A DNA stretch of 64,000 bases from Collinsella tanakaei (GTDB lineage: Bacteria > Actinomycetota > Coriobacteriia > Coriobacteriales > Coriobacteriaceae): NCBI RefSeq assembly GCF_021531055.1, contig NZ_JADYTL010000002.1:1-64000 (forward strand), read 5' to 3'. Positions 1-64,000 of the stretch are shown here, in pieces (positions within the stretch are counted from its first letter, which is position 1; every line of letters starts with the position of its first letter). The notes under the pieces were generated by a model. The model made no database searches, had not been told where the DNA came from, and was given only the letters and a program-made list of their open reading frames with translations. Made by a program: the position numbers and the translations under genes.

Positions 1-53
1 AGCTGGGGGCCGGATCCGAGTAGAAAGCGGGTCTCCGGTACCCATTCGAGACG

Positions 54-82
54 CCGGCGGTATCGGTTCGCGATACCGCCGG
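54..82. repeat. Perfect 12-bp hairpin
   Basis: Arms at 54-65 and 71-82 are perfectly complementary around a 5-base loop. No T-run follows, so it is a structural repeat or a weak terminator. The rest of 1-180 shows no gene I can support. Confidence 0.6.
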
Positions 83-180
83 TATCATGCCGAAATAATG
101 GGTGGTATCAAAAGAGGCAAATACTCAGTTATCACCGGCCATGTCGGCCACCTTTCGTGTCGTGGCCGACAAAGAAATCG

Positions 181-210
181 GCCCCTTAACCTGTATGTAG
201 GCTAAGGGGC
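181..210 (-). terminator. Terminator-like hairpin after the 329-aa gene
   Basis: Arms at 181-192 and 199-210 pair with one G-T type mismatch around a 6-base loop. The hairpin lies about 50 bases beyond the stop of the minus-strand gene ending at 262. There is only a weak T-tract, so the assignment rests on position and stem strength. Confidence 0.45.
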
Positions 211-261
211 TGTCACAAGCTCATCTAGATTCGTAGCTGAGCCAACTACTCTGTCACAATC

Positions 262-1251
262 TCATTCCTGAAGACCAGGGAGCTTTTGAAGCGAGATTCC
301 GATTAACTTTTCGTAGCTCCGACCACCTGGACGACGGCTGACCCGCCGCTCTACCTCGATGTCAACCTGATCGCCAGGATGCAGGGTCACTACATCGGCA
401 GCTGAAATCGTTCCTATAGAGAGCGTTATCTCTTGCTCGCTGTCCGTGAGGACACGGAGCTTATCTTTCTGCGACATGGTTACAGTCAGGATTTTGCCAA
501 CGATGTGAATCGTCTCGCTATCGATATTTGCGTTCTGAATGACGACGGAAGCGTGTTTAGCTGTCTCATGCGTCAATCTAGACGTCTCGGGCGGCCTACC
601 AGGTTCCTCCCATTCGAAGTCAACGTCAAGCGCGCCTTTGTCGACAGAATCACAGAAGGCTTTCATGGTAGAGGCCACGCGTGGGCCATGGTCCGTAAGT
701 CGGTCGAGAAAATCCGTCTTGTCTGGCCCATCGACGTTGAGATCCTTAATCAGAGATGAGAATTCGTCAAACGCCAGGTCGGCAAGAGGCCGCGCGCCGA
801 TTTCGTCCTCGAGATCGAAGAGCGACTGGTCCTTCCCCTCGGGATAGAGGTCCGATATTCTGTCAAGCGTTGGAGCGACCTGTATGACCACAGAGCCAGG
901 CATTGGCGATGCCACCATGGAAAGCTGTGTCCTACCGGTAACGCTGAATGGCAATGCGCCTGCAGAAGTCATAATTCCCTGAATGGAAGCCCCAATTGCA
1001 TCAACACCGTCTTGCAGGGCCGAGAGGAACTTGCCGACGGCTTTGAGCGGTGCGGTGTGACCCTTTACGGAAGGTCCGGTGATGTGAATCACACCAATAG
1101 ACGCGGGGTCGTCCTCTGGAGAGTGTTCGCGGACAAAGGCGTTCACACCCATCAGGGCCGCATCAGCAGGGTTCTCTGGCACCGTATAGGTGACATCGGG
1201 GTCAAAGCCCAGGGAGGACAAATAGTCATCGAGGTTAGGCGTCGTAGCCAT
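262..1251 (-). CDS. Hypothetical protein, partner of nucleotidyltransferase-like gene
   Basis: This 329-residue protein belongs to no family I recognise. It has no signal peptide or membrane segment. The last ~90 residues look beta-rich and end in a basic stretch (VERRVSRRPGGRSYEK). The ATG at 1251 has a strong SD, GGAGGTGA, six bases upstream, and that SD lies inside the end of the preceding gene. The two reading frames overlap by 17 bases, so translation is probably coupled and the products may act together. The pair sits downstream of a type I restriction system, which hints at a defence or toxin-antitoxin role, but that is inference from position only. Confidence 0.75.
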   Translation of the reverse strand: MATTPNLDDYLSSLGFDPDVTYTVPENPADAALMGVNAFVREHSPEDDPASIGVIHITGPSVKGHTAPLKAVGKFLSALQDGVDAIGASIQGIMTSAGALPFSVTGRTQLSMVASPMPGSVVIQVAPTLDRISDLYPEGKDQSLFDLEDEIGARPLADLAFDEFSSLIKDLNVDGPDKTDFLDRLTDHGPRVASTMKAFCDSVDKGALDVDFEWEEPGRPPETSRLTHETAKHASVVIQNANIDSETIHIVGKILTVTMSQKDKLRVLTDSEQEITLSIGTISAADVVTLHPGDQVDIEVERRVSRRPGGRSYEKLIGISLQKLPGLQE

Positions 1252-1771
1252 CGATAATCACCTCCAGGTACCCTGCAGCCGGATAATGCCAGCGATCGTT
1301 TCCTTCAGCAAAACGTGCCTTCGACCAGAACTGGTCCCAATAACCACGTGTCACCATGTAGTTGTAGTCGTACCCGTACTCAGTTGGCGGCACTGGCAGC
1401 AAGTAGGAGTCAACACGGTCGTTCAGGCGCTTGACGAGCGGGTTCTTGCGCAGAAGAACCTGCGTAATGAACTGGCCCCTCGGGTCACTGGCAGCTTTGT
1501 TATACGCATCGCCATCAACCAGATAGACGACGTCGATATCGTGCGGCACTTCCTCTGAGGTGATAAAGCTGCCGCCAATCCATACAGCCGAGAGCCTTCC
1601 ATAAGCTTGCTGCACGACGGCGGTTACTTCTTGGAATGCATCCCATATCTCACGGCGATTTGCATTGTCTTCGGGTACGTATTTATTGCGTAGCTCATCC
1701 ATGGTCGTCTGATATCGGCCAAGCGGAAGAACCCTGCGAACTGCACCGATTTCTTGCAATTCAGGAATCAA
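1235..1771 (-). CDS. Nucleotidyltransferase-fold protein (DUF6932-like)
   Basis: The 178-residue product carries the minimal nucleotidyltransferase signature around residues 64-83: an I-G-G-S-F turn followed by D-I-D-V-V-Y. The G-S and the paired aspartates are the usual nucleotide and metal ligands. Small proteins of this type (DUF6932-like) occur in mobile and defence regions; their substrate is not established. Start is a TTG at 1771, chosen because an AAGGAGGAG ribosome site lies just upstream. The gene overlaps the unknown 329-residue gene by 17 bases, forming a two-gene unit. It could be the toxin or the antitoxin of a pair; the sequence does not decide. Confidence 0.7.
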   Translation of the reverse strand: MIPELQEIGAVRRVLPLGRYQTTMDELRNKYVPEDNANRREIWDAFQEVTAVVQQAYGRLSAVWIGGSFITSEEVPHDIDVVYLVDGDAYNKAASDPRGQFITQVLLRKNPLVKRLNDRVDSYLLPVPPTEYGYDYNYMVTRGYWDQFWSKARFAEGNDRWHYPAAGYLEVIIDGYDA

Positions 1772-1975
1772 GGCTCCTCCTTTCGCTTGGTTTCAAACTG
1801 CCGAAGTTTGAATTAGAAAGTATATACCCCCTGGCGTCATCGAAGGCTTCACGTTGCTGGATTTTTGGGTAACTGTAAGCATCTGTCCGGCAGTTAGCAC
1901 TCTCAACTTACATAGTAGGTAAAGGTCACATATTAGCTGCGCAGTCTGTAGAAACCCGCTTCGTCCACGACCGTC

Positions 1976-2806
1976 TTACTTCCTATACAGCGCATCCAGC
2001 GTCTGCTTGTCGCCGTCTTTCCACTCAATCCATCCGTTGTTGGACCCACCCAACACGAAGTCGGCTGCGCCGCTGGGCGTCGAGAAGGAAACCGTCTTCA
2101 CCAGCCGTCCGCCATCGCCATCCTGGACTAGGTCACCGGACGCCAGCAGCTCCTGCCGCAGCTTCTCGTAGCGGTCGAGCTTCGGCTTCACTTTAAGGTC
2201 AACAGGTGAGCCCTCAAGCACATCGAACGTGTCGCCCGTATACACACCACGCGCGCGCACGCCGCGCCGCGAAGTGTAGAACAGCTTCACGTCCGCCAAC
2301 GCGTCATCGCTATCCTCGATCTGGTAGCCGAACGTGCCCATCACGAAGGCGATCTCCTCGTAGATTTGCTCGACGGTGGGCTTTTGGTACTGGTCGATCA
2401 CGTAGCGCGGATCGACCTTGTTCTCCACGGTGTACCGCTTCGATGCGGTCGCCTGCTCGATGGCAAACTTCTCAAGTGCGCTCACGTTATCGAGCGAGAA
2501 CGACTGAATGTCATCCGAGAGGAACAGTATCGCCTTGTTCCAGAAGTCCTTCTTGGCGTTGTGGTCGTCGAGCCGTGCGATGCCCTGCTTGGTCTGTCCA
2601 ACGTACAAACGAGAGATGGCCCCGTCCTCGTCGTTGATGAGGTAGTAGATGCCGCGCATCGGCAAGTCTGCAATTTGCTTTGCGCGGGAGAGGAGCGGTC
2701 TCGGCACGAACACCGTGGTCATGGTCGAGAGCGTGCAGCGGCAGATTCGCACCCCGTTGGGCTCGCCATCAATGAACTGCGTTGTCATGGTCTTCAGTCG
2801 TGCCAT
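1976..2806 (-). CDS. GIY-YIG nuclease family protein with C-terminal DUF4357
   Basis: The GIY-YIG fold is visible near residues 52-75, with GIYYLIND, then LYVGQT and a following arginine (IARLDDH). The C-terminus (residues ~243-270) matches the DUF4357 pattern, with a VLGGS...GWIEWKDG stretch. Known proteins with this pairing are about this length and are found near restriction systems; their function is not settled, with nuclease activity assumed from the catalytic fold. The start at 2806 is 20 bases behind the hsdR stop, so it is the fourth gene of the hsdM-hsdS-hsdR transcription unit. That position suggests an accessory role in restriction or DNA processing. Confidence 0.8.
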   Translation of the reverse strand: MARLKTMTTQFIDGEPNGVRICRCTLSTMTTVFVPRPLLSRAKQIADLPMRGIYYLINDEDGAISRLYVGQTKQGIARLDDHNAKKDFWNKAILFLSDDIQSFSLDNVSALEKFAIEQATASKRYTVENKVDPRYVIDQYQKPTVEQIYEEIAFVMGTFGYQIEDSDDALADVKLFYTSRRGVRARGVYTGDTFDVLEGSPVDLKVKPKLDRYEKLRQELLASGDLVQDGDGGRLVKTVSFSTPSGAADFVLGGSNNGWIEWKDGDKQTLDALYRK

Positions 2807-2826
2807 ATTGCGCCCCTTATCAGAAT

Positions 2827-5800
2827 CTATTCCTGCGGTGAGTTATCGCCAGCGCCGTGCAGGCTCCGATATACGTCATCGACAAACGCGTGAACCAGCT
2901 GCCTGCGGGCCTCCTCGTTGTTCAAGAGGAAGCCATACCACTCGTTGTCCTGGTCGTAGTCTTTGACCAACGCGTCCTCAGCGCGATCGTCCACCGTGTT
3001 GCGGAAGTCGCGGGCAGTGTTGACCCTTGCGCTCTGCTGCACCTTCGGGTCGGCGCGGAGCGTGTCAAGCAGCGAGACGAGCGACCCCGCATGCACCACG
3101 GGATCGAGCGTCAACCCGAATCTGGCATTCCACTCCTCAATAATGCGCGAAAGCTTCTCATACTGGTCCTCGGCAAGACCGGTGCCAGTTCCCTTCGGGA
3201 TGTGAACCTCAGGCTCGGGCTCAAGAGGGACATCAACGTGTTCGCCCGACTTCTCGACCGTGAAGTCTTCGAGCGAGACTTTATCAGCGATGTTGAAATC
3301 ATTCCCACCACCATGGCCGGAGTCAATCTCGCGAATGAGTGACACGCAGAAGTTGTATTCCATGTGCATGTTCTTGTTCACGAACGGTGCAGCCTGCAGG
3401 AGGAAGCCGTACTGCTTGATGAAGTTCCTGATGACGCGCCTGACCTCGTCGGCCTCGTCCTCCTCCATCGCCCTAACCAGCGTGGCGGCAGCGTCGAGTA
3501 GCGCCCACATGCGGCCCTTCTCGCTATTGGTCCGATGCGCCTTCGCGAGCAGCGTGTTGAACTCTTCGACGTCATCGAGGTCGAGGATGCCATAGCCGAG
3601 GAGCCTGCGCTCGGTCTCCCTCACATCATCGATGGTCAGCGGTTCAATGAGCAACGTATCCTCGTAATAAGGGGCGAACGATTTCCTCACATCGTCGTAA
3701 CTGTTTCGGAAATCGAGCACAAAGGTGCGCTTCTCGTATGGCGGGCAGATGCGGTTGAGCCGCGAAAGCGTCTGCACGCAGGTGATGCCCGATAGCCGCT
3801 TGTCCACATACATAGCAGCAAGCAGGTTCTGGTCGAAGCCCGTCTGGTACTTGTCGGCGACAAACAGTATGCGGTAGTCGTCGGTGTCGAAGTAGTCAGG
3901 CAGCTTCTCCTCGGCGAAACCGTTGATGCCGACCTCCGTGTAATCCGTCCCGTCAACAGAAACAGAGCCAGTGAACGCCACGAGGGCGCGGTACGAGCCC
4001 ATTGTCTGCATGTGGGCCCTCCGCATCCCCTCGTAGGCGAGGTAGTAGCGTACGGCCTCCTCGCGTCCAGCTGTCACCACCATCGCCTTCGCCTTGCCGC
4101 CAAGCGTCATGGCAACCGTTGACGCGAAATGGTCGACCATCACGGAGAGGTTGCCCTCGATGGTCCCCGGTGCAACCGAGATGAGGTGTGCCAGCTGCCG
4201 CTTTGCGGCCTTGGATTCCAGCTCGGGGTCGTCATCAATCGCCTTCACGACCCTGCAATACGAATCGTAGGTCACGTAGTTCGAGGTCACATCCAGGATG
4301 AACCTCTCCTCGATGGCCTGCTTCATGGAGTACAGATCGAAAGCCACCTTTTGGCCGGATGCGTCGGTTTGGCCAAACTGCTGCAGCGTCTTGCCGGTCG
4401 GTGTCGCAGTGAAGCCGATGAGCGTGACATTCGGCTGCTTGCCAGAACGTGCGATGTCATTTGCGACGAATGCGGAGAGCTCGTCAAGCGACGAATCCTC
4501 CTCGACGCCTTCTGCGAGCGTGCTGTTCACGGCCTGCATCGTCTTGCCCGAGGTTGAGCCATGGGCCTCGTCGATGAGCACGGCAAAGTGACTGCCCTCG
4601 CCCTCGAAGGTGCCCGGCTCAAGATGCAGGAACTTCTGCATGGTCGTCACGATGATGCGATAGCTTTTATGCAACGCACGCCCGAGGTCGGCCGAGGTCT
4701 TACCCTTGTCCATTACGCACACGATGGCGGGTTCTTTGGCCGTATCGAGCACGGTGTCCTGGAGCTGCCTGTCGACAACCCGACGGTCCGTCACGATGAC
4801 CACCTTGTCGAATAGCGGCGAATCGGTACCTGGCAGATACGTTGCCGCGAGCTTATGCGATAGCCATGCGATGGTGTTGGTCTTTCCCGAGCCCGCGCTA
4901 TGCTCGATCAGGTAGTTCCGTGCGGTAGCGTTGTGCGAGATGTCATCGACGACCTTCTGAACGGCGCGAAGCTGCTGATAGCGTGGGAAGATGCGCGTCT
5001 CGCCAACCTTCTTGCCCTGCCTGTTGCGCTTGGTCGCCATGTAGATGAAGTCGTAGATGAGGTTAAAGACGGAGTCCTTGGTAAGAACTTCCTCCCAGAG
5101 ATACGCCGATCTTGGCCCTCGCGGGTTCGGCGGATTACCAGGGCCGGTCGCATGAGCATCGCCACCCTCGTTACAGCCTTTGTTGAACGGCAGGAACGAC
5201 GATTCTTTGCCTCTCAGCTCGGTGCATACGTAGACCTCGTTCAGGTCTACGGCAAAGTGTGCGAGAGCGCCCGCCTTGCTGTCGAGCAGCCTCGTTGTGC
5301 AGTCGCGGTCCTCCTTGTACTGGCGTATTGCCTCGCGATAGTCCCAGCTGGTTCCGGCAGAGTTACATTTCAACTCGATAGTGAATACTGCCAAGCCGTT
5401 CAGAAAGATTACGAGATCAATCCGCTCGTCTTCCTTGTGCCAGACCTCCTGCATCACCGAGAGGTCGTTCTCCTCGAAGAGCCTGACAGCATTGGGGTCG
5501 AATACGGCAGACGGCTTCGGATACACGAGATCAAGCGTGGCTACGCCATCGAAGTCGACGCCGTCCCACAACACGCGGATGAGTCCACGCCTGCCAATAT
5601 CGGTGGCGACGCGATTAAAGATGCCCTCCTCGATGTCGCCGTCGAACAGGTTCCAGAGCTTCTCGAACGTCTCGGGCTGCGTGTCCTCGATGAACGCCAT
5701 GAGCATGCCAGGGTCCATCGCGCGCTTGGAATCAAACTCGAAGTTGCCGCGTTTGATGTAGCCGTTCATTTCCAGCCCGTCATAAACGAGCTGCTGGAAG

Positions 5801-5832
5801 TCTTTCTCGGTAAGTGGGTTCTGTACAGTCAT
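2827..5832 (-). CDS. hsdR: Type I restriction endonuclease subunit R
   Basis: HsdR is the ATP-dependent translocase and nuclease subunit of the R2M2S complex. The PD-(D/E)xK nuclease core is visible as D139 and E153-x-K155 (within VFTIELK). The SF2 motor follows: Walker A at 311-319 (SAGSGKTN), a DEAH box in VLIDEAHGS, and motif III in GFTATPTGK. At 1001 residues it is full length for the family and I see no frame break. Its ATG lies nine bases after hsdS, so M, S and R form one operon, with hsdM first. DNA cleavage should occur away from the HsdS recognition site after translocation. Confidence 0.97.
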   Translation of the reverse strand: MTVQNPLTEKDFQQLVYDGLEMNGYIKRGNFEFDSKRAMDPGMLMAFIEDTQPETFEKLWNLFDGDIEEGIFNRVATDIGRRGLIRVLWDGVDFDGVATLDLVYPKPSAVFDPNAVRLFEENDLSVMQEVWHKEDERIDLVIFLNGLAVFTIELKCNSAGTSWDYREAIRQYKEDRDCTTRLLDSKAGALAHFAVDLNEVYVCTELRGKESSFLPFNKGCNEGGDAHATGPGNPPNPRGPRSAYLWEEVLTKDSVFNLIYDFIYMATKRNRQGKKVGETRIFPRYQQLRAVQKVVDDISHNATARNYLIEHSAGSGKTNTIAWLSHKLAATYLPGTDSPLFDKVVIVTDRRVVDRQLQDTVLDTAKEPAIVCVMDKGKTSADLGRALHKSYRIIVTTMQKFLHLEPGTFEGEGSHFAVLIDEAHGSTSGKTMQAVNSTLAEGVEEDSSLDELSAFVANDIARSGKQPNVTLIGFTATPTGKTLQQFGQTDASGQKVAFDLYSMKQAIEERFILDVTSNYVTYDSYCRVVKAIDDDPELESKAAKRQLAHLISVAPGTIEGNLSVMVDHFASTVAMTLGGKAKAMVVTAGREEAVRYYLAYEGMRRAHMQTMGSYRALVAFTGSVSVDGTDYTEVGINGFAEEKLPDYFDTDDYRILFVADKYQTGFDQNLLAAMYVDKRLSGITCVQTLSRLNRICPPYEKRTFVLDFRNSYDDVRKSFAPYYEDTLLIEPLTIDDVRETERRLLGYGILDLDDVEEFNTLLAKAHRTNSEKGRMWALLDAAATLVRAMEEDEADEVRRVIRNFIKQYGFLLQAAPFVNKNMHMEYNFCVSLIREIDSGHGGGNDFNIADKVSLEDFTVEKSGEHVDVPLEPEPEVHIPKGTGTGLAEDQYEKLSRIIEEWNARFGLTLDPVVHAGSLVSLLDTLRADPKVQQSARVNTARDFRNTVDDRAEDALVKDYDQDNEWYGFLLNNEEARRQLVHAFVDDVYRSLHGAGDNSPQE

Positions 5833-5841
5833 GGGCGTATC

Positions 5842-7131
5842 CTAAACAACGCGGCGCTTGCCGGTAACATATTCGTAGATGAGGGACTGACGCTGGGCGC
5901 GTAGGGTTTCGAGTTGTTTGCGCTTACCAGCGATAAGACGGTCAACCACTGAATACTTGCTATCAAGATAATTTGCGATCCGTTCCTGTTCATCAAGCGG
6001 TGGCAGCGGTACGACCAATCTGCCAAGAAGATTCTGGCTCAATGACGCGCGTGTTACTGAAACCATCTCGCGCGCAAAGTAGGCGCGTAGGTTTTCGGAG
6101 CGGAAGTAGTATGCCGCAAATCGCATGTTGAGTTTGCATGTATTGGGTCGAAACCGAATGAGAAAGCCGGCAAACGTAGCATTCTCAATGCTTTCTAGGC
6201 AGACCGACGCAAAGCCAATTTCGTCAATAGTCTCCGAAGTTCTTGTAAAGAACGCGTCGTTCTTCTTTACCGAGTATCTGTATCGTTCTTCTGAATTACT
6301 CTCTACCAGTCCTTCGACGGCACGTGGTAGGAAGACGTTTCGATAGACATCGCCATAACTTACGAATGGGTAACCGCTGCCAAAGGAATCGCCGTCTTTC
6401 GAGATGCCGTTCTGCATTTCGCCAAGGTAGAGCAATGGTGACATTCCCCAAGTTGAAGGAATGCTACCAAGATACTCATATCCGCTCGGCTTCATGTCGA
6501 CAGTGAGATCCAGCCCTTTGGTTACCGTCTCCTGAATAAGGGACTTTCGATAATCGTCGAGAGTTTGTAGTTGCCGTTCAAGCACCGAGCAGGCACTGTC
6601 GAGTTTCGCGCAGGCCCTTCGCAGGTGGTCAGCAATCAGTTGCTGCTCGAAAAGTGGCGGTATTGGCACAATGATTGAACTCATCGATGTCTCTGAAATG
6701 GCTGGGTAGGCTATACCCCAGGACCGTCGCTCGATTTCTTCGCAAACCAAGTCGCTGCATATCAGGAACGTAAGATATAAAGAATCAAATTCGCAAGGTT
6801 CAAGCACGGCGAAACCCGTGGACACAATGACGTCTTCATCATCCTCAATGCGTGCGATGGCCTTCAGGTATGTTCTTACCGTCGAGACAATCGTATCGCC
6901 GCGTCGCACACGTTTACGCGCCCGGGAGGGCGCATCGCGAAACGCCATTTCCGCGTAACCAGTGACACCACTACATGCGGTCACCGAGCCTATGTCCACG
7001 TAACGAAACCAGTAATCCGGATTAGTACCTTCCGAAAGCGAGTCGGAGCGGAACGCAATACAATGCTTGAGCGGCGCCACCTTCCAAGTTTCAGGGACAT
7101 CGCCCGACCATAGTTTCTTCCGCTCACTCAC
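5842..7131 (-). CDS. hsdS: Type I restriction-modification specificity subunit S
   Basis: HsdS supplies target recognition for both methylation and cleavage. The 429 residues show the expected two-fold layout: a first target recognition domain, a conserved helical spacer ending near residue 205 (PIPPLFEQQLIADHL...), a second recognition domain, and a second helical repeat (PLPPLDEQERIANYLD). The target sequence cannot be read from the protein. Its ATG overlaps the hsdM stop as ATGA, so translation is coupled. Recognition domains vary most within this family and often exchange by recombination, but no extra silent hsdS cassette or inverted repeat is visible nearby. Confidence 0.96.
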   Translation of the reverse strand: MSERKKLWSGDVPETWKVAPLKHCIAFRSDSLSEGTNPDYWFRYVDIGSVTACSGVTGYAEMAFRDAPSRARKRVRRGDTIVSTVRTYLKAIARIEDDEDVIVSTGFAVLEPCEFDSLYLTFLICSDLVCEEIERRSWGIAYPAISETSMSSIIVPIPPLFEQQLIADHLRRACAKLDSACSVLERQLQTLDDYRKSLIQETVTKGLDLTVDMKPSGYEYLGSIPSTWGMSPLLYLGEMQNGISKDGDSFGSGYPFVSYGDVYRNVFLPRAVEGLVESNSEERYRYSVKKNDAFFTRTSETIDEIGFASVCLESIENATFAGFLIRFRPNTCKLNMRFAAYYFRSENLRAYFAREMVSVTRASLSQNLLGRLVVPLPPLDEQERIANYLDSKYSVVDRLIAGKRKQLETLRAQRQSLIYEYVTGKRRVV

Positions 7132-9224
7132 TTCAACTCACCAACCAGCTCTTCAAGCTCGTCCTCAAGCTGCAGGAACTCGTCAAGCAGTTCCCCGGAC
7201 GGTCGTGGCGCTTCATAATGATAGAAATAGCGTGTGAACGGAAACTCCGCTCCAGTCCGTACGACCTTGGGCGTCTCCTCGTCAAACCACTGTGCATCAG
7301 GCACGTATGGATGCACCTCGCGGGCAAAGTAGTCTTCGACGGGTTCGGCTAAGCGAACGATCTCTGTGTCCTTGGTCGCCGGATCGTACTCGACGCTGCC
7401 ATCGCGCTTGTATCGAAGTGGCGCATCCTTGTCGATGACTGACAGAGAGAACATGACTTTCTCTATGACGGCCTTGCGCTGCGCAGGCGTCTCACCCTTG
7501 CGGTAATCCGGCACATCAGCAAAGAGTGTCTTCAGGTGCGCCTCAAACGCCTTGTGGTCGTACCAGACTTCATCACTCACGTTGTCACGTAGAATCTGCA
7601 CCATCTGCTCGAAGACCGGCTCGGCTGCCTCAAGATCGGCCAGCAGCTTCGCTTCCTTGTCCTTGCGATCCGCCTCGTCGATGAGTCGCAGCTCCTCCAC
7701 CTTCGCGGGGTCGTGCATGCCGCGCATGAACTGGCCCTCGCACATAGCATCAATGCGCTCGTCGCAGATGCAGTAGCTTCGCTGAAGAGGCTGGTAGACC
7801 GCATACTCCTTGTAAAGGAACTCTTCGCAGGGGAGAATGTGGCTGCGCTCGTTTTCCTCGAAGGCGTGATAGAGCCCCGTGATCTCCTCGGCCTGCTCTT
7901 CTGAAATGAACTTGCGCTTCTTGCCGAGCGAACGCCTCATCGGCTCCCAAATGTCGGTTGCATCGATGAGTTGCACCTTGCCGCGACGTTCCGCCCGCTT
8001 GTTGCGTGAGATAACCCAGATGTAGATTCCGATGCCGGTGTTGTAGAAGAGGTCGGTCGGCATGCCGATGATGGCTTCGACATAGTCGTTCTCCAGCAAC
8101 CAACGGCGCACCTGGCTTTCGCCCGATGTCGTTCCTCCCGAGAAGAGCGGGCTGCCGTTCGAGATGATGCACGCACGCCCGTATTGCGGATCGAGCTTGT
8201 AAATTACGTGCTGCATGAAAAGGAGCTGCATGTCGCCCTTCGCGGGAAGTCCCGCCGGGAATCTCCCGTTGGGCTTAAGGTGCTCCTTCTCCACGGCCTT
8301 CTCCACGCCCTGAGAGGCATCTTTGCCGCCCCACGGCTGTCCAAACGGAGGATTGATGAGCGACAGGCGCATGAACTCGCCTGGGAAACAGTCTTCCTTC
8401 ATGGTGTCCGCAAGCTTGATGCGGTCCTCGCGCTGTCCCTTGATGAGCATGTCGGCAAGGCAGATGGCATGCGATTCAGGGTTGACCTCCTGACCGTACA
8501 GATAGACCGTCGCATCGGGGCACATCTCGGCGAGCTTCTCCTGGGCGCAGGAAATCATTCCGCCCGTTCCGCAGGCGAAATCCCCCACATTGATGTTCTT
8601 GCCAGGTTCGGTTAGGTCGTCGCATCCCTCGGCAAGGGCAAGGCGAACCATGAGTCGCACGATCTCGCGCGGAGTGTAGTGATCACCAGCCTCAGCATTC
8701 TCAGAAAAGCGTCGGATGATCTCCTCGAACATGTATCCCATGGCCACGTTGCTCACGGTATCGGGGTCGAGGTCGAGGTCTGCGAATTTGCGTACCACTC
8801 CCGTGAGCTTGGCCCCCTTCGCCATCTTGTCAATTTGCTTCTTGAAGTCGAGGTCGCTGATGATCTGCTTGATGTTGGGCGAGAAAGAGTCAAGATAACT
8901 CTTGAAGTTTCGCGCAAGCGACTGCGGCTCAACCAAGAGCTTGGCGAGCGTCCAGCGGCTGTAGTTGTAGAACGGGAATCCCGAAATCTTCCGTAGAACC
9001 GCATCGGGTATGTGCTTGTTCTTCTCGTATGCGGAGCAGACGGCATCACGCGTATCCGCCATGGCGCATTCCAGTCGACGGATGATAATCATCGGAATGA
9101 TGACGTCCTTGTACTTGTCCGACTGGTATGTTCCACGAAGACTGTTCGCTATGCTGAATACGGCATCTACCTGCCGCTTGACGTCGATGGAGCTCTCGCT
9201 TGCCACTGCTCTCGCTCTTCCCAT
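7128..9224 (-). CDS. hsdM: Type I restriction-modification methyltransferase subunit M
   Basis: HsdM transfers methyl groups from S-adenosylmethionine to adenine N6 in the site chosen by HsdS. The SAM-binding motif I (DFACGTGG) is at residues 215-222 and the catalytic NPPF motif at 291-294. About 698 residues is long for HsdM; the C-terminal extension beyond the methylase core is rich in acidic helical segments. I chose ATG 9224 over an upstream TTG at 9272 because the extra 16 residues are hydrophobic and unlike family N-termini; neither start has a convincing SD. It is the promoter-proximal gene of the hsdM-S-R operon. Confidence 0.95.
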   Translation of the reverse strand: MGRARAVASESSIDVKRQVDAVFSIANSLRGTYQSDKYKDVIIPMIIIRRLECAMADTRDAVCSAYEKNKHIPDAVLRKISGFPFYNYSRWTLAKLLVEPQSLARNFKSYLDSFSPNIKQIISDLDFKKQIDKMAKGAKLTGVVRKFADLDLDPDTVSNVAMGYMFEEIIRRFSENAEAGDHYTPREIVRLMVRLALAEGCDDLTEPGKNINVGDFACGTGGMISCAQEKLAEMCPDATVYLYGQEVNPESHAICLADMLIKGQREDRIKLADTMKEDCFPGEFMRLSLINPPFGQPWGGKDASQGVEKAVEKEHLKPNGRFPAGLPAKGDMQLLFMQHVIYKLDPQYGRACIISNGSPLFSGGTTSGESQVRRWLLENDYVEAIIGMPTDLFYNTGIGIYIWVISRNKRAERRGKVQLIDATDIWEPMRRSLGKKRKFISEEQAEEITGLYHAFEENERSHILPCEEFLYKEYAVYQPLQRSYCICDERIDAMCEGQFMRGMHDPAKVEELRLIDEADRKDKEAKLLADLEAAEPVFEQMVQILRDNVSDEVWYDHKAFEAHLKTLFADVPDYRKGETPAQRKAVIEKVMFSLSVIDKDAPLRYKRDGSVEYDPATKDTEIVRLAEPVEDYFAREVHPYVPDAQWFDEETPKVVRTGAEFPFTRYFYHYEAPRPSGELLDEFLQLEDELEELVGELK

Positions 9225-9299
9225 AACAGACTGCTGCCGCAGAGGCAAGCAGAAACCGATAAGTATAACCAAACTATTTTACCAGCGAGAAGAATCGAT

Positions 9300-10050
9300 G
9301 AGAATGAGGCAATAGGCGGGTTATACTAGCGATTCCACAGGCGGGATAATCCGCTGCTGGTGAGCCAGCAAAACAAGCGCGTCTGCTCTTCTCGAGTTTA
9401 TTTTGCCGCCATCCCTGGCTGCTGGCCTGGCCGTTCGCTACCAACCTCGAGTTGTCCGCAGCCCGGCCGCCCACGCTCCGGGTGTGCGCTCGGGCCGTTC
9501 GTGCCACATGCAGCCCACGCGCCCATGGGAGTCTCCCGTACGGCCAGCCGTCGGCTTCGGTCGGTCTTCGCATACGCGCCTACAGCAGCCCGCTTCGCGG
9601 TCTGCTTCCGGCCGCGTGCTCAGCCCGCCCTACGCCGCCGCCCGGCCTAATGCAAGGTCAACGGGGGCGCGTGGTCAGCGTGCGTCACGCCCGGCCAGCG
9701 GCGCACACCCTACGCATGCTCGTCCGGTCTGCTGCCGTCACGCGCTCGTCCGCGCCCGTCCAGTCCAACAGCCAGCGCGGGCGGCAAAGGCTCACTGCGG
9801 CGGCAACTCAGCAGCCACCACACGCCACCGGCATCCGCCTCCCAGCCGCTCCACCAGCAGCCGACGCCCAGCAGCGCCTGCCAGAAGCCGTCCCAGAGCC
9901 GCGACAGCCCCTCTTGCGACCCCCGAACTCGCCAGCTCCACAGAGAGCGCCTGCGGGCTCCTGGCAGCCCACCCGATGCCACATGCCACCCCGGACGCCG
10001 CCCCAGCCGTTACAATTGCTCCTGCAATCGTCCACCGAAAGCGAGGCGAG
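9300..10050. other. C-rich stretch without a supportable gene
   Basis: About 750 bases separate hsdM from the next gene. The plus strand is visibly C-rich and G-poor, so several long frames stay open on both strands, but they have low-complexity Arg/Ala/Pro-rich translations, no ribosome sites and no recognisable domain. I read it as non-coding or as eroded element DNA. It marks the junction between the restriction island and the phage-derived segment. Confidence 0.45.
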
Positions 10051-10054
10051 CCTC

Positions 10055-10587
10055 ATGGCCATGCCCACCACCATAGACGGGCGTGGGGGCTCGAGGGCTA
10101 CGCCCGCATACAGCGCACCGTGCGCGAGACCGACGTCAGCTCCGACGCCGACTTCCAGCGGTTCTACAACCGCTTCTACCGCGTGCGCAGGAACGCGGAG
10201 TGGCAGTCGAGCTACTACGCGATCATGGAGAGGGAGAAGGCCACCCCCTCCATGGCGTTCGAGGACGTGCTGCGCGAGATGAACGAGCTCACGGGCAATG
10301 TGGAGGCGTCCTTCACCAGCAAGATGATCGCCACGCTCCACCCCGACAGGTCGATATGGGACAGCCTGGTGCTCGCAAGGCTCGGCCTGAGGCTCAAGGG
10401 AACGACGGCGCAGGCCAAGCTCGAGAACGCCGTCGAGGTGTACGGGAAGATCGTCTCCTGGTACGAGACCTACCTGGCTACGGAGGATGCCGAGAAGAAC
10501 ATACGGCTCTTCGACGAGCTCCTTCCCGACTACGCTTGGCTCACCCCCGTAAAGAAGGTCGACTTCCTCCTCTGGAGCGAACGCTAG
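10055..10587 (+). pseudogene. Hypothetical protein, apparent frameshift near its start
   Basis: A clearly coding frame runs from about 10084 to 10587 and encodes a soluble, charged, helical protein (RFYNRFYRVRRNAEW ... VDFLLWSER) of unknown family. No good start exists in that frame. An ATG at 10055 opens a neighbouring frame that begins MAMPTTIDGRGG and would join the long frame as DGRGGLEGY if the G-run at 10083-10088 had one more G. I therefore read this as one gene of roughly 178 codons with a one-base deletion or a sequencing error. A GTG at 10120 could serve as an internal start for a shorter product. Its stop overlaps the convergent portal gene stop. Confidence 0.5.
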
Positions 10588-11777
10588 GTATCCTCACCAT
10601 TGGAAGCCTTGCCCCTCGCGAACCCACGGGCACGCGCCTTGGCCGTCTTCTCGTCCTCGCCGTACCACTTCTGCCGATACTCCCAGGCGTTCATGGTGAC
10701 GCCCACCTCGGCCATGTCCTGGCGCTTCTCGGCGCTCGTGTCCGTGATGATGCTGTCGTCGAACGTGACGCGCACCTCACCCTCGTCCGGGAGCTCGACC
10801 CCGAGCGAGCGCGAAGCCGCCATGACGGCCCTGCATATCCCAGCGATAGCGCTCTCCAGCGCATGCTCGTGTCTGCGGATGTTGCGCATCAGCGCCGAGT
10901 TGTCCGCCGAGACCTCCGTCGCGGTCTTCACGTACCCCGCTCCGTCGAAGTCGAAGTACCCCAGGCCGAAGCCCGTCAGGTCGCCGAGCATCTGCAGCGC
11001 GCACCTGAAAGCCCTCACCTGAGCGTCGGTCCTCAGCGCCGGCGCAAACTCCTGAATCGTGTCCTCCGTGCTCATCACCTTCCGGAACACGGTGCAGTCC
11101 TGCCGCCCAAACGGTATCGAGACCTTGCGCCCCCTGCCGTCCGTTTCCTGGTCGAACATCACGTCACTCAGGAACACCCGCATCTTGCCGTTGTCGATCT
11201 CCGAGATCATCGCGTCGAAGGCGAGGTCCACCGCCTGGATAGCGTCCACCGCGTCCGCGAACACGCTCTGCCCGTACGGGCTCATGTCCACGCGCGTATT
11301 GTCCACGGCCGGCTTCACGATGGCGAAGGTGGGATAGGGAGAGCCCGTCTCGTACACGGGGCACACGCCCGCAGGCGCGACCACCCAGAGCGTCCACGCG
11401 CCCGTCCCCATGCCAAATGCCTTGACCACGGTTGCCTGTGCCGCCGCCATGAAGCCGCTTTGGGCGAGAAACCCCTCGAGCCAGTCCGTGCACTCCTGCG
11501 TCCCGCACACCACCTGCGTCTTGTCGTTCAGCAGCAGCGACCCCCACTCCCGGCACACCCGCATTGCCGGATGAATCGAGCGCCTGTGCACCTCGTACAT
11601 GCGCCCAACGCCGTCGGTGTCCTTGTAGTCGTAGAACGAGCCACACGCCTGCATCCACTCGTGCCACGCGCGTATGTGCGGCTCCATCGCCTCGAGCGGC
11701 AGCGCGAACCCGAGCGCCCGCAGGTACTCCCGCACGTGCTCCGGCACCCAGTACTCCTCCTCGTACGCCTGCCCCAT
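10584..11777 (-). CDS. Phage portal protein
   Basis: The 397-residue product resembles A118/SPP1-type portal proteins, which form the dodecameric ring through which DNA enters the capsid. Support comes from overall composition, the N-terminal segment with R-S-I-H-P-A-M-R-V-C-R-E-W (tail of the clip region in this family), the D-F-D-G-A-G-Y-V-K-T-A-T-E-V motif followed by an S-A-L-M-R-N-I-R-R-H segment, and the ending M-N-A-W-E-Y-R-Q-K-W-Y-G typical of the family C-terminus. It follows TerL in the order expected for a packaging module. No capsid, scaffold or protease gene lies downstream; instead a convergent unrelated gene abuts it. Confidence 0.85.
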   Translation of the reverse strand: MGQAYEEEYWVPEHVREYLRALGFALPLEAMEPHIRAWHEWMQACGSFYDYKDTDGVGRMYEVHRRSIHPAMRVCREWGSLLLNDKTQVVCGTQECTDWLEGFLAQSGFMAAAQATVVKAFGMGTGAWTLWVVAPAGVCPVYETGSPYPTFAIVKPAVDNTRVDMSPYGQSVFADAVDAIQAVDLAFDAMISEIDNGKMRVFLSDVMFDQETDGRGRKVSIPFGRQDCTVFRKVMSTEDTIQEFAPALRTDAQVRAFRCALQMLGDLTGFGLGYFDFDGAGYVKTATEVSADNSALMRNIRRHEHALESAIAGICRAVMAASRSLGVELPDEGEVRVTFDDSIITDTSAEKRQDMAEVGVTMNAWEYRQKWYGEDEKTAKARARGFARGKASNGEDT

Positions 11778-12071
11778 CTACATCGCCCTCCATCGTTCGC
11801 GCCCAACCGGCTCTCCTGGCAGCTCCTCCAGCCCCCGCTCCTTTTCTTTCGCTTGGCGAGAAGAACGCGCCGCCTCCGCCACACGCCGCCGCACATCCCT
11901 CCCATACGCCACAGGCTTTAGCTTTGGATGCCGAGAAACCCGCCCGCATATCCTCAGCTCCCCGCATCCGCCGCGCTCCTCACGGTTCAAGTGCAAAACG
12001 CACCGAGAAGAACGTCCGTCACCTTGCGTTTTCAGTTGGTAGCTGAATATGCCGAGAAACACGCCCGTCAC
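11778..12071 (-). CDS. Small phage protein between TerL and portal
   Basis: A 97-codon frame starts with a GTG that overlaps the TerL stop as GTGA and ends immediately before the portal ATG. That exact tiling, and a GAGGGG site just upstream, support a real gene in the packaging operon. The product is basic and helical towards its C-terminus (YGRDVRRRVAEAARSSRQAKEKE) with three cysteines in its middle. I cannot assign a function. Against it: the reading frame is arginine-rich as expected of GC-rich chance frames, and direct repeats (ATGCCGAGAAAC-CGCCCG at about 11929 and 12048) run through it in different frames. Confidence 0.5.
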   Translation of the reverse strand: MTGVFLGIFSYQLKTQGDGRSSRCVLHLNREERGGCGELRICGRVSRHPKLKPVAYGRDVRRRVAEAARSSRQAKEKERGLEELPGEPVGRERWRAM

Positions 12072-13345
12072 CCCCTCAGCACGTCGTCCATCATTGCGTA
12101 GCGCACCGCGTCGATGGAATGGTCATCACCGTCGGGGATCTCGTCGATCCAGCGCCCGTCGCGGTCGCGCAGGAACTCCTTGCAGGTGAACTCCTCGAAC
12201 GTCCGCGGACACCGCGCAGGGTCGATGACAATCTCTCGCAGGCCCGCCAGCCAGTCGTAGGAGAGCCTGCGCATCCGCGCCTTCCGCGCCGGGTGCACGC
12301 GTATGCCGAGCTCGCGCCGCCAGACCGCCATCTGCACCTTGGAGTCGGGCGTGTCATCGCACCACACCAGCTGGTCGTGGAAGTAGGGCTCCGCGCCCGG
12401 CTCGTCGGCGTAGGTGAGCGCGTCCACCACGATGCGGCCCGTGTCGGCGGGCATCGTCTTGTTGGCCGAGTGCTCCTCAAAGACGGTGAGCCTGCGCGCG
12501 CCCGGCTCCCAGCCGCAGCGCACGAAGCGCCACGGGTCGGGGAACCATCCCCAGTCGACGCCGTTTCGCACCCGCTCGAAGCCCCGCACACGCTCGTCGG
12601 TGAGCCTGGCCTCCACGATGTTGTCGAAGACCGCGCCGCCCGTCCCGGTCACCTCGCCGAGGTATTCCCAGCGCCATGCGCGCTCGTTCTCCTCGTGCAG
12701 GTACTCCGCCTCCTCGATGAAGGGCGCGCCGAGCCACCCTGGCCGCGTCTCCACCACGTCGAGGTACGAAGAGCGCCTAACGAGCGTGTCCGCCCGCCGC
12801 CTGCGCTCGATGCACTCCACGTTCACCCAGCTCCACATCGTCTTGGGCGGGTTGTAGCTGTAGAAGATCCAGAAGTCCTCGCCGCCGCGGCGGAGCGAGT
12901 TGAGAATGGAGCGAACCGCCTCGATGCCGTCGAACTGGTCGAGCTCCTCGAACCACGTCACGGCGCAGTAGCCGCGCGTGGACTCCACGCCCTTGAGCTT
13001 GAGCGGATCGTCGGCGCCCCGGAAGACGACGCGCTGCCCCGTGTGCAGGTAGACGATCTCCATCGGCGAGAGCTTCGCTTTGAAGTACGCCGAGAGCCCC
13101 AGCGCCTCGATCGCCCAGAGCACCTGCTGGTACACCGAGTCACGCAGCGTGTTGGAGAAGCGCCGCACCACGCACGCGTTCGCATAAGGAAAAGCCACAA
13201 CGAGAAGAACGATGCACAGGCTGATGAAGCTCGACTTCGTGCTCCCTCGGCCACCGTGCAGCCAGTAGTGCGTGTGCCCATGTGCCATCACGTCGCCGAG
13301 CACATCGTGGAAGCGCGGGATGCACAGGTCGGCGGCGCTAACCAT
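12068..13345 (-). CDS. Phage terminase large subunit (PBSX family)
   Basis: This is the ATP-driven packaging motor and headful or site nuclease. Walker A is visible as GGRGSTKS about 30 residues in, followed by the adenine and Walker B regions (AVTWFEELDQF) and the S-Y-N-P-P-K motif of PBSX-type large terminases. The C-terminal half carries the RNase H-like nuclease aspartates (GVDWGWFPDPW, and WCDDTPDSK). ATG 13345 overlaps the TerS stop by eight bases and gives about 425 residues, the usual family length; the frame extends further upstream but that segment would overlap TerS and is basic low-complexity. No inactivating change is seen. Confidence 0.9.
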   Translation of the reverse strand: MVSAADLCIPRFHDVLGDVMAHGHTHYWLHGGRGSTKSSFISLCIVLLVVAFPYANACVVRRFSNTLRDSVYQQVLWAIEALGLSAYFKAKLSPMEIVYLHTGQRVVFRGADDPLKLKGVESTRGYCAVTWFEELDQFDGIEAVRSILNSLRRGGEDFWIFYSYNPPKTMWSWVNVECIERRRRADTLVRRSSYLDVVETRPGWLGAPFIEEAEYLHEENERAWRWEYLGEVTGTGGAVFDNIVEARLTDERVRGFERVRNGVDWGWFPDPWRFVRCGWEPGARRLTVFEEHSANKTMPADTGRIVVDALTYADEPGAEPYFHDQLVWCDDTPDSKVQMAVWRRELGIRVHPARKARMRRLSYDWLAGLREIVIDPARCPRTFEEFTCKEFLRDRDGRWIDEIPDGDDHSIDAVRYAMMDDVLRG

Positions 13346-13763
13346 CGGCACCGCCCGCCTCGCCCTCAAGCTCGTCCTCATCGGCCTTCGGCTTCGCAGC
13401 GCCAACCGCCACGCCGAGCACAATCTGAGGAGCCGCCTCGGCGCGCTCGCCCTTGTCGCGGGTTGTCTGCGCGTACTCGTCGGGATACTTGCGTTCCAGG
13501 AGCCAAGCGGCTGCGGTCCACTGGCCGTTCTTCTTGGTGGCCGCCTCGCGGATGGTGGTGAGAAGCGTCCGTTTATAGTCGGTCTCTACCTTTTTTAGCG
13601 ACTCGCCTAACGCGCGATGCAGCCTCCCACTCGGCTTGGAGAGCCAACGGTACAGTGTTGCCTCGTGGATGCCCACTGCCCGGCAGATATCTTTGTTGGA
13701 GAGGCCATCGCCCTTGAGCGCGGCCATCTGCTCTATCAGCTCCTCGGTGAGCTTCGCCCTCAT
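13338..13763 (-). CDS. Phage terminase small subunit
   Basis: The roughly 141-residue protein starts with a helix-turn-helix that reads GLSNKDICRAVGIHEATLYRWL, the DNA-binding element by which small terminases select phage DNA. A helical oligomerisation segment follows (RALGESLKKVETDYKRTLLTTI, then W-L-L-E-R-K-Y-P-D-E-Y), and the last 35 residues are acidic and probably flexible. ATG 13763 is preferred over an upstream GTG because GGAGGGG lies eight bases ahead. It is the first gene of the TerS-TerL-97aa-portal unit. Confidence 0.85.
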   Translation of the reverse strand: MRAKLTEELIEQMAALKGDGLSNKDICRAVGIHEATLYRWLSKPSGRLHRALGESLKKVETDYKRTLLTTIREAATKKNGQWTAAAWLLERKYPDEYAQTTRDKGERAEAAPQIVLGVAVGAAKPKADEDELEGEAGGADG

Positions 13764-13871
13764 GCCGGACACCCCCTCCCTGATAGGCCCACATCCTCAC
13801 GGGTCCATTGTCGGGAGGTGTCACAAAGAGAAGGACCCGTGCGGGGCCTGAATCATAATCAGCGAGTCCGA

Positions 13872-14528
13872 TTAGTCGGGATGCGAGTGGTAGTAGATTC
13901 TGATCGTCGCATCTGACGGGTAATGGGAGGAGGAGCTGAAGTCATCCTCCCCGTTGATTGTGATGTGGTCCACCGAGCCGTCGCTATTGAAGAACCCGCC
14001 AACCAAATCGAGGTCGTTGAGGTCTATGCATTCGATATTGGTGAATCCGGCGTCCGCAAACCGCTGCTCCACGTCGGAATATAAGATTCCCTCCAGATCG
14101 CCAGAAGACGCGGGAACGGCGATATCACCCGTGAAAAGAGCGCCGATGCTGGGGGCGTTGGCCATGAGAAGGCAGAAGAGCATGAGCACGATGAGCAGGC
14201 CGAGTGCGGCGAACCCAATTATGTTGTCGTTCCGCTCCTTCTCCCGCTCGCGTTCCAGCCGTCTCACCTGCATTTCTGCTTCAATCGGGGCTCGAACCTT
14301 ATCGCGTTCCGCGCGTTCCCTGTCGCGCTCGAACCGCGCCCTATCCCTCTCCGCCCGGGCTCGGTCGCGCTCAAGAACCGCCGCGCGCTCTTCCTCGCTC
14401 ATCCCCTCAACCGAAGAGAAATCGAGCGCGACGTTCAGACCACAGCGTGGACACTTGTAGGCATTTCTCTCCCCTGCGGGAGAGAGGTCTGCCCCACAAC
14501 GCGGGCAGATGAGAGGTCTTACCTTCAT
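13872..14528 (-). CDS. Zinc-ribbon, coiled-coil, single-TM protein with PASTA-like end
   Basis: The order of parts is clear: an N-terminal zinc ribbon with two CPRCG knuckles (residues ~6-26), a highly charged coiled coil built from repeats of E-R-D-R-A, one membrane span near residues 100-122 (FAALGLLIVLMLFCLLMA), and an extracytoplasmic domain resembling a PASTA fold (DVEQRFADAGFTNIECIDL). Such proteins are found in Gram-positive genomes with unknown role. ATG 14528 has a GAGGAA site. It lies between TerS and the second zinc-finger gene in the phage element, so it may be cargo expressed in the lysogen and acting at the membrane, but this is inference. Confidence 0.75.
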   Translation of the reverse strand: MKVRPLICPRCGADLSPAGERNAYKCPRCGLNVALDFSSVEGMSEEERAAVLERDRARAERDRARFERDRERAERDKVRAPIEAEMQVRRLEREREKERNDNIIGFAALGLLIVLMLFCLLMANAPSIGALFTGDIAVPASSGDLEGILYSDVEQRFADAGFTNIECIDLNDLDLVGGFFNSDGSVDHITINGEDDFSSSSHYPSDATIRIYYHSHPD

Positions 14529-14568
14529 GAGACGGTTCCTCGCTACTGTGCAAACTGCTTTCAAGCGA

Positions 14569-14991
14569 TTATACCGTGCCTATATCCCGCTCCCGCTTGC
14601 CGCGCAAGCCGTGCTTGCGCATGAGCCGCGAGTTCTGCTGCCTCAGACGCGCATATTCGCGCCTGGCCGCCTCGATCTCCGGCCCCTCCTCGCACCCCTC
14701 CGCCTCGCGGCGCAGGAGCTCGTTGAACGCACGCTCCTCGGCAACGTGCGCCTCCTCGGTACAGCGCGGGCACATCCCGCTCTGGCGGTTGAGGCGTACC
14801 CCGACGGCTCCGCATTGCGGACACACCGAAAGCACCCTCAGGCTCGCGTGAATCCGCGACGCCTGCATCTCAATGGCACGGACGGTCCTCTCCACGCCGT
14901 AGCGCCTGAGAATCTCCTCGCGCACCGCCGCAGCGCCCCGGTGTCCCAACTCACGGATCACATCGTTCTGTCCAGTTGTCCACGCGCTCAT
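14569..14991 (-). CDS. Phage-element zinc-finger protein
   Basis: The ~140-residue protein has an N-terminal segment resembling a winged or homeodomain-like DNA-binding helix set (QNDVIRELGHRGAAAVREEILRRYGVERTVRAIEMQASRI), a central CPQCG...CPRC zinc knuckle, and a charged helical C-terminus. Proteins with a similar plan occur just upstream of small terminase genes in actinobacterial prophages, where a role in late gene control or DNA metabolism is possible. ATG 14991 is preferred to an upstream TTG at 15012, but neither has a strong SD. Confidence 0.65.
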   Translation of the reverse strand: MSAWTTGQNDVIRELGHRGAAAVREEILRRYGVERTVRAIEMQASRIHASLRVLSVCPQCGAVGVRLNRQSGMCPRCTEEAHVAEERAFNELLRREAEGCEEGPEIEAARREYARLRQQNSRLMRKHGLRGKRERDIGTV

Positions 14992-15012
14992 GCGGCACCA
15001 TCGCCCGGACAA

Positions 15013-15221
15013 AACACCGTATCCACGTCTGCACTCGAGGTGTCCGGGTGTTCACGCCCGCAATCAGCGAGAAAACACCTTGAACACCAAAAGGGGCAGA
15101 GCTCCGCCTAGCCACTCGCATGCCCGTAACCCATCTGCTTCCACCATCATCCGCAGCGCTTCCCAATGAGGTGTTTAGGTGTTTATGGTGTTCGTTTCCG
15201 CAGCTCAACACGTCAAACACC
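15013..15221. repeat. Cluster of GGTGTT hexamers next to primase gene
   Basis: Eight exact copies of GGTGTT or its complement lie within 209 bases: 15013, 15047, 15074, 15083, 15170, 15178, 15187 and 15216 (start positions). Those at 15074, 15083 and 15216 read AACACC on the plus strand, those at 15170-15187 read GGTGTT. Spacings of 8-9 bases within sub-groups resemble iterons. The segment covers the end of the primase-helicase gene and the gap behind it. An element replication origin or a regulator binding region is the natural reading. Confidence 0.55.
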
Positions 15222-17384
15222 AGGCAAACGTCCCTGAGCACCAGTGCGCTCAGCCTCAAGCTCTTCGGGTGTCTTTCGAACAAACGCCCGCTGAGAGCCA
15301 TAACCCTCAATCCAGCGGTTGCTGGGACACCGCTTCCACTCGGGAAAGCGTCGCGTGATGATATTCGACACGCGCATGTTGTCCCTCTTCTGAACGCGCT
15401 CGCGGGGCATCTGGATTGCCTCGATGAGAATCTGCATCGTGCATACGGGCTCACCCTGCCTCTTACCCGTCAAGAACCTGCCGATCAGCCCTATCCATGG
15501 GTCCTCAGTCGTCGCGCGCTCGCGCATGGCGTTGGCCTCGTCCTCCACGGCCCTCGGCAGTACAAGGCCTCGGTTTGGGCACACACGGTAGTCCGCAAGC
15601 ACTTCCGCCCACACCTGCTGCACGTACTCGAAGAAGTCCGGCGCGAAGATGTCTCGCGTGGCGCTTCTTCCGCAGCGGACGGGCATGAAGCGGCGGTTGC
15701 CCGTAGGGTCTTCCAGATACTCGCCCAAGTTCGTCGTGCCCACGAGCACGCAACGCCTCGGCAGCTGCACGGGACGCTTGGCGTAGGGCACCCGATAGCT
15801 GTCGGTCTGACTCGTAATGAACGACTTCAGGGTCTCGACCTGTCTGCCCTTGAACGCTGCCAGCTCGGCGAGCTCAACGAACCAGCGCCCCTGTATCAGC
15901 TCCTGCGCCTCCTTCGTCCCGATGTTCTTCACATCGTCCACGAAGAGCTCGTCGCGCATTGCCAGTCGGCGCAGGAGCGTCGACTTGCCGATTCCCTGAG
16001 GTCCTTGCAACACGACCATGTAGTCATACTTGCAGCCCGGCTGATACGCTCGCGCCACGGCAGCCCACAGCAAAAGTGCCGTCACCGCCCGCGTGTAGGG
16101 GCTGTCCTCCGCACCCAAACACTCAATGAGCAACAGGTCCTTTCGCGGCGTTCCATCCCATTCCGGCAGCGTGTCAAGCATGTCAACAAGGGCGTCAAAG
16201 CTCCTGCCATCCGAGAAGATCGAGAAGGCTGCGAGCACGTTCTTGTCTGAACGCACGAGCGACTTTCCCTCAAACCTGTATCTCTCCTGCATGCGCGCAA
16301 AGAGATAATCGTCGTCGACAGGACGCCATATCTTCGCGTCAGCGCTCCACGGCAGCCCATCCTCGACCACTACCTGCTGGCTCATGCGCTCCAGGCGCAC
16401 GCCAGCGAGAGCGGGATCCTCCTGCATCCACCAAACGAGGGCGGGGACGGTCGGGGCATAGAAGCCGATGCAGTCTCCGTCCTTGTTGAGCTTTGCCTCA
16501 AGATGCGGGTTGCTCCATATGCTCGCGCGGCTCATCGTCTCTACGCCCCCATCGCCAAGGGAGCGCCTCCGCGACGTCCCCGGTGGATGCCGATAGGCAC
16601 TATCGACCTTCTGGACGATGATCGAGTCCGGCAGGGGCGGCACACAACGGCTCTCGTTATATGCGCGGGCAGCCACAAGCGTGACGTCCCTCGGCACGCA
16701 CTTTGAGTTCATCGAGCACGCAAAGCGATAGATCGTCTCATCTCGCGCGCCCTCGTGAAGCACCTCGGGCAGCTTAAAGGGCGCTTTCCGCACCTCCGCG
16801 CCGTTTGTGATTGCCGCCGCTCCATCGGTACCTGGACGATGATGCATCACAAACGCGAGCACGTTCTCATCCGCCTCGGCGATTGCGCACTCATCGGGGC
16901 TCATGTCCCAATAGACCTCGCGCCCATTGGGATGAATCGAGCCGGGAAGCATGGCGTAGCCCTTCTCGCCTCGGAAATCCACGTGCGTGTTCTCGTTCTT
17001 GTAGGAGTCGGGCACGCCATCAGGGAAGCGAAAGTAGAGGTGAGTGCCACCCTTGCCAGTCACTGTACTGGCCGTATCCGGAAACCTCCCGTGCTCCACC
17101 TGCCATTCGGCAAGCTCCTCGCGCCCGTCGAAGGATTTGTCCTCAGCAACGTCCAGGTCAATGACGCCAATGTTGCCGGAGACGGCACCACAGGCAACAG
17201 CAATATTGCTGTCAGGATGATCGGAGAACATCGCCTCGATGGTTGCCTCATCGCGCGTCGCGTCCTTGAAGCCGTGTGAGCCCTTGTGCGGCTCCTTCGC
17301 ACGGGCAGCGAGCGTGAACACCGCGAAACCATGACGGGCCGCAAGGCCAAGCGCCATCTGCCTGCGCTCGTCGTACCCCGTCAT
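15213..17384 (-). CDS. Phage primase-polymerase / VirE-type helicase
   Basis: This 723-residue protein is a replication initiator. Residues ~10-190 form a bifunctional primase/polymerase (AEP) domain with the metal-binding D76-x-D78 (VIDLDV) and a catalytic histidine H115 in GGTHLYFRF. Residues ~400-650 form a VirE/VapE SF3-like ATPase with Walker A at 461-469 (GPQGIGKST) and a GRWFVELAELA segment as Walker B-like region. Prim-pol plus VapE proteins drive replication of satellites and of some prophages. The ATG overlaps the stop of the excisionase-like gene as ATGA. The cluster of hexamers at its 3' end may be its origin. Confidence 0.92.
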   Translation of the reverse strand: MTGYDERRQMALGLAARHGFAVFTLAARAKEPHKGSHGFKDATRDEATIEAMFSDHPDSNIAVACGAVSGNIGVIDLDVAEDKSFDGREELAEWQVEHGRFPDTASTVTGKGGTHLYFRFPDGVPDSYKNENTHVDFRGEKGYAMLPGSIHPNGREVYWDMSPDECAIAEADENVLAFVMHHRPGTDGAAAITNGAEVRKAPFKLPEVLHEGARDETIYRFACSMNSKCVPRDVTLVAARAYNESRCVPPLPDSIIVQKVDSAYRHPPGTSRRRSLGDGGVETMSRASIWSNPHLEAKLNKDGDCIGFYAPTVPALVWWMQEDPALAGVRLERMSQQVVVEDGLPWSADAKIWRPVDDDYLFARMQERYRFEGKSLVRSDKNVLAAFSIFSDGRSFDALVDMLDTLPEWDGTPRKDLLLIECLGAEDSPYTRAVTALLLWAAVARAYQPGCKYDYMVVLQGPQGIGKSTLLRRLAMRDELFVDDVKNIGTKEAQELIQGRWFVELAELAAFKGRQVETLKSFITSQTDSYRVPYAKRPVQLPRRCVLVGTTNLGEYLEDPTGNRRFMPVRCGRSATRDIFAPDFFEYVQQVWAEVLADYRVCPNRGLVLPRAVEDEANAMRERATTEDPWIGLIGRFLTGKRQGEPVCTMQILIEAIQMPRERVQKRDNMRVSNIITRRFPEWKRCPSNRWIEGYGSQRAFVRKTPEELEAERTGAQGRLPGV

Positions 17385-17629
17385 TCGTCACCGCCCATCA
17401 CGTACTCCACGAACCGCGGCTTCGGCACGAACCACTGCCTGCCGCCCACCTGCACGGCGGGGATCTTGTGCTCGCGGCACAGCTTTCGCACGTACTCGAC
17501 CGTGAACCCAGTTAGCTCCGAGATGTGCGCAGGCGTCAGCAAATCAGGGTAAGCCGCGAAGATCTCGATTGGCATCTCTTGGGCTGCATCGGACGAATTG
17601 GATGGAATTGTCAGACAGTTGTGCGACAT
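17381..17629 (-). CDS. Excisionase-like helix-turn-helix protein
   Basis: The 82-residue protein (or 64 residues from a second ATG at 17575) has a winged-helix MerR/excisionase-type motif: LLTPAHISELTGFTVEYVRKL, followed by IPAVQVGGRQWFVPKPRFVEYV, the usual wing. In phage elements such proteins act as recombination directionality factors or AlpA-like activators. An AAGGTGG site lies about ten bases before ATG 17629. It is coupled to the primase gene by an ATGA overlap and follows the XRE gene, an order also seen in phage-inducible islands. Confidence 0.75.
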   Translation of the reverse strand: MSHNCLTIPSNSSDAAQEMPIEIFAAYPDLLTPAHISELTGFTVEYVRKLCREHKIPAVQVGGRQWFVPKPRFVEYVMGGDE

Positions 17630-17631
17630 GG

Positions 17632-17841
17632 CTACGACGCCACCTTCTGGAGACGCTCCTTCGCCTCGAGTCGCTCGAACGCCGCAAGCATCTTCTTGAC
17701 CTGCCTGGGATACGGAACGAGATGACCGTTCTCAATCTGAGAGATCGTGGATACATGCAGCCCCGACTCCCGCCCAAAGGCAGACTTCGACAGGCCGAGC
17801 CTCTCCCTCCGCTGGGTAATTTCGAATCGCGAGAGTTCCAT
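17632..17841 (-). CDS. XRE-family transcriptional regulator
   Basis: A 69-residue HTH_3 protein: RFEITQRRERLGLSKSAFGRE, then SGLHVSTISQIENGHLVPYP, matches the five-helix Cro/CI DNA-binding domain with little else attached. ATG 17841 is chosen over the upstream frame because GGAGG lies six bases before it. It is transcribed divergently from the 398-residue gene towards the integrase, the position of a lysogeny or island repressor. It would govern the replication and packaging genes on its own strand and possibly the divergent integrase unit. Confidence 0.88.
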   Translation of the reverse strand: MELSRFEITQRRERLGLSKSAFGRESGLHVSTISQIENGHLVPYPRQVKKMLAAFERLEAKERLQKVAS

Positions 17842-17905
17842 GAGGTACCTCCGTTCTTTGGCGTTGACGCGCCCTGTTGGTGTTGGTACCATCGTAGCCA
17901 TCAGA

Positions 17906-17942
17906 GTTTACTGTTCTTTTTGGTTTACGGTAGATTTACGAT
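17906..17942. promoter_or_regulatory. Possible operator repeats in the divergent control region
   Basis: Three related 9-mers, GTTTACTGT (17906), GTTTACGGT (17923) and ATTTACGAT (17934), sit between the XRE gene and the divergent plus-strand gene. Their placement over both expected promoters suits binding by the XRE regulator. The repeats are imperfect and the region is locally AT-rich, so chance is possible. Confidence 0.35.
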
Positions 17943-17963
17943 ATTTTGAGAGTGACGGTTACT

Positions 17964-19160
17964 ATGAGATTGGTTGCCCTGAACGAAGAGCGCGCGGTAT
18001 ATCTCCCGGAAGGGGAAGATCGCGAGGTCGAACCTCGAGCCGCCCTGAACAAGCTGCTCACCGTCCGCTCTTGGAAGGCGATGCTCGACTTCTTGAAGAA
18101 CGAGGCCTGCTGCTCGCTCTTTGCCAAGCGTGAGGACGATCCCCTTAAGAACGGCCTCTGGAAGCCCGAAGAGCTTCAAATCGACCTGTCCGGCTCCCTC
18201 AAGTCGCGGATTGATTCTGACAGCGAGATCGACTATCTCGACGAGCTAACCGAGAAGGACTTGCTTTCGGTGAGCAAAGACGAGCTTCATGAAGTTTGGA
18301 TTCCCGAACTGTTGTTTTTTCGCGACAGCTATGTCCGCTACCTCACTATCGCTGCTTACGCTTTAGGAGCTACGCCTCCTGACGGATTGTTCAAGTTCCC
18401 CGAGATCACAGAGGCGCTCGAGCAGGAATACGTCAGAGACTTTCTCAGCGATGTTTCGAAGTATGCCGCTGTTGCCCTTGACGATGAGTCAACTCACAAG
18501 ATAGCGGGCACTTATTTTGACAGCATCGCGGAAGACACTATTTTTGAGAATTTTGGCAACTATCCCGACGGCATCAACAAAGACGGCTATTTGCTCACAA
18601 CATACGAGGAGTGGCCCGAGAATCCGGTTGATTCGCTTGATAGCACCTACTACTTCCTCATCGTTTATGAACGAGAGAGGTACTCGAAAGAAGAGGCAAT
18701 CCGACTGCTGTGCGGAGAGCTAATTACTGTTGATTTGGGCACGCCGATGTATCTAAACCCGATGGACTTCTACCACTACTACACTGACGAACCGGATTTC
18801 GAAATCAACTCCCTATTCTCGCTGAATCAGGGCTTTTTCCGTCCTAAAGATGACGGCGGCTTCACTCGCTGGCAAACCGCTCTCTATGACACCGTCGAGG
18901 ACGCCATATACGATGGCCGAGTGTCTCTCTGCCCCGTTTGCGGCACTCCAATCATTACTCGCTCGACATCGAGCCGCGCTGAGTTCTGCTGCGAATCCCA
19001 CAAGACGGCGGCTAGCAAACGCCGACGTCAGACCGCACATATCCTGTACGCCTCCGGCACCCCTCTCGAAGACGCAGTCGCACAAATCGGAGAGGACTAC
19101 CGCACCTCCATCGAGCGCTGGTACGCGGAGGCCCAAAGAATTGCCCACCCCGCCCCATAG
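17964..19160 (+). CDS. Hypothetical element protein with C-terminal zinc finger
   Basis: The ~398-residue protein has no family I can name. Most of it is acidic and helical with many aromatic residues. Near the C-terminus (about residues 320-350) a zinc finger is visible as CPVCGTPI...FCCESHKTAASKRRRQ, followed by a helical tail. A TTG at 17946 opens the frame earlier, but ATG 17964 is the more usual codon; neither has a strong SD. It lies between the divergent XRE gene and the integrase on the same strand, so it probably belongs to the establishment or integration control module. Confidence 0.75.
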   Translation: MRLVALNEERAVYLPEGEDREVEPRAALNKLLTVRSWKAMLDFLKNEACCSLFAKREDDPLKNGLWKPEELQIDLSGSLKSRIDSDSEIDYLDELTEKDLLSVSKDELHEVWIPELLFFRDSYVRYLTIAAYALGATPPDGLFKFPEITEALEQEYVRDFLSDVSKYAAVALDDESTHKIAGTYFDSIAEDTIFENFGNYPDGINKDGYLLTTYEEWPENPVDSLDSTYYFLIVYERERYSKEEAIRLLCGELITVDLGTPMYLNPMDFYHYYTDEPDFEINSLFSLNQGFFRPKDDGGFTRWQTALYDTVEDAIYDGRVSLCPVCGTPIITRSTSSRAEFCCESHKTAASKRRRQTAHILYASGTPLEDAVAQIGEDYRTSIERWYAEAQRIAHPAP

Positions 19161-19221
19161 GGGCGTGATGGAATAGCAAAAGACCTGCTCACGATGCTCG
19201 CAAACCAAGGAGGTGAATGTA

Positions 19222-20532
19222 ATGGCAAAAGGAGACGGAAGCATTACGGAAGTAAAGAAGCCCGACGGCACCAGCTACGCCCCAAAGCACTGGAAGGTTC
19301 GCATCGACCTCGGCACCAACCCCGTCACCGGCAAGCGCGACGTGGTCTCGCGAAACATCAAGGGCACCAAGTCCGACGCCTGCAAACTGCGCGACCAACT
19401 CAAGGCAGACCTCGAGAACGGTCTCTCGGCCAACGCCGACAAGATGACCTTCGCCGAGTTCGCAGAGCAATGGCAGCAAGCTCGCGAGACGGCGGCAGAG
19501 ATCAGCAAGACGCGCTTGCGCCGGGAGCGCACCATCATCGAGGACATGTGCTCCTACATTGGGGCCATCAGGCTTCGCGACATCACTGCCCAGACCATCG
19601 AGGGGCTCTACATGAAGATGCGCTGGGACAAGACGGAGGAGAAGGGCAGGTGCAGCGGCACCACCATGAACATGATCCACAAGCTGCTCAAGCAGATCCT
19701 CTCGCGTGCCGTGGATTACGACCTCATACTTCGCAACCCCGCCGAGAAGGTCAAGGCGCCGCGATGCGACACACCGGACCGTCGCTCCCTCACCACCGCC
19801 GAGGCACGTCAGCTGCTCGCGACCATCGACGAGGCAGAGGACGAGGCGTATGCGTCCCGCGACGCCATCGAGGAACGGCAGGAGAAGCGCGGCGACACCT
19901 CGGAGCGGAGCTACCTGCGAGGCCTGTCCAGCATCGGGAACGTCATGGTGGCACGAATCGGTCTCGCAACCGGCATGCGACGCGGAGAGGTCCTGGGTCT
20001 CACGTGGGGCCACATCAGCTTCGCACGGGGAACCATCCGCGTCACCCAGTCGGTCACGACCTACGGTGAGGTGAAGGAGCCCAAGACCGAGGCGGGGAAG
20101 CGCGTCATCGCCGTGGACGAGAAGACCATAGAGCACCTGAGGCGGTGGAAGCAGTTCCAGCGAGACGAGCTCGCCATTCTGTCGCTCGACCAGACGAGGG
20201 ACACGCCCGTCTGCTGCAACGACAAAGGCGGCCTCATCGCCCCGACGAACTTCTCGCGCTGGTGGCGGTCCTTCACGAAGGCCCACGGTTTCGAGGGCCT
20301 GAAGTTCCATGAGCTCAGGCACACCCAGGCAACGCAGCTCGTCGCCGGCGGCATGGACATGAAGACCGTCCAGCACCGGCTCGGCCACGCCTCGGCGACC
20401 CTGACGATGAACCTCTACGCCCACGCGCTGCCCGAGAATGACGCTCAGGCGGCTCAGCTCATCGGCAGCCTGTTCTCCGAAACGCCGAGCGAGCAGGCAA
20501 GGCAGGAAGGAGCTCTCAGGGTCGCGGTCTAG
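19222..20532 (+). CDS. int: Tyrosine site-specific integrase
   Basis: The 436-residue recombinase integrates and excises the element. It shows an N-terminal arm-binding region, a core-binding SAM-like domain (TFAEFAEQWQQARE...), and the catalytic domain with Arg I in TGMRRGEVLGL, H-x-L-R-H in KFHELRHTQAT, LGH in QHRLGHAS, and the tyrosine nucleophile in NLYAHALPE. ATG 19222 is fixed by an AAGGAGG site eight bases upstream, rather than the GTG at 19213. The gene ends about 125 bases from the 3' end of tRNA-Glu, the classic position for an integrase next to its attachment site. Confidence 0.96.
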   Translation: MAKGDGSITEVKKPDGTSYAPKHWKVRIDLGTNPVTGKRDVVSRNIKGTKSDACKLRDQLKADLENGLSANADKMTFAEFAEQWQQARETAAEISKTRLRRERTIIEDMCSYIGAIRLRDITAQTIEGLYMKMRWDKTEEKGRCSGTTMNMIHKLLKQILSRAVDYDLILRNPAEKVKAPRCDTPDRRSLTTAEARQLLATIDEAEDEAYASRDAIEERQEKRGDTSERSYLRGLSSIGNVMVARIGLATGMRRGEVLGLTWGHISFARGTIRVTQSVTTYGEVKEPKTEAGKRVIAVDEKTIEHLRRWKQFQRDELAILSLDQTRDTPVCCNDKGGLIAPTNFSRWWRSFTKAHGFEGLKFHELRHTQATQLVAGGMDMKTVQHRLGHASATLTMNLYAHALPENDAQAAQLIGSLFSETPSEQARQEGALRVAV

Positions 20533-20549
20533 ACCGATCGCGTCCCGGA

Positions 20550-20585
20550 TTGTGTCCCAGTCCCCGTTGTGTCCAGATTGTGTCC
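20550..20585 (+). repeat. Three TTGTGTCC direct repeats by the integrase
   Basis: Exact copies start at 20550, 20567 and 20578, between the integrase stop and tRNA-Glu. Direct repeats here are where arm-type sites of tyrosine integrases lie. A related GTGTCCCC occurs at about 20634. Confidence 0.4.
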
Positions 20586-20656
20586 CACGAAGGAGGAGCG
20601 ATGAGGCCTCAAAAGAAAACAGGCCAGAGGACGTGTCCCCTGACCTGCGGTCTTGT

Positions 20657-20733
20657 TGGTAGCCCGTACCAGATTCGAACTGGTGATCTCCGCCTTGAGA
20701 GGGCGGCGTCCTAAACCGCTAGACGAACGGGCC
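20657..20733 (-). tRNA. tRNA-Glu (CUC)
   Basis: A full cloverleaf is readable on the minus strand with acceptor stem GGCCCGT/ACGGGCT, TTCGAAT in the T loop, anticodon loop CTCTCAA and encoded CCA end. The anticodon CTC reads GAG. Its 3' end faces the integrase gene, so it is the likely attachment site. An identical copy lies 350 bases away. Confidence 0.95.
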
Positions 20734-20740
20734 AAGTGGA

Positions 20741-20814
20741 TGGCTGGGATGGAGGGAGTCGAACCCCCATTGACGGAACCAGAATCCGCTGTCCTGCCAT
20801 TAGACGACATCCCA
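20741..20814 (-). tRNA. tRNA-Gln (CUG)
   Basis: Acceptor stem TGGGATG/CATCCCA, T loop with TTCGACT, anticodon loop TTCTGGT (anticodon CTG, reading CAG), and an encoded GCCA end. It is cotranscribed with the tRNA-Glu seven bases downstream. Confidence 0.95.
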
Positions 20815-20856
20815 ATAGTGCATCCGCGCTCGCGTTGCCGCTTTGCGCAAGAAAGT

Positions 20857-20885
20857 ATATTACGGTACGGCATCGCTCCGCGCAA
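20857..20885 (-). promoter_or_regulatory. Promoter of the tRNA-Gln/tRNA-Glu unit
   Basis: On the minus strand TTGCGC (20880-20885) and TAATAT (20857-20862) are separated by 17 bases, ahead of tRNA-Gln. The same two boxes with the same spacing precede the second tRNA-Glu, which strengthens the call. Confidence 0.7.
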
Positions 20886-20929
20886 GCCCCAATTTCAAGT
20901 TTTTTGAGATGGATTCGGCGGCCAGCGCC

Positions 20930-20999
20930 CCCGCGGGAAAAAAGGGACTGTCCCCATTTTCCCGTGGGAAGATGGGGACAGTCCCTTTTTCCCACGGGG
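20930..20999. repeat. Large nested hairpin with GGGACTGTCCCC arms
   Basis: Arms of about 28 bases (20930-20956 and 20972-20999) are complementary except for one mismatch and one extra A. The loop holds a second palindrome, TTCCCGTGGGAA. It lies between the two tRNA units. It looks like a mobile or dispersed palindromic repeat rather than a simple terminator, since T-runs are internal to the stem. Confidence 0.7.
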
Positions 21000-21085
21000 A
21001 CGGAGCGAGGCTTTTCCGGCGGGACCTGCGCTTCCCGCGGGGCCCGCGCATGAAAAAGGGCTCCCGTGGGAGCCCTGAGCGTACG

Positions 21086-21162
21086 TGGTAGCCCGTACCA
21101 GATTCGAACTGGTGATCTCCGCCTTGAGAGGGCGGCGTCCTAAACCGCTAGACGAACGGGCC
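21086..21162 (-). tRNA. tRNA-Glu (CUC), second copy
   Basis: The sequence is identical to the copy at 20657-20733 over the whole 77 bases including the encoded CCA. It has its own promoter upstream. Two identical copies give the integrase two possible targets. Confidence 0.95.
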
Positions 21163-21196
21163 ATATGCGCGGTGCGTTTCCGCTTGCGCAGGAAGG

Positions 21197-21225
21197 ATAT
21201 TACGGGAACTTCCCCACACGCGCAA
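21197..21225 (-). promoter_or_regulatory. Promoter of second tRNA-Glu
   Basis: TTGCGC (21220-21225), 17 bases, then TAATAT (21197-21202) on the minus strand. It matches the boxes and spacing before the tRNA-Gln. Confidence 0.7.
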
Positions 21226-21260
21226 GGTTCTTTTCCGAAAAACTCGAACTTGTGGACGAG

Positions 21261-21905
21261 TCATGAAGAGCCGACGTCAACACGGCGCGTCGCGATCCGG
21301 TCGAGCAGGGCGGGCGCGTGCGACACGACGACAAGCCCCATGTCGCGCTCCCGCGCGATCCGAAGCACCGCGTGCCACACCTCGGCCTGCGTCACCATAT
21401 CGAGCATCGCCGTCATCTCGTCGCAGATCAGGTACCGCGGGGCCGCCAGCAGCGCCCGCGCGACGCAGAAGCGCATGAGCTCCCCACCGGAAAGCTCATG
21501 CGGATACCGCGACAGCCACGCCTCGCGAATCCCCACGGCATCGAGCAGGCCCTGCGAGCGTGCAAGCTCGATCGCCGCGGGCGCGGACAGATCGCACGCG
21601 CCTTCCGCAAGCGAGTTCCCCATGCGCATGCGCCCATCGAAGGCCTGCTCGGGATGCTGCCAGATCAGCTGCACGGGACGGGCACCTGCGCCGCGGCGGC
21701 CGTACAGCGGATCCCCGTCGACCACCACCTCGCCGGCATGCGGGCGCAAATACCCCGCGAGAATCCGGCAGAGCGTCGTCTTGCCGACGCCCGAAGCGCC
21801 GCACAGCGCCACACGCTCCCCCGGCGCCACGGACAGCGAGAAGCCGCGGTACAGCGGATGCCCGGCGCTATACCCAAACGAGATGCCCCGCGCCTCAAGG
21901 CTCAT
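21261..21905 (-). CDS. ABC transporter ATP-binding protein (second ATPase, Opp/Nik type)
   Basis: This is the shorter ATPase of a peptide/nickel-class importer. Walker A is GASGVGKTT, the signature is LSGGELMRF, Walker B is YLICDEMTAMLD and the switch histidine is in VVSHAP. At about 214 residues it lacks the C-terminal oligopeptide-binding extension of OppF, as is common in NikE-like ATPases. ATG 21905 overlaps the previous stop as ATGA. It ends the five-gene operon and works as a heterodimer with the preceding ATPase. Confidence 0.92.
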   Translation of the reverse strand: MSLEARGISFGYSAGHPLYRGFSLSVAPGERVALCGASGVGKTTLCRILAGYLRPHAGEVVVDGDPLYGRRGAGARPVQLIWQHPEQAFDGRMRMGNSLAEGACDLSAPAAIELARSQGLLDAVGIREAWLSRYPHELSGGELMRFCVARALLAAPRYLICDEMTAMLDMVTQAEVWHAVLRIARERDMGLVVVSHAPALLDRIATRRVDVGSS

Positions 21906-22909
21906 CGGCAATCCCCTCCATCCGACATCCCCCGCCGCACCTTCGACGGCGCCGCACCAAGGGCCCTATCACCCTCCACAACCATCCCGTGTTCCGGCAT
22001 GGCATGCCACAGCGCGCGCGTGAACGGATCGCGCAGCAACTCCGGCGCGGCGAAGTTCCCCACCGCCGTCTCCTCGACCACCGTCCCGTCATGGAAGACG
22101 GCGATGCGGTCGGCCACACGCAGCGCAAGCTCGACATCATGCGTGATGAGCAGGACGCCTCCCCCGCCGTCGGCAAAACCACGCAGATCACGCAGAGCTT
22201 GAACCGCCCGCTCCATGTCGAGCCCGGGCGTCGGCTCGTCGGCGACGATGAGCTGCGGCTCGTCCATGAGGGCGCATATGAGCAGCACGCGGCGGGCCAT
22301 ACCGCCCGACAGCTCGTGGGGATACAGACGCTCGACCTCAGGGGAAAGCCCATAGTGCTCAAGCAGCAAGCGCATACGCTCACGGCGCTCGGCACGGCGC
22401 CGCCCGTGACACGCGCCGACGATCTGCTCCCCAACCCGCATCAGCGGATCCAGATGCGACACGCTCTGGGGCACGAGCGAGATGCCCCGTCCGCGCAGGC
22501 GCTCGAGCGCATCGGCATCCACCGCCTCGCCGTCGAACCAGATATGCCCGCTCACCAGGGTGTTTTGTTCATAGAGCCCCAGCAACGCATCGGCAAGCAG
22601 GGTCTTGCCCGAGCCGCTCGCGCCCACCACCGCCAAGATCTCGCCGCGATGCACCGAAAGCGTCACGTCGTGCAGCTGCTCGCACACGACGCGTCCCGCG
22701 CGGAAAAACGGCGCGACGGGATCGTACATGTCGAACGACACGCTCAGGTGCTCGACGGTCAACAGGTGGTGGTTGTCCGGATGCCGCGAGATCGCGGCAT
22801 GGGAATGGTGATGATGGAACTCCGCATCGCCATGGGGCCCATGGGCTGACGGCGCGGCCCCGCCCATCGAGGACGACGGAGACCCGACGTGTCGCACGAG
22901 CTGCATCAT
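21902..22909 (-). CDS. ABC transporter ATP-binding protein with His-rich N-terminus
   Basis: The ~335-residue ATPase has Walker A GASGSGKT, signature LSGGMARRV, Walker B LIVADEPTPGLD and the switch histidine in LLITHDVE, plus a C-terminal extension with an RDPFTRALWHAMPEHG segment typical of DppD/NikD. Ahead of the ATPase core is an unusual ~45-residue leader rich in histidine (HGPHGDAEFHHHHSH and RHPDNHH). Such stretches bind nickel, zinc or cobalt and point to a metal substrate or metal storage, though this is inference. ATG 22909 overlaps the permease stop as ATGA. Confidence 0.92.
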   Translation of the reverse strand: MMQLVRHVGSPSSSMGGAAPSAHGPHGDAEFHHHHSHAAISRHPDNHHLLTVEHLSVSFDMYDPVAPFFRAGRVVCEQLHDVTLSVHRGEILAVVGASGSGKTLLADALLGLYEQNTLVSGHIWFDGEAVDADALERLRGRGISLVPQSVSHLDPLMRVGEQIVGACHGRRRAERRERMRLLLEHYGLSPEVERLYPHELSGGMARRVLLICALMDEPQLIVADEPTPGLDMERAVQALRDLRGFADGGGGVLLITHDVELALRVADRIAVFHDGTVVEETAVGNFAAPELLRDPFTRALWHAMPEHGMVVEGDRALGAAPSKVRRGMSDGGDCR

Positions 22910-23817
22910 GCCTGCACCCCCTCCGTCGACACCAGGCGCCGCAGCGCCGACCCGACGCGGTCGAACAACAGCACCACCGTGAGCAGCGCCGCCCCCGGAA
23001 ACACCGCGAGCCACCATGAGCCGGCCGTCAGGTAGCCCATGGCCTCGGACAAGATCACGCCGATCGCCGGGGTTTCGGGCGACAGGCCGAACCCCAGAAA
23101 CGTGATCGACGCCTCGTGGAGGATCGCATGGGGGAACAACAGCACCAGCCCGACCAGGTACTGCGGCAACACGTACGGCAGGGCATGGGTCGCGACGAGG
23201 CGCACGCCCCGCACGCCGAGGGCGCGCGAGCATGCCAGGTACGGCTGCTCGCGAAGCTGCAGGATCTCGGCGCGCAGCACGCGCGTCAGGCTCGGCCAGT
23301 GGGTCACCGCCACGCCGACGCACACGCCGAGCTCCCCGCGCCCCAACGCGTAGCTGATCAGCACCAGCAGCACGATGTGCGGCACGCCCATCGTAAGATC
23401 GGTCAGCCAGCTCACCGCCGCATCCGCCCGACGGCCCCCGAACGCCGCAAGGGCGGCGAGCGCGAAGGCCAGAACCGACGAGACGGCCGCGGACAAAAGG
23501 CCGATCACGATGGACGTGGAAAGCCCCGCGAGCGTCCGGGCGAGCATGTCGCGCCCCATCCAATCGGTCCCGAACGGATGCGCCGCGGAAGGGGGCAGGT
23601 TCTTGGCGGAAAAATCTGTTGCCACGGCAGCAGGCGCCAGCGCGTGCCCCACAAGCACCACAAGCGATAACGCGATGCACGCGAAGACGATGCAGGCGAG
23701 CAGAACCCGCCGACCGTTCCATACGCCATGCGGCAGCGGGGCATGGAAGACCGTTGCGGAAGCGGCGGCGGGCGCCGACCCGGCCGCGTCATCGCAGCAG
23801 GCATCATGCACGCGCAC
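22906..23817 (-). CDS. ABC transporter permease (DppC/NikC type)
   Basis: About 303 residues with six predicted membrane spans. The N-terminal span (LLACIVFACIALSLVVLVGHAL) and the periplasmic HPFGTDWMGRDMLAR motif are hallmarks of the C-type permease of dipeptide/nickel importers. The EAA coupling loop is visible as ACSRALGVRGVRLVATHALP. It overlaps the upstream permease by 14 bases and the downstream ATPase by four, so the operon is tightly coupled. Confidence 0.93.
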   Translation of the reverse strand: MRVHDACCDDAAGSAPAAASATVFHAPLPHGVWNGRRVLLACIVFACIALSLVVLVGHALAPAAVATDFSAKNLPPSAAHPFGTDWMGRDMLARTLAGLSTSIVIGLLSAAVSSVLAFALAALAAFGGRRADAAVSWLTDLTMGVPHIVLLVLISYALGRGELGVCVGVAVTHWPSLTRVLRAEILQLREQPYLACSRALGVRGVRLVATHALPYVLPQYLVGLVLLFPHAILHEASITFLGFGLSPETPAIGVILSEAMGYLTAGSWWLAVFPGAALLTVVLLFDRVGSALRRLVSTEGVQA

Positions 23818-24838
23818 GGGACACCTCCTGCCTCATACGGGGGTCGATCGAGCCGTACAGGAGGTTGGCGACCAGGTTGCCCGCAAAGACCATGACCGTC
23901 GTCGCGAGCGCCAAGCCGACGAGCAGGGGCGCGTCGCCGCCCAGTCCGGCGGTCACGGTCGCCTGTCCGAGCCCCGGATACGAAAACACCTGCTCGACCA
24001 GAACCGACCCGCCCACGATCTCGCTCACCGAGGCGAACTGCAGCGTCACGGCAGGAAGCAGCAGGTTTCGCAAACCGTGCCGGCGCATGATCGTCCACCG
24101 CGATTCCCCGCGCGCGGCGGCGAGACGCGCATAGTCGCTAGCAAGGACATCGACGACCTTCTCGCGGGTATGCAGGGCGATGTTGGCCACCCCGGTCACC
24201 GAGAGCGCGATCGCGGGCAGCACGAGATGATGCAGGCGCTCCGCAAACGAGACGGTCACGGCGGTGCGCCCGATGGGCACCGAAAAGCCCACGGGAAACC
24301 AACCGAGCACGACGGCGAACACCATGAGCAGCACCATGGCGAGCCAAAACGTCGGCGTGGCGGAAAGAAGGTAGCAGTAGGCGCGTATCACGCGATCGAG
24401 CGCACCGCCACGTAGGGTTCCGGCAAGCACCCCGAGCACGACGCCCAAGATGCCCGAGATCGCCCACGCAGAGGCGAGCAGCAGCGCCGAGGCGGCGACG
24501 CGATCGACCACGACCTCGGCAACGGGCGCGTTGAAGCGCAGGCTGTCACCCAGGTCCCCACGGACGGCGTCGTGCGCCCACGCGGCGTAGCGCTCCCATA
24601 GCGGCGTGTCGACGCCCCAGCGCTCCTCGAGCTGCCCGCGCTTCTCCGCGCTCATGGACAGCATCGCCGCCTGCCCGGTGTTGGCCTGCACGGGGTCGAT
24701 GGGAGACGCGCTCACGAGCGCGAACGTGATGAAGCTCACCGCCACCATGAGGGTGACGAGGCGCGCGAGCTGCCCGGCGACGAAGCGCACGGGGTACGGC
24801 AGCGCGATCCGGCGGGACCCGCCATGCTCCCCCGTCAT
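23804..24838 (-). CDS. ABC transporter permease (DppB/NikB type)
   Basis: About 344 residues with six membrane spans, beginning LVTLMVAVSFITFALVSASPIDP, the typical first span of the B-type permease. The EAA loop reads DYARLAAARGESRWTIMRRHGL. ATG 24838 overlaps the substrate-binding protein stop as ATGA; the open frame extends upstream but that part overlaps the binding protein gene and is basic low complexity, so I leave it out. It forms the channel with the C-type permease. Confidence 0.93.
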   Translation of the reverse strand: MTGEHGGSRRIALPYPVRFVAGQLARLVTLMVAVSFITFALVSASPIDPVQANTGQAAMLSMSAEKRGQLEERWGVDTPLWERYAAWAHDAVRGDLGDSLRFNAPVAEVVVDRVAASALLLASAWAISGILGVVLGVLAGTLRGGALDRVIRAYCYLLSATPTFWLAMVLLMVFAVVLGWFPVGFSVPIGRTAVTVSFAERLHHLVLPAIALSVTGVANIALHTREKVVDVLASDYARLAAARGESRWTIMRRHGLRNLLLPAVTLQFASVSEIVGGSVLVEQVFSYPGLGQATVTAGLGGDAPLLVGLALATTVMVFAGNLVANLLYGSIDPRMRQEVSRARA

Positions 24839-26496
24839 GCCCAGCTCCAACGGTCGACGTTGTTGACGAGCGACCAGCCGTGCCCATGCGGATGGGGCTT
24901 CTGCGTGGCCACATCGAGCCCCTCGCGCTTGAAATACAGATGCTCGACGTTGGCGATCCAGCACCATGTCGCCGCCCCCTGGGGTGCCACGCCGTCGGTG
25001 CCGTCCCACATCGCGCGCCGCCAGTACTCATAGGATGCGTCGATGTCGGTCTGGACCAGGGCAAGATCCAGATAGCCGTCGACCGTCTCGTTCTCGTAGC
25101 AGGCGAAGTTGCCCCAACCCGTCGAGTAGTGCAGCTCATAGACCTCGACCGGCGAGTTGGATCCCCAGCCCCACAGGACGGGCTGCTCGAACTCGTGCGG
25201 GTAGATCTCGTCCCAGCTGCCACCGCGAGGCGTCACCTCGATACCGAGTTCGCCCATCTGATTGGCGAACTCGTTGGCGAGCGCTTGGCGGACCGAATCG
25301 TCGGAGGCGTACCAGATGTCGAAGGCGGCGCGGACGCCGTCGCGCGTGCGGACGCCGTCCTCCCCCGCGACCCATCCCGCCTCGTCGAGCAACGCGCACG
25401 CCCGATCGCGGTCGTAGGCGACCTCCATATCGGCGCTCGACCACGGCATGCCGTCGCCCACGCTGTAGGCGAGCTCGCCGTAACCGTCGAGCACGTGCTC
25501 GATCATCGCCTGCCGGTCGACGCCGCAGTTGATGGCGCGACGCACGGCGATGTCGCAGGTAACGTCGTTGCCCGAAGGATACTCGTTGTCGCCATCGCGC
25601 CGCGTGCCACCCGCCGGGATGCAGGGCAGCGAGATGCCGCGCGAGTCGACGCTGCGGTACGCGACGAGCTCGTAGCCGGCAAAGCGCTGCGCGGCGTGCG
25701 TCGCGTACGTGTAGGCGATATCCACCTGACCCGCCTGCACCGCCGCGAGCGCGGCGTCCTCGTCCATGAACACGACGACCACCCGTTCCATAGTCGGGGG
25801 CTCACCGTAGTAGTCGGGGTTGGCGCGAAAGATCGCCTGCTGGCCGCGGTCCCACTGCTCGAGGATATAGCGACCCGACCCGATCGGATGCGCGCCGTAG
25901 TCCTCACCGTAGGCGTGCTCGGGCACGATGCCCAAGACCGCGAGCGTGTAGAGCAGCGCGTTGTAGGGCTTGTCGAGGTACAGCTCGACGACGGTGTCCG
26001 ACACCGCCACCGCCTTGTCCACCATGGACAGATCGGCCTCCGACGTGCCGCCATGCGCCACCGCGTTGACGGTGAAGGCGACGTCGCCTGCGGTCAGCGG
26101 CTCGCCGTCGGTAAAGCGGACGTCGTCGCGGATGGTGAAGGTCCACACGAGCCCGTCGTCGGAACACACGTAGTCCGTGGCGAGGTCGTTGACGAAGTTC
26201 AGGTCCTCGTCGGTCGTGATGAGCGTCGATTGGATGAGCGGTTCGTGCACATGCTCGCCGCAGCCCCAGGCAACCAGCGGATCGAACCCCGCCGCCGGCT
26301 CGCTGCCCGCGCTCATGGCGACGATGACCTGCGTCTGCGGGGCGGTGGCGCCACCGGAGGCGCTGCCGCTCCTTTGGGTGGAGGCATCATCGCGCGCCGT
26401 CGAGCAGCCCGCAAGCGCACCGGCTGCAAGCGCACCGCATGCCGTGGCGATCAGACCACGGCGCGACACCGTGCAGCGGCTCTCGTGCTGATCCAT
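24835..26496 (-). CDS. ABC transporter substrate-binding lipoprotein (SBP family 5)
   Basis: A 553-residue family 5 binding protein. The N-terminus has a basic start, a hydrophobic stretch and a lipobox (AAGALAGC), preceded by an S-R-R-G pattern that may allow Tat export. The SBP_bac_5 motif appears as FTIRDDVRFTDGEPLTAGDV. It ends with an unusual histidine-rich tail, KPHPHGHGW, and has GCGEHVHEP near the N-terminus, so nickel or another metal complex is a plausible ligand, with peptides the alternative. SD AAGGAG lies six bases before the ATG. First gene of the importer operon. Confidence 0.93.
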   Translation of the reverse strand: MDQHESRCTVSRRGLIATACGALAAGALAGCSTARDDASTQRSGSASGGATAPQTQVIVAMSAGSEPAAGFDPLVAWGCGEHVHEPLIQSTLITTDEDLNFVNDLATDYVCSDDGLVWTFTIRDDVRFTDGEPLTAGDVAFTVNAVAHGGTSEADLSMVDKAVAVSDTVVELYLDKPYNALLYTLAVLGIVPEHAYGEDYGAHPIGSGRYILEQWDRGQQAIFRANPDYYGEPPTMERVVVVFMDEDAALAAVQAGQVDIAYTYATHAAQRFAGYELVAYRSVDSRGISLPCIPAGGTRRDGDNEYPSGNDVTCDIAVRRAINCGVDRQAMIEHVLDGYGELAYSVGDGMPWSSADMEVAYDRDRACALLDEAGWVAGEDGVRTRDGVRAAFDIWYASDDSVRQALANEFANQMGELGIEVTPRGGSWDEIYPHEFEQPVLWGWGSNSPVEVYELHYSTGWGNFACYENETVDGYLDLALVQTDIDASYEYWRRAMWDGTDGVAPQGAATWCWIANVEHLYFKREGLDVATQKPHPHGHGWSLVNNVDRWSWA

Positions 26497-26580
26497 GCCG
26501 ACTCCTTCGCAGAGTGTTACGAATGCTTATCATCGTATCACGCATCGGACAGCATGGTAGCCTCGGCGCACGCACACGCC

Positions 26581-26606
26581 AATGTAAAAATACCCCTGGG
26601 GTTTTT
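26581..26606. repeat. Degenerate CCCCTGGGG palindrome
   Basis: An imperfect copy of the palindrome family described at 26618, with arms TGTAAAAATACCCC and GGGGTTTTT. It lies upstream of the binding protein gene. Confidence 0.6.
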
Positions 26607-26617
26607 GAACTGCCTCC

Positions 26618-26650
26618 AATGTAAAATAACCCCAGGGGTTATTTTACATT
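26618..26650. repeat. Perfect 33-bp palindrome (CCCCAGGGG core)
   Basis: Two 16-base arms beginning AATGTAAAATAACCCC are perfectly complementary around a central A. It borders a duplicated piece of the cca gene on one side. Confidence 0.85.
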
Positions 26651-26710
26651 GAGGTAGGCGAGCAGCTCGTCGGTCCGGTTGGGCACCGCCCCGCTCATCG
26701 ACGCCTTCAG
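26651..26710 (-). pseudogene. Captured 60-bp fragment of a second cca allele
   Basis: These 60 bases match the last codons of cca at 26773-26832 with four differences. On the minus strand all four fall in third codon positions and are synonymous (Leu, Ala, Gly, Glu). In this copy the reading frame would run into the flanking palindrome as L-N-V-K-stop. It is therefore a remnant of another functional cca allele, trapped between palindromes, not random noise. Confidence 0.8.
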
Positions 26711-26741
26711 ATGTAAAATAACCCCTGGGGTTATTTTACAT
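26711..26741. repeat. Perfect 31-bp palindrome (CCCCTGGGG core)
   Basis: Two 15-base arms starting ATGTAAAATAACCCC flank a central T. A half copy (GGGGTAATTTTACATT) follows at 26746-26761 immediately before the cca stop. Confidence 0.85.
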
Positions 26742-26763
26742 TGCAGGGGTAATTTTACATTGG

Positions 26764-28170
26764 CTACAGGTCGAGGTAGGCGAGCAGTTCGTCGGTCCGG
26801 TTGGGCACCGCTCCGCTCATCGATGCCTTGAGCGCACGGCGCAGCAGCTCGCCCACGCGCGGACCCGGCTTGACGCCGGCGGCGATCAGATCGCGGCCCT
26901 TGAGGGCGAGCGTCCCCATGCTATATGCCTCATGGTTGGCGATGAGCTCGCGCACCATCTCGCGCATACGCTCGATGTCCTCGACGTAGTAGAAGCACGA
27001 CGGCGCCTTGCCGAGGGCATCGGCGCGTTTGAGGTCGAACAGCTCGCCCATGAGCCGCGCGGTGTTGAGCCCCTCGCCCGAGAAGATCCGCATCACCTTG
27101 AGCAGGTCCTCGCGCTCGGCCATCATGGGCCTATCGTGATAGCGGATGAGCAGGCACGTATCGCGGATCAGGTCGTTCGAGCACGACAGCCGCCGCATGA
27201 TGTCGCGCGCCATCGTGGCTCCGAGCTCCGGGTGTCCGTAGAAGTGGCCGCGACCGTTCTCGTCGACGGTAAAGGTGCCGGGCTTGCCCACATCATGCAG
27301 CAGCGCCGCCCACATGAGCGAAGGCGAGGGCGGCTGGTCGGGATCGCCGCCGTCGATGCGGAAGCGCGACAGTTCGCCGGCCACCGTGAGCACGCGGGCG
27401 ATGTGCTCGTAGACATCGTAGGCATGATAGGGACTGCGCTGGTCGAAGCCACGGCAGACCGCGAGCTCGGGAATCGCGGCGCACATGAGCTCGGGATAGC
27501 GCAGCAGGGCGTCGCCGCCGTGCGCTGTCACGAGGATGCCCTCGAGCTCGATGCCCACGCGCTCGCGCGCCACGGCGTCAAGCAGCGGGGCGCAATCCGC
27601 GAGGGCCTGCGCGGTCGCAGGTTCGATGCGAAAGTCCAGACGGCAGGCGAAGCGCACCGCGCGCAGCATGCGCAGGGCGTCCTCCTCAAAACGGCGGCGG
27701 GGCTCCCCCACGGCACGGATGACCTTATGAGCGAGATCGTCCTGTCCACCATACAGGTCGAGCAGGCCGCGCTCGGGATGCCATGCCATGGCGTTCACGG
27801 TGAAGTCGCGCCGTGCGAGGTCGTCCTCCACGCACGAAGCATGCACGATGCTCTCGGGATGGCGCCCGTCGGTGTAGAAGCCGTCCAAGCGGTACGTCGT
27901 GACCTCGATGCGCTCACCGTCGACCACCGCCGTGATGCCGCCGAACTTGATGCCGGACTCCACCACCTGGATACCCGCCGCCTCGAGCGCGGCCTCGTTT
28001 TGCTGCCAGGTGCCGGCGCAGCACAGGTCGACGTCGTGACCGGATCCGCCCATGAGTGCGTCGCGCACCCAACCGCCGACGACCCAGGCCTCCAGGCCGG
28101 CCGCCTCGAGCACACGCAGCACACGCAATGCCGCGTCGGACAGGTACGTCCCGTTCAGTTGCGCTCTCAT
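26764..28170 (-). CDS. cca: CCA tRNA nucleotidyltransferase / poly(A) polymerase family
   Basis: The enzyme adds or repairs the 3' CCA of tRNAs. The class II nucleotidyltransferase motif is VVGGWVRDALMGGSGHDVDLC, with the G-G and D-x-D metal ligands; RRDFTVNAMAWHP and RRRFEEDALRMLRAVRFA (polymerase beta neck motifs) follow, and an HD domain carries LLHDVGKPG. At 468 residues it matches HD-containing bacterial CCA enzymes. ATG 28170 has GGAG six bases upstream; a GTG at 28185 with AGGAG is an alternative. Its 3' end is partly duplicated just downstream among palindromes. Transcribed divergently from the sigma factor gene. Confidence 0.95.
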   Translation of the reverse strand: MRAQLNGTYLSDAALRVLRVLEAAGLEAWVVGGWVRDALMGGSGHDVDLCCAGTWQQNEAALEAAGIQVVESGIKFGGITAVVDGERIEVTTYRLDGFYTDGRHPESIVHASCVEDDLARRDFTVNAMAWHPERGLLDLYGGQDDLAHKVIRAVGEPRRRFEEDALRMLRAVRFACRLDFRIEPATAQALADCAPLLDAVARERVGIELEGILVTAHGGDALLRYPELMCAAIPELAVCRGFDQRSPYHAYDVYEHIARVLTVAGELSRFRIDGGDPDQPPSPSLMWAALLHDVGKPGTFTVDENGRGHFYGHPELGATMARDIMRRLSCSNDLIRDTCLLIRYHDRPMMAEREDLLKVMRIFSGEGLNTARLMGELFDLKRADALGKAPSCFYYVEDIERMREMVRELIANHEAYSMGTLALKGRDLIAAGVKPGPRVGELLRRALKASMSGAVPNRTDELLAYLDL

Positions 28171-28315
28171 GCGAATCTCCGTCACCGTTGGTCTCTCCTG
28201 TCTTGCTCCCCGCTCCACCAAAGTATAGCGTGAGCCGGGGTCGCTGACGTCCCATGCATGCGCAAACAGGGGTCAAACGGGATTCGCCCGGTCGCCGAAC
28301 CCATGAAACGCACGC

Positions 28316-28346
28316 ACCTCCTCACTCGTATTCGATGTGAGGAGGT
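28316..28346 (+). promoter_or_regulatory. Hairpin that buries the sigma-factor ribosome site
   Basis: ACCTCCTCAC (28316-28325) pairs perfectly with GTGAGGAGGT (28337-28346) across an 11-base loop. The right arm contains the GAGGAGGTG ribosome site for the ATG at 28354. In the mRNA the stem would hide the site, suggesting translational control. Confidence 0.65.
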
Positions 28347-28353
28347 GATACGC

Positions 28354-28965
28354 ATGACTAATCGCACCCCGCGAACCGAGGAGTTCATGGACCGGGCCAT
28401 CGACGCGCACGGCGACGCCGTGTTCCGGCTCGCCCTGAACCAGCTGAGGAACGCAACGGATGCCCAAGACGCGGTGCAGGAAACGTTCGTACGACTGCTG
28501 ACCAGCGAGACTCGCTTTGAAAACAAAACCCATCTGCGCGCCTGGCTGCTGCGCGTGGCGATCAACATCTGCCATGACATGCATAAAAGCGCTTGGAACC
28601 GCCGCGTGGATAGACTCGAGGATGACCAGCACGCCGATGCTCGCGACTCCCGTCGCTCCGCCTCTGCGGAGGAGATCGCGCTACGCACCCTGAAGGACCA
28701 TCCGGTCTGGAACGCCCTTGCCGACCTTCCCGAGGACCAGCGTCTCGTCATCCATCTGGCCTATATCGAAGACCGCAGCTCCGACGAGATCGCCCAACTG
28801 CTTGGCATCAAACCGGCCACCGTGCGCACGCGGCTGTTCCGCGCGCGCACGCGCTTGCGCGAGATTCTGGGTGAAACCGGAAACGCGATCGCGCTCGCAA
28901 GGCCCCCGTGCGCCCCATCCGTCTCTCGCGGCAACGCCGCATCCCACGGCCCTCCCACGCACTGA
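28354..28965 (+). CDS. RNA polymerase ECF-type sigma factor
   Basis: A 203-residue sigma-70 family protein of the extracytoplasmic function class. Region 2 spans about residues 12-80 (AHGDAVFRLALNQLRNATDAQDAVQETFVRLL, then LRAWLLRVAINICHD), and region 4 about 120-175 (LADLPEDQRLVIHLAYIEDRSSDEIAQLLGIKPATVRTRLFRARTRLR). ATG 28354 is set by a strong AGGAGGTG site. The downstream gene encodes a single-pass membrane protein that is the probable partner. The tail of ~30 residues beyond region 4 is poorly structured. Target genes are unknown. Confidence 0.93.
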   Translation: MTNRTPRTEEFMDRAIDAHGDAVFRLALNQLRNATDAQDAVQETFVRLLTSETRFENKTHLRAWLLRVAINICHDMHKSAWNRRVDRLEDDQHADARDSRRSASAEEIALRTLKDHPVWNALADLPEDQRLVIHLAYIEDRSSDEIAQLLGIKPATVRTRLFRARTRLREILGETGNAIALARPPCAPSVSRGNAASHGPPTH

Positions 28966-29001
28966 TGGATAGTCGCATACGCATCAGGAAGGAGGAAACC
29001 C

Positions 29002-30000
29002 ATGGCAACGATCATGGACGAATATGCACAGCGAATGGCTTCTATCAAACTCACGCCCCAGATGCGTGCCGCAATCAAGCGTCGCATAGCTGACGAGCGG
29101 CCGAATCTTGCGCAGGCGGCAGCTCGCTCCCAGCCGGCAAGACGCCCGGATCGGCGCACCCATACGCGACGGCACGTCATCGCAATCGCCGCGTGCACCG
29201 CCGGTCTCGTGTTGGGATGCACCGCGCTGGGCATCCTGTGGTCACAGAAAAACCCAGCCCCGACAAATGACGGGACCGCTGACGGAGAGAAGCAGGGGGC
29301 AAGCTCGAACGATTCCGCTCTCTCGGCGAGCGAGTCCAGCTTCGTGCTGGTAGCCTACGCCGACGGCACACCCGTGGAGGACCGCGGCGACACGGTGCTC
29401 GCAGGCCCCGGCTTCATGGACTCCGTGGGCAGCTGGGACGCCGGACCCGATGACGACGGGGGCATGAGCTGCCACAACGTCTTCAACATCGATCTTCGCG
29501 CCTACGGTGACGATATCGTGCAGCTCGACTACCGCATCGACGGAGACGAGTCCGCCCAGTTCTGCTATCTGGGCAGCAGAGGCTATACAAAACCCGACGG
29601 CTCATTCGAGGAGATGCACGGCAAGGAGCTGACCATCACGCAGGATATGCTCGAGCGTATCGGGACGATCGACGGCGGCACATTCTCGCTTGAAATGACC
29701 TTCGCGCCCCCCGACGAATTTCGAGCCCTATACGAGGAATCCCACGCAACCGGCGACAGCGATGAATTCCGCTTTGAGTCCATCGCCTACGGGGCGCAGC
29801 TGCTTGCAGGAAGCATCATCACCGTAACCGCGAGTTTCGAAGACGGCACGACGCTGACCCACGAGTATCGCATAGAGCCGGTCGACGACTTCAAGGACGC
29901 GCTCATGCGAAACTCCCAAGCTTTTTTCGACAGCATCGATGCGGGAACCACCGACGAACTCGTCTGCGAGCCCCTGTTTACCATTGAGCAGCTCAGCTGA
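29002..30000 (+). CDS. Single-pass membrane protein, putative anti-sigma factor
   Basis: A 332-residue protein with a short helical cytoplasmic N-terminus (MDEYAQRMASIKLTPQMRAAIKRRI), a basic stretch, one membrane span near residues 58-77 (VIAIAACTAGLVLGCTALGIL), and a large acidic extracytoplasmic domain with beta-rich character. Position right behind the ECF sigma gene, the topology and AAGGAGG-like SD support a regulator that holds the sigma factor at the membrane. No zinc-binding H-x3-C-x2-C anti-sigma motif is present, so the class differs from RsrA-type. The role is inferred. Confidence 0.75.
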   Translation: MATIMDEYAQRMASIKLTPQMRAAIKRRIADERPNLAQAAARSQPARRPDRRTHTRRHVIAIAACTAGLVLGCTALGILWSQKNPAPTNDGTADGEKQGASSNDSALSASESSFVLVAYADGTPVEDRGDTVLAGPGFMDSVGSWDAGPDDDGGMSCHNVFNIDLRAYGDDIVQLDYRIDGDESAQFCYLGSRGYTKPDGSFEEMHGKELTITQDMLERIGTIDGGTFSLEMTFAPPDEFRALYEESHATGDSDEFRFESIAYGAQLLAGSIITVTASFEDGTTLTHEYRIEPVDDFKDALMRNSQAFFDSIDAGTTDELVCEPLFTIEQLS

Positions 30001-30027
30001 CGTTTCGCACCCTGTTATCACATTGAC

Positions 30028-30061
30028 AAGGCCCGGTTTCCGAAGGCGATAACCGGGCCTT
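30028..30061 (+). terminator. Terminator of the sigma-factor operon
   Basis: AAGGCCCGGTT (30028-30038) pairs with AACCGGGCCTT (30051-30061) just after the stop at 30000. There is no strong T-run, so efficiency is uncertain. Confidence 0.65.
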
Positions 30062-30138
30062 GCGCTACGCGCGTCAGAACGCACCCGCTGGCGTTCATTG
30101 TGATTCGTCTTCTTGCTGTTATATGTCATCCGTTTCCA

Positions 30139-30257
30139 AAGTGAGTGTTTTATATCGGAAATATCGAGTAGGGAAACCCACGATGATGACAAAACCGCAG
30201 GTCATGTATTTGGCACTAATCGGTCTACTCGGTATTTCCGCATCAAAACACTCACTT
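30139..30257. repeat. MITE-like inverted repeat, 33-bp arms
   Basis: Arms 30139-30171 and 30225-30257 match in 28 of 33 positions, starting AAGTGAGTGTTTT at the outer ends. The 53-base interior has no coding signal. The AT-rich arms contrast with the local GC-rich genes. The rest of 30062-30451 shows only the pepC leader. Confidence 0.65.
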
Positions 30258-30451
30258 CACAGTTGCAGCGACCGGAACCGCCCGCAAAGCGTGCATCGTC
30301 ACCTCATCGCGCAATGCGACGCTCTTGAACGTCATGTGTGACTTGCCTGCCGCCGCGTGTTCTTGAAATGTGCGCCGTCGCATGGCGGTATGCTACCTGT
30401 CGGTATTGTCCATACGTCGCCGGTACGCCGGCCCACCGAAAGGAAGCGCTC

Positions 30452-31801
30452 ATGGGTCTTGATCTTGCGATCACACCGGACGTGATCGCCGCAGCTCATC
30501 GCTCATTCAACGACAATCGCGGCAACCTGATCGCCCGCGACGCGGTCACCAGCTCGGGTATCGACGCCGCCGCGCGCAACCCGCAGGCCGCCGCACTCGC
30601 GACCACGACGTTCGACGTGCAGTTGCAGCAGGGCGACGTCACCAACCAGAAGCACTCCGGCCGCTGCTGGATGTTCGCGAGCCTGAACACCATGCGCTTC
30701 CGCATCATGAAGAAGCTCGGTCTCAAGACCTTCGAGCTCTCGCAGGCCTATCCCCTGTTCTGGGATAAGTACGAGCGCTGCAACTGGTTCTTTGAGAACA
30801 TCATCGCCAGCGCCGACGAGACGCTTGACGGCCGCGAGATCGCCTACCTGCTCGCCGACCCCATGTGCGACGGCGGCCAGTGGGACATGTTCCGTTCGCT
30901 TGTGAAGAAGTACGGCGTGGTGCCGAAGGAGGCCATGCCGGAATCCTTCCACTCCTCCAACACGCATCCCATGAACCAGCGCCTGACCCGCTACCTGCGT
31001 GGCGGCGCCAAGCGTCTGCGCGACGCCCACGCCGACGGCGCCGACATCGAGGCGCTCCGCGCCATCAAGGCCGAACTCATGGAGGGCGTGTACCGCTTCC
31101 TCGCCATCTGTCTGGGAGAGCCTCCCGCGTCCTTCGACGTGCGCATCCGCGACGACAAGGGCGAGCTCAAGGCGTCGGGCACCTATACGCCGCAGGAGTT
31201 CTTCGCCGAGTTCGTCGACATGGACCTCGATGCCTACATCTCGGTCATCAACGCGCCGACCGCCGACAAGCCCTACCTGCACGCCTACACCGTCAAGTTC
31301 CTCGGCAACGTCGTCGAGGACGGCGGCGTGCGCTACGTCAACCTGCCGATCGAGTCGCTCAAGCGCGCCGCGGTCGCCCAGCTCAAAGACGGGCTGCCGG
31401 TGTGGTTCGGCTCCGACGTGGGACAGTGCTTCCTGCGCTCCGACGGCGTGCTCGACCCCGCCGTGCTCGACATCGACACGCTGTTCGACCTTCCCATCGA
31501 AGGCTGCCTCGACAAGGCCGCGCGCCTGGACTACAGCGAGTCGCTCATGACGCACGCCATGACGCTGCAGGGCGTGAACCTCGACGCCGACGGCAACCCG
31601 ACCCGCTGGCGCATCGAGAACAGCTGGGGCGACGATCGCGGCAAGAAGGGCTACGACATCGCCTCGGATGAGTGGTTCAGCCAGTACGTCTACCAGATCG
31701 TCGTCGACAGGAAGTACCTCACCGACGAGGAGCTCGCCGCCTACGACAGTGAGCCCATCGAGCTCGCGCCCTGGGATCCCATGGGATCGCTCGCTTGCTA
31801 G
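30452..31801 (+). CDS. pepC: Aminopeptidase C (bleomycin hydrolase family, C1B)
   Basis: A cytoplasmic cysteine aminopeptidase that trims N-terminal residues from peptides. The catalytic set is visible: Q66 and C72 in NQKHSGRCWMFASLN, H368 in SLMTHAMTLQG, and N390 in RIENSWGD. The 449-residue length is standard, and the family self-assembles into hexamers with the C-terminus in the active site. ATG 30452 has AAAGGAAG six bases upstream; the frame continues further 5' without a ribosome site. It is monocistronic and ends ahead of a long perfect inverted repeat. Confidence 0.97.
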   Translation: MGLDLAITPDVIAAAHRSFNDNRGNLIARDAVTSSGIDAAARNPQAAALATTTFDVQLQQGDVTNQKHSGRCWMFASLNTMRFRIMKKLGLKTFELSQAYPLFWDKYERCNWFFENIIASADETLDGREIAYLLADPMCDGGQWDMFRSLVKKYGVVPKEAMPESFHSSNTHPMNQRLTRYLRGGAKRLRDAHADGADIEALRAIKAELMEGVYRFLAICLGEPPASFDVRIRDDKGELKASGTYTPQEFFAEFVDMDLDAYISVINAPTADKPYLHAYTVKFLGNVVEDGGVRYVNLPIESLKRAAVAQLKDGLPVWFGSDVGQCFLRSDGVLDPAVLDIDTLFDLPIEGCLDKAARLDYSESLMTHAMTLQGVNLDADGNPTRWRIENSWGDDRGKKGYDIASDEWFSQYVYQIVVDRKYLTDEELAAYDSEPIELAPWDPMGSLAC

Positions 31802-31813
31802 CAGCTACTCCAT

Positions 31814-31898
31814 CACGTGGAATAACCCCAGGGTTTTTATGCATCGGGACGCCCAAAAGGCGTCCCGATGCATAAAAACCCTGGGGTTATTCCACGTG
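31814..31898. repeat. Perfect 40-bp inverted repeat between convergent genes
   Basis: Arms 31814-31853 and 31859-31898 are exactly complementary with a five-base loop CAAAA. The outer part contains AATAACCCCAGGG, shared with the palindromes at 26.6 kb, while the inner part is GC-rich. It separates pepC and the convergent PfkB gene, so it could also act as a bidirectional terminator, though no T-run follows the stem. Confidence 0.8.
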
Positions 31899-31910
31899 GC
31901 CGCGCGAGGG

Positions 31911-32840
31911 CTAGCGGATGCGGCGTACCTCGACCTGCGAACGATACGCATCCACATGCGCGAAGTCGCCCTGACCGGCGCACTCGACCACGTTGGCCCC
32001 GGTCGCCATCGCAAACCGCAGCGCATCCTCCACGCGAGTGCGGTCGCGATACCACACCGACAGGAACGCCGCGAGCGTGGAATCGCCGGCGCATACCGTG
32101 GAAAGCACCTGCACGGGCGCGATGCAGCGCGCATACCATATGCCCGCGCCGTCGCTGAAGTACGCCCCATCGCCGCCGAGCGTCAGCAGCACGGCCCGCG
32201 CACCGGCAGCATGTAGGGCGTCCAGAGCACGTACGGCACTCGCATCGTCTCCCGCCATGACCTCGAGTCCGAAGATGTCGCGCAACTCGTCGTCATTGGG
32301 CTTGATGAGCAGCGGTCGTTCGTGCACGAGATCCGCAAGCTGCGGCGACGAGATGTCGAGCACGACATCGGCGCCGCGCTCCCCCGCCATGCGGACGACG
32401 CGCGCCAGAAAGTCGTCGGAGGTGCCCGGCGGCAGCGAACCCGAGATGGACAGGCACGTCATATCGTCGAGCGACCCGATCAGATGCAGCATCTTCCCTT
32501 CATCTGCCGGCGTGATCGCGGCGCCCGCGTTCACCATGTTGTATTCACGGTCGACGGCGTTCAAAAACACATTGACGCGCGTGATGCCCTCGGTCCATAC
32601 CGGATGGACCTCCACGCCCTTGGCCCGCGCGCCGTCAACGATATAGTGGCCCGAGAAGCCCGCAAAGAACCCAAGGACGGCCGTGTCCACCCCAAAGTGA
32701 TGCAGCGCGAACGAGACGTTCAACCCTTTGCCGTTGGGACTGTACACCGCGTCGCGCGTACGGGTCACGCAGTTGGGCGCAAGGCCGTCGCAGAAGATGT
32801 TGTAATCGATCGCCGGGTTGGCGGTCAGGGTGTAGATCAT
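31911..32840 (-). CDS. PfkB-family sugar-phosphate kinase (1-phosphofructokinase-like), copy 1
   Basis: A 309-residue ribokinase-fold kinase of the FruK/LacC branch: N-terminal TLTANPAIDYNIF, a GKGLNVSFAL substrate-binding stretch, and the C-terminal signature CAGDSTLAAFL with the catalytic aspartate. It would phosphorylate fructose 1-phosphate or tagatose 6-phosphate. The usual GAGD is CAGD here. ATG 32840 is set by a GAGGAG site. It is a paralogue of the next gene, exactly the same length, and both lie next to PTS components. Confidence 0.88.
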   Translation of the reverse strand: MIYTLTANPAIDYNIFCDGLAPNCVTRTRDAVYSPNGKGLNVSFALHHFGVDTAVLGFFAGFSGHYIVDGARAKGVEVHPVWTEGITRVNVFLNAVDREYNMVNAGAAITPADEGKMLHLIGSLDDMTCLSISGSLPPGTSDDFLARVVRMAGERGADVVLDISSPQLADLVHERPLLIKPNDDELRDIFGLEVMAGDDASAVRALDALHAAGARAVLLTLGGDGAYFSDGAGIWYARCIAPVQVLSTVCAGDSTLAAFLSVWYRDRTRVEDALRFAMATGANVVECAGQGDFAHVDAYRSQVEVRRIR

Positions 32841-32963
32841 GGTCGCTCCTCGAAGACGGACGGCATGCAAGCCCCGTACGCCGCCCGCGCATCGCAACGA
32901 AAGCCGCCCCGCCATCGACGCACGACGGCGGGGCGGCAGCAACATACCGACTTCAGGCGCAGC

Positions 32964-33893
32964 TTAGCGCGTCAGCTTCTCCACGCTGATGCGACGGCTG
33001 TACTCGTCGACATGGCTGAAATCGCCCAGGCCGACGCTCTCGGCCACGTTGGCACCGGTGGCCAGCGCGAGCTTGAGCGCCTCCTCGACGTTGTCGCGGT
33101 TGTCGTACCACTTGTACAGGAACGCGGCGAGCGTGCAATCGCCGGCGCAGACGGAGGACACGAGCTTGATGTTGAACTCGCGGCGGGCGTACCAGATGTC
33201 CTCGCCGTTGGAGAAGTAGGCGCTGCCGCGGCTACCCATGGTGAGCAGGACGTTCTGGACACCGGACTCGTGCGCCAGGGCGAGGGCGCGCTTGGCGTCC
33301 TCGTGCGTGTCGATGCGCACGCCGTAGATCTCGCGCATCTCGTGGTGGTTCGGCTTGATGAGCAGCGGCTTCTTGGAGCACAGCTCCTTGAGCTTGGAGC
33401 TCGAGAGGTCGAGGACGACGTCGGCGTTGTGCGCCTGGGCGTGCGTGACGACCTGGTCGAGGAAGTCGGCGGAAGCGCGCGGCGGCACCGAACCGGACAC
33501 GATCAGGCAGTCGAGGCTGCCGGCGGTGTCGAGGATCTTATAGAGCTCCTGCTCGCCCTGCGGCGTCAGCGGAGCGCCGGGATTCAGCACGCCGTACTCG
33601 TTCTCACCGTCGTTGAGGTAGGTGTTGATACGGGTGATGCCGTCGATCCAGACCGGGCGGCACAGGCAGCCCATGTTCATGGTCTCCTCGACGATGTACT
33701 TGCCCGTGAAGCCGGCGAAGAAACCGAGCGCGACGGAGTCGACGCCGAACTTCTTGAGCGCGAACGACACGTCGAGGCCCTTGCCGTTGGGCGTGTAGCT
33801 CGCGGAGCCCGAGCGGATGTTCTCGTTGGGCACGAGCGGACCGCACGAGACGGTCATGTCGACGGCCGGGTTGGCAGTGAGCGTATAGAACAT
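32964..33893 (-). CDS. PfkB-family sugar-phosphate kinase (1-phosphofructokinase-like), copy 2
   Basis: A second 309-residue FruK/LacC-type kinase with TLTANPAVDMTVS, GKGLDVSFALKKFGV and CAGDCTLAAFLYKWY. It shares most motifs with copy 1, so the pair arose by tandem duplication. ATG 33893 follows a GGGGAG site. Both likely produce fructose 1,6- or tagatose 1,6-bisphosphate from PTS-delivered sugar phosphates; different substrates or regulation for the two copies is plausible but not readable here. It precedes copy 1 and follows ptsI on the minus strand. Confidence 0.88.
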   Translation of the reverse strand: MFYTLTANPAVDMTVSCGPLVPNENIRSGSASYTPNGKGLDVSFALKKFGVDSVALGFFAGFTGKYIVEETMNMGCLCRPVWIDGITRINTYLNDGENEYGVLNPGAPLTPQGEQELYKILDTAGSLDCLIVSGSVPPRASADFLDQVVTHAQAHNADVVLDLSSSKLKELCSKKPLLIKPNHHEMREIYGVRIDTHEDAKRALALAHESGVQNVLLTMGSRGSAYFSNGEDIWYARREFNIKLVSSVCAGDCTLAAFLYKWYDNRDNVEEALKLALATGANVAESVGLGDFSHVDEYSRRISVEKLTR

Positions 33894-34001
33894 ATTCTCC
33901 CCTTTCCAAGGAGACCGCGCGGCCCCGGGTGCGTCCCGGTGCCACGCGGCCACGTAAAACGTTATGTGAGGCGTGTTCCAGACATAGTGTTTACGAAACG
34001 C

Positions 34002-35705
34002 TTACTTCTGGTTCGCCTCGAGCAGAGCCTTGACCTCGTCGGCCGTGGAGCATGCGAGCGCCTTCTCGGCAAGCTCCTGAGCCTCGGCGACGGTCCACTG
34101 CGAGATCGTCTTGCGCGTGCGCAGGATGCTGGGCGCGGAGGTGGAGAACTCCTCCATGCCCCACGCGATCAGCAGCGGCGTGAGCAGCGGATCGGACGCG
34201 GCCTCGCCGCACATACCGACCATGATGCCCTCCTTGACGCCGGCCTCGATGATGTTCTTGATGGCGCGCAGCACCGCCGGGTAGTACCAGCTGTACAGGT
34301 AGGCCACCTTGTCGTTGCCGCGGTCGGACGCCATGGTGTAACCGGTCAGGTCGTTGGTGCCGATCGAGAAGAAGTCGGCCTCCTTGGCCAGCAGGTCGGG
34401 GATGTTCGCGGAGGCCGCGGTCTCGGTCATGATACCGACCTCGATGTCCTCGTTGAACTTGTAGCCCTCCTCGCGCAGCTCGGCCTTGCAGGTCTCGACG
34501 AGCTCCTTGACGGCACGGATCTCCTCGACGCAGGTGACCATCGGAACCATGATCTTGATGTCGCCGAAGGCGCTCGCGCGCAGCAGGGCACGCAGCTGGA
34601 CCTTGTACTCGTCGGGATTATCGAGGCAGTAGCGGATGGCGCGATAACCCAGGAAGGGGTTCTCCTCCTTCATGAGCTTGAGATACGGAATCTCCTTGTC
34701 GCCGCCCACATCGAGTGTGCGGATGATGACCGGGGCGCCCTTCATGGCCACGGCGACCTTGCGGTACGCGTCGAACTGCTCCTCCTCGGAGGGCAGCGAC
34801 TTGGCATCCATGAACAGGAACTCGGAACGGAACAGGCCGATGGCCTCGGCGTCGTGATCGAGCGCGCCCTTCACGTCATCGGGGTTGCCGATATTGCAGG
34901 CCATGACCTTCTTGTAGCCGTCGGCGGTGATCGTCGGCTTGCCGCGGAAGGCCTCGAGCGCCTGCTTCTCGGCCTTGAAGTCCTCGGCGCGCTTGGTGTA
35001 GTCGGCCAGCGTCGCCTCGTCGGGATCGGCGATGACGGCGCCCTTGGAGCCGTCGATGATCGCGGTCATGCCGTTGTGCAGCGCACCGCAGGCGTTGGAG
35101 ACCGACAGGACCGCCGGGATCTCGAGGGCGCGGGCGATGATCGCGGAATGCGAGGTGCGACCGCCGACCTCGGTGACGATGCCGGCGACGTTCTTCTTGT
35201 CGATCGTGGCCGTCATGGACGGGGTCAGGTCATGGATGACGATGACGGTGCCCTCGGGCAGGACGGACAGGTCGACGAGCGCGCGACCCAGCAGCTCGGC
35301 GAGGATGCCGGTGCGGATGTCGGCGATGTCGGCGGCGCGCAGACGGAAGACCTCGTCGTCCATGGACAGGAACATGTTCTCGAACATCGTGCTGGTCTCG
35401 GTCAGGGCCTGCTCGGCGCAGGTGCCGCCGTCGATGGACGCCATGATGGCGCCACCGAGCTCAGGATCCTGGGCGAGCGTCACATGGCCGTACATGATCT
35501 CGGCCTCGGCCTCGCCGACGCTGGTCTTCATGTGCTCGGCCTGGGCCTCGGTCTTGGCGCAGAACGTGTCGAGCGCCGCCTGGAAGCGAGCCTTCTCGGC
35601 CTCGGTGTCCTCGACCGTATGCGGCGTGAACGTCAGATCGGGCTCGACGGCGACGACGACGGTGCCGATGCCGATGCCCTCGGATGCGTTAACTCCCTCG
35701 TACAT
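34002..35705 (-). CDS. ptsI: PTS phosphoenolpyruvate-protein phosphotransferase (EI)
   Basis: Enzyme I takes phosphate from PEP and passes it to HPr. The phosphorylated histidine is H186 in VGGRTSHSAIIARA. The C-terminal TIM-barrel PEP site has FRSEFLFMD, GIMTETAAS and SIGTNDLTGYTMASDR, and the catalytic cysteine in GMCGEAASDP. 567 residues is normal length. ATG 35705 has a GAGAGGAAG site. HPr lies 141 bases upstream on the same strand, so ptsH-ptsI followed by two sugar-phosphate kinases form a carbohydrate uptake block. Confidence 0.97.
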   Translation of the reverse strand: MYEGVNASEGIGIGTVVVAVEPDLTFTPHTVEDTEAEKARFQAALDTFCAKTEAQAEHMKTSVGEAEAEIMYGHVTLAQDPELGGAIMASIDGGTCAEQALTETSTMFENMFLSMDDEVFRLRAADIADIRTGILAELLGRALVDLSVLPEGTVIVIHDLTPSMTATIDKKNVAGIVTEVGGRTSHSAIIARALEIPAVLSVSNACGALHNGMTAIIDGSKGAVIADPDEATLADYTKRAEDFKAEKQALEAFRGKPTITADGYKKVMACNIGNPDDVKGALDHDAEAIGLFRSEFLFMDAKSLPSEEEQFDAYRKVAVAMKGAPVIIRTLDVGGDKEIPYLKLMKEENPFLGYRAIRYCLDNPDEYKVQLRALLRASAFGDIKIMVPMVTCVEEIRAVKELVETCKAELREEGYKFNEDIEVGIMTETAASANIPDLLAKEADFFSIGTNDLTGYTMASDRGNDKVAYLYSWYYPAVLRAIKNIIEAGVKEGIMVGMCGEAASDPLLTPLLIAWGMEEFSTSAPSILRTRKTISQWTVAEAQELAEKALACSTADEVKALLEANQK

Positions 35706-35846
35706 TGAACTTCCTCTCCATGCTTGCCCAGCGCAGCGCGCCGGGCCCCCTGCAAAGAACGCGGGCGCCGCGAGCCCGCGACACCCGCGTCCAATATACC
35801 CTGATGGGAGGCCCTCAACGTGGAAGGCCGTATGATGTGGGATAGG

Positions 35847-36110
35847 CTACTCGCCCAGACCGCTCTTGATAAGGTCGATGGCGGCGGTGAGCGCCTCGTT
35901 CTCGTCGGCGCCGTCGCAGCGGATCTCAACCTCGGTACCGCACGGGATACCGGCGGCCATGAGCGCCATGGGGCTCTTGCCGTTCACGTCCTTGTCGGTG
36001 GTGTGCACGATCACGTCGCAGGCGAACTTGCCCATCGTGGAGGCGAACAGGCCGGCGGGACGCATGTGCAGACCCTGCGGATTGATGAGGGTGACCTTCT
36101 CAGAAACCAT
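35847..36110 (-). CDS. ptsH: PTS phosphocarrier protein HPr
   Basis: An 87-residue HPr. The phosphoryl-accepting H15 lies in GLHMRPAG, and the regulatory serine S46 is present in NGKSPMALM, with the family spacing. S46 suggests control by HPr kinase as in Gram-positive bacteria, although no hprK is seen in this window. It is located just ahead of ptsI. Confidence 0.97.
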   Translation of the reverse strand: MVSEKVTLINPQGLHMRPAGLFASTMGKFACDVIVHTTDKDVNGKSPMALMAAGIPCGTEVEIRCDGADENEALTAAIDLIKSGLGE

Positions 36111-36253
36111 ACTGGACTCTCCTTTGCCAACTGTACGCGCTCTCGATACCTAACGAAGCGCGATAAAGTACGTGGATAGTTTACCGCATCGGCGCGTAAA
36201 TGATGCGCAGAACGACGAGTGCGGCAAAAACGGCCCCAACGGTATGGTACGCG

Positions 36254-36805
36254 TTACATGAGTCGGGCGTTGATCGCCGCGGCGAGCCCCGCGGGGTCAT
36301 CGCAGGACTTGACCTGATCGCGGAACGCCTCGTCCATGAGCGCCTCGGTGACCTGCGAGAGCAGGCGCAGATGGGTGGTGCCGCCCGCCGTGTCGGGAAT
36401 GAGCAGCGCGATGGCGATGCGCACCGGCAGCTCGTCCATCGTGTCCCAACCCGTGACGCCGACGCGATCCTTGGCGATGAGGACCGCCGTGCGCTCGATG
36501 GTCGCCGACTTAGCATGCGGAATCGCGAAGCCGTCCATCATGCCGGTCGTCCCCTCCGCCTCGCGCTTGAGGAACGCCTGCATAAGCGCCTCGGCGTCGC
36601 GTGCCAGCCCGAGCGAGACGGCCTGTTCGGACAAAAAGCGCAACATGTCGTCGCGATCGCCGAGCGCAAGACCGCAGAACACGTGACCCTCGGGGACGAG
36701 GGCGTCGGCCTCGCCTCCGCGATCCGCCCTCAATCCGGCAAGCGCGGACTGGGCCTTCTCGGCAAGCGAGCTCGTGGCGGCGGCGATGTCAATGGAATCG
36801 TTCAC
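36254..36805 (-). CDS. PTS fructose/mannitol-type EIIA protein
   Basis: A 183-residue protein with an EIIA-fru (PTS_EIIA_2) domain: the phosphorylated histidine sits in MMDGFAIPHAKS, about residue 95, followed by TAVLIAKDRVGV and the C-terminal HLRLLSQVTEALMDE. A GTG start at 36805 is chosen because GGGAGG lies eight bases upstream; the frame is open for 18 more codons without a ribosome site. No EIIB or EIIC lies nearby, so it is either an orphan regulatory EIIA or serves a distant transporter. Confidence 0.88.
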   Translation of the reverse strand: MNDSIDIAAATSSLAEKAQSALAGLRADRGGEADALVPEGHVFCGLALGDRDDMLRFLSEQAVSLGLARDAEALMQAFLKREAEGTTGMMDGFAIPHAKSATIERTAVLIAKDRVGVTGWDTMDELPVRIAIALLIPDTAGGTTHLRLLSQVTEALMDEAFRDQVKSCDDPAGLAAAINARLM

Positions 36806-36856
36806 GGTCGGTACCTCCCGGCTCAAGTACACCCGGGTACACGCCCCGGGAATATG

Positions 36857-36880
36857 CAAAAGCCGGACACACGGTCCGGC
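36857..36880 (-). terminator. Terminator of tRNA-Arg
   Basis: GCCGGAC (36862-36868) pairs with GTCCGGC (36874-36880); read on the minus strand the stem is followed by TTTT. It lies 12 bases beyond the tRNA 3' end. Confidence 0.8.
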
Positions 36881-36892
36881 CTGCGGTTTTTA

Positions 36893-36969
36893 TGGTGCGC
36901 CATGTCGGATTCGAACCAACGACCTTAGGATTAGAAGTCCTCTGCTCTATCCAGCTGAGCTAATGGCGC
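36893..36969 (-). tRNA. tRNA-Arg (UCU)
   Basis: Acceptor stem GCGCCAT/ATGGCGC, D loop with AGCTGGATAG, anticodon loop CTTCTAA giving anticodon TCT, T loop TTCGAAT, and an encoded ACCA end. It reads AGA, a rare codon in GC-rich genomes. Confidence 0.95.
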
Positions 36970-37204
36970 ATGCGAGTCAAGTATAGACGATTGCTCGCCA
37001 AAGGGTAGGCCCGAGTCCGGGTACCCGAACGCGTCCTCGCGCGCCGGATCAGGCGGAAACCGCACGGCAACGCCCGGAATCGAACACGTGTCGACATTTG
37101 CGACGATATCCTACGCACTTCCTTGCGATTTTCTTACGGCGGATATCGGGACGCAGCACGCGGGAACCAGATGATTCGATCCGACCACCTGGATTGGAGT
37201 CGTC

Positions 37205-38155
37205 ATGGACACTGCAGCTTCGCGGCCCTCGATCGCCGTGCTCATCCCCTGCTATAACGAAGAGATCACCGTCGCCAAGGTCGTGCGTGACTTCGCACGC
37301 GAGCTTCCCGAGGCGGTCATCTACGTGTACGACAACAACTCGACCGACCGCACCGCCGCACTCGCGCGCGAGGCGGGTGCCGTCGTGCAGCCCGAATCGC
37401 GCCAGGGCAAGGGCAACGTCGTACGCCAGATGTTCCGCGACATCGAAGCCGATTGCTACCTCATGGTCGACGGCGACGACACCTATCCCGCCAGCGCCGC
37501 CCGTGACCTGTGCGACCCCATCCTCGCGGGCGAAGCCGACATGACCGTCGGAGACCGTCTCTCCAACGGCACCTATGCCGAGCAGAACAAGCGCGCCTTC
37601 CACGGCTTTGGCAACGATCTGGTACGCGTCATGATCAAGTGGATCTACGGATACGCGTTCGATGACGTCATGACGGGCTATCGCGCGTTCTCGCGGGCCT
37701 TCGTCAAAACGTTCCCTGTCCTCTCGGAAGGCTTCCAGATCGAAACCGAGCTGTCCATCCACGCGGTCGACCGGCGCTGGCGCATCCTCGACGTGCCCAT
37801 CGTCTATCGCGACCGCCCCGCGGAATCGCACTCCAAGCTCTCGACGGTCTCGGATGGGATCAAGGTGCTGCACACGATCGGGACCCTGTTCAAGAACTAC
37901 CGCCCTCTGAAGTTCTTCACGCTCGTATCCTTGGCGTTTTTGCTGCTCGGCCTCATCGCGGGGATACCCGTCGTCATGGAGTTCCTCCGCACCGGACTCG
38001 TCCCGCGGATCCCGACGACCATTCTGGCAGCGTCACTCGTCTTTCTGTGCGGCCTATCGCTTGCAACGGGACTCGTGCTGGACTCCGTCGCCAAGGTCGA
38101 TCGCAAGCAGTGGGAGCTTTCCGTGCTGCGCGAGGAGGAGCACGACCACCGATAG
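37205..38155 (+). CDS. Family 2 glycosyltransferase (DPM1/DesK-like) with two TM spans
   Basis: A 316-residue transferase that likely moves a sugar from a nucleotide donor to a polyprenyl or membrane acceptor. The GT-A fold is seen in AVLIPCYNEEITVAKVV, the first aspartates in VYDNNSTDRT, the metal-binding DGDDTYP and the acceptor-side R-A-F-S and R-P-A-E-S-H-S-K. Two C-terminal membrane spans lie at about 235-257 and 270-292. SD TTGGAG is six bases before the ATG. It begins the envelope glycan cluster. Confidence 0.9.
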   Translation: MDTAASRPSIAVLIPCYNEEITVAKVVRDFARELPEAVIYVYDNNSTDRTAALAREAGAVVQPESRQGKGNVVRQMFRDIEADCYLMVDGDDTYPASAARDLCDPILAGEADMTVGDRLSNGTYAEQNKRAFHGFGNDLVRVMIKWIYGYAFDDVMTGYRAFSRAFVKTFPVLSEGFQIETELSIHAVDRRWRILDVPIVYRDRPAESHSKLSTVSDGIKVLHTIGTLFKNYRPLKFFTLVSLAFLLLGLIAGIPVVMEFLRTGLVPRIPTTILAASLVFLCGLSLATGLVLDSVAKVDRKQWELSVLREEEHDHR

Positions 38156-38490
38156 CGCGGAGACGGGCTCTCGGCGGCCTCGGGCCCATGTCCCAAGGCC
38201 GCCGAAAACGTTCGTTTCCTCGCTGGGTTACAAAATCGCACACTTTCTAGTTGAAAATCCGCTCTGCATACGCTTTAGGCGCACCAGCACGATACCCTGG
38301 ACAGTCCATGCAGGCGCTTTTGCCCTTTGCGTGCGCCATTCACATGCCTAGTACTAATAGCTCTAACGTGCCATACGTAAGATGCATGGATAACACTTCG
38401 ACCAAAGGCCAGAGAAACTAGAAACTACGCTTTTTTGGCACTCGCCACCGAAGTGAATTTTCAGCCACCCAAATTCTATGCAATCTTTTA
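38156..38490. other. AT-richer intergenic region without a gene
   Basis: About 335 bases between two convergent glycosyltransferase genes. Base composition is visibly less GC-rich than the neighbours. I see no ORF with a start signal, no RNA fold and no clear repeat. Confidence 0.5.
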
Positions 38491-40338
38491 TTAAAGGCCC
38501 AGATAGCGTATCCAAAACTCACGCGACGTCAGATACGGTCGGGCTTCTTTCCATGCCCGCCGCACGCGACCGCGCTCCACGCGGTACCGGCGCAGCAGCA
38601 TGCGCTCACGCGTGCGGATGGCGCGGAATCGCGCGCGGTCCATATGCCTGATCACGCCACGCGTACGCGTCGGATCGAGCACGACGAGCGTCGCGCACCC
38701 CGTCGAATCGCCCTCCAAAACCGTATGCCCGTGCTTGACCACGTACCCGGGCTTTTTCTTGAGTAACGACGGCGGCAGATAGTGCTTGTCGTAGGGCACG
38801 GTCCGCCATAAGCGCATCAACGGATGGGACGGACGCGGCAACAAGCCGGTGCAGCCGAGAACCTCCTGGGTGACGCCCGCGTCGCGCAGGAGCATCGGAT
38901 CGAGGTCCGTCACGGCTTCCATCCGCTCGTTGCGCGCGCCGAGCTGCGCCAGGAGCGCGGCGCCGTCAAGATCGCGCAGATAGTCGGGGCCTTTCAGATA
39001 GTCCTCCACACCGTCGAGCAAGAGCTCGGCCGAACGGTAATCCAAGTCTCGCAGGTCCTGCCTGATCGTACGGCGCAGCCGAGCGATGAACATCACGTCG
39101 GACGCACAGCCGTCCATCGCCATCGTCGCGAGGAAATTCCGCACGTATTGATAGCAGTCGACCGACGCGCGGAAGCGCCCCTCAAAGCCCTCGTGCCACA
39201 CGCCGATGCCGATCATGGTCATGAAGGTCGGGTCGTTGCGCACGCCGAACTCCACATCGTCGCAGCGGATGAAAAACGGCATGGGCAGCCCCCGATCGCG
39301 AATCACCTCGACGGGGATGCAGCTGTACCACCACGCGCCGTACGCGCGCGGCACCTCCACCGACGTGCGCTCGCAGCGCACAATGCCCGCAAGCTCACCC
39401 ACGTCGAGGTCTTCCTTCACGCGACGGTACATCCCCGACCGCAACACGTAGGACACGTCCTCGTACAGACGCGTCGGATCCTCGAGCGCGAGCATCGCCC
39501 CGTTCACGAAGGCCGTACGATACACGCCGCGCGCAAGCATGAGCAGCGCGTAGGTGCGGATCAGGCTCTCGGGAATGATACGCACGTCGTCGTCCATCAC
39601 GAGCACGTGCGTGAACGCTCCGGGCTCCTCGGTCGCTGCGAGCATGCCGCGCGCGAAACCGCCCGCACCGCCGACGTTGCGGTTGGGAAGCACCGTGACC
39701 ATATCGTCCGAAAGCGCGGCGGCATCGAGCGTGCGCCCATTGTCGACCACGAACATATGGAAGTTCGCCTCGACCGGGTCGCCCTCCTCGCGTATCGCAC
39801 GGCGCACGCGTTCGATGTTCTCTGTCACGTAGGATTCCTTGCAAAACGTCGTGGTGACCAGCGCGAGCCGCGGCGTGTTCACGCGATCGCGCTCGACCGT
39901 GGCATGCCACCAGGCGCGCACGAGCCCCATCGTCGCGCCGCTCTTCGGCACGAGCGCGAACCCCACTAGGTCGAACGGCGCACACACGACCTCGATCTCG
40001 AGGCGCCGCACCGCACCTGCGGCTGTATCCACCTCGACCACGTCGACAACCTTCGGCACGTCCGACCCTTGCTCGACGCCGAGGACCTCGATGGAGCCCG
40101 ATCCCGACACCTCGGCATGGAGCCATGCCGTCTCGATGCCCGCGTACGCGCGCCACTTGCATGCCGAAAGCGCGTTGAGGTACGTCAGGAAGTCCACGCG
40201 CCCGCGTGCCGTCAAGCCTGCCGACGGGCCATCGACGGACACCGCACCCGGAGCCGCACGAAAGTACAGCTCCGGGTGCCGCGCTGCATGGTCATCCGGA
40301 TACAGCAGGATATTGCCGAGCTTACAATCGACGGTCAT
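38491..40338 (-). CDS. GlfT2-like galactofuranosyltransferase, copy 1
   Basis: A 615-residue GT2-family enzyme of the GlfT2 type, which adds galactofuranose units to a cell-wall polymer. An N-terminal beta-sandwich precedes the catalytic domain with LALVTTTFCKESYV, NVGGAGGFARGM, the metal-binding HVLVMDDDVRI, and W-W-Y-S-C-I-P...IRCDDVEFG. ATG 40338 has GGAG seven bases upstream. No galactopyranose mutase gene is visible, so the exact sugar is inferred from family. It is a paralogue of the next gene. Confidence 0.88.
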   Translation of the reverse strand: MTVDCKLGNILLYPDDHAARHPELYFRAAPGAVSVDGPSAGLTARGRVDFLTYLNALSACKWRAYAGIETAWLHAEVSGSGSIEVLGVEQGSDVPKVVDVVEVDTAAGAVRRLEIEVVCAPFDLVGFALVPKSGATMGLVRAWWHATVERDRVNTPRLALVTTTFCKESYVTENIERVRRAIREEGDPVEANFHMFVVDNGRTLDAAALSDDMVTVLPNRNVGGAGGFARGMLAATEEPGAFTHVLVMDDDVRIIPESLIRTYALLMLARGVYRTAFVNGAMLALEDPTRLYEDVSYVLRSGMYRRVKEDLDVGELAGIVRCERTSVEVPRAYGAWWYSCIPVEVIRDRGLPMPFFIRCDDVEFGVRNDPTFMTMIGIGVWHEGFEGRFRASVDCYQYVRNFLATMAMDGCASDVMFIARLRRTIRQDLRDLDYRSAELLLDGVEDYLKGPDYLRDLDGAALLAQLGARNERMEAVTDLDPMLLRDAGVTQEVLGCTGLLPRPSHPLMRLWRTVPYDKHYLPPSLLKKKPGYVVKHGHTVLEGDSTGCATLVVLDPTRTRGVIRHMDRARFRAIRTRERMLLRRYRVERGRVRRAWKEARPYLTSREFWIRYLGL

Positions 40339-40413
40339 GTGAGCATCTCCAAACATATGCGGCGGCACGCGCGGCAATGGCACCCGCAGGCGGGACACAG
40401 CGTGGCGCCTGCA

Positions 40414-42288
40414 TCACGCCATGCCCAGATAGGACTTCCAAAACGTAACGGAGGTCAGCTCGTCGCGACGCTCGGCATACGCGCGGCAGATCTCCTTTCG
40501 ATGGCGCCTGAAGTACGCGAGGTCCTCCTTATAGCGCTTGACGATACGTGCATACCGTGCGGGATCCTTGGTCCGGATCGTGCCGCAGCGGTTGTGCCAG
40601 TCGATGACGATCAGGTGCTTTTTCCCGCGGATCACGCCGGCGGGATACGCCCACCCCTCGATGGGGATGAGCGCATAGCCCCTCCCCTTTTTGACCAGCA
40701 GCCTCTGGTGGTTATCGGTCGCATAGTCGCTCAGCCGCTCGACGAAGCTGCGCGCCTTGTCCGAATCGATGAGCTGGCGATCCGCCTGCATGATATGGAA
40801 ATCCGTAAGACCGAGCGCGTGCGCCTGCCGCTCCAGCTCGTCGAAGGGCACGAGCCGCTCCTTGGCGCGGTTCGCACGCATGAACGTCTTCTCGGCGACG
40901 CCGGGTTGCGCCAGATACGCGGGCCCCTTCATGAAGTCCTCGAAGCCGTCCAGACACAGCTCGGCGTTCTCGTAGCCGAACTTCTTGAGCTCGAGCCGGA
41001 TGTTGTTGTGCAGCTCGTCCATGAAGCCTACCGTGGGCGAGATACCTGCCGAGCACAGCGCGATCATGGTGTTGCGCGTGGTCTGGTAGCGCTCGACCGC
41101 GGCGTTGTAACGCGCGTTGAACGGCATGTGCCACACGCAGATGCCGTTCATGGTCATGAAGGTCGGCGCGCAACGAACGCCGAACTCGACATCGTCGAAG
41201 CGCACGAACACCGGCAGCGGCAGCCCGTGCTCCTCGATCGCGGAGACGGGGATGCAGCAGTACCACCACGCGGCGTAGCGCCTGCGCGTGCGCGCCACCT
41301 CCTCGGGGATGCGGAACAGCTCGTTGTAGACGAGGTCCTCGAAGTTCGTCAGGCGCAAAGGGGGCTTTGCCGGCGCGAGCAGGCCGCTTTCGTCGATCAA
41401 GCCGGTGTCCTCCCATTGCTGGTCGGGCACCTCCATGTTGAGCATGGCGCCGCTCACGAAAGCGTCGGCGTACTCGTCGTCGACGATCCGCAGCAGGTTG
41501 TAGGTACGTCTGATGCTCTCGGGCGACATGGCCACGTCGTCATCCATGAGCAGCACGTGCGTCGCGCGCGGCTGCTGCTCGAGCGCCTCCACCATGCCGC
41601 GGGCAAAGCCACCGGAGCCACCGACGTTGTCATTGGGCGAGATCGAGATGCGATCGCGCTGCAGGCGATCGACGTCGAGCGTGCGCCCGTTGTCGATGAC
41701 GCGCAGGGAGACATGACGCGCGATGTCGTCGTCGCCTGAAAGGATATCCGCTTCGATCGCGGCGATGTTCGCCTCGACGAACGTCTCCTTCTTGAAGGTC
41801 GTCGTGACCAGGCACAGCTCCACGTCGCGCAAGGGTCGCACGGGCTCGACGGCGTAGTGGCAATCGCCGAGCGCGACCGTGCCGGCTGTTTCGAGCACGA
41901 AGCCCGCCAAGACCGTCTCGTCGTCGACCGAAAGCTCGAAATCGAGGCTTTGCCACGCATCGGAAGCGGCAACCTCACGGCAGCTCGACGCCACGCGCGC
42001 CGGCCGGTCCGAGAAGGCATCGCCCTTCGTCTGCCACAGCGTGCATGCGGCACCCTTGAGCTCCAGATGCAGCACGAAACGCCCCACCGACGCGTACCGT
42101 TTGAGCTTGGAGACGGACAGCGCGTTGAAGTACGTCGAGAAATCGAAGGTGCCCGCTCCGTACAGCAGCCATTCCCGGCGCTCATCGTCAAAGATCACGG
42201 GCCGGTCGGACCGGCAATACAGAGCCGGACAGCTCATCGCGCGCGGATTGCGTTCCAAAACGACGTTGGCGAATCTCATGAGGGACAT
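40414..42288 (-). CDS. GlfT2-like galactofuranosyltransferase, copy 2
   Basis: A 624-residue paralogue of the downstream transferase, with LCLVTTTFKKETFV, NVGGSGGFARGM, HVLLMDDDVAM and WWYCCIPVS...VRFDDVEFG. Two GlfT2-like enzymes in tandem suggest alternating linkages, as with GlfT1 and GlfT2 in mycobacteria, though both here are of the long polymerising type. ATG 42288 is preceded by GGGAG. The divergent gene at 42621 encodes a multi-span membrane protein that probably serves the same glycan. Confidence 0.88.
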   Translation of the reverse strand: MSLMRFANVVLERNPRAMSCPALYCRSDRPVIFDDERREWLLYGAGTFDFSTYFNALSVSKLKRYASVGRFVLHLELKGAACTLWQTKGDAFSDRPARVASSCREVAASDAWQSLDFELSVDDETVLAGFVLETAGTVALGDCHYAVEPVRPLRDVELCLVTTTFKKETFVEANIAAIEADILSGDDDIARHVSLRVIDNGRTLDVDRLQRDRISISPNDNVGGSGGFARGMVEALEQQPRATHVLLMDDDVAMSPESIRRTYNLLRIVDDEYADAFVSGAMLNMEVPDQQWEDTGLIDESGLLAPAKPPLRLTNFEDLVYNELFRIPEEVARTRRRYAAWWYCCIPVSAIEEHGLPLPVFVRFDDVEFGVRCAPTFMTMNGICVWHMPFNARYNAAVERYQTTRNTMIALCSAGISPTVGFMDELHNNIRLELKKFGYENAELCLDGFEDFMKGPAYLAQPGVAEKTFMRANRAKERLVPFDELERQAHALGLTDFHIMQADRQLIDSDKARSFVERLSDYATDNHQRLLVKKGRGYALIPIEGWAYPAGVIRGKKHLIVIDWHNRCGTIRTKDPARYARIVKRYKEDLAYFRRHRKEICRAYAERRDELTSVTFWKSYLGMA

Positions 42289-42620
42289 AGGCACTCCCGT
42301 ATTCCGGTCTGCCGGACCGTCTGTCGTCCGGCCATCGTGCGTGGATGATACCCACGGGATATCGACGTTCTTGCACCCGCCGAGCCATCGACATACGGCG
42401 AACATCTCGATGGTGTCCTTGTGTGCACTTTCTTATGAATGGCTGATGGGAACGGTCGGCCCGCGTCGGGATTCGCCGGGTCGCAGCGCAGGATGTCGAC
42501 ATATTTGGAGGTTTCCGGCCGCCTCGATACAGCCGATGCCCCACGGCTGTCGACGGGTACAGTACCCGCTGCACGATAGGTCGCCGCCATCGCGGGCGGC
42601 TCTCAGCGGAAGGACCGGAC
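42289..42620. other. Divergent promoter region of the glycan genes
   Basis: About 330 bases between the outward-facing GlfT2-like and DUF6020-type genes. It must hold both promoters. I see no confident -10/-35 pair or repeat. Confidence 0.4.
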
Positions 42621-44375
42621 GTGCAGCACGTATCGCACCCTCAGACACCTCGCACCTACTGTGGGGAGCACCGCGGCTTCATCGCGGCGGCAGCGCTTCT
42701 ATCTTGTGCCCTCGCCGCCCTCGGCATCGTGGCGGACGCCTATCGCGCCGCCGACTCCATCGCCGGCATCGCCCAAGTATATGGGTCTGCCGGCGGCGTT
42801 GCGGCGGCCTTCCTCCTCCGTATGCTCCCGCTGTTCGCCATCGGCTGCGGCTTGGGCTATCTCTGGTCACAGTCGCGGCGCACGAGCGGCGAGCACCGCG
42901 CCGCCAAACCGTGGAACCGAAGGCTCTTCCGCATCGCCGCGCTCGTGATCTTTTTGGGCTGGCTCCCGTGGATCGTCGCGCACTACCCCGGCACCATGCG
43001 GGACGACACGTTCGCGCAAGCGCTCCAGTGGTACGGCATCTTCCCCTACTACACGCAGCATCCGGTGACCGACACCGTGGTCTTCGGGGCCTTCTGGTCT
43101 CTCGGGGATCTGCTCGGCTCGCGCGCCGCCGGGCTGTTCTGCTACATCGTGGTACAGGCGCTCGCCTCGGCGCTGACGTTCGCCGCCGTCGCCACCTACC
43201 TCGACCGCATCGGTGCCCCGCGCGCGCTGGTCGTCGGCACCGTGGCGTTCTATGCGCTCGCGCGCATCGTCTACCAGCCGATCGACACCATGAGCAAAGA
43301 CGCCCTGAACGGCATCCCGTTCACGCTGTTCTGCCTGCTGCTGTACGAGGTGATTCGGACCGACCTCGCCGCCCTTCGATCGCGGAGATTCCGCATCGCG
43401 TTCGTCGCCGCACTGGTGATCACGGCCGTCACCAAACGGACGATGCTCTACGTGGCGCTGCTCGCGATCGCCATCATCGCCCTCGTGCGCCTGGCACGGC
43501 ACCGGCGCGTAGCGCCCCTGCTGGCAGGCACGACGGTATCATGCGTGCTCGCGCTCGGCATCTGGACACCCGTGGTGAACCACGCGGTCGACGCGAACGC
43601 GAATCCCACGTACGAGATGTACTCGATCCCCGTGCAGCAGATGGTTCGGACCCTCAAGGAATACCCGCGTGCCCTGGATGCGCAGGACCGCAAACAGCTC
43701 GGCGAGTTCATCGACATCGACCGGGCGTGCCGCGTATACAACCCGTGGCGCTCGGACGAGGCGACCGGGTGCATCGTCGACGGATCGCGATTCCCGGCGT
43801 GCTTGGACATCTGGCTTGCGCTGGGCGCCGAGCACCCCGCCTCGTACGCCGCGGCAACCATGAACATGGTCGCGACCTGGTTTTCGCTCGACGCGCCGAT
43901 CGACTACGGCCACGATGCGCAGGCGGAGCTGTTCACGCCCGCCCGCATGGACGCGTGGATGTCGTTTTTCGATACGCGCGCCCAGCTGGACGGCTTCGTC
44001 GCATCGCTGGACGTGGCACCGCGCGGCGAGCTCGCACCCATACGGGACACCCTCGAGTCGCTCGACTCGCTCCAACGCGAGATGCCTTTCATGAGCAGCT
44101 ACGGGCTGTGGTGCATCGCCTCGCCGCTCATCACCGCGACCTACTGTCTGTGCACCTACGGTGGGCGCGACCTGCGGTATCTGTGCTACCTGTCCATCCC
44201 GCTGGCGCTTATCGCCTCGCTGCTCGTAGGTCCGATCGCACTGTACTGGTACTCGATTCCCTCGGTCTACATCTGCCCGCTCATCCTTGGCATACCGTTC
44301 GCCATGGTGAGCGGGGAACGCAAGCACACCGACGACAAGGACGCGGCGGCACCGGATACCCGACGCATCGTCTGA
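42621..44375 (+). CDS. Multi-span membrane protein, DUF6020-like, likely glycan transfer
   Basis: A 584-residue integral membrane protein with about 11-12 spans and a large extracytoplasmic segment (residues ~320-480). The pattern FLGWLPWIVAHYPGTMRDDTFAQ, then a QHPVTDTVVFGAFWSLG stretch, resembles DUF6020 and GT-C polyprenyl-dependent transferases, where an early loop with acidic residues holds the catalytic site. GTG start with GGAAGGA seven bases before. Placed divergent to the GlfT2 pair, it may modify or transfer the same polymer. Function inferred. Confidence 0.8.
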   Translation: MQHVSHPQTPRTYCGEHRGFIAAAALLSCALAALGIVADAYRAADSIAGIAQVYGSAGGVAAAFLLRMLPLFAIGCGLGYLWSQSRRTSGEHRAAKPWNRRLFRIAALVIFLGWLPWIVAHYPGTMRDDTFAQALQWYGIFPYYTQHPVTDTVVFGAFWSLGDLLGSRAAGLFCYIVVQALASALTFAAVATYLDRIGAPRALVVGTVAFYALARIVYQPIDTMSKDALNGIPFTLFCLLLYEVIRTDLAALRSRRFRIAFVAALVITAVTKRTMLYVALLAIAIIALVRLARHRRVAPLLAGTTVSCVLALGIWTPVVNHAVDANANPTYEMYSIPVQQMVRTLKEYPRALDAQDRKQLGEFIDIDRACRVYNPWRSDEATGCIVDGSRFPACLDIWLALGAEHPASYAAATMNMVATWFSLDAPIDYGHDAQAELFTPARMDAWMSFFDTRAQLDGFVASLDVAPRGELAPIRDTLESLDSLQREMPFMSSYGLWCIASPLITATYCLCTYGGRDLRYLCYLSIPLALIASLLVGPIALYWYSIPSVYICPLILGIPFAMVSGERKHTDDKDAAAPDTRRIV

Positions 44376-44393
44376 CACCCGGCGCATATGAGA

Positions 44394-44433
44394 TGCGGCC
44401 CGGCCGGGACATCACCATCCCGACCGGGCCGCA
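44394..44433. terminator. Bidirectional terminator-like hairpin
   Basis: Sixteen-base arms TGCGGCCCGGCCGGGA and its complement (one mismatch) flank an 8-base loop between the convergent genes ending at 44375 and 44461. Confidence 0.65.
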
Positions 44434-44460
44434 GACACGTCCTTGCATCACGCGAGCGAA

Positions 44461-46443
44461 CTACGGAAGCTCGACGTCCTTGCATCCGGCGAACACGTCG
44501 ACACCGAGCGTCTTGAGCGACGCGGGCAACTGCACCTCGGAGAGCTTCGTGCAGTCGGCGAACGCCTCGTCGCCGATGGTCAGCACACCCTCGGGGATCA
44601 CGATGCGCTGCAGCGACGTGCAGCCCGCAAACGCGCGCGGCGCGATCGTGCGCAGCGACGACGGCAGCTCCACCGAGGTCAGATACGCGCAGTCGGCGAA
44701 CGCCTCGCGACCGATCGACTGGACGCCCTCGGGGATCACGACGCCGCGGAGCTTGGACTCCTTAAACGCACCGGAATCGATCACGCGGACCGGCATGCCG
44801 TCGACGGTGGCCTCAGGCTTGAGCGTAAAGCCGCTCACCTTGCTGCGGAACACGCGACCGACCAGGTTCTTGCCGGCCTTGGTGTAGCGCAGACCGCGGA
44901 AGCGGATGAGCTCGGCGCCGTAGCCATCGAGCGCGCGGTAGCGGATGCCGTCGATCTCGACCGCCGGATGGGCGACCTTGCGCACCATGTCGCCGTCGAG
45001 CATGAAGAAGTTCGTGCCGAAGAGGTTGTCGAGCGTCAGCGGCAGGCGCATCTGCTGGCCGCCCTTGAAACCGATCAGGTCGTCGTGGGTCAGGTTGGCG
45101 CGGATGTAGTCCTCCAGCTGCGCGCGATCCGACGTCACGAGGATGTTCTTGCCGGCGGCGGCAGCCTCCTCGGCGGCCCACTTCATGTGGTCACCGAAAA
45201 AGATGATGAGGTCGATGCCGTCGTGCTCCGCCAGGTTGACGCCCACGCGACGGTGGACCTCCTCGGTCGCGGAACCCAGCTTGTCGTCGATATCCGCCAC
45301 GACCAGGATGCGCTTGCCGCCGTCGGGCACGTCGATGGTCTCGAGCGTGTCGGCAACGCTCCTGATGGCGACCTCGGAGGCGTTGTAGCAGTCGAGGTAC
45401 ATGTGGTAGCCGGCGATCCACGTCAGGTTCTGGCGCACGCCGACGGCGCGGAACTTGCCCAGGCCCTCCAAGATCTTGTCGTCGGAGATGCCCAGCTCGC
45501 GACCAACGGCGAAGGCCGCGAGCGCGTTGTACACGTTGTGGCGGCCGACGATGTTGAGCACGACGGGGATCGGCTGCCCGGGCGCGTCATGGTCGACAAG
45601 GTCGAAGCGAACCTGGCCGTTGCGCTCCACGATGTGCTCGGCGGAATAGCGCGCGTCGGGGTTCTCGATACCGAAGGACACGACGCGGTGCGTGTACGTC
45701 GCGTGACACAGCAGCTTGTCGTCCCAGTTGACGAAGCCGACCGCGTCGGGCGCGGCCTGACGGTCGAGGTTGATCTTCTCGGCGAGGATGTTCTCCTGCT
45801 TGCCGTCGTAGTACTCGATATGGTTGTTGCCGATGTTGGTGAGCACGAAGAAGTCGGGTCGCAGCAGCTTGCCGGCACGCTCGACCGTGCCCGGCTTGCC
45901 CATGCCGACCTCCTGCACCAGCAGCTCGGTCTCGCTGTCGATGCGCTGGATGGCGGCGAGCACCTGCGAGAATCCGTTCTGGTTGCCACCGGACCACTTG
46001 ACCTTCAGGCCCTCGCAGGCGACGAGGCGGATCATCTCCTTGGTGGAGGTCTTGCCCACCGAACCGGTCAGCGCCAGGATGCGCGCATCGGAGTGCTTAC
46101 GGATGTTCTGCATGAGACCGATCACCTTGTTGGTGGGACCCTTGCAGATGATGGAGGGCAGCTCCTTGCCGTGCGCGTCCGTCATGACGCGCGGGGTCAA
46201 AAACGCGAGAACGTCCTTTTCCTCCCAGGCGCGCAGGGCGTCGGAGCGGATCTTGTCGCTCGACCCGCGGCAGACGTAGAGACACCCCGGCTTTGCCGTC
46301 ATGGAGTTGCTGGTGATGGTGGACAGCGGCTCGTCGGCGCGGTCCTCGAGCTCTCGCGGAAGTTCGAGCCCGAGCTCGGAGCATACGAACCGCAGCGTGA
46401 ACGTGTAGGCCTTCTCGGGCGACGGGGCGGTTTGCTGTTTCAT
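44461..46443 (-). CDS. MurF-like Mur ligase domain fused to BspA-type leucine-rich repeats
   Basis: A 660-residue fusion. Residues ~1-520 resemble UDP-MurNAc-tripeptide:D-Ala-D-Ala ligase (MurF): a MurF N-terminal domain, the ATP loop LALTGSVGKTSTKEM, the central TNIGNNHIEYY and EKINLDR stretches, N-I-V-G-R-H-N-V-Y-N-A-L-A-A-F-A, and a C-terminal Rossmann domain. The last ~100 residues form LRR_5 repeats (VVIPEGVQSIGREAFADC, VELPSSLRTIAPRAFAGC, IVIPEGVLTIGDEAFADC), normally seen on surface proteins. ATG 46443 is preferred; its GAAGGG site is distant. The fusion is unusual; substrate may differ from true MurF. Confidence 0.85.
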   Translation of the reverse strand: MKQQTAPSPEKAYTFTLRFVCSELGLELPRELEDRADEPLSTITSNSMTAKPGCLYVCRGSSDKIRSDALRAWEEKDVLAFLTPRVMTDAHGKELPSIICKGPTNKVIGLMQNIRKHSDARILALTGSVGKTSTKEMIRLVACEGLKVKWSGGNQNGFSQVLAAIQRIDSETELLVQEVGMGKPGTVERAGKLLRPDFFVLTNIGNNHIEYYDGKQENILAEKINLDRQAAPDAVGFVNWDDKLLCHATYTHRVVSFGIENPDARYSAEHIVERNGQVRFDLVDHDAPGQPIPVVLNIVGRHNVYNALAAFAVGRELGISDDKILEGLGKFRAVGVRQNLTWIAGYHMYLDCYNASEVAIRSVADTLETIDVPDGGKRILVVADIDDKLGSATEEVHRRVGVNLAEHDGIDLIIFFGDHMKWAAEEAAAAGKNILVTSDRAQLEDYIRANLTHDDLIGFKGGQQMRLPLTLDNLFGTNFFMLDGDMVRKVAHPAVEIDGIRYRALDGYGAELIRFRGLRYTKAGKNLVGRVFRSKVSGFTLKPEATVDGMPVRVIDSGAFKESKLRGVVIPEGVQSIGREAFADCAYLTSVELPSSLRTIAPRAFAGCTSLQRIVIPEGVLTIGDEAFADCTKLSEVQLPASLKTLGVDVFAGCKDVELP

Positions 46444-46579
46444 GTTCAAAGCACCCTTCGTATTATTCGACCCAGCGCAGGGTCGCCGAACATCAGTAGC
46501 GCCGTATATCATACGCCGATTCGACTCGGGCGACGTCCGGTGGCCGACTTCACGCAAACGCCACCACATCGCACCCAGT

Positions 46580-48154
46580 CTACTCGTACACGCTGCCGCC
46601 CAGAATGTCGTCGGTGATGGCAAGCGTCTCCTTATCCAAGGTGTACCAACCCAACGTGGCGGTATGGGTGTCGTGCTCCTCGTACACGTGTGCGGTGAGT
46701 ATGCGGGACGTCTCCTCCTCGAAGCTCACCACGCAGCCGGCGGGCGCGAGCCCAAGGCTTGCGAGCTCCTGGAACATGTAGTCGCGGTAGTCGATGTCGC
46801 CTGTCGACGCGGTGGCGGTGCTGCCGCCGGTCGTCGCGGACGCCGCACCGCCCGACGTGTCGGATGCTCCCCCATCCAGCGCATAGAGCGAGACGAGGTG
46901 GTACCCGAACACGCTCTCGGCGTCGCGTTGCGCCGTGACGCGATACCGGTAGGTCGCCGAGTCCTCGAGGCCGTCGGAGTAGCTCACCGCCACCTCGCAG
47001 GTGACCATCTGACCGAACGACGACCAATCGCTGCTCTCGATCGTGCGCGCGAAGGGGCCGCTTGCCGCCAAGACGGTCCAGCCGGTCCCATCGCGGCGCA
47101 CGCCGTTGCTCCCGATATAGCCCAGATCGTCCGGACAGGTCCCGTAAAACGACCGGATGATCTTGCGCGCGGTCTCCTCGTACACGAAGTACGAGCCGCC
47201 CACGTCGGGGATGTCGTAGCTCAGATCGTACGCGCCGCCCGTCGTGCTCAGGTTCGAACGCTGCTGGTACACCTCGGGATACACGATGCCGTAGATGAGC
47301 GACGTGTCGAGCTCGGGATCCTGACCGGGCGTGAGCAAGACCTCGCCGGTCGGCGCCGGCGAGGTGACGAGCGGCGTGGCCGACACGGAATAGATGAGCG
47401 CCATGTCCTCGATGGCGGTCTTCGCGGCCGCATCGTCAAACGACCCGGCTGTGATGCTCGTGCCAGCATCGACCTGGATGTCGGTAAGACCGGGGCACGG
47501 TGTCAGGTCGAGCTCGGAGAGCTTGTTGCCCGTGCAATGCAGCGATGTGAGCGTGTCGCACGCGGGGAGCACGAGCGTCGTCATCTGGTTGTTGTCGCAC
47601 ACCACCTGCTCGAGATGGATGTTCTGCGTGAGGTCGAGGTTCACGATCGTGTTGTTGGAGCACACGAGCGTGGTGATGTTGGTGAGGTGTTCGATACCCG
47701 TCAGATCCGAGATACCAAGGCCCGACAGCCCCTCGTCGCCCGAGCGGGAGCCCAGCTCCGTGACGGCATCGGCCTCCTCGCGCGAGAGTGTGCCGTCCGA
47801 ATCGGTGTCGGCGTGCTCGGCAAGATAGGAGCGGAACGCCGGATCGGGCACGTCGTCGGCGAGTACCAGGATCGCATCGGTGCGCGTATCTTGCGGCAAG
47901 CTGGAAGATGCGCTCGGCGGCGTGCTGGAGGAGGGCTCGAACGGGCCGACTTGGAACACCGCCATGCAGATCAGGGCCGTCGCCACGATCAGAACGAGCG
48001 AACCGAGGCACCCCGACGAGCTGTTCTCCGTATCGCCGGCGGCGGGTGACGTGCTCGCCTGGCCGGACGTCTTGCCCGTTTGCACCTTCTTGCCGCACGA
48101 ACTGCAGAACTTCGCGTTATCCGCCATATCGGCGCCGCACTTGGGACATTTCAT
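46580..48154 (-). CDS. Zinc-ribbon membrane protein with EF-hand and leucine-rich repeats
   Basis: A 524-residue protein: zinc ribbon CPKCGADM...FCSSCGKK at 2-22, a Ser/Thr linker, one membrane span at about 49-70 (GSLVLIVATALICMAVF), an EF-hand-like loop DTDSDGTLSREEAD near residue 115, short leucine-rich repeats (NNTIVNLDLTQNIHLEQVVCDNN...), then a large C-terminal extracytoplasmic domain with no family I can name. The cytoplasmic zinc ribbon and outside LRR suggest a surface sensor or adhesin. GAGGGGG precedes ATG 48154. It lies ahead of the LRR-tailed Mur ligase on the same strand with a 136-base gap. Confidence 0.8.
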   Translation of the reverse strand: MKCPKCGADMADNAKFCSSCGKKVQTGKTSGQASTSPAAGDTENSSSGCLGSLVLIVATALICMAVFQVGPFEPSSSTPPSASSSLPQDTRTDAILVLADDVPDPAFRSYLAEHADTDSDGTLSREEADAVTELGSRSGDEGLSGLGISDLTGIEHLTNITTLVCSNNTIVNLDLTQNIHLEQVVCDNNQMTTLVLPACDTLTSLHCTGNKLSELDLTPCPGLTDIQVDAGTSITAGSFDDAAAKTAIEDMALIYSVSATPLVTSPAPTGEVLLTPGQDPELDTSLIYGIVYPEVYQQRSNLSTTGGAYDLSYDIPDVGGSYFVYEETARKIIRSFYGTCPDDLGYIGSNGVRRDGTGWTVLAASGPFARTIESSDWSSFGQMVTCEVAVSYSDGLEDSATYRYRVTAQRDAESVFGYHLVSLYALDGGASDTSGGAASATTGGSTATASTGDIDYRDYMFQELASLGLAPAGCVVSFEEETSRILTAHVYEEHDTHTATLGWYTLDKETLAITDDILGGSVYE

Positions 48155-48344
48155 GACAACCCCCTCGCTGTTGGTGCCAGTATACATGCCGCAGGCGGCG
48201 CGGGCGGTGCCGTGGACGGACGGCACGCGCGAGCGGGTCTCGGGGTTGACGGCGAGGCCGCCCCATCACCGGGACGCGATGGACATTCGCGCGTTGCGGC
48301 CGTGGTCCGACGAGTCGCGACCACCTTCCATCGGATCGTGAAGT

Positions 48345-49053
48345 TCAGAAGCGTCCGGTGCCCGCGATGAAGTCGACCGGCTCGGTCGTCTCCTCGATAG
48401 GGACGCCGATGCGATCGAGAAAATCGGAGAATTCCTCGTACACACCGAAGAAGGGGTCGCTATCACCCTTGCCCCGAACGCCGCTTGCGAGGAGCTTCCA
48501 ACACAGCTCGCGGGGCTCCGCCCACCGGTGACCTTCGCGCCACACATCGCGAATCGCGCCCTGCTTGCTCGGCATGATCCACACGACGCCGTCCTTCTTG
48601 TTGTGATAGCCCTCGCATGCGTCGATCGGCACGGCGTGGATGCGCACGGTTCCCTCGCCGCTTGCGTCTTTGTCCCCCATCCACGAGATGTTGAACAAGT
48701 AACCGTCTGCAGCGAACATATCCATATGCACCGGCTGCGCGCGATGCGACCGGTTGAGCGCGAGCGATACGCCCAGCAAGATAACGGAAACCAGCAGGCA
48801 GACGGCGATGATGACGAGCAGCGGGGTGACAAAGCCGCCTTCCACGCCGGAATAGACGCACACCCCGATAACGATCCACAGCACAACCGCGAACACGAAC
48901 GGCATCATGGCACCGCTGTCTTTGACCCAACCCTTGGGAAACGCCCACTCTTTGTCGAGCGCGGCGCGGAGCTTTTCGGCGTAGCGGGAGGGCTCGATGA
49001 CGGTGGAGGGGATGTTATCCGAGGGGGGTCTTGACGGTTGCCTTGCGTGCCAT
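48345..49053 (-). pseudogene. Two-span membrane protein gene with frameshift in a G6/C6 run
   Basis: An intact frame from 48908 down to 48345 encodes 187 residues with two membrane spans (VFAVVLWIVIGVCVYSG and LLVIIAVCLLVSVILLGV) and a cytosolic domain of unknown family. Coding continues upstream without a start: NIPSTVIEPSRYAEKLRAALDKEW. A strong GGGAGG site and ATG at 49053 open MARKATVKTP in the neighbouring frame, which stops after TPLG. Removing one base from the six-C run (plus-strand G6 at 49023-49028) joins both as KTPSDNIPST. The gene is therefore frameshifted, phase variable, or miscalled by one base. Translation from ATG 48908 of the shorter form remains possible. Confidence 0.7.
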
Positions 49054-49198
49054 GTCTACCTCCCATGACGACTAGATATGAGGTGGGTTTAAGTTTAACA
49101 GACCGGTGGCGTCCGACGTGGTAGCGAGGGGTGTCTCTGTGTGCGGGGGCGAGACGTTGGCGACTTGTTGGGTACGATTGCGACCAAAGGAGATCACC

Positions 49199-49488
49199 AT
49201 GCTCCAGATTGCCGACATCAAAGTGCCGTGCGTCGCGCTGCTCAAGAATATGGACTGACTCGGGTCGTCCTCTTCGGTAGCTTTGCCAGAGGTGAGGCTG
49301 ATGACTCGTCGGATATCGATCTTGTGGTCGAGACATCCCGCCCCTTGGGCTTCGCACAAGGAGCCATCTACAACGAGCTTGAGCGGGAGCTTGGAAGACC
49401 GGTTGACATCGTATTTGGTGCGTCGAACCTCTATCCGTTTGTTCGCAAGGCGTACGAGCGCGAGGGAATCACGCATTATGAGGTGTGA
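49199..49488 (+). pseudogene. MNT-type nucleotidyltransferase (antitoxin-like), frameshifted
   Basis: A minimal nucleotidyltransferase of the MNT/HEPN toxin-antitoxin class: LFGSFARGEADDSSDIDLVVE holds the G-S and the D-x-D pair. AAAGGAG precedes ATG 49199, which starts MLQIADIK but runs to a stop after 19 codons. Adding one A to the AAA run at 49220-49222 restores MLQIADIKSAVRRAAQEYGLTRVV, as in intact family members. No HEPN partner follows. It is a broken or misread remnant, divergent from the other frameshifted gene. Confidence 0.75.
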
Positions 49489-49497
49489 GTGCAAAAT

Positions 49498-49522
49498 GCA
49501 TTGGCAAACCATGCCAATGCCC
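49498..49522. repeat. Small hairpin after the MNT remnant
   Basis: GCATTGGCA and TGCCAATGC are perfectly complementary around AACCA. There is no T-run; it may be a weak terminator or the scar of a lost partner gene. Confidence 0.45.
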
Positions 49523-49678
49523 GGAATCTGCAAACTAATCGACAGCGCTTTCGTCCTGAGCCTTTAGGCACTCCAAAGACGAGCCTCACCACCCCCACCA
49601 AAACCCTACACCACCACTAGGAATCCCGTGCTACCATACCCTGCGGTAACTATCCGCGTCGATATGGGGAGGCCCACT

Positions 49679-51070
49679 TTGGAGCGTCCGAACGCATGGA
49701 ACAAGTACGGTGAGTCCGACATCGCCGAGCTCGAGCAGCTCTGCAGCGACTACCGCACCTTCATCAGCGAAAACAAGACCGAGCGCGAGTGCGTGACCGC
49801 GACCGTCAAGCTCGCCGAGGCCGCGGGCTACGTGAACATCGACGACGTGGTGGCGCAACAGCGCGCCCTCGCCGCCGGCGACAAGGTCTACGCCGTGTGC
49901 CACAACAAGACCATCATGCTCGTCAACCTGGGCTCCGCCCCGATCGAGCAGGGTGTGAACATCCTGGGCGCGCACATCGACTCCCCGCGTCTGGACATCA
50001 AGCAGAACCCCCTGTACGAGGCCGGCGACATGGCCTACCTCGACACGCACTACTACGGCGGCGTCAAGGCCTACCACTGGGTCGCCACCCCGCTGGCGCT
50101 GCACGGCGTCGCGTGCAAGAAGGACGGCACCACCGTCCAGATCTGTATCGGTGAGGATGCCTCCGATCCGGTGTTCTGCATCTCCGACCTGCTGATCCAC
50201 CTGGCCTCCGACCAGATGAAGAAGCCTGCCGCCGAGGCCGTCGACCACGAGAACCTCGACCTCATCGCCGGCGGCCGTCCCGTCGTCATCGAGGGTGGCG
50301 AGGCTCCCAAGGAACCCGTCAAGCAGATGCTTATCGACCTGATGCACGACAAGTACGGCCTTGCCGAGGAGGACTTCCTCTCCGCCGAGCTCGAGGTCGT
50401 GCCCGCCGGCCCCGCCCGCGAGATGGGCCTCGACCGCTCCATGATCCTGGGCTACGGCCAGGACGACCGCGTGTGCGCCTACACGTCGCTCGCCGCCCAG
50501 CTCGCCGTTCCCAGCGTTGAGCGCACCTCCGTCACGCTGCTCGTGGACAAGGAGGAGATCGGCTCTGTGGGCGCCTCCGGCATGACGAGCCGCTTCTTCG
50601 AGAACACCATGGCCGAAATCATGGAGCTCGCCGGCGAGGGCGGTGAGCTGCGCCTGCGTCGCGCGCTGGCCAACTCGCGCATGCTGTCCTCCGACGTATC
50701 AGCCGGCTTCGACACGCTCTACGCCGATCGCTTTGAGAAGAAGAACGCCGCCATCATGGGCCACGGCCTGTGCTTTAACAAGTACACGGGCTCACGCGGC
50801 AAATCCGGCTCCAACGACGCCGACGCCGAGTTCATGGCGCTCGTGCGCGACATCATGGACGAGGCCGGCGTGGACTTCCAGACCTGCGAGCTCGGCCGCA
50901 TCGGCGCGGGCGGCGGCGGCACGATCGCCTACATCCTGGCCGAGTACGGCATGGACGTGATCGACTCCGGCGTGGCTGTGCTGTCCATGCACGCCCTGTG
51001 GGAGGCCACCAACAAGGCCGACGTGTACGAGGCATACAAGGGCTACAAGGCGTTCATCGAGCGCGCGTAA
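49679..51070 (+). CDS. apeA: M18 family aminopeptidase
   Basis: A 463-residue cocatalytic zinc aminopeptidase (aspartyl aminopeptidase family, bacterial AP1 branch). Metal ligands and catalytic residues are seen in GAHIDSPRLD, ILGYGQDDRVCAY, VDKEEIGSVGA, SSDVSAGFD and VAVLSMHALWE. A TTG start at 49679 is favoured because GGGGAGG lies six bases upstream; an in-frame ATG at 49664 lacks a site. The enzyme forms cytosolic dodecamers that trim acidic N-termini from peptides. With pepC it suggests peptide-based nutrition. The symbol is tentative. Confidence 0.93.
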   Translation: MERPNAWNKYGESDIAELEQLCSDYRTFISENKTERECVTATVKLAEAAGYVNIDDVVAQQRALAAGDKVYAVCHNKTIMLVNLGSAPIEQGVNILGAHIDSPRLDIKQNPLYEAGDMAYLDTHYYGGVKAYHWVATPLALHGVACKKDGTTVQICIGEDASDPVFCISDLLIHLASDQMKKPAAEAVDHENLDLIAGGRPVVIEGGEAPKEPVKQMLIDLMHDKYGLAEEDFLSAELEVVPAGPAREMGLDRSMILGYGQDDRVCAYTSLAAQLAVPSVERTSVTLLVDKEEIGSVGASGMTSRFFENTMAEIMELAGEGGELRLRRALANSRMLSSDVSAGFDTLYADRFEKKNAAIMGHGLCFNKYTGSRGKSGSNDADAEFMALVRDIMDEAGVDFQTCELGRIGAGGGGTIAYILAEYGMDVIDSGVAVLSMHALWEATNKADVYEAYKGYKAFIERA

Positions 51071-51111
51071 CGCTCGCCGCAGGTAAAGCCCGCAACGCAT
51101 TCGCTGTGAGG

Positions 51112-51145
51112 CCCGCGTGTCCCTTTGGGGCGCGCGGGCTTTTTG
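51112..51145 (+). terminator. Terminator after aminopeptidase M18
   Basis: GCCCGCG and CGCGGGC form a GC-rich stem followed by TTTTT, 40 bases beyond the stop. Confidence 0.85.
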
Positions 51146-51250
51146 CGTGGCGCGGGGCATGGCTGATGGACCGCTTGGCACACCGCTTCGCCCCGCAGCG
51201 GGTAAGATGGGGTGCATAGTTATTCGTCCCGCGTCGGAAAGGAACCCGAC

Positions 51251-52057
51251 ATGCTGCAGGTTATCGTTTCGCCCGCCAAGCAAATGCGGGTCGCCTCGGA
51301 TTCCTTCGCGCCCCGCGGAATCCCGCCGTTTCCCGCCAAAACCGAGCGCCTCGTCCGGGCGCTTCGCGACATCGAGCACACCGACGGTGCCAAGGGGCTG
51401 CGCGCGCTGTGGCGCGTAAACGACAAGCTGCTCGCCGAGAACATCGAGCGGCTGCACGGGTTTTGCATGGTTGCCGACGAATACCAACTGGACGATCCGG
51501 TAATCGCTCGACTTGTCTCCCCCGCCGTCTTTTCCTACGTGGGCATCCAGTACCGCAGTATGGCGCCCGAGGTCATGGGCTTCGACGAGCTCGAATGGCT
51601 GCAGGGGCACCTATGGGTACTCTCGGGTCTTTACGGATGTGTGCGCCCCTTTGACGCCGTGGAGCCCTACCGGCTTGAGATGGGCGCAAAGCTCGCCGTG
51701 GACGGCGCGCGCGACCTGTACGCATTCTGGGGGCCCGACATCGCCCGTGCGATATGCGCTGGTCAGGCAACCACGCTGGTGAATCTCGCGAGCGTGGAGT
51801 ACGCCAAGGCCGTCCTGCCACATATATCCGCCGATTCGACGGTCGTCACCTGCATCTTCGGTGAGGAGCTGCGTGCGGGCAAGCCGGTACAGCGCGCCAC
51901 CGCGAGCAAAATCGCCCGCGGGTCGATGGTCCGCTGGATGGCTGAGCGCGGCATCGAGGATGCCGCGGACCTTGTCCGCTTCGATGTGGGCTACCGTTAC
52001 GCTCCCGAACTCTCCGCGACCGTTGGCTCGACCCTCGTTTTCATGGCGAATAAGTAG
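51251..52057 (+). CDS. yaaA: YaaA-family peroxide stress protein
   Basis: A 268-residue DUF328/UPF0246 protein. The family N-terminus reads MLQVIVSPAKQM; the conserved GLYGCVRPFDAVEPYRLEMG and the C-terminal IARGSMVRWMAE...FDVGYRY are present. In E. coli YaaA lowers free iron and protects from peroxide damage, and the structure binds DNA. ATG 51251 follows AAAGGAA by six bases. It stands alone with its own leader. Confidence 0.95.
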   Translation: MLQVIVSPAKQMRVASDSFAPRGIPPFPAKTERLVRALRDIEHTDGAKGLRALWRVNDKLLAENIERLHGFCMVADEYQLDDPVIARLVSPAVFSYVGIQYRSMAPEVMGFDELEWLQGHLWVLSGLYGCVRPFDAVEPYRLEMGAKLAVDGARDLYAFWGPDIARAICAGQATTLVNLASVEYAKAVLPHISADSTVVTCIFGEELRAGKPVQRATASKIARGSMVRWMAERGIEDAADLVRFDVGYRYAPELSATVGSTLVFMANK

Positions 52058-52105
52058 CGGCGGGCGGTCCGCTCGGGGCGTTGGCGTCTGCCCGTGCACG
52101 CCCGT

Positions 52106-52264
52106 CTTGCTGAATTTGCACTTTTAGGGGGTTTTGAGGGCGCCTTTTTGGAATGCGGCGGATTTCCGGCCTTTTCGTAAAAACGGCGATTGTCTGACCT
52201 GCGCTTTTATTACCAGCCAAAACGGACAGAATCGAAAACCCCCGAAAAGTGCAAATTCAGCAAG
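52106..52264. repeat. MITE-like element with 30-bp terminal inverted repeats
   Basis: Arms 52106-52135 and 52235-52264 match at 29 of 30 positions (outer end CTTGCTGAATTTGCACTTTT). The 99-base interior shows no gene. The size and long near-perfect ends resemble a non-autonomous transposable element. It fills most of the gap behind yaaA. Confidence 0.75.
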
Positions 52265-52327
52265 TTGGGCTCCGGACAAACGCGGTTACCTACCGGTACC
52301 CAACCGCCGTAACCGCAGGATTATGTT

Positions 52328-52530
52328 TTACATATTCAGATAATCCCATATAACAATGAGCATATAGATGAGAGCGGGAATGGCGATGATCCACGAGCAG
52401 CAACCGCAGCTACAGCCCCACCGCCGGAATCACCGCCGCGCGAGGAGCTGCTTGCCCACCAATAGGCGACCCCCGAATCCATATACGTAATGTGCCCGCC
52501 GCCGTTCTGTTCGTTAGAACTGTGATTCAA
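52328..52530 (-). pseudogene. Small Gly/Cys-rich membrane protein gene, frameshifted
   Basis: From a TTG at 52530 (GGGGGAA just upstream) the frame reads NHSSNEQNGGGHITYMDSGV...SSSRGGDSGGG and then loses sense. Inserting one G in the G4 run (plus-strand C4 at 52416-52419) continues as GGGGCSCGCCSWIIAIPALIY and a hydrophobic end WDYLNM with a stop at 52328. A glycine-cysteine hinge before a terminal membrane span is typical of small surface-associated proteins. It follows the 71-residue gene by 68 bases. Broken or misread by one base. Confidence 0.5.
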
Positions 52531-52598
52531 CGTTCCCCCTACCCAACCATCAAAACATCGCTGGACGATAAGCCCTGTTCCCGCAGACAAGCACGGCG

Positions 52599-52814
52599 TC
52601 ACCCGCAACATACGAGTGCGAGCATAAAGAAAATCGCGACAGCGCCCAAGGGGATCACGCAGCCCAAGAACATGTAGCCACATGTTCCCGGCTCATTATC
52701 GCCGGGCTCGGAGTTATACATGGTGCGCATTTCCTCTTCGTACATGAGGTTCGCAAACGATCGGTCACCGATACCGAGGTGCCCGTCGTCATCTCTGTCC
52801 AAGAAGTCTTTCAT
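52599..52814 (-). CDS. Small EF-hand-like membrane protein
   Basis: A 71-residue protein. Residues 3-16 (DFLDRDDDGHLGIGD) match a calcium-binding EF-hand loop, D-x-D-x-D-G with an acidic end. A helical segment follows, then a membrane span GYMFLGCVIPLGAVAIFFMLALV near the C-terminus. ATG 52814 has GGAGGAAG three bases upstream of the spacer. The function is unknown; the same EF-hand plus membrane plan appears in the LRR protein at 48 kb. Confidence 0.7.
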   Translation of the reverse strand: MKDFLDRDDDGHLGIGDRSFANLMYEEEMRTMYNSEPGDNEPGTCGYMFLGCVIPLGAVAIFFMLALVCCG

Positions 52815-53007
52815 GCGCTTCCTCCGCGGCCTGACCCGTTGGGCCCCCATTGCTCCGATGATACCCAAAGGGTTGCGAATGACATGCAACGTGATGGATC
52901 AGCGGTGCAGGTGGGCTTGGCTTGATGCGGGGAATCCTGGGCCGAGGAATGTTCGCACCGGATAGGCGTAGCCAGCTTGTTTGCCAGTCAGAAAGCCTCA
53001 AATCCAT

Positions 53008-53039
53008 AATGTAGAAAAACCCCTGGGGTTATTTTACCT
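53008..53039. repeat. Imperfect CCCCTGGGG palindrome upstream of thi operon
   Basis: AATGTAGAAAAACCCC and GGGGTTATTTTACCT form the same palindrome family as at 26.6 kb with several mismatches. It lies immediately before the thiC promoter. Confidence 0.65.
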
Positions 53040-53045
53040 GTTGCA

Positions 53046-53075
53046 TTGAGCCATCCGACGCCAACGCGCTATAAT
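53046..53075 (+). promoter_or_regulatory. Promoter of the thi operon
   Basis: TTGAGC (53046-53051), 18 bases, then a consensus TATAAT (53070-53075), ahead of the TPP riboswitch. Confidence 0.7.
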
Positions 53076-53093
53076 CACGTCGACAATCGCATA

Positions 53094-53187
53094 TCACGGG
53101 GAGCTTGCAGGACACCACGGCAGGCTGAGAGGGGGCGCGTCCCGCCCCGACCCGACGAACCTGATATGGGTAATGCCAACGAAGGGA
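53094..53187 (+). promoter_or_regulatory. TPP riboswitch (THI element)
   Basis: The conserved core is readable: CTGAGAGG (53124-53131), ACCTGATATGGGTAATGCCAA (split over 53159-53179) and the closing CGAAGGGA. The last conserved part overlaps the AGGGAG ribosome site of thiC, so ligand binding should hide it and block translation. It controls thiC and probably the whole thi operon in response to thiamine pyrophosphate. Confidence 0.95.
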
Positions 53188-53195
53188 GCATGCGT

Positions 53196-54554
<1,359 letters not shown>

Positions 54555-54561
54555 GGCTTTG

Positions 54562-54655
54562 GGCAGACCCGGCGCTTACAGGTCCGTCCTCAAACAGCTT
54601 CGCGCCCTTCGGGCGCTGCAGAACTGCGGGCGGACCCGTAAGCGCCGGGTCTGCC
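54562..54655. repeat. Inverted repeat behind thiC, 25-bp arms
   Basis: Arms 54562-54586 and 54631-54655 pair with one mismatch; the loop carries a smaller stem GCGCCC-TTC-GGGCGC (54602 onward). It follows the thiC stop directly and could attenuate transcription into thiM, though no T-run is present. Confidence 0.65.
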
Positions 54656-54758
54656 ACAACCACCCCTTCGTGCCGCGCGAGGTCGGTCGGCGTGCGCACA
54701 GCTTGTCGACGACGTGCTGGGCGGTATGGAGTGGTTGAAGCTTATACGTTTGTTGGAT

Positions 54759-54830
54759 CGGTTACGTTGTTGCGGGCGTTTGGCCCGTTGTTGAAACGAT
54801 TGCGGGCGCACGGTCCGCAATTGAAAGGAT
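54759..54830 (+). promoter_or_regulatory. Tandem duplicated stem-loop leader before thiM
   Basis: Two similar ~29-base units, each TTGCGGGCG...CCGTTGTTGAAA or TTGCGGGCG...CCGCAATTGAAA, can each fold into a short stem and sit just upstream of the thiM ATG. The second overlaps the AAAGGA ribosome site. No CTGAGA core exists, so it is not a second TPP riboswitch. Confidence 0.45.
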
Positions 54831-54837
54831 TTTAAAA

Positions 54838-55671
54838 ATGGATATGAACATGCTTGGAACTGCTTTGGATAACGTTCGTGCCGGCGTGCCGCTGGTGCAT
54901 TGCATCACCAACTATGTGACGGTCAACGACTGCGCCAACGCGCTACTCGCGTGCGGCGGCTCCCCCATCATGAGCGACGAGCCCGCCGACGTGGAGGACA
55001 TCACGTCCATCTGCGGCGGCCTCGTGCTCAACATCGGCACACTCAACCAGCGCTCCATCGAGGGCATGCGTGTGGCCGGCAAGCGCGCCGCCGAGCTCGG
55101 CCACACGATTGTGCTCGACCCGGTGGGCGCCGGCGCGAGCGCGCTGCGCACCGCCACCGCCTCCGAGCTCATCGACACCCTGCCCATCACCGTCGTGCGC
55201 GGCAACATGAGCGAGGTCAAGGCCATCGCGGGCGCCGCCTCGTCGACCCGCGGCGTGGATGTGAACCCCGATGATGCCGTCACCGAGGACAACCTCGCCG
55301 CGAGCGCCGCGTTCGCGCGCGAGCTCGCTGCGAAGCTCGGCGCCGTCGTGGCCATCACCGGCGCTATCGACATCGTGGCCTCGGCCGACCGTGCGGTCGC
55401 CATCCGCAACGGCGTGGCCACCATGGGCAAGATCACCGGCACTGGCTGCATGCTCTCCTGTGTGGTCGCCGCCTACGCCGTCGCCAACCCCGACGACGTC
55501 TTCGATGCCACCGTCGCCGCCATCGCCGGCCACGGCCTTGCCGGTGAGATCGCCGCGGCGCGCATGACGCCCGCCGACGGCAACGGCAGCCTGCGCACCT
55601 ACCTGCTCGACGCCATCTGCAACATGGACGCCGCGACGCTCGTCGCCGGCGCACGCGTGGAGGAGCTGTAA
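54838..55671 (+). CDS. thiM: Hydroxyethylthiazole kinase ThiM
   Basis: A 277-residue ribokinase-like enzyme that phosphorylates hydroxyethylthiazole for salvage. Motifs: VPLVHCITNYVTVNDCANALLACGGSPIM, LDPVGAGASALRT, VVRGNMSEVKAI and the catalytic KITGTGCMLS. AAAGGA precedes ATG 54838. Its stop overlaps the next start as TAATG. With thiC and thiED but no thiazole synthase genes here, the cell likely makes the pyrimidine and salvages the thiazole. Confidence 0.97.
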   Translation: MDMNMLGTALDNVRAGVPLVHCITNYVTVNDCANALLACGGSPIMSDEPADVEDITSICGGLVLNIGTLNQRSIEGMRVAGKRAAELGHTIVLDPVGAGASALRTATASELIDTLPITVVRGNMSEVKAIAGAASSTRGVDVNPDDAVTEDNLAASAAFARELAAKLGAVVAITGAIDIVASADRAVAIRNGVATMGKITGTGCMLSCVVAAYAVANPDDVFDATVAAIAGHGLAGEIAAARMTPADGNGSLRTYLLDAICNMDAATLVAGARVEEL

Positions 55672-57164
55672 TGGCCGCCGTTGCCCGCGGGCCCTGGACG
55701 CCCGCGGACATCCGTGCCGGCATGTTCCTGTACGCCGTGACGGATTCCGCATGGCTGCATGGCCGCACGCTCGCCGCATGCGTGCAGCAGGCGATCGACG
55801 GCGGCGCCACCTTCGTGCAGCTGCGCGAGAAGCACATGACGACCGACGAGCTCGTCGCCGAAGCGGCGACCATCCTGCCGATCTGCCGCGCGGCGCACGT
55901 GCCGTTTTTGATCGACGATGACGTCGAGGCGGCACGGCGCTCCGGTGCCGACGGCGTGCACGTGGGCCAGTCCGACACCGCCTGCGCCGAGGCGCGACGC
56001 GTGCTGGGGCCCAACGCCATCATCGGCGTGTCGGCGCAGACCGTGGAGCAGGCGCGCGCCGCCGAGGCCGCAGGCGCGGACTACCTGGGCGTTGGCGCGC
56101 TCATCCCCACCCCCACCAAGCCGGACGCGGTCGACGTCACGCGTGACGAACTCGCTGCGATCTGCGCTGCCGTGGATATCCCCGTGGTGGGTATCGGCGG
56201 TCTGCATGCCGACACGCTCGACGTGCTCGACGGCACCGGCGTTGCGGGTGCAGCGGTGGTGTCGGCGATCTTTGCCGCCGACGACATCACGGCCGCCACG
56301 CGCGAGCTGGCGGACAAGCTGACAAGTTTGAACCTGGCACCATCTTGTCGCTTTACCGCGCCTGCCGTGCTCTCGATCGCCGGGTCCGACTCGAGCGGTG
56401 GCGCCGGCATCCAAGCCGACATCAAGACCATCGCCGCCAACGGGCTGTTTGCCGAGACGGCCATCACCGCGCTCACCGCGCAGAACACCCTGGGCGTGCG
56501 TGACGTGCTCGAGGCCACGCCGGCCTTCGTCGCCGAGCAGATCGACGCCGTGTTCGAGGACATTCCCCCTGCGGCGGTGAAGATCGGCATGGTGTCGTCG
56601 TCGGCCATCATCGAGGCGATCGCCGAGCGGCTGGAAAAGTGGAAGGCCGCGAACATCGTGGTCGACCCGGTCATGGTCGCGACGTCGGGCGCACGCCTGA
56701 TCAGCGACAGTGCGAGCGAGGCACTCACCGGCAAGCTGCTTCCCCTCGCCCGCGTCATCACGCCTAACATACCCGAAGCCGAGGCGCTCACGGGACGCAC
56801 GATCGATAGCGAGGAAGCGCAGGCCGCCGCGGCGACCGAGCTCGCGCGCCGCTTTGGCTGCGCCGCGCTCGTCAAGGGCGGCCACGGCGTGGCGGACGCC
56901 AACGATGTGCTCGCCGAGCCCGCCGCCGACGGCGATGCGGAACCCCGGCTCACCTGGTTTCGCCACGAGCGCATCGACACTGACAACACGCATGGGACGG
57001 GCTGCACGCTCTCGTCGGCCATCGCCTGCGGTCTTGCCCGCGGACTCGACGTCCCACAGGCGGTCGAGCAGGCCAAGGCCTACCTCACGGGCGCCCTTGC
57101 CGCCGGCCTGGACCTGGGCCACGGCTCCGGTCCGGTCGACCACATGTGGCAGCATCGCGGTTGA
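55671..57164 (+). CDS. thiED: ThiE-ThiD fusion: thiamine phosphate synthase / HMP-P kinase
   Basis: A 497-residue bifunctional protein. Residues ~15-210 are ThiE, which joins HMP-PP and thiazole phosphate: FVQLREKHM, FLIDDDVEAARRSGADGVHVGQSD, YLGVGALIPTPTK and VVGIGGLH. Residues ~225-497 are ThiD, which phosphorylates HMP and HMP-P: SIAGSDSSGGAGIQADIKT, KIGMVSS, VDPVMVATSGA and the catalytic NTHGTGCTLSSAIA. The order E-D is found in several actinobacteria. TAATG coupling to thiM ensures joint expression under the TPP riboswitch. Confidence 0.96.
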   Translation: MAAVARGPWTPADIRAGMFLYAVTDSAWLHGRTLAACVQQAIDGGATFVQLREKHMTTDELVAEAATILPICRAAHVPFLIDDDVEAARRSGADGVHVGQSDTACAEARRVLGPNAIIGVSAQTVEQARAAEAAGADYLGVGALIPTPTKPDAVDVTRDELAAICAAVDIPVVGIGGLHADTLDVLDGTGVAGAAVVSAIFAADDITAATRELADKLTSLNLAPSCRFTAPAVLSIAGSDSSGGAGIQADIKTIAANGLFAETAITALTAQNTLGVRDVLEATPAFVAEQIDAVFEDIPPAAVKIGMVSSSAIIEAIAERLEKWKAANIVVDPVMVATSGARLISDSASEALTGKLLPLARVITPNIPEAEALTGRTIDSEEAQAAAATELARRFGCAALVKGGHGVADANDVLAEPAADGDAEPRLTWFRHERIDTDNTHGTGCTLSSAIACGLARGLDVPQAVEQAKAYLTGALAAGLDLGHGSGPVDHMWQHRG

Positions 57165-57271
57165 CGGGAACGTCATCGCACGAGCCGCTTCTGAAAACTC
57201 TTGGGCCACGCGCCGTACAGAAACGATAGGCGCGTGGCCTGCTGGGTTGGCGCGCGGGGCTCGACCCCGGC

Positions 57272-57577
57272 AATTGGGGCCCCGCACTGACAGTGGGAAC
57301 TCAGCATTGACAGGCAGAACTCCGTACTGACAAGCAAGACTCACTACTGACACAACCGGGCTCAATAAGAGGGTTTGTGTCAGTAGTGAGTTTCTACCGT
57401 CAATACAGGGTCTCGAGTGTCAGTTCTGAGTTCCCGCCATCGGTGCAAAGCTCCACCCGTCAGCGCTGAGTTTCTGTTGTCAGTACGGTGCCCTGCCCGC
57501 CAGCGCGAAGCCCACGGACCAGCACAGAGCCCCACCCGCCTGCACGGAATCACGGCTGGCAGCTGGCCTACCCCACC
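57272..57577. repeat. Mirrored array of degenerate 20-bp repeats
   Basis: About nine units with consensus GTCAGTRCTGAGTTYCNCCY run rightwards from 57379 (starts 57379, 57399, 57419, 57439, 57459, 57479, 57499, 57518, 57538). About four or five units with the same consensus run leftwards on the minus strand from 57358 to 57272. The period is 20 bases with no spacers. The centre is a perfect 17-base inverted repeat (57339-57355 with 57375-57391). Units decay with distance from the centre. It lies between the convergent thiED and YfcC genes. Confidence 0.8.
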
Positions 57578-57611
57578 TCGGTACCACCTGCACCGAACCC
57601 CGCCGCAACGC

Positions 57612-57651
57612 AAAAGCCCGCCGTGCCCCACGAATAGGGGACACGGCGGGC
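57612..57651 (-). terminator. Terminator of the YfcC gene
   Basis: GCCCGCCGTGCCCC (57616-57629) pairs with GGGGACACGGCGGGC (57637-57651); the minus strand continues into TTTT. Confidence 0.85.
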
Positions 57652-57680
57652 CAGAACGTCGCCGGATGGCAGCGTGAACG

Positions 57681-59192
57681 TTACAGCACCATCAACGCAC
57701 CGGTCGTGATGACGACGCTCGCCACCGCGATCACGATGATGGGCACGAGCGCCCACTTGAGCCAGGTGGGATACTGCACGCGTGCGAGCAGCAGGCCGGG
57801 CAGGAACACCGCCGTGGGGCTGAACAGGTTCGCCAGGCCGTTGGCAGCGCAGAAGATCGCGATGATGACCTCGGGCGGGAAGCCCAGGTTGGCGGCCAGG
57901 GGCCCGAGGATGGGCATAGAGATGGTCGCCAGGGCCGAGGTGGACGTGATGACCACGGACAGGCCCAGGTACACGAGATAGCACAGCGGACCGAAGACGA
58001 GCGCGCTCGTGCCGGCGAGGGCCGCCGACGCGTTGTCGAGGATCACGATGTCCAAACCGGTCTCGCCCATGAGGATCGAGATGGCGCGCGACAGGCCGAC
58101 CATGAGGGCGACGCCGATCATGTCGCCGGCGCCGTCGAGGAAGCCGTCGACGATCTCGTTCTCATGCAGGCCGCCCAGGATGCCGATGATGATCGCCATG
58201 ATGAAGAACCACACGGACGCGTCGTTGAAGTACCACTCACCGATGGGGTTGCCGGTGAGCAGGCCGCTCCACGGCATGACCGACCAGGCCTCGGCAGCCT
58301 CGTCGTAGACGCCACCGGCGGTGAAGATGGTCACGCCGAAGTCCTCCCAGGGGATGAAGCCGCAGATCATGACCACGAACGACAGGCCGAACAGCGCGAG
58401 CGCGATCTTGCGCTTGGGGGTGAACTCGAGCGTCTGGGTCGTGGCGGCGTCGGCGTCCTTGCCGTACGCCTCCTCGGCGGCCTTCTGCTCTTGCAGCGAC
58501 AGGATGGTCGAACCCTTGTCACGACGCACGCGGTTGGCGTAGCGCAGGATGAAGAACAGGGCGATCGCATAGCTCACCACGGTGAGGATGAGGCCGAGAC
58601 CGATCACGATGGCCTGGTTGGCCTCGATGCCCACGCTGGACAGCGAGTCGATGGCGACGCCCACCGCGAAGGGGTTGACCGTGGAGCCGAGGCAGCCCAC
58701 GCCGGCGCCGAGCAGCACCGCGGCGCTCGCGACCATCGTGTCGAAGCCCGCCGCGAACAGCGTGGCCGACAGCAGGGCGTAAAACGGGATGGTCTCCTCG
58801 CAGAAGCCGTAGGTGGAGCCCATGACGGCGAAGACCGCCATGATGGCGGCGATGAGCACCGTCTCGTGACCGTGAAGCGCACGGACGAGCGCGGCGATAC
58901 CGGCGTCGAGGGCGCCGAGCTTGTTCACGATGCCCAGGCAGCCGCCGAGCAGCAGCAGGAACAGCGAAACCTCGATACCGTCGAGGAAGCCCGAGATGGG
59001 CGACACGAGGATGTCGGACAGCGATGCCGCCGTGATGTCGGGAACGACCTGCGCCAGCAGGATCGTCGCCACGCCCACGAGCAGCGTGATGACGATGAGG
59101 ATGGTGTACGAGGAGATCATGACCTTCTGTTCGGCCTGTTTCCCCTCGTTCGGCTCGAGCTCGATGTCCGAGCCGGTTTGGTTGGATGCCAT
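57681..59192 (-). CDS. YfcC-family membrane transporter
   Basis: A 503-residue ion-transporter-superfamily protein with about 12-13 spans. Family features are the GSTYGFCEETIPFYALL and GAGVGCLGSTVNPFAVG re-entrant segments and the C-terminal TSALATISMPILGPLA and GLANLFSPTAVFLPGLLLARV. YfcC relatives transport C4-dicarboxylates, basic amino acids or short peptides; in fermenting anaerobes an amino-acid exchanger is likely, but substrate is not readable. It has its own terminator and a repeat-rich upstream region. Confidence 0.93.
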   Translation of the reverse strand: MASNQTGSDIELEPNEGKQAEQKVMISSYTILIVITLLVGVATILLAQVVPDITAASLSDILVSPISGFLDGIEVSLFLLLLGGCLGIVNKLGALDAGIAALVRALHGHETVLIAAIMAVFAVMGSTYGFCEETIPFYALLSATLFAAGFDTMVASAAVLLGAGVGCLGSTVNPFAVGVAIDSLSSVGIEANQAIVIGLGLILTVVSYAIALFFILRYANRVRRDKGSTILSLQEQKAAEEAYGKDADAATTQTLEFTPKRKIALALFGLSFVVMICGFIPWEDFGVTIFTAGGVYDEAAEAWSVMPWSGLLTGNPIGEWYFNDASVWFFIMAIIIGILGGLHENEIVDGFLDGAGDMIGVALMVGLSRAISILMGETGLDIVILDNASAALAGTSALVFGPLCYLVYLGLSVVITSTSALATISMPILGPLAANLGFPPEVIIAIFCAANGLANLFSPTAVFLPGLLLARVQYPTWLKWALVPIIVIAVASVVITTGALMVL

Positions 59193-59378
59193 ACGAACCT
59201 CCGTTGGTTTTCCAATACAACGCGCATAATAGTACCGCGATTATGCATGTTGGGTCGCGAGAATAATGCGACACCCGATTATTTATGCGTAGCATTTGTG
59301 CTGCTACAACCTATCGTGGCGAATGGTAATGGCGCTTTTCCACGCTAAAGAATGCAAGGTCATATGCATATTTCCATG

Positions 59379-59462
59379 GGTTGGTTGGGGACGTGCTCGT
59401 TTCAACCCATCTCGTTTACGGTTGGTTGGGGACATGTTCGTTTCAACCATCGCGTTTACGGT
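59379..59462 (+). repeat. Tandem duplication of a 41-bp unit
   Basis: GGTTGGTTGGGGAC-TG-TCGTTTCAACC...CGTTTACG occurs twice, starting at 59379 and 59420, with few differences. The second copy runs into the inverted repeat at 59453. Confidence 0.7.
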
Positions 59463-59579
59463 TCGGTTTTGAGCGGATACCCCGAGTAGAAAGGCCCAGG
59501 AGTGCAGAAGACCTGCAGGTGGAGAGCTCGGTGCTTTGACGTCTACTCGGAAGAGCCCTCCAAAACCGAACCGTAAACG
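59453..59579. repeat. MITE-like inverted repeat with CGTTTACGGTTCGGTTTT ends
   Basis: Outer arms 59453-59470 and 59562-59579 are perfectly complementary; inner CCGAGTAG (59482-59489) and CTACTCGG (59543-59550) also pair. The 50-base loop contains the palindrome ACCTGCAGGT. The string CCGAGTAGAAA recurs at 16-26 at the left end of the window, so the element is probably dispersed. Confidence 0.75.
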
Positions 59580-59661
59580 GGAACGTCGGAAACACCGGCT
59601 CAAAAACGGCGGCAAAGCACGCATGCGCATCCCCCGCGTCCCGTCGACAGCTCAAACGCCG

Positions 59662-60327
59662 TCAATCCTCGGCGATGCGGACACCCAATAGCTCGGCCAG
59701 GGCTAGCGCCTGCTCGGGGCTGACCGTGCAGCCGCGAAGCTCGCGGTAGTCGGCCGAAAGCACGGGCGCCGCAAACGTGCAGCTCGATACATCGATGCCG
59801 AAAAGCGGGGTACCGAACACATCGAGCCGCGTCAAGTCGCACCCGTCGAGCTCGACATGCTTGAGCTTGGCGCGCTGCATCGCCGCCTCGCAAAAACGCG
59901 TGCCGACCGCGCGCAGTCGGTCGATCGAGCTCTCGGACAGGTTCGCGTAGCTCAAATCGCACGATGAGAACAGCGTGCTCGCGATGCGTGCCTGCGCCAA
60001 GCTGAGTCCCGGCCCCGAACAGTCGACGACATCGACGCGGTTCAGCCATGCGCGGTCCATGGAGCAGCGGATAAAGCGACATCCGGAAAAGCGCACGTCG
60101 CGAAACGTGCAGCCCGAGAAGTCCACGCCCTCGAACAGGCAGCCGCGGAACAGCGCCGTCTCGAAGGTCGCCTCGTTCGCCTCCTCGTAGCACAGCTCGT
60201 GATCGCACAGCACGGTGTTGGACACCAAGGCGTCACCCTCGCCCATGCGGCCGCGCAGCTCGTCGATATCCATATGGAAGCCGAGCGTGTCGGGCACGCC
60301 GGCAAAGCCTCGGGGGGCACGACCCAT
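59662..60327 (-). CDS. Pentapeptide-repeat protein
   Basis: A 221-residue protein with pentapeptide repeats of A(D/N)Lxx type in the middle: TALFRGCLFEGVDFSGCTFRDVRFSGCRFI and SLAQARIASTLFSSCDLSYANLSES. These fold into a right-handed quadrilateral helix that can mimic DNA. The ATG at 60327 overlaps the upstream stop as TAATG, so it is coupled to the ADP-ribose hydrolase-like gene. Gyrase protection, as in Qnr, is one known role of the fold, but many members have no known role. Confidence 0.88.
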   Translation of the reverse strand: MGRAPRGFAGVPDTLGFHMDIDELRGRMGEGDALVSNTVLCDHELCYEEANEATFETALFRGCLFEGVDFSGCTFRDVRFSGCRFIRCSMDRAWLNRVDVVDCSGPGLSLAQARIASTLFSSCDLSYANLSESSIDRLRAVGTRFCEAAMQRAKLKHVELDGCDLTRLDVFGTPLFGIDVSSCTFAAPVLSADYRELRGCTVSPEQALALAELLGVRIAED

Positions 60328-61229
60328 TACAGGTACTTCCGCCAATCGTCCTCATCCTCATCGTCGTCCTGGACGACCTGCGCGGCAGCCGCAGCGCGCG
60401 CGGCCTGCGCCTCGGCGAACGACTGCTCGTTCTTGTCGGGGAACGCGGCGAACGCATGCTCGAAGCGCGCCAGGTTGTCGTCGTAGCGCGTCCGCGGAAT
60501 GGCGAAGATGACCTCCTCGAGCGCATGCGTACCAGAGGCGAGCTCCTCGCGGAACATCTCGGCGACCATGCTCGCATCCCAGCCGAACACGCCGCAGCCG
60601 TACGCGCCCAGCACGGCCTTCTTCTTACCCTGGGCATCGATGAGGGCGAGCGCGAACGCGATGCGGTCACGCATCGTCTGCGTCAGCATCTCGTCGGAGA
60701 CCTTGTAGTCGGCGCGGGCGCGGCGGGCGTTGGGCGCGGCGGCCACGATGACGTCGGCGTAGGCATGGATGCGGTCGCGGCCGAAGCGCACGGCGGGCAC
60801 GACCAGCGCGCGGTTGCGGTACAGCTCGCAGTTGAGGTTGCGGCGGCGGTTCTCGGTGTACCAGTCGCCGAAGCGCTCGAGCACGTTATACAGGTAGGAC
60901 TCGGTGCACAGGGCCTCCTCCTGCGCCATCGTGCCGCGGATGTAGCCGCCGCCGGGGTTCACGAACGAAGCGAAGTCGAGTACGGCCAGATCGCAGAACT
61001 CAGCGCGACCGCGGCCGTTTTCCAAGATGGCGGAGACGGCATCGGTCGCCATGATGCTGACCTTCGGCACGCAGCCCTCCTCGGGAGCAGCCGGCTGACG
61101 GTCGTAGCGCACCGTCCCCTCGAACGAGCGGTCGATCTCGCGCCCATAGCGGGCGGCCATCTGCTCGGTGTGCTTCTTGGCGGCGTCCGCACGCGCCATC
61201 TTGCGGGGGTTCCTGTTGCGCTCAGCCAT
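60327..61229 (-). CDS. PARG-like ADP-ribose glycohydrolase (TIGR02452 family)
   Basis: A 300-residue microbial PARG-type protein. The catalytic loop is FVNPGGGYIRGTMAQEEALC, with the G-G-G and the paired glutamates that cleave ADP-ribose bonds; the YNVLERFGDWYT and VLGAYGCGVFG segments complete the macrodomain. It would remove ADP-ribose from proteins or nucleic acids. The C-terminal ~20 residues are very acidic. It is translationally coupled to a pentapeptide-repeat gene, a pairing that may signal DNA-damage or toxin protection. Confidence 0.9.
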   Translation of the reverse strand: MAERNRNPRKMARADAAKKHTEQMAARYGREIDRSFEGTVRYDRQPAAPEEGCVPKVSIMATDAVSAILENGRGRAEFCDLAVLDFASFVNPGGGYIRGTMAQEEALCTESYLYNVLERFGDWYTENRRRNLNCELYRNRALVVPAVRFGRDRIHAYADVIVAAAPNARRARADYKVSDEMLTQTMRDRIAFALALIDAQGKKKAVLGAYGCGVFGWDASMVAEMFREELASGTHALEEVIFAIPRTRYDDNLARFEHAFAAFPDKNEQSFAEAQAARAAAAAQVVQDDDEDEDDWRKYL

Positions 61230-61361
61230 AGTCCACGCTCCTTAGCCGTATGCCGTGCGAGCGGCTCATTCATAGTCGACATGATAGACGAAACGGACAC
61301 GTCCCGCCCGCAGGAATACGGGGACCGGCGGCAAACGGACCGACACGCCGCAGACCTCCCC

Positions 61362-61398
61362 CATGTCCCATTTTTCTCCTGCCCCCTTTTGGGACATG
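61362..61398. repeat. CATGTCCCA inverted repeat
   Basis: CATGTCCCA (61362-61370) and TGGGACATG (61390-61398) are perfectly complementary, with T-runs inside. It lies in the 370-base gap between the divergent PARG-like and WecA-like genes; I see no gene in that gap. Confidence 0.55.
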
Positions 61399-61602
61399 TC
61401 GAACACCGCGCGCGGTCGCGCTCCCGCGGAATATCTGGTGTGACGGTGTTGCCGGCATGTTCTGCCGACGTGTCGCACAACCTTGTGTATCATGGGTTGG
61501 GTCGTCGCGGTCGGATGTACGGATGTACGGTCGAACCTGCCCGGAACCACCGCGCGGCATCGATCTGATGGACGTCTCGTACCTTTGGTGGAACGGTTGC
61601 AC

Positions 61603-62883
61603 ATGGATTTCGTCGTGCCCTACATATGCGTGGCGGCCGCCGCGTTCATCACCACCTTCGCGTGCGTGCCGCTCGCCAAGCGCCTCGCCATCCGCTTGGA
61701 CGCCGTCGATTATCCTGCCAAACGCCGCATCAACAAGACGCCCATCCCCCGCATGGGCGGTGTCGCGGTCTTCGTGGGATTGGTCGTGGCCTTTATCGTG
61801 CAGCTGCTCGGCACGTGGCACCTGGGATGGCCGCCCGTCTTGATCTCGCACCCGAGCATGACCGTCAACTACCCCATGCTCGCCGTGTCCTTCCTGCTCA
61901 TCTTTCTGACCGGCGCCATCGACGACGTGGTCTCGCTCAAGCCGCGCGTCAAGCTCGCCGGGCAGGTCCTGGCCGCCGCGGTCGCCGTCGCGGGCGGCAC
62001 CGTGATCCACTCTATCGTCAACCCCATGGGCGGCGCGGACATCCAGCTCGGGTGGATCGGCTACCCGATCACCATCGTGTACCTGGTCGCCTACAGCAAC
62101 ATCATCAACCTCGTCGACGGCCTGGACGGCCTGGCATCGGGCATCTCGGCCATCGCCGGCCTCTCGATGTTCTCGTTCGCCGTGCTCGCGGGCCGCGTCG
62201 ACGCCGCGGCGCTCGCCATCGCGCTCGTGGGCTGCTGTCTGGCGTTTCTGCGCTACAACTTCCATCCCGCCAGCATCTTCCTCGGCGACTCGGGATCGCT
62301 GCTGCTGGGCTTCGCCCTCGGGTCGATCTCGCTGCTGAACGTCTCGCGTACGGCAGCTCTCACCTCGCTCATCATCCCGCTCATCGTGGCGGGCGTCCCC
62401 ATCCTGGACACGTTCGCCGCCATCGTGCGCCGCATGCGCGGACGCGTGAGCATCGGACAGGCGGACAAGGGCCACATCCAGCACCGTCTCATCCAGGAGG
62501 GCTACGACCAGCGCCAGGCGGTGCTGTTCATCTACGCGTGGTGCATCCTGCTGTCCGTCGGCGCTGCTCTGATCAACCAGGTCGCCGTGCCGTTCCGCGT
62601 GGCGATCTTCATCGTGCTCACGCTCTGCTCGATCGCCTTCGCCGTGCGCCTGCACCTGTTCGAGCCGGTGCTGCGCCACCACTACAACCCCAAGACGCAC
62701 CAAGACGAGCTCGTCACCCCCGACGACCCCGCCTTTGCCGAGGAGGAGCGCGCCCAGCGCGAACTCAGGCGCGAACAGCGCGAGCAGTACCGCGAGATGG
62801 CCGAGAAGGTCCTGCATCCCACGCGCGGCGGCAAGCACGCGTCGCACGGCCATCGCGCACCCGACCGCAAGAAGCACCGGTAA
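61603..62883 (+). CDS. WecA/TagO-like undecaprenyl-phosphate sugar-1-phosphate transferase
   Basis: A 426-residue polyprenol-linked transferase with about 11 spans, which starts wall polymer synthesis by moving GlcNAc-1-P (or similar) to undecaprenyl phosphate. Conserved loops are RINKTPIPRMGG, LIFLTGAIDDV, NIINLVDGLDGLASG with the catalytic aspartates, FLGDSGSLLLGFALG, and the HIQHRLIQEG histidine motif. A cytosolic tail of ~60 charged residues ends the protein. ATG 61603 is chosen since the frame upstream lacks membrane features. It precedes trpS on the same strand. Confidence 0.92.
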   Translation: MDFVVPYICVAAAAFITTFACVPLAKRLAIRLDAVDYPAKRRINKTPIPRMGGVAVFVGLVVAFIVQLLGTWHLGWPPVLISHPSMTVNYPMLAVSFLLIFLTGAIDDVVSLKPRVKLAGQVLAAAVAVAGGTVIHSIVNPMGGADIQLGWIGYPITIVYLVAYSNIINLVDGLDGLASGISAIAGLSMFSFAVLAGRVDAAALAIALVGCCLAFLRYNFHPASIFLGDSGSLLLGFALGSISLLNVSRTAALTSLIIPLIVAGVPILDTFAAIVRRMRGRVSIGQADKGHIQHRLIQEGYDQRQAVLFIYAWCILLSVGAALINQVAVPFRVAIFIVLTLCSIAFAVRLHLFEPVLRHHYNPKTHQDELVTPDDPAFAEEERAQRELRREQREQYREMAEKVLHPTRGGKHASHGHRAPDRKKHR

Positions 62884-62932
62884 CACGCCTCTCACTCCCC
62901 CATCCGACCCATCCGTCAAAAGGAGATCGACT

Positions 62933-63982
62933 ATGCCCAACGAACGCAGCTACGAAACCGCCCTCGAGCGCAGCGACAAGATCCGCGCCGACCTCACGGA
63001 GAACCCCGGCAAGTACACCATGCTGACCGGCGACCGCCCCACCGGCCGCCTGCACCTGGGGCATTACTTCGGCACGCTCAAGGGCCGCGTCGAGCTGCAG
63101 GACATGGGCGTCAAGACCAACGTCCTCATCGCCGACTACCAGGTCATCACCGACCGCGACACCACCGAGCACATCGCCGACAACGTGTACAACATGGTCA
63201 TGGACTACCTCGCCTGCGGCATCGACCCCGACAAGACCATGATCTACGCGCATTCCGCCGTGCCGGCATGCAACCAGCTCATGCTGCCGTTCCTGTCGCT
63301 CGTCTCCGAGGCCGAGCTGCAGCGCAACCCCACGGTCAAGGCCGAGATGGAGGCCTCCGGCCATGAGCTCACCGGGCTTCTGCTCACCTACCCGGTGCAC
63401 CAGGCCTGCGACATCCTGTTCTGCAAGGGCAACGTGGTGCCCGTCGGCCGCGACCAGCTGCCGCACATCGAGCTCACCCGCCTGATCGCCCGTAAGTTCA
63501 ACAACCGCTACGGCAAGGTCTTCCCCGAGGTCGACGCCCTGCTGTCCGAGACGCCGCTTCTGCCCGGCCTCGACGGCCGCAAGATGAGCAAGTCCTACGG
63601 CAACGCCATCTCGATCTCGATGACGGCCGAGGAGACCGCCAAGCGCATCAAGAAGAGCCAGACCGACTCCGAGCGCATGATCACCTTCGATCCCGAGAAC
63701 CGCCCCGGCGTGTCCGGCCTGCTGTCCACCGCCGCGATCTGCACCGGTCGCTCCGAGATCGAGATCGCCGAGGAGATCGGCATGGGCGGCTCCGGCCAGC
63801 TCAAGAAGTACGTGACCGAGGCCGTGAACACCTACTTCGCGCCCATCCGCGAGCGCCGTCACGAGTTCGAGAACAACCTCGACTACGTGAAGGACGTGCT
63901 CCACGAGGGCAACCGTCGCGCCAACGAGATCGCCGAGGCCACGCTCGCCGAGGTCCGCGAGGCCATGGGGATGGTCTACTGA
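62933..63982 (+). CDS. trpS: Tryptophanyl-tRNA synthetase
   Basis: A 349-residue class Ic synthetase that charges tRNA-Trp. The HIGH-type motif is TGRLHLGHYFG and the KMSKS motif is GRKMSKSYGN; the tryptophan pocket has YPVHQACDILFCKGNVVPVGRDQLPHIELTR. AAGGAG lies seven bases before ATG 62933. The open frame starts earlier, inside the upstream gene, but only this start has a ribosome site. The gene is complete within the window. Confidence 0.97.
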   Translation: MPNERSYETALERSDKIRADLTENPGKYTMLTGDRPTGRLHLGHYFGTLKGRVELQDMGVKTNVLIADYQVITDRDTTEHIADNVYNMVMDYLACGIDPDKTMIYAHSAVPACNQLMLPFLSLVSEAELQRNPTVKAEMEASGHELTGLLLTYPVHQACDILFCKGNVVPVGRDQLPHIELTRLIARKFNNRYGKVFPEVDALLSETPLLPGLDGRKMSKSYGNAISISMTAEETAKRIKKSQTDSERMITFDPENRPGVSGLLSTAAICTGRSEIEIAEEIGMGGSGQLKKYVTEAVNTYFAPIRERRHEFENNLDYVKDVLHEGNRRANEIAEATLAEVREAMGMVY

Positions 63983-64000
63983 CGAAACCCGTCTTTCACG

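Follow-up and report, generated by a model that had tools for sequence, protein, structure and literature searches.

A copy of the cca gene end among REP-like palindromes of Collinsella tanakaei, with local duplication as the favoured origin

We analysed a stretch of 64,000 nucleotides from Collinsella tanakaei (the window) and found that the 3′ end of cca is present a second time just downstream of the gene, enclosed in a cluster of palindromes that belong to a dispersed REP-like family. On balance, this copy probably arose by a local, REP-associated duplication, an origin that we favour over the import or replacement of an allele. The results widen a one-locus story about cca to a genome-wide one, that of a REP/RAYT family in Collinsella that is apparently undescribed.

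Layout of the cca 3′ end and its copy

The product of cca contains the Pfam domains PolyA_pol, HD, tRNA_NucTran2_2, and PolyA_pol_RNAbd and has orthologues within Collinsella of up to 97% amino acid identity. The features around its 3′ end are given here in window coordinates, with the strand where one applies.

26764–28170, minus strand: cca (CCA-adding tRNA nucleotidyltransferase), natural end ...A-Y-L-D-L-TAG
26773–26832, minus strand: last 20 codons of cca before the terminal D-L-stop, the template or partner of the copy
26744–26762: half-REP, CAATGTAAAATTACCCCTG on the cca strand, directly 3′ of the cca stop codon
26710–26743 (core 26711–26741): REP 1, palindrome ATGTAAAATAACCCC-T-GGGGTTATTTTACAT
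26651–26710, minus strand: copy of the cca 3′ end; 26651–26707 (57 bp) secure, last 3 bp ambiguous at the junction
26617–26651: REP 2, palindrome CAATGTAAAATAACCCC-A-GGGGTTATTTTACATTG, an inverted copy of REP 1
26582–26612: REP 3, ATGTAAAAATACCCC-T-GGGGTTTTTGAACTG, one arm decayed (family-pattern match C9:26584–26610)
26578–26764: REP cluster including the captured cca end, one nested hairpin as single-stranded DNA
53009–53039: a further single REP of the cca-palindrome family

A sequence-only reading of this DNA had described the segment at 26651–26710 as a duplicate of the last 20 cca codons with four synonymous changes, lying between perfect palindromes, and both descriptions hold. The copy and the cca end are identical at 56 of 60 positions, and the four differences are all synonymous and all at third codon positions. 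The outermost difference (CTG vs CTC) lies in the triplet at the palindrome junction with only a shared 'CT' before it, so the secure homology covers 57 bp and three differences (54/57 identical; E about 4e-22 in a self-comparison). The palindrome arms, 17 nt in REP 2 and 15 nt in the core of REP 1, are both perfect apart from one unpaired central base, and the two REPs form a 37-nt inverted repeat with 97% identity. The unit is enlarged by the half-palindrome on the cca side and the third palindrome on the far side, which were absent from the earlier description. Folding of the complete 187 bp gives one nested hairpin of –66.4 kcal/mol (z –12.4).

On the minus strand, cca ends with ...GCC TAC CTC GAC CTG TAG and the half-palindrome follows almost directly. 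The frame of the copy instead runs CTC AAT GTA AAA TAA (L-N-V-K-stop), so that its stop codon comes from REP 2; here too the earlier reading was correct. The natural cca end can be written as CTC GACCTGTAGCC AATGTAAAAT, and GACCTGTAGCC is missing from the copy. Judged from these junctions, the copy appears to be a second unit of cca end plus REP with an 11-bp loss that reaches the REP edge. The captured piece of cca probably has no function.

It is highly improbable that this arrangement is an assembly artefact or a chance repeat. There is a single assembly and palindromes are able to confuse assembly, but the low E-value of the match and the distinct bases borne by the two copies argue against this, as does the occurrence of the same REPs at 53 sites and in sister species.

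The palindromes form a dispersed family that tracks a RAYT gene

We rejected the idea that the palindrome is private to cca because its half-sites and full sites are spread genome-wide. The genome contains 84 half-sites, and a search of its 2.23 Mb with a degenerate pattern for the full site gave 53 matches compared with 0 for a reversed-pattern control. As expected of REPs, the family is dispersed, has many copies, and lies mainly outside genes. Among 45 genomes of the genus it is present in four, with 53 full sites in this genome, 38 in C. tanakaei ET30 (which has the REP CCCTAGGG), 25 in G038, and 4 in G022; the other 41 genomes contain 0 sites. Alignment of 106 REP ends revealed neither a conserved tetranucleotide (GTAG or CGTC tag) outside the palindrome, the foot of which is ATGT, nor a conserved flanking insertion dinucleotide. 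Because the tag is absent, we make no claim that the family belongs to the classical tagged REP families.

One transposase gene is flanked by members of this family.

C13:15110–15862: RAYT-type Y1/HUH transposase gene, PF01797 above cut-off, HxH motif in DNHVHLV

Family palindromes lie on both sides of this gene and its own TAA is inside one of them. When its product was searched against NCBIfam, the sole match was NF047646 ('REP-associated tyrosine transposase') at 60 bits, and the RAYT proteins that were searched scored 60 and 69 bits with this model, both under its cut-off of 80. The closest orthologues of the RAYT, with 76% (G038), 74% (ET30), and 55% (G022) identity, sit in exactly the other three REP-bearing genomes. 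REPs and RAYT thus co-occur: the REPs are confined to the genomes in which the RAYT itself or its nearest orthologues are found, four in all, and number 0 in the other 41. In ET30, a REP is found just upstream of the start codon of the RAYT orthologue. Because REPs flank the RAYT gene, its product matches PF01797 and, below cut-off, NF047646, and its orthologues match the REP-bearing genomes, we take these palindromes to be the REPs that belong to a REPtron. From this sequence evidence, they were most likely spread by the RAYT encoded at C13:15110–15862, the action of which on these palindromes is putative. Three more RAYT-type genes (G000:C8:234237–234962, C9:168462–169184, and C13:139471–140202) have no cca-family REPs nearby.

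The likeness to the REP/BIME and RAYT (TnpA-REP) system, or REPtron, extends to dispersed palindromes of 20–40 bp that are intergenic near gene 3′ ends and often form inverted doublets, and to a Y1/HUH transposase gene flanked by palindromes in the same genomes. Unlike that system, the Collinsella palindromes have no adjacent GTAG or CGTC tag, and the NCBIfam RAYT model scores below its cut-off. The Collinsella REPs carry no GTAG tag, yet they track a RAYT lineage species by species. A literature search for REP and Collinsella together returned nothing relevant.

REPs supply the stop codons of other genes

A REP closes the reading frame of at least seven other genes in this genome. Three of them we presume to be cysS, gltX, and mnmA, names that were read off the translated sequences.

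cysS (putative): ...IKHVK
gltX (putative): ...DLAM
mnmA (putative): ...VRNARM
HAD-like gene: ...LLNVK
FAD-type gene: ...LAHVK
RAYT: ...ARVM
gene at C14:26952: ...QYPM

The junction of the HAD-like gene, ...CTC AAT GTA AAA TAA, has the same form as that of the cca copy and is common to ET30 and G038 (...LLNVKLP), and in G022 the gene end is free of a REP (...LMRV). At mnmA, G038 retains TAGCCCTGG between the gene and the REP; this stretch is absent from our genome, apparently a change similar in kind to the 11-bp loss that we propose for the cca copy. The gene at C14:26952 has a natural stop and a spacer of about 100–160 bp in ET30 and G038, both of which are missing here. Because REP-supplied stops recur at other genes, the junction of the cca copy appears to be a standard product of this genome and not a singular event. 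These stops and the unfused state in relatives bear out the earlier proposal that a palindromic element at the gene end acts as a rearrangement junction. The supply of stop codons to ORFs is on record for GTAG REPs, and the Collinsella family resembles those REPs in this respect and in the reiteration of flanking DNA (PMC3733652).

Is the copy a piece of a second cca allele?

The sequence-only reading further held that the copy had belonged to a second functional allele and arrived by recombination. In general terms, two diverged cca alleles would have met, in either direction. A foreign cca fragment ending in a REP may have been joined downstream of the gene, or the fragment may be the end of the original resident gene, and the present cca a later arrival that replaced it through homologous recombination, one junction being the REP. 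We regard such a meeting of alleles as possible and as distinctly less probable than local duplication.

The key argument for two alleles is that all differences are synonymous. This outcome is expected in 5–12% of cases if the copy is neutral and in 34–84% if both copies are constrained, giving a likelihood ratio (Bayes factor) for constraint on both of about 5–12 with three differences and 8–28 with four. The pattern thus offers modest, not decisive, support for constraint on both copies. Also in keeping with a second allele, the copy differs from cca by 5%, compared with 9.3% between the whole gene and that of ET30, and the fusion of gene ends to REPs is stable within the clade. Each of the four variant bases of the copy occurs in the cca of some Collinsella relative, as an allelic origin would have it; all four together occur in none.

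Other data argue against this explanation. The sequence of the copy was found in none of 79 cca loci from GTDB species genomes, in a collection with one genome for each species, and the local cca matches it better than any sampled allele, with 3 differences over 57 bp compared with 4 for the closest relative (L018). We rejected a mosaic tract in cca; divergence from ET30 does not rise at the 3′ end of the gene, which therefore lacks the mark of an imported tract. With relatives as outgroups, GCG→GCA and GAG→GAA are derived on the present cca, since ET30 and L018 are like the copy, and for GGG the simplest assumption is that it arose in the copy. Of the three secure changes, two thus fall on the branch of the present cca, on which selection acts in any case, and the third on the copy. 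An allelic origin would also require a donor whose fragment was precisely juxtaposed. Local duplication of gene ends across REPs, by contrast, is found elsewhere, and these similar cases raise the prior for a local origin. A second functional allele as the source of the copy is, on this sequence evidence, unproven.

Gene-end duplications across REPs

Flanks and spacers were compared at 80 REP clusters, and 3634 positions served as controls. Direct copies scored above a level reached by 0.4% of controls in three of the 80 clusters, where about 0.3–0.6 were expected, so the excess of direct copies at REPs is modest. The three clusters are cca, C13:17924 (a 27-bp repeat of a tRNA-Lys terminator), and ET30 C2:46242. 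In the last, a gene end (...LMLARA, TAG) is followed by a REP, a 20/21-bp copy of the gene end including the stop, and another REP, an architecture like that of cca. A weaker direct copy (15/16 bp) was found at C15:9439–9545 beside the end of an aminotransferase-like gene, where ET30 and G038 have a 1.1-kb stretch and this genome has a REP pair in its place. At C12:118285–118590, the REP is followed by a truncated copy of the 3′ end of tRNA-Ala including its terminator (63 bp, 95%), and the intact tRNA-Ala gene follows about 190 bp further on. The duplications at C12:118285 and C13:17924 were not counted as strong support because tRNA genes or terminators are part of them and turnover of tRNA arrays may be their source. 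A fixed-length target-site duplication was rejected, as the lengths are 16, 21, 27–32, and 57–60 bp and many REP sites have none. REP clusters that reiterate variable lengths of flanking DNA have been described (PMC3733652). The cca cluster is like these in that a REP and an adjacent stretch of DNA are repeated in tandem, and unlike them in that the flank comes from the 3′ end of a housekeeping gene and its two copies differ by 5%.

The following steps could account for the local duplication that we favour. REPs of the cca family would settle at gene 3′ ends, where their hairpins would provoke small rearrangements of two types. In one, a deletion would join the final codons of the gene to a REP, from which the stop codon would then come; in the other, a short piece of the adjacent gene end would be repeated directly. 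The cca unit of gene end plus REP would have undergone tandem duplication. A deletion of about 11 bp (GACCTGTAGCC) at a one-base microhomology (C) would then have removed the sequence that separated TAC-CTC from the REP in the downstream unit, which would yield L-N-V-K-stop, and the two copies would afterwards have diverged by three or four substitutions. The duplication may have preceded the deletion, as set out here, and its cause may have been the RAYT or replication stalling or slippage at the hairpin. Several observations weigh against this explanation: a neutral copy should gather more changes than cca, and we observed one compared with two; all secure differences are synonymous; REP clusters show direct duplications only slightly more often than expected; and the palindromes lack the GTAG/CGTC tag of the classical families.

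REP doublets and inverted flank repeats

The inverted arrangement of REP 1 and REP 2 raises another explanation, that a REPIN-like REP doublet with the cca end as its spacer was transposed by the RAYT. In single-stranded form, the segment would have been excised close to both REPs and placed inside an older REP after cca, the halves of which would now lie outside. This would fit the two near-identical, inverted REPs around a 60-bp spacer, nested between the half-REP and the third REP. It would also fit the edges of the copy, both of which follow CT in cca, and CT/CA is the reported cleavage dinucleotide of a group 3 TnpA-REP (PMC8266576). However, the excised donor would have had to come from a cca that REPs interrupted on either side, the 106 REP ends show no conserved flanking dinucleotide, and doublet spacers vary from site to site except in two or three pairs with a common core. 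We consider this transposition unlikely.

Like a REPIN, REP 1 and REP 2 are inverted, pair over 37 nt, and hold the spacer inside one hairpin (z –12), and other sites here form near-perfect doublet hairpins of about 85 bp. Unlike in REPINs, the spacer at cca is a copied gene end, and many REPs here are singlets. In a REPIN, the doublet has a spacer length typical of its family and is kept as a unit of replication; the spacers found here differ in both sequence and length, the few pairs with a common core excepted.

Inverted extensions of the flanks by 23–31 bp were far more strongly enriched than direct copies, with 5 observed compared with about 0.06 expected. They are perfect inverted repeats beyond the REPs of the doublets L262 (ET30 C1:263.7k), L277 (G038 C146), L190, L175, and L191 and could represent insertion into an existing palindrome or extension of a hairpin.

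In addition, about ten sites have near-perfect palindromes of 80–110 bp in which two REPs surround a GC-rich, terminator-like stem. These are L181/L129 (C11:201122–201221), L189/L139 (C11:204172–204258), L131, L135, L128, L124, L136, L141, L142, and L123. L129 and L139 have the common core ggcggacgatcaaatcgtccgcc and differ in their outer arms (AAAATC vs AAAAAT), each of which shows perfect self-pairing, as though one arm had served as the template for its partner.

Wider meaning and other palindromes

We tentatively raise, as a doubtful generalization, that the spread of untagged, RAYT-linked REPs across the clade regularly duplicates 16–60 bp of the adjoining gene end and swaps natural stops for REP-supplied ones. 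If true, REP movement would incidentally reshape the C-termini of genes and leave behind dated fossils of each gene end. At fused and duplicated gene ends, comparison with sister species can date REP insertion, deletion, and duplication, and these sites bear on how REPs move and affect neighbouring genes.

A second dispersed palindrome family, GGGAAAATAGGGACAGTCCCTATTTTCCC, occurs at L185 (C10:9434 region), at L162 (254–336), and at L178 (1220–1249 and 2084–2116). It has dozens of matches in sister species, and no transposase was matched to it. The direct and inverted copies at L185 belong to this other family and were masked out of the comparison of duplications at REPs. Lastly, a 62-bp perfect palindrome beginning CGACAAGTTTGCACCTGGCACCATCTTGTCG lies at L164 (33–94; C11, near 136 kb), and a related hairpin adjoins a REP at C9:99221.
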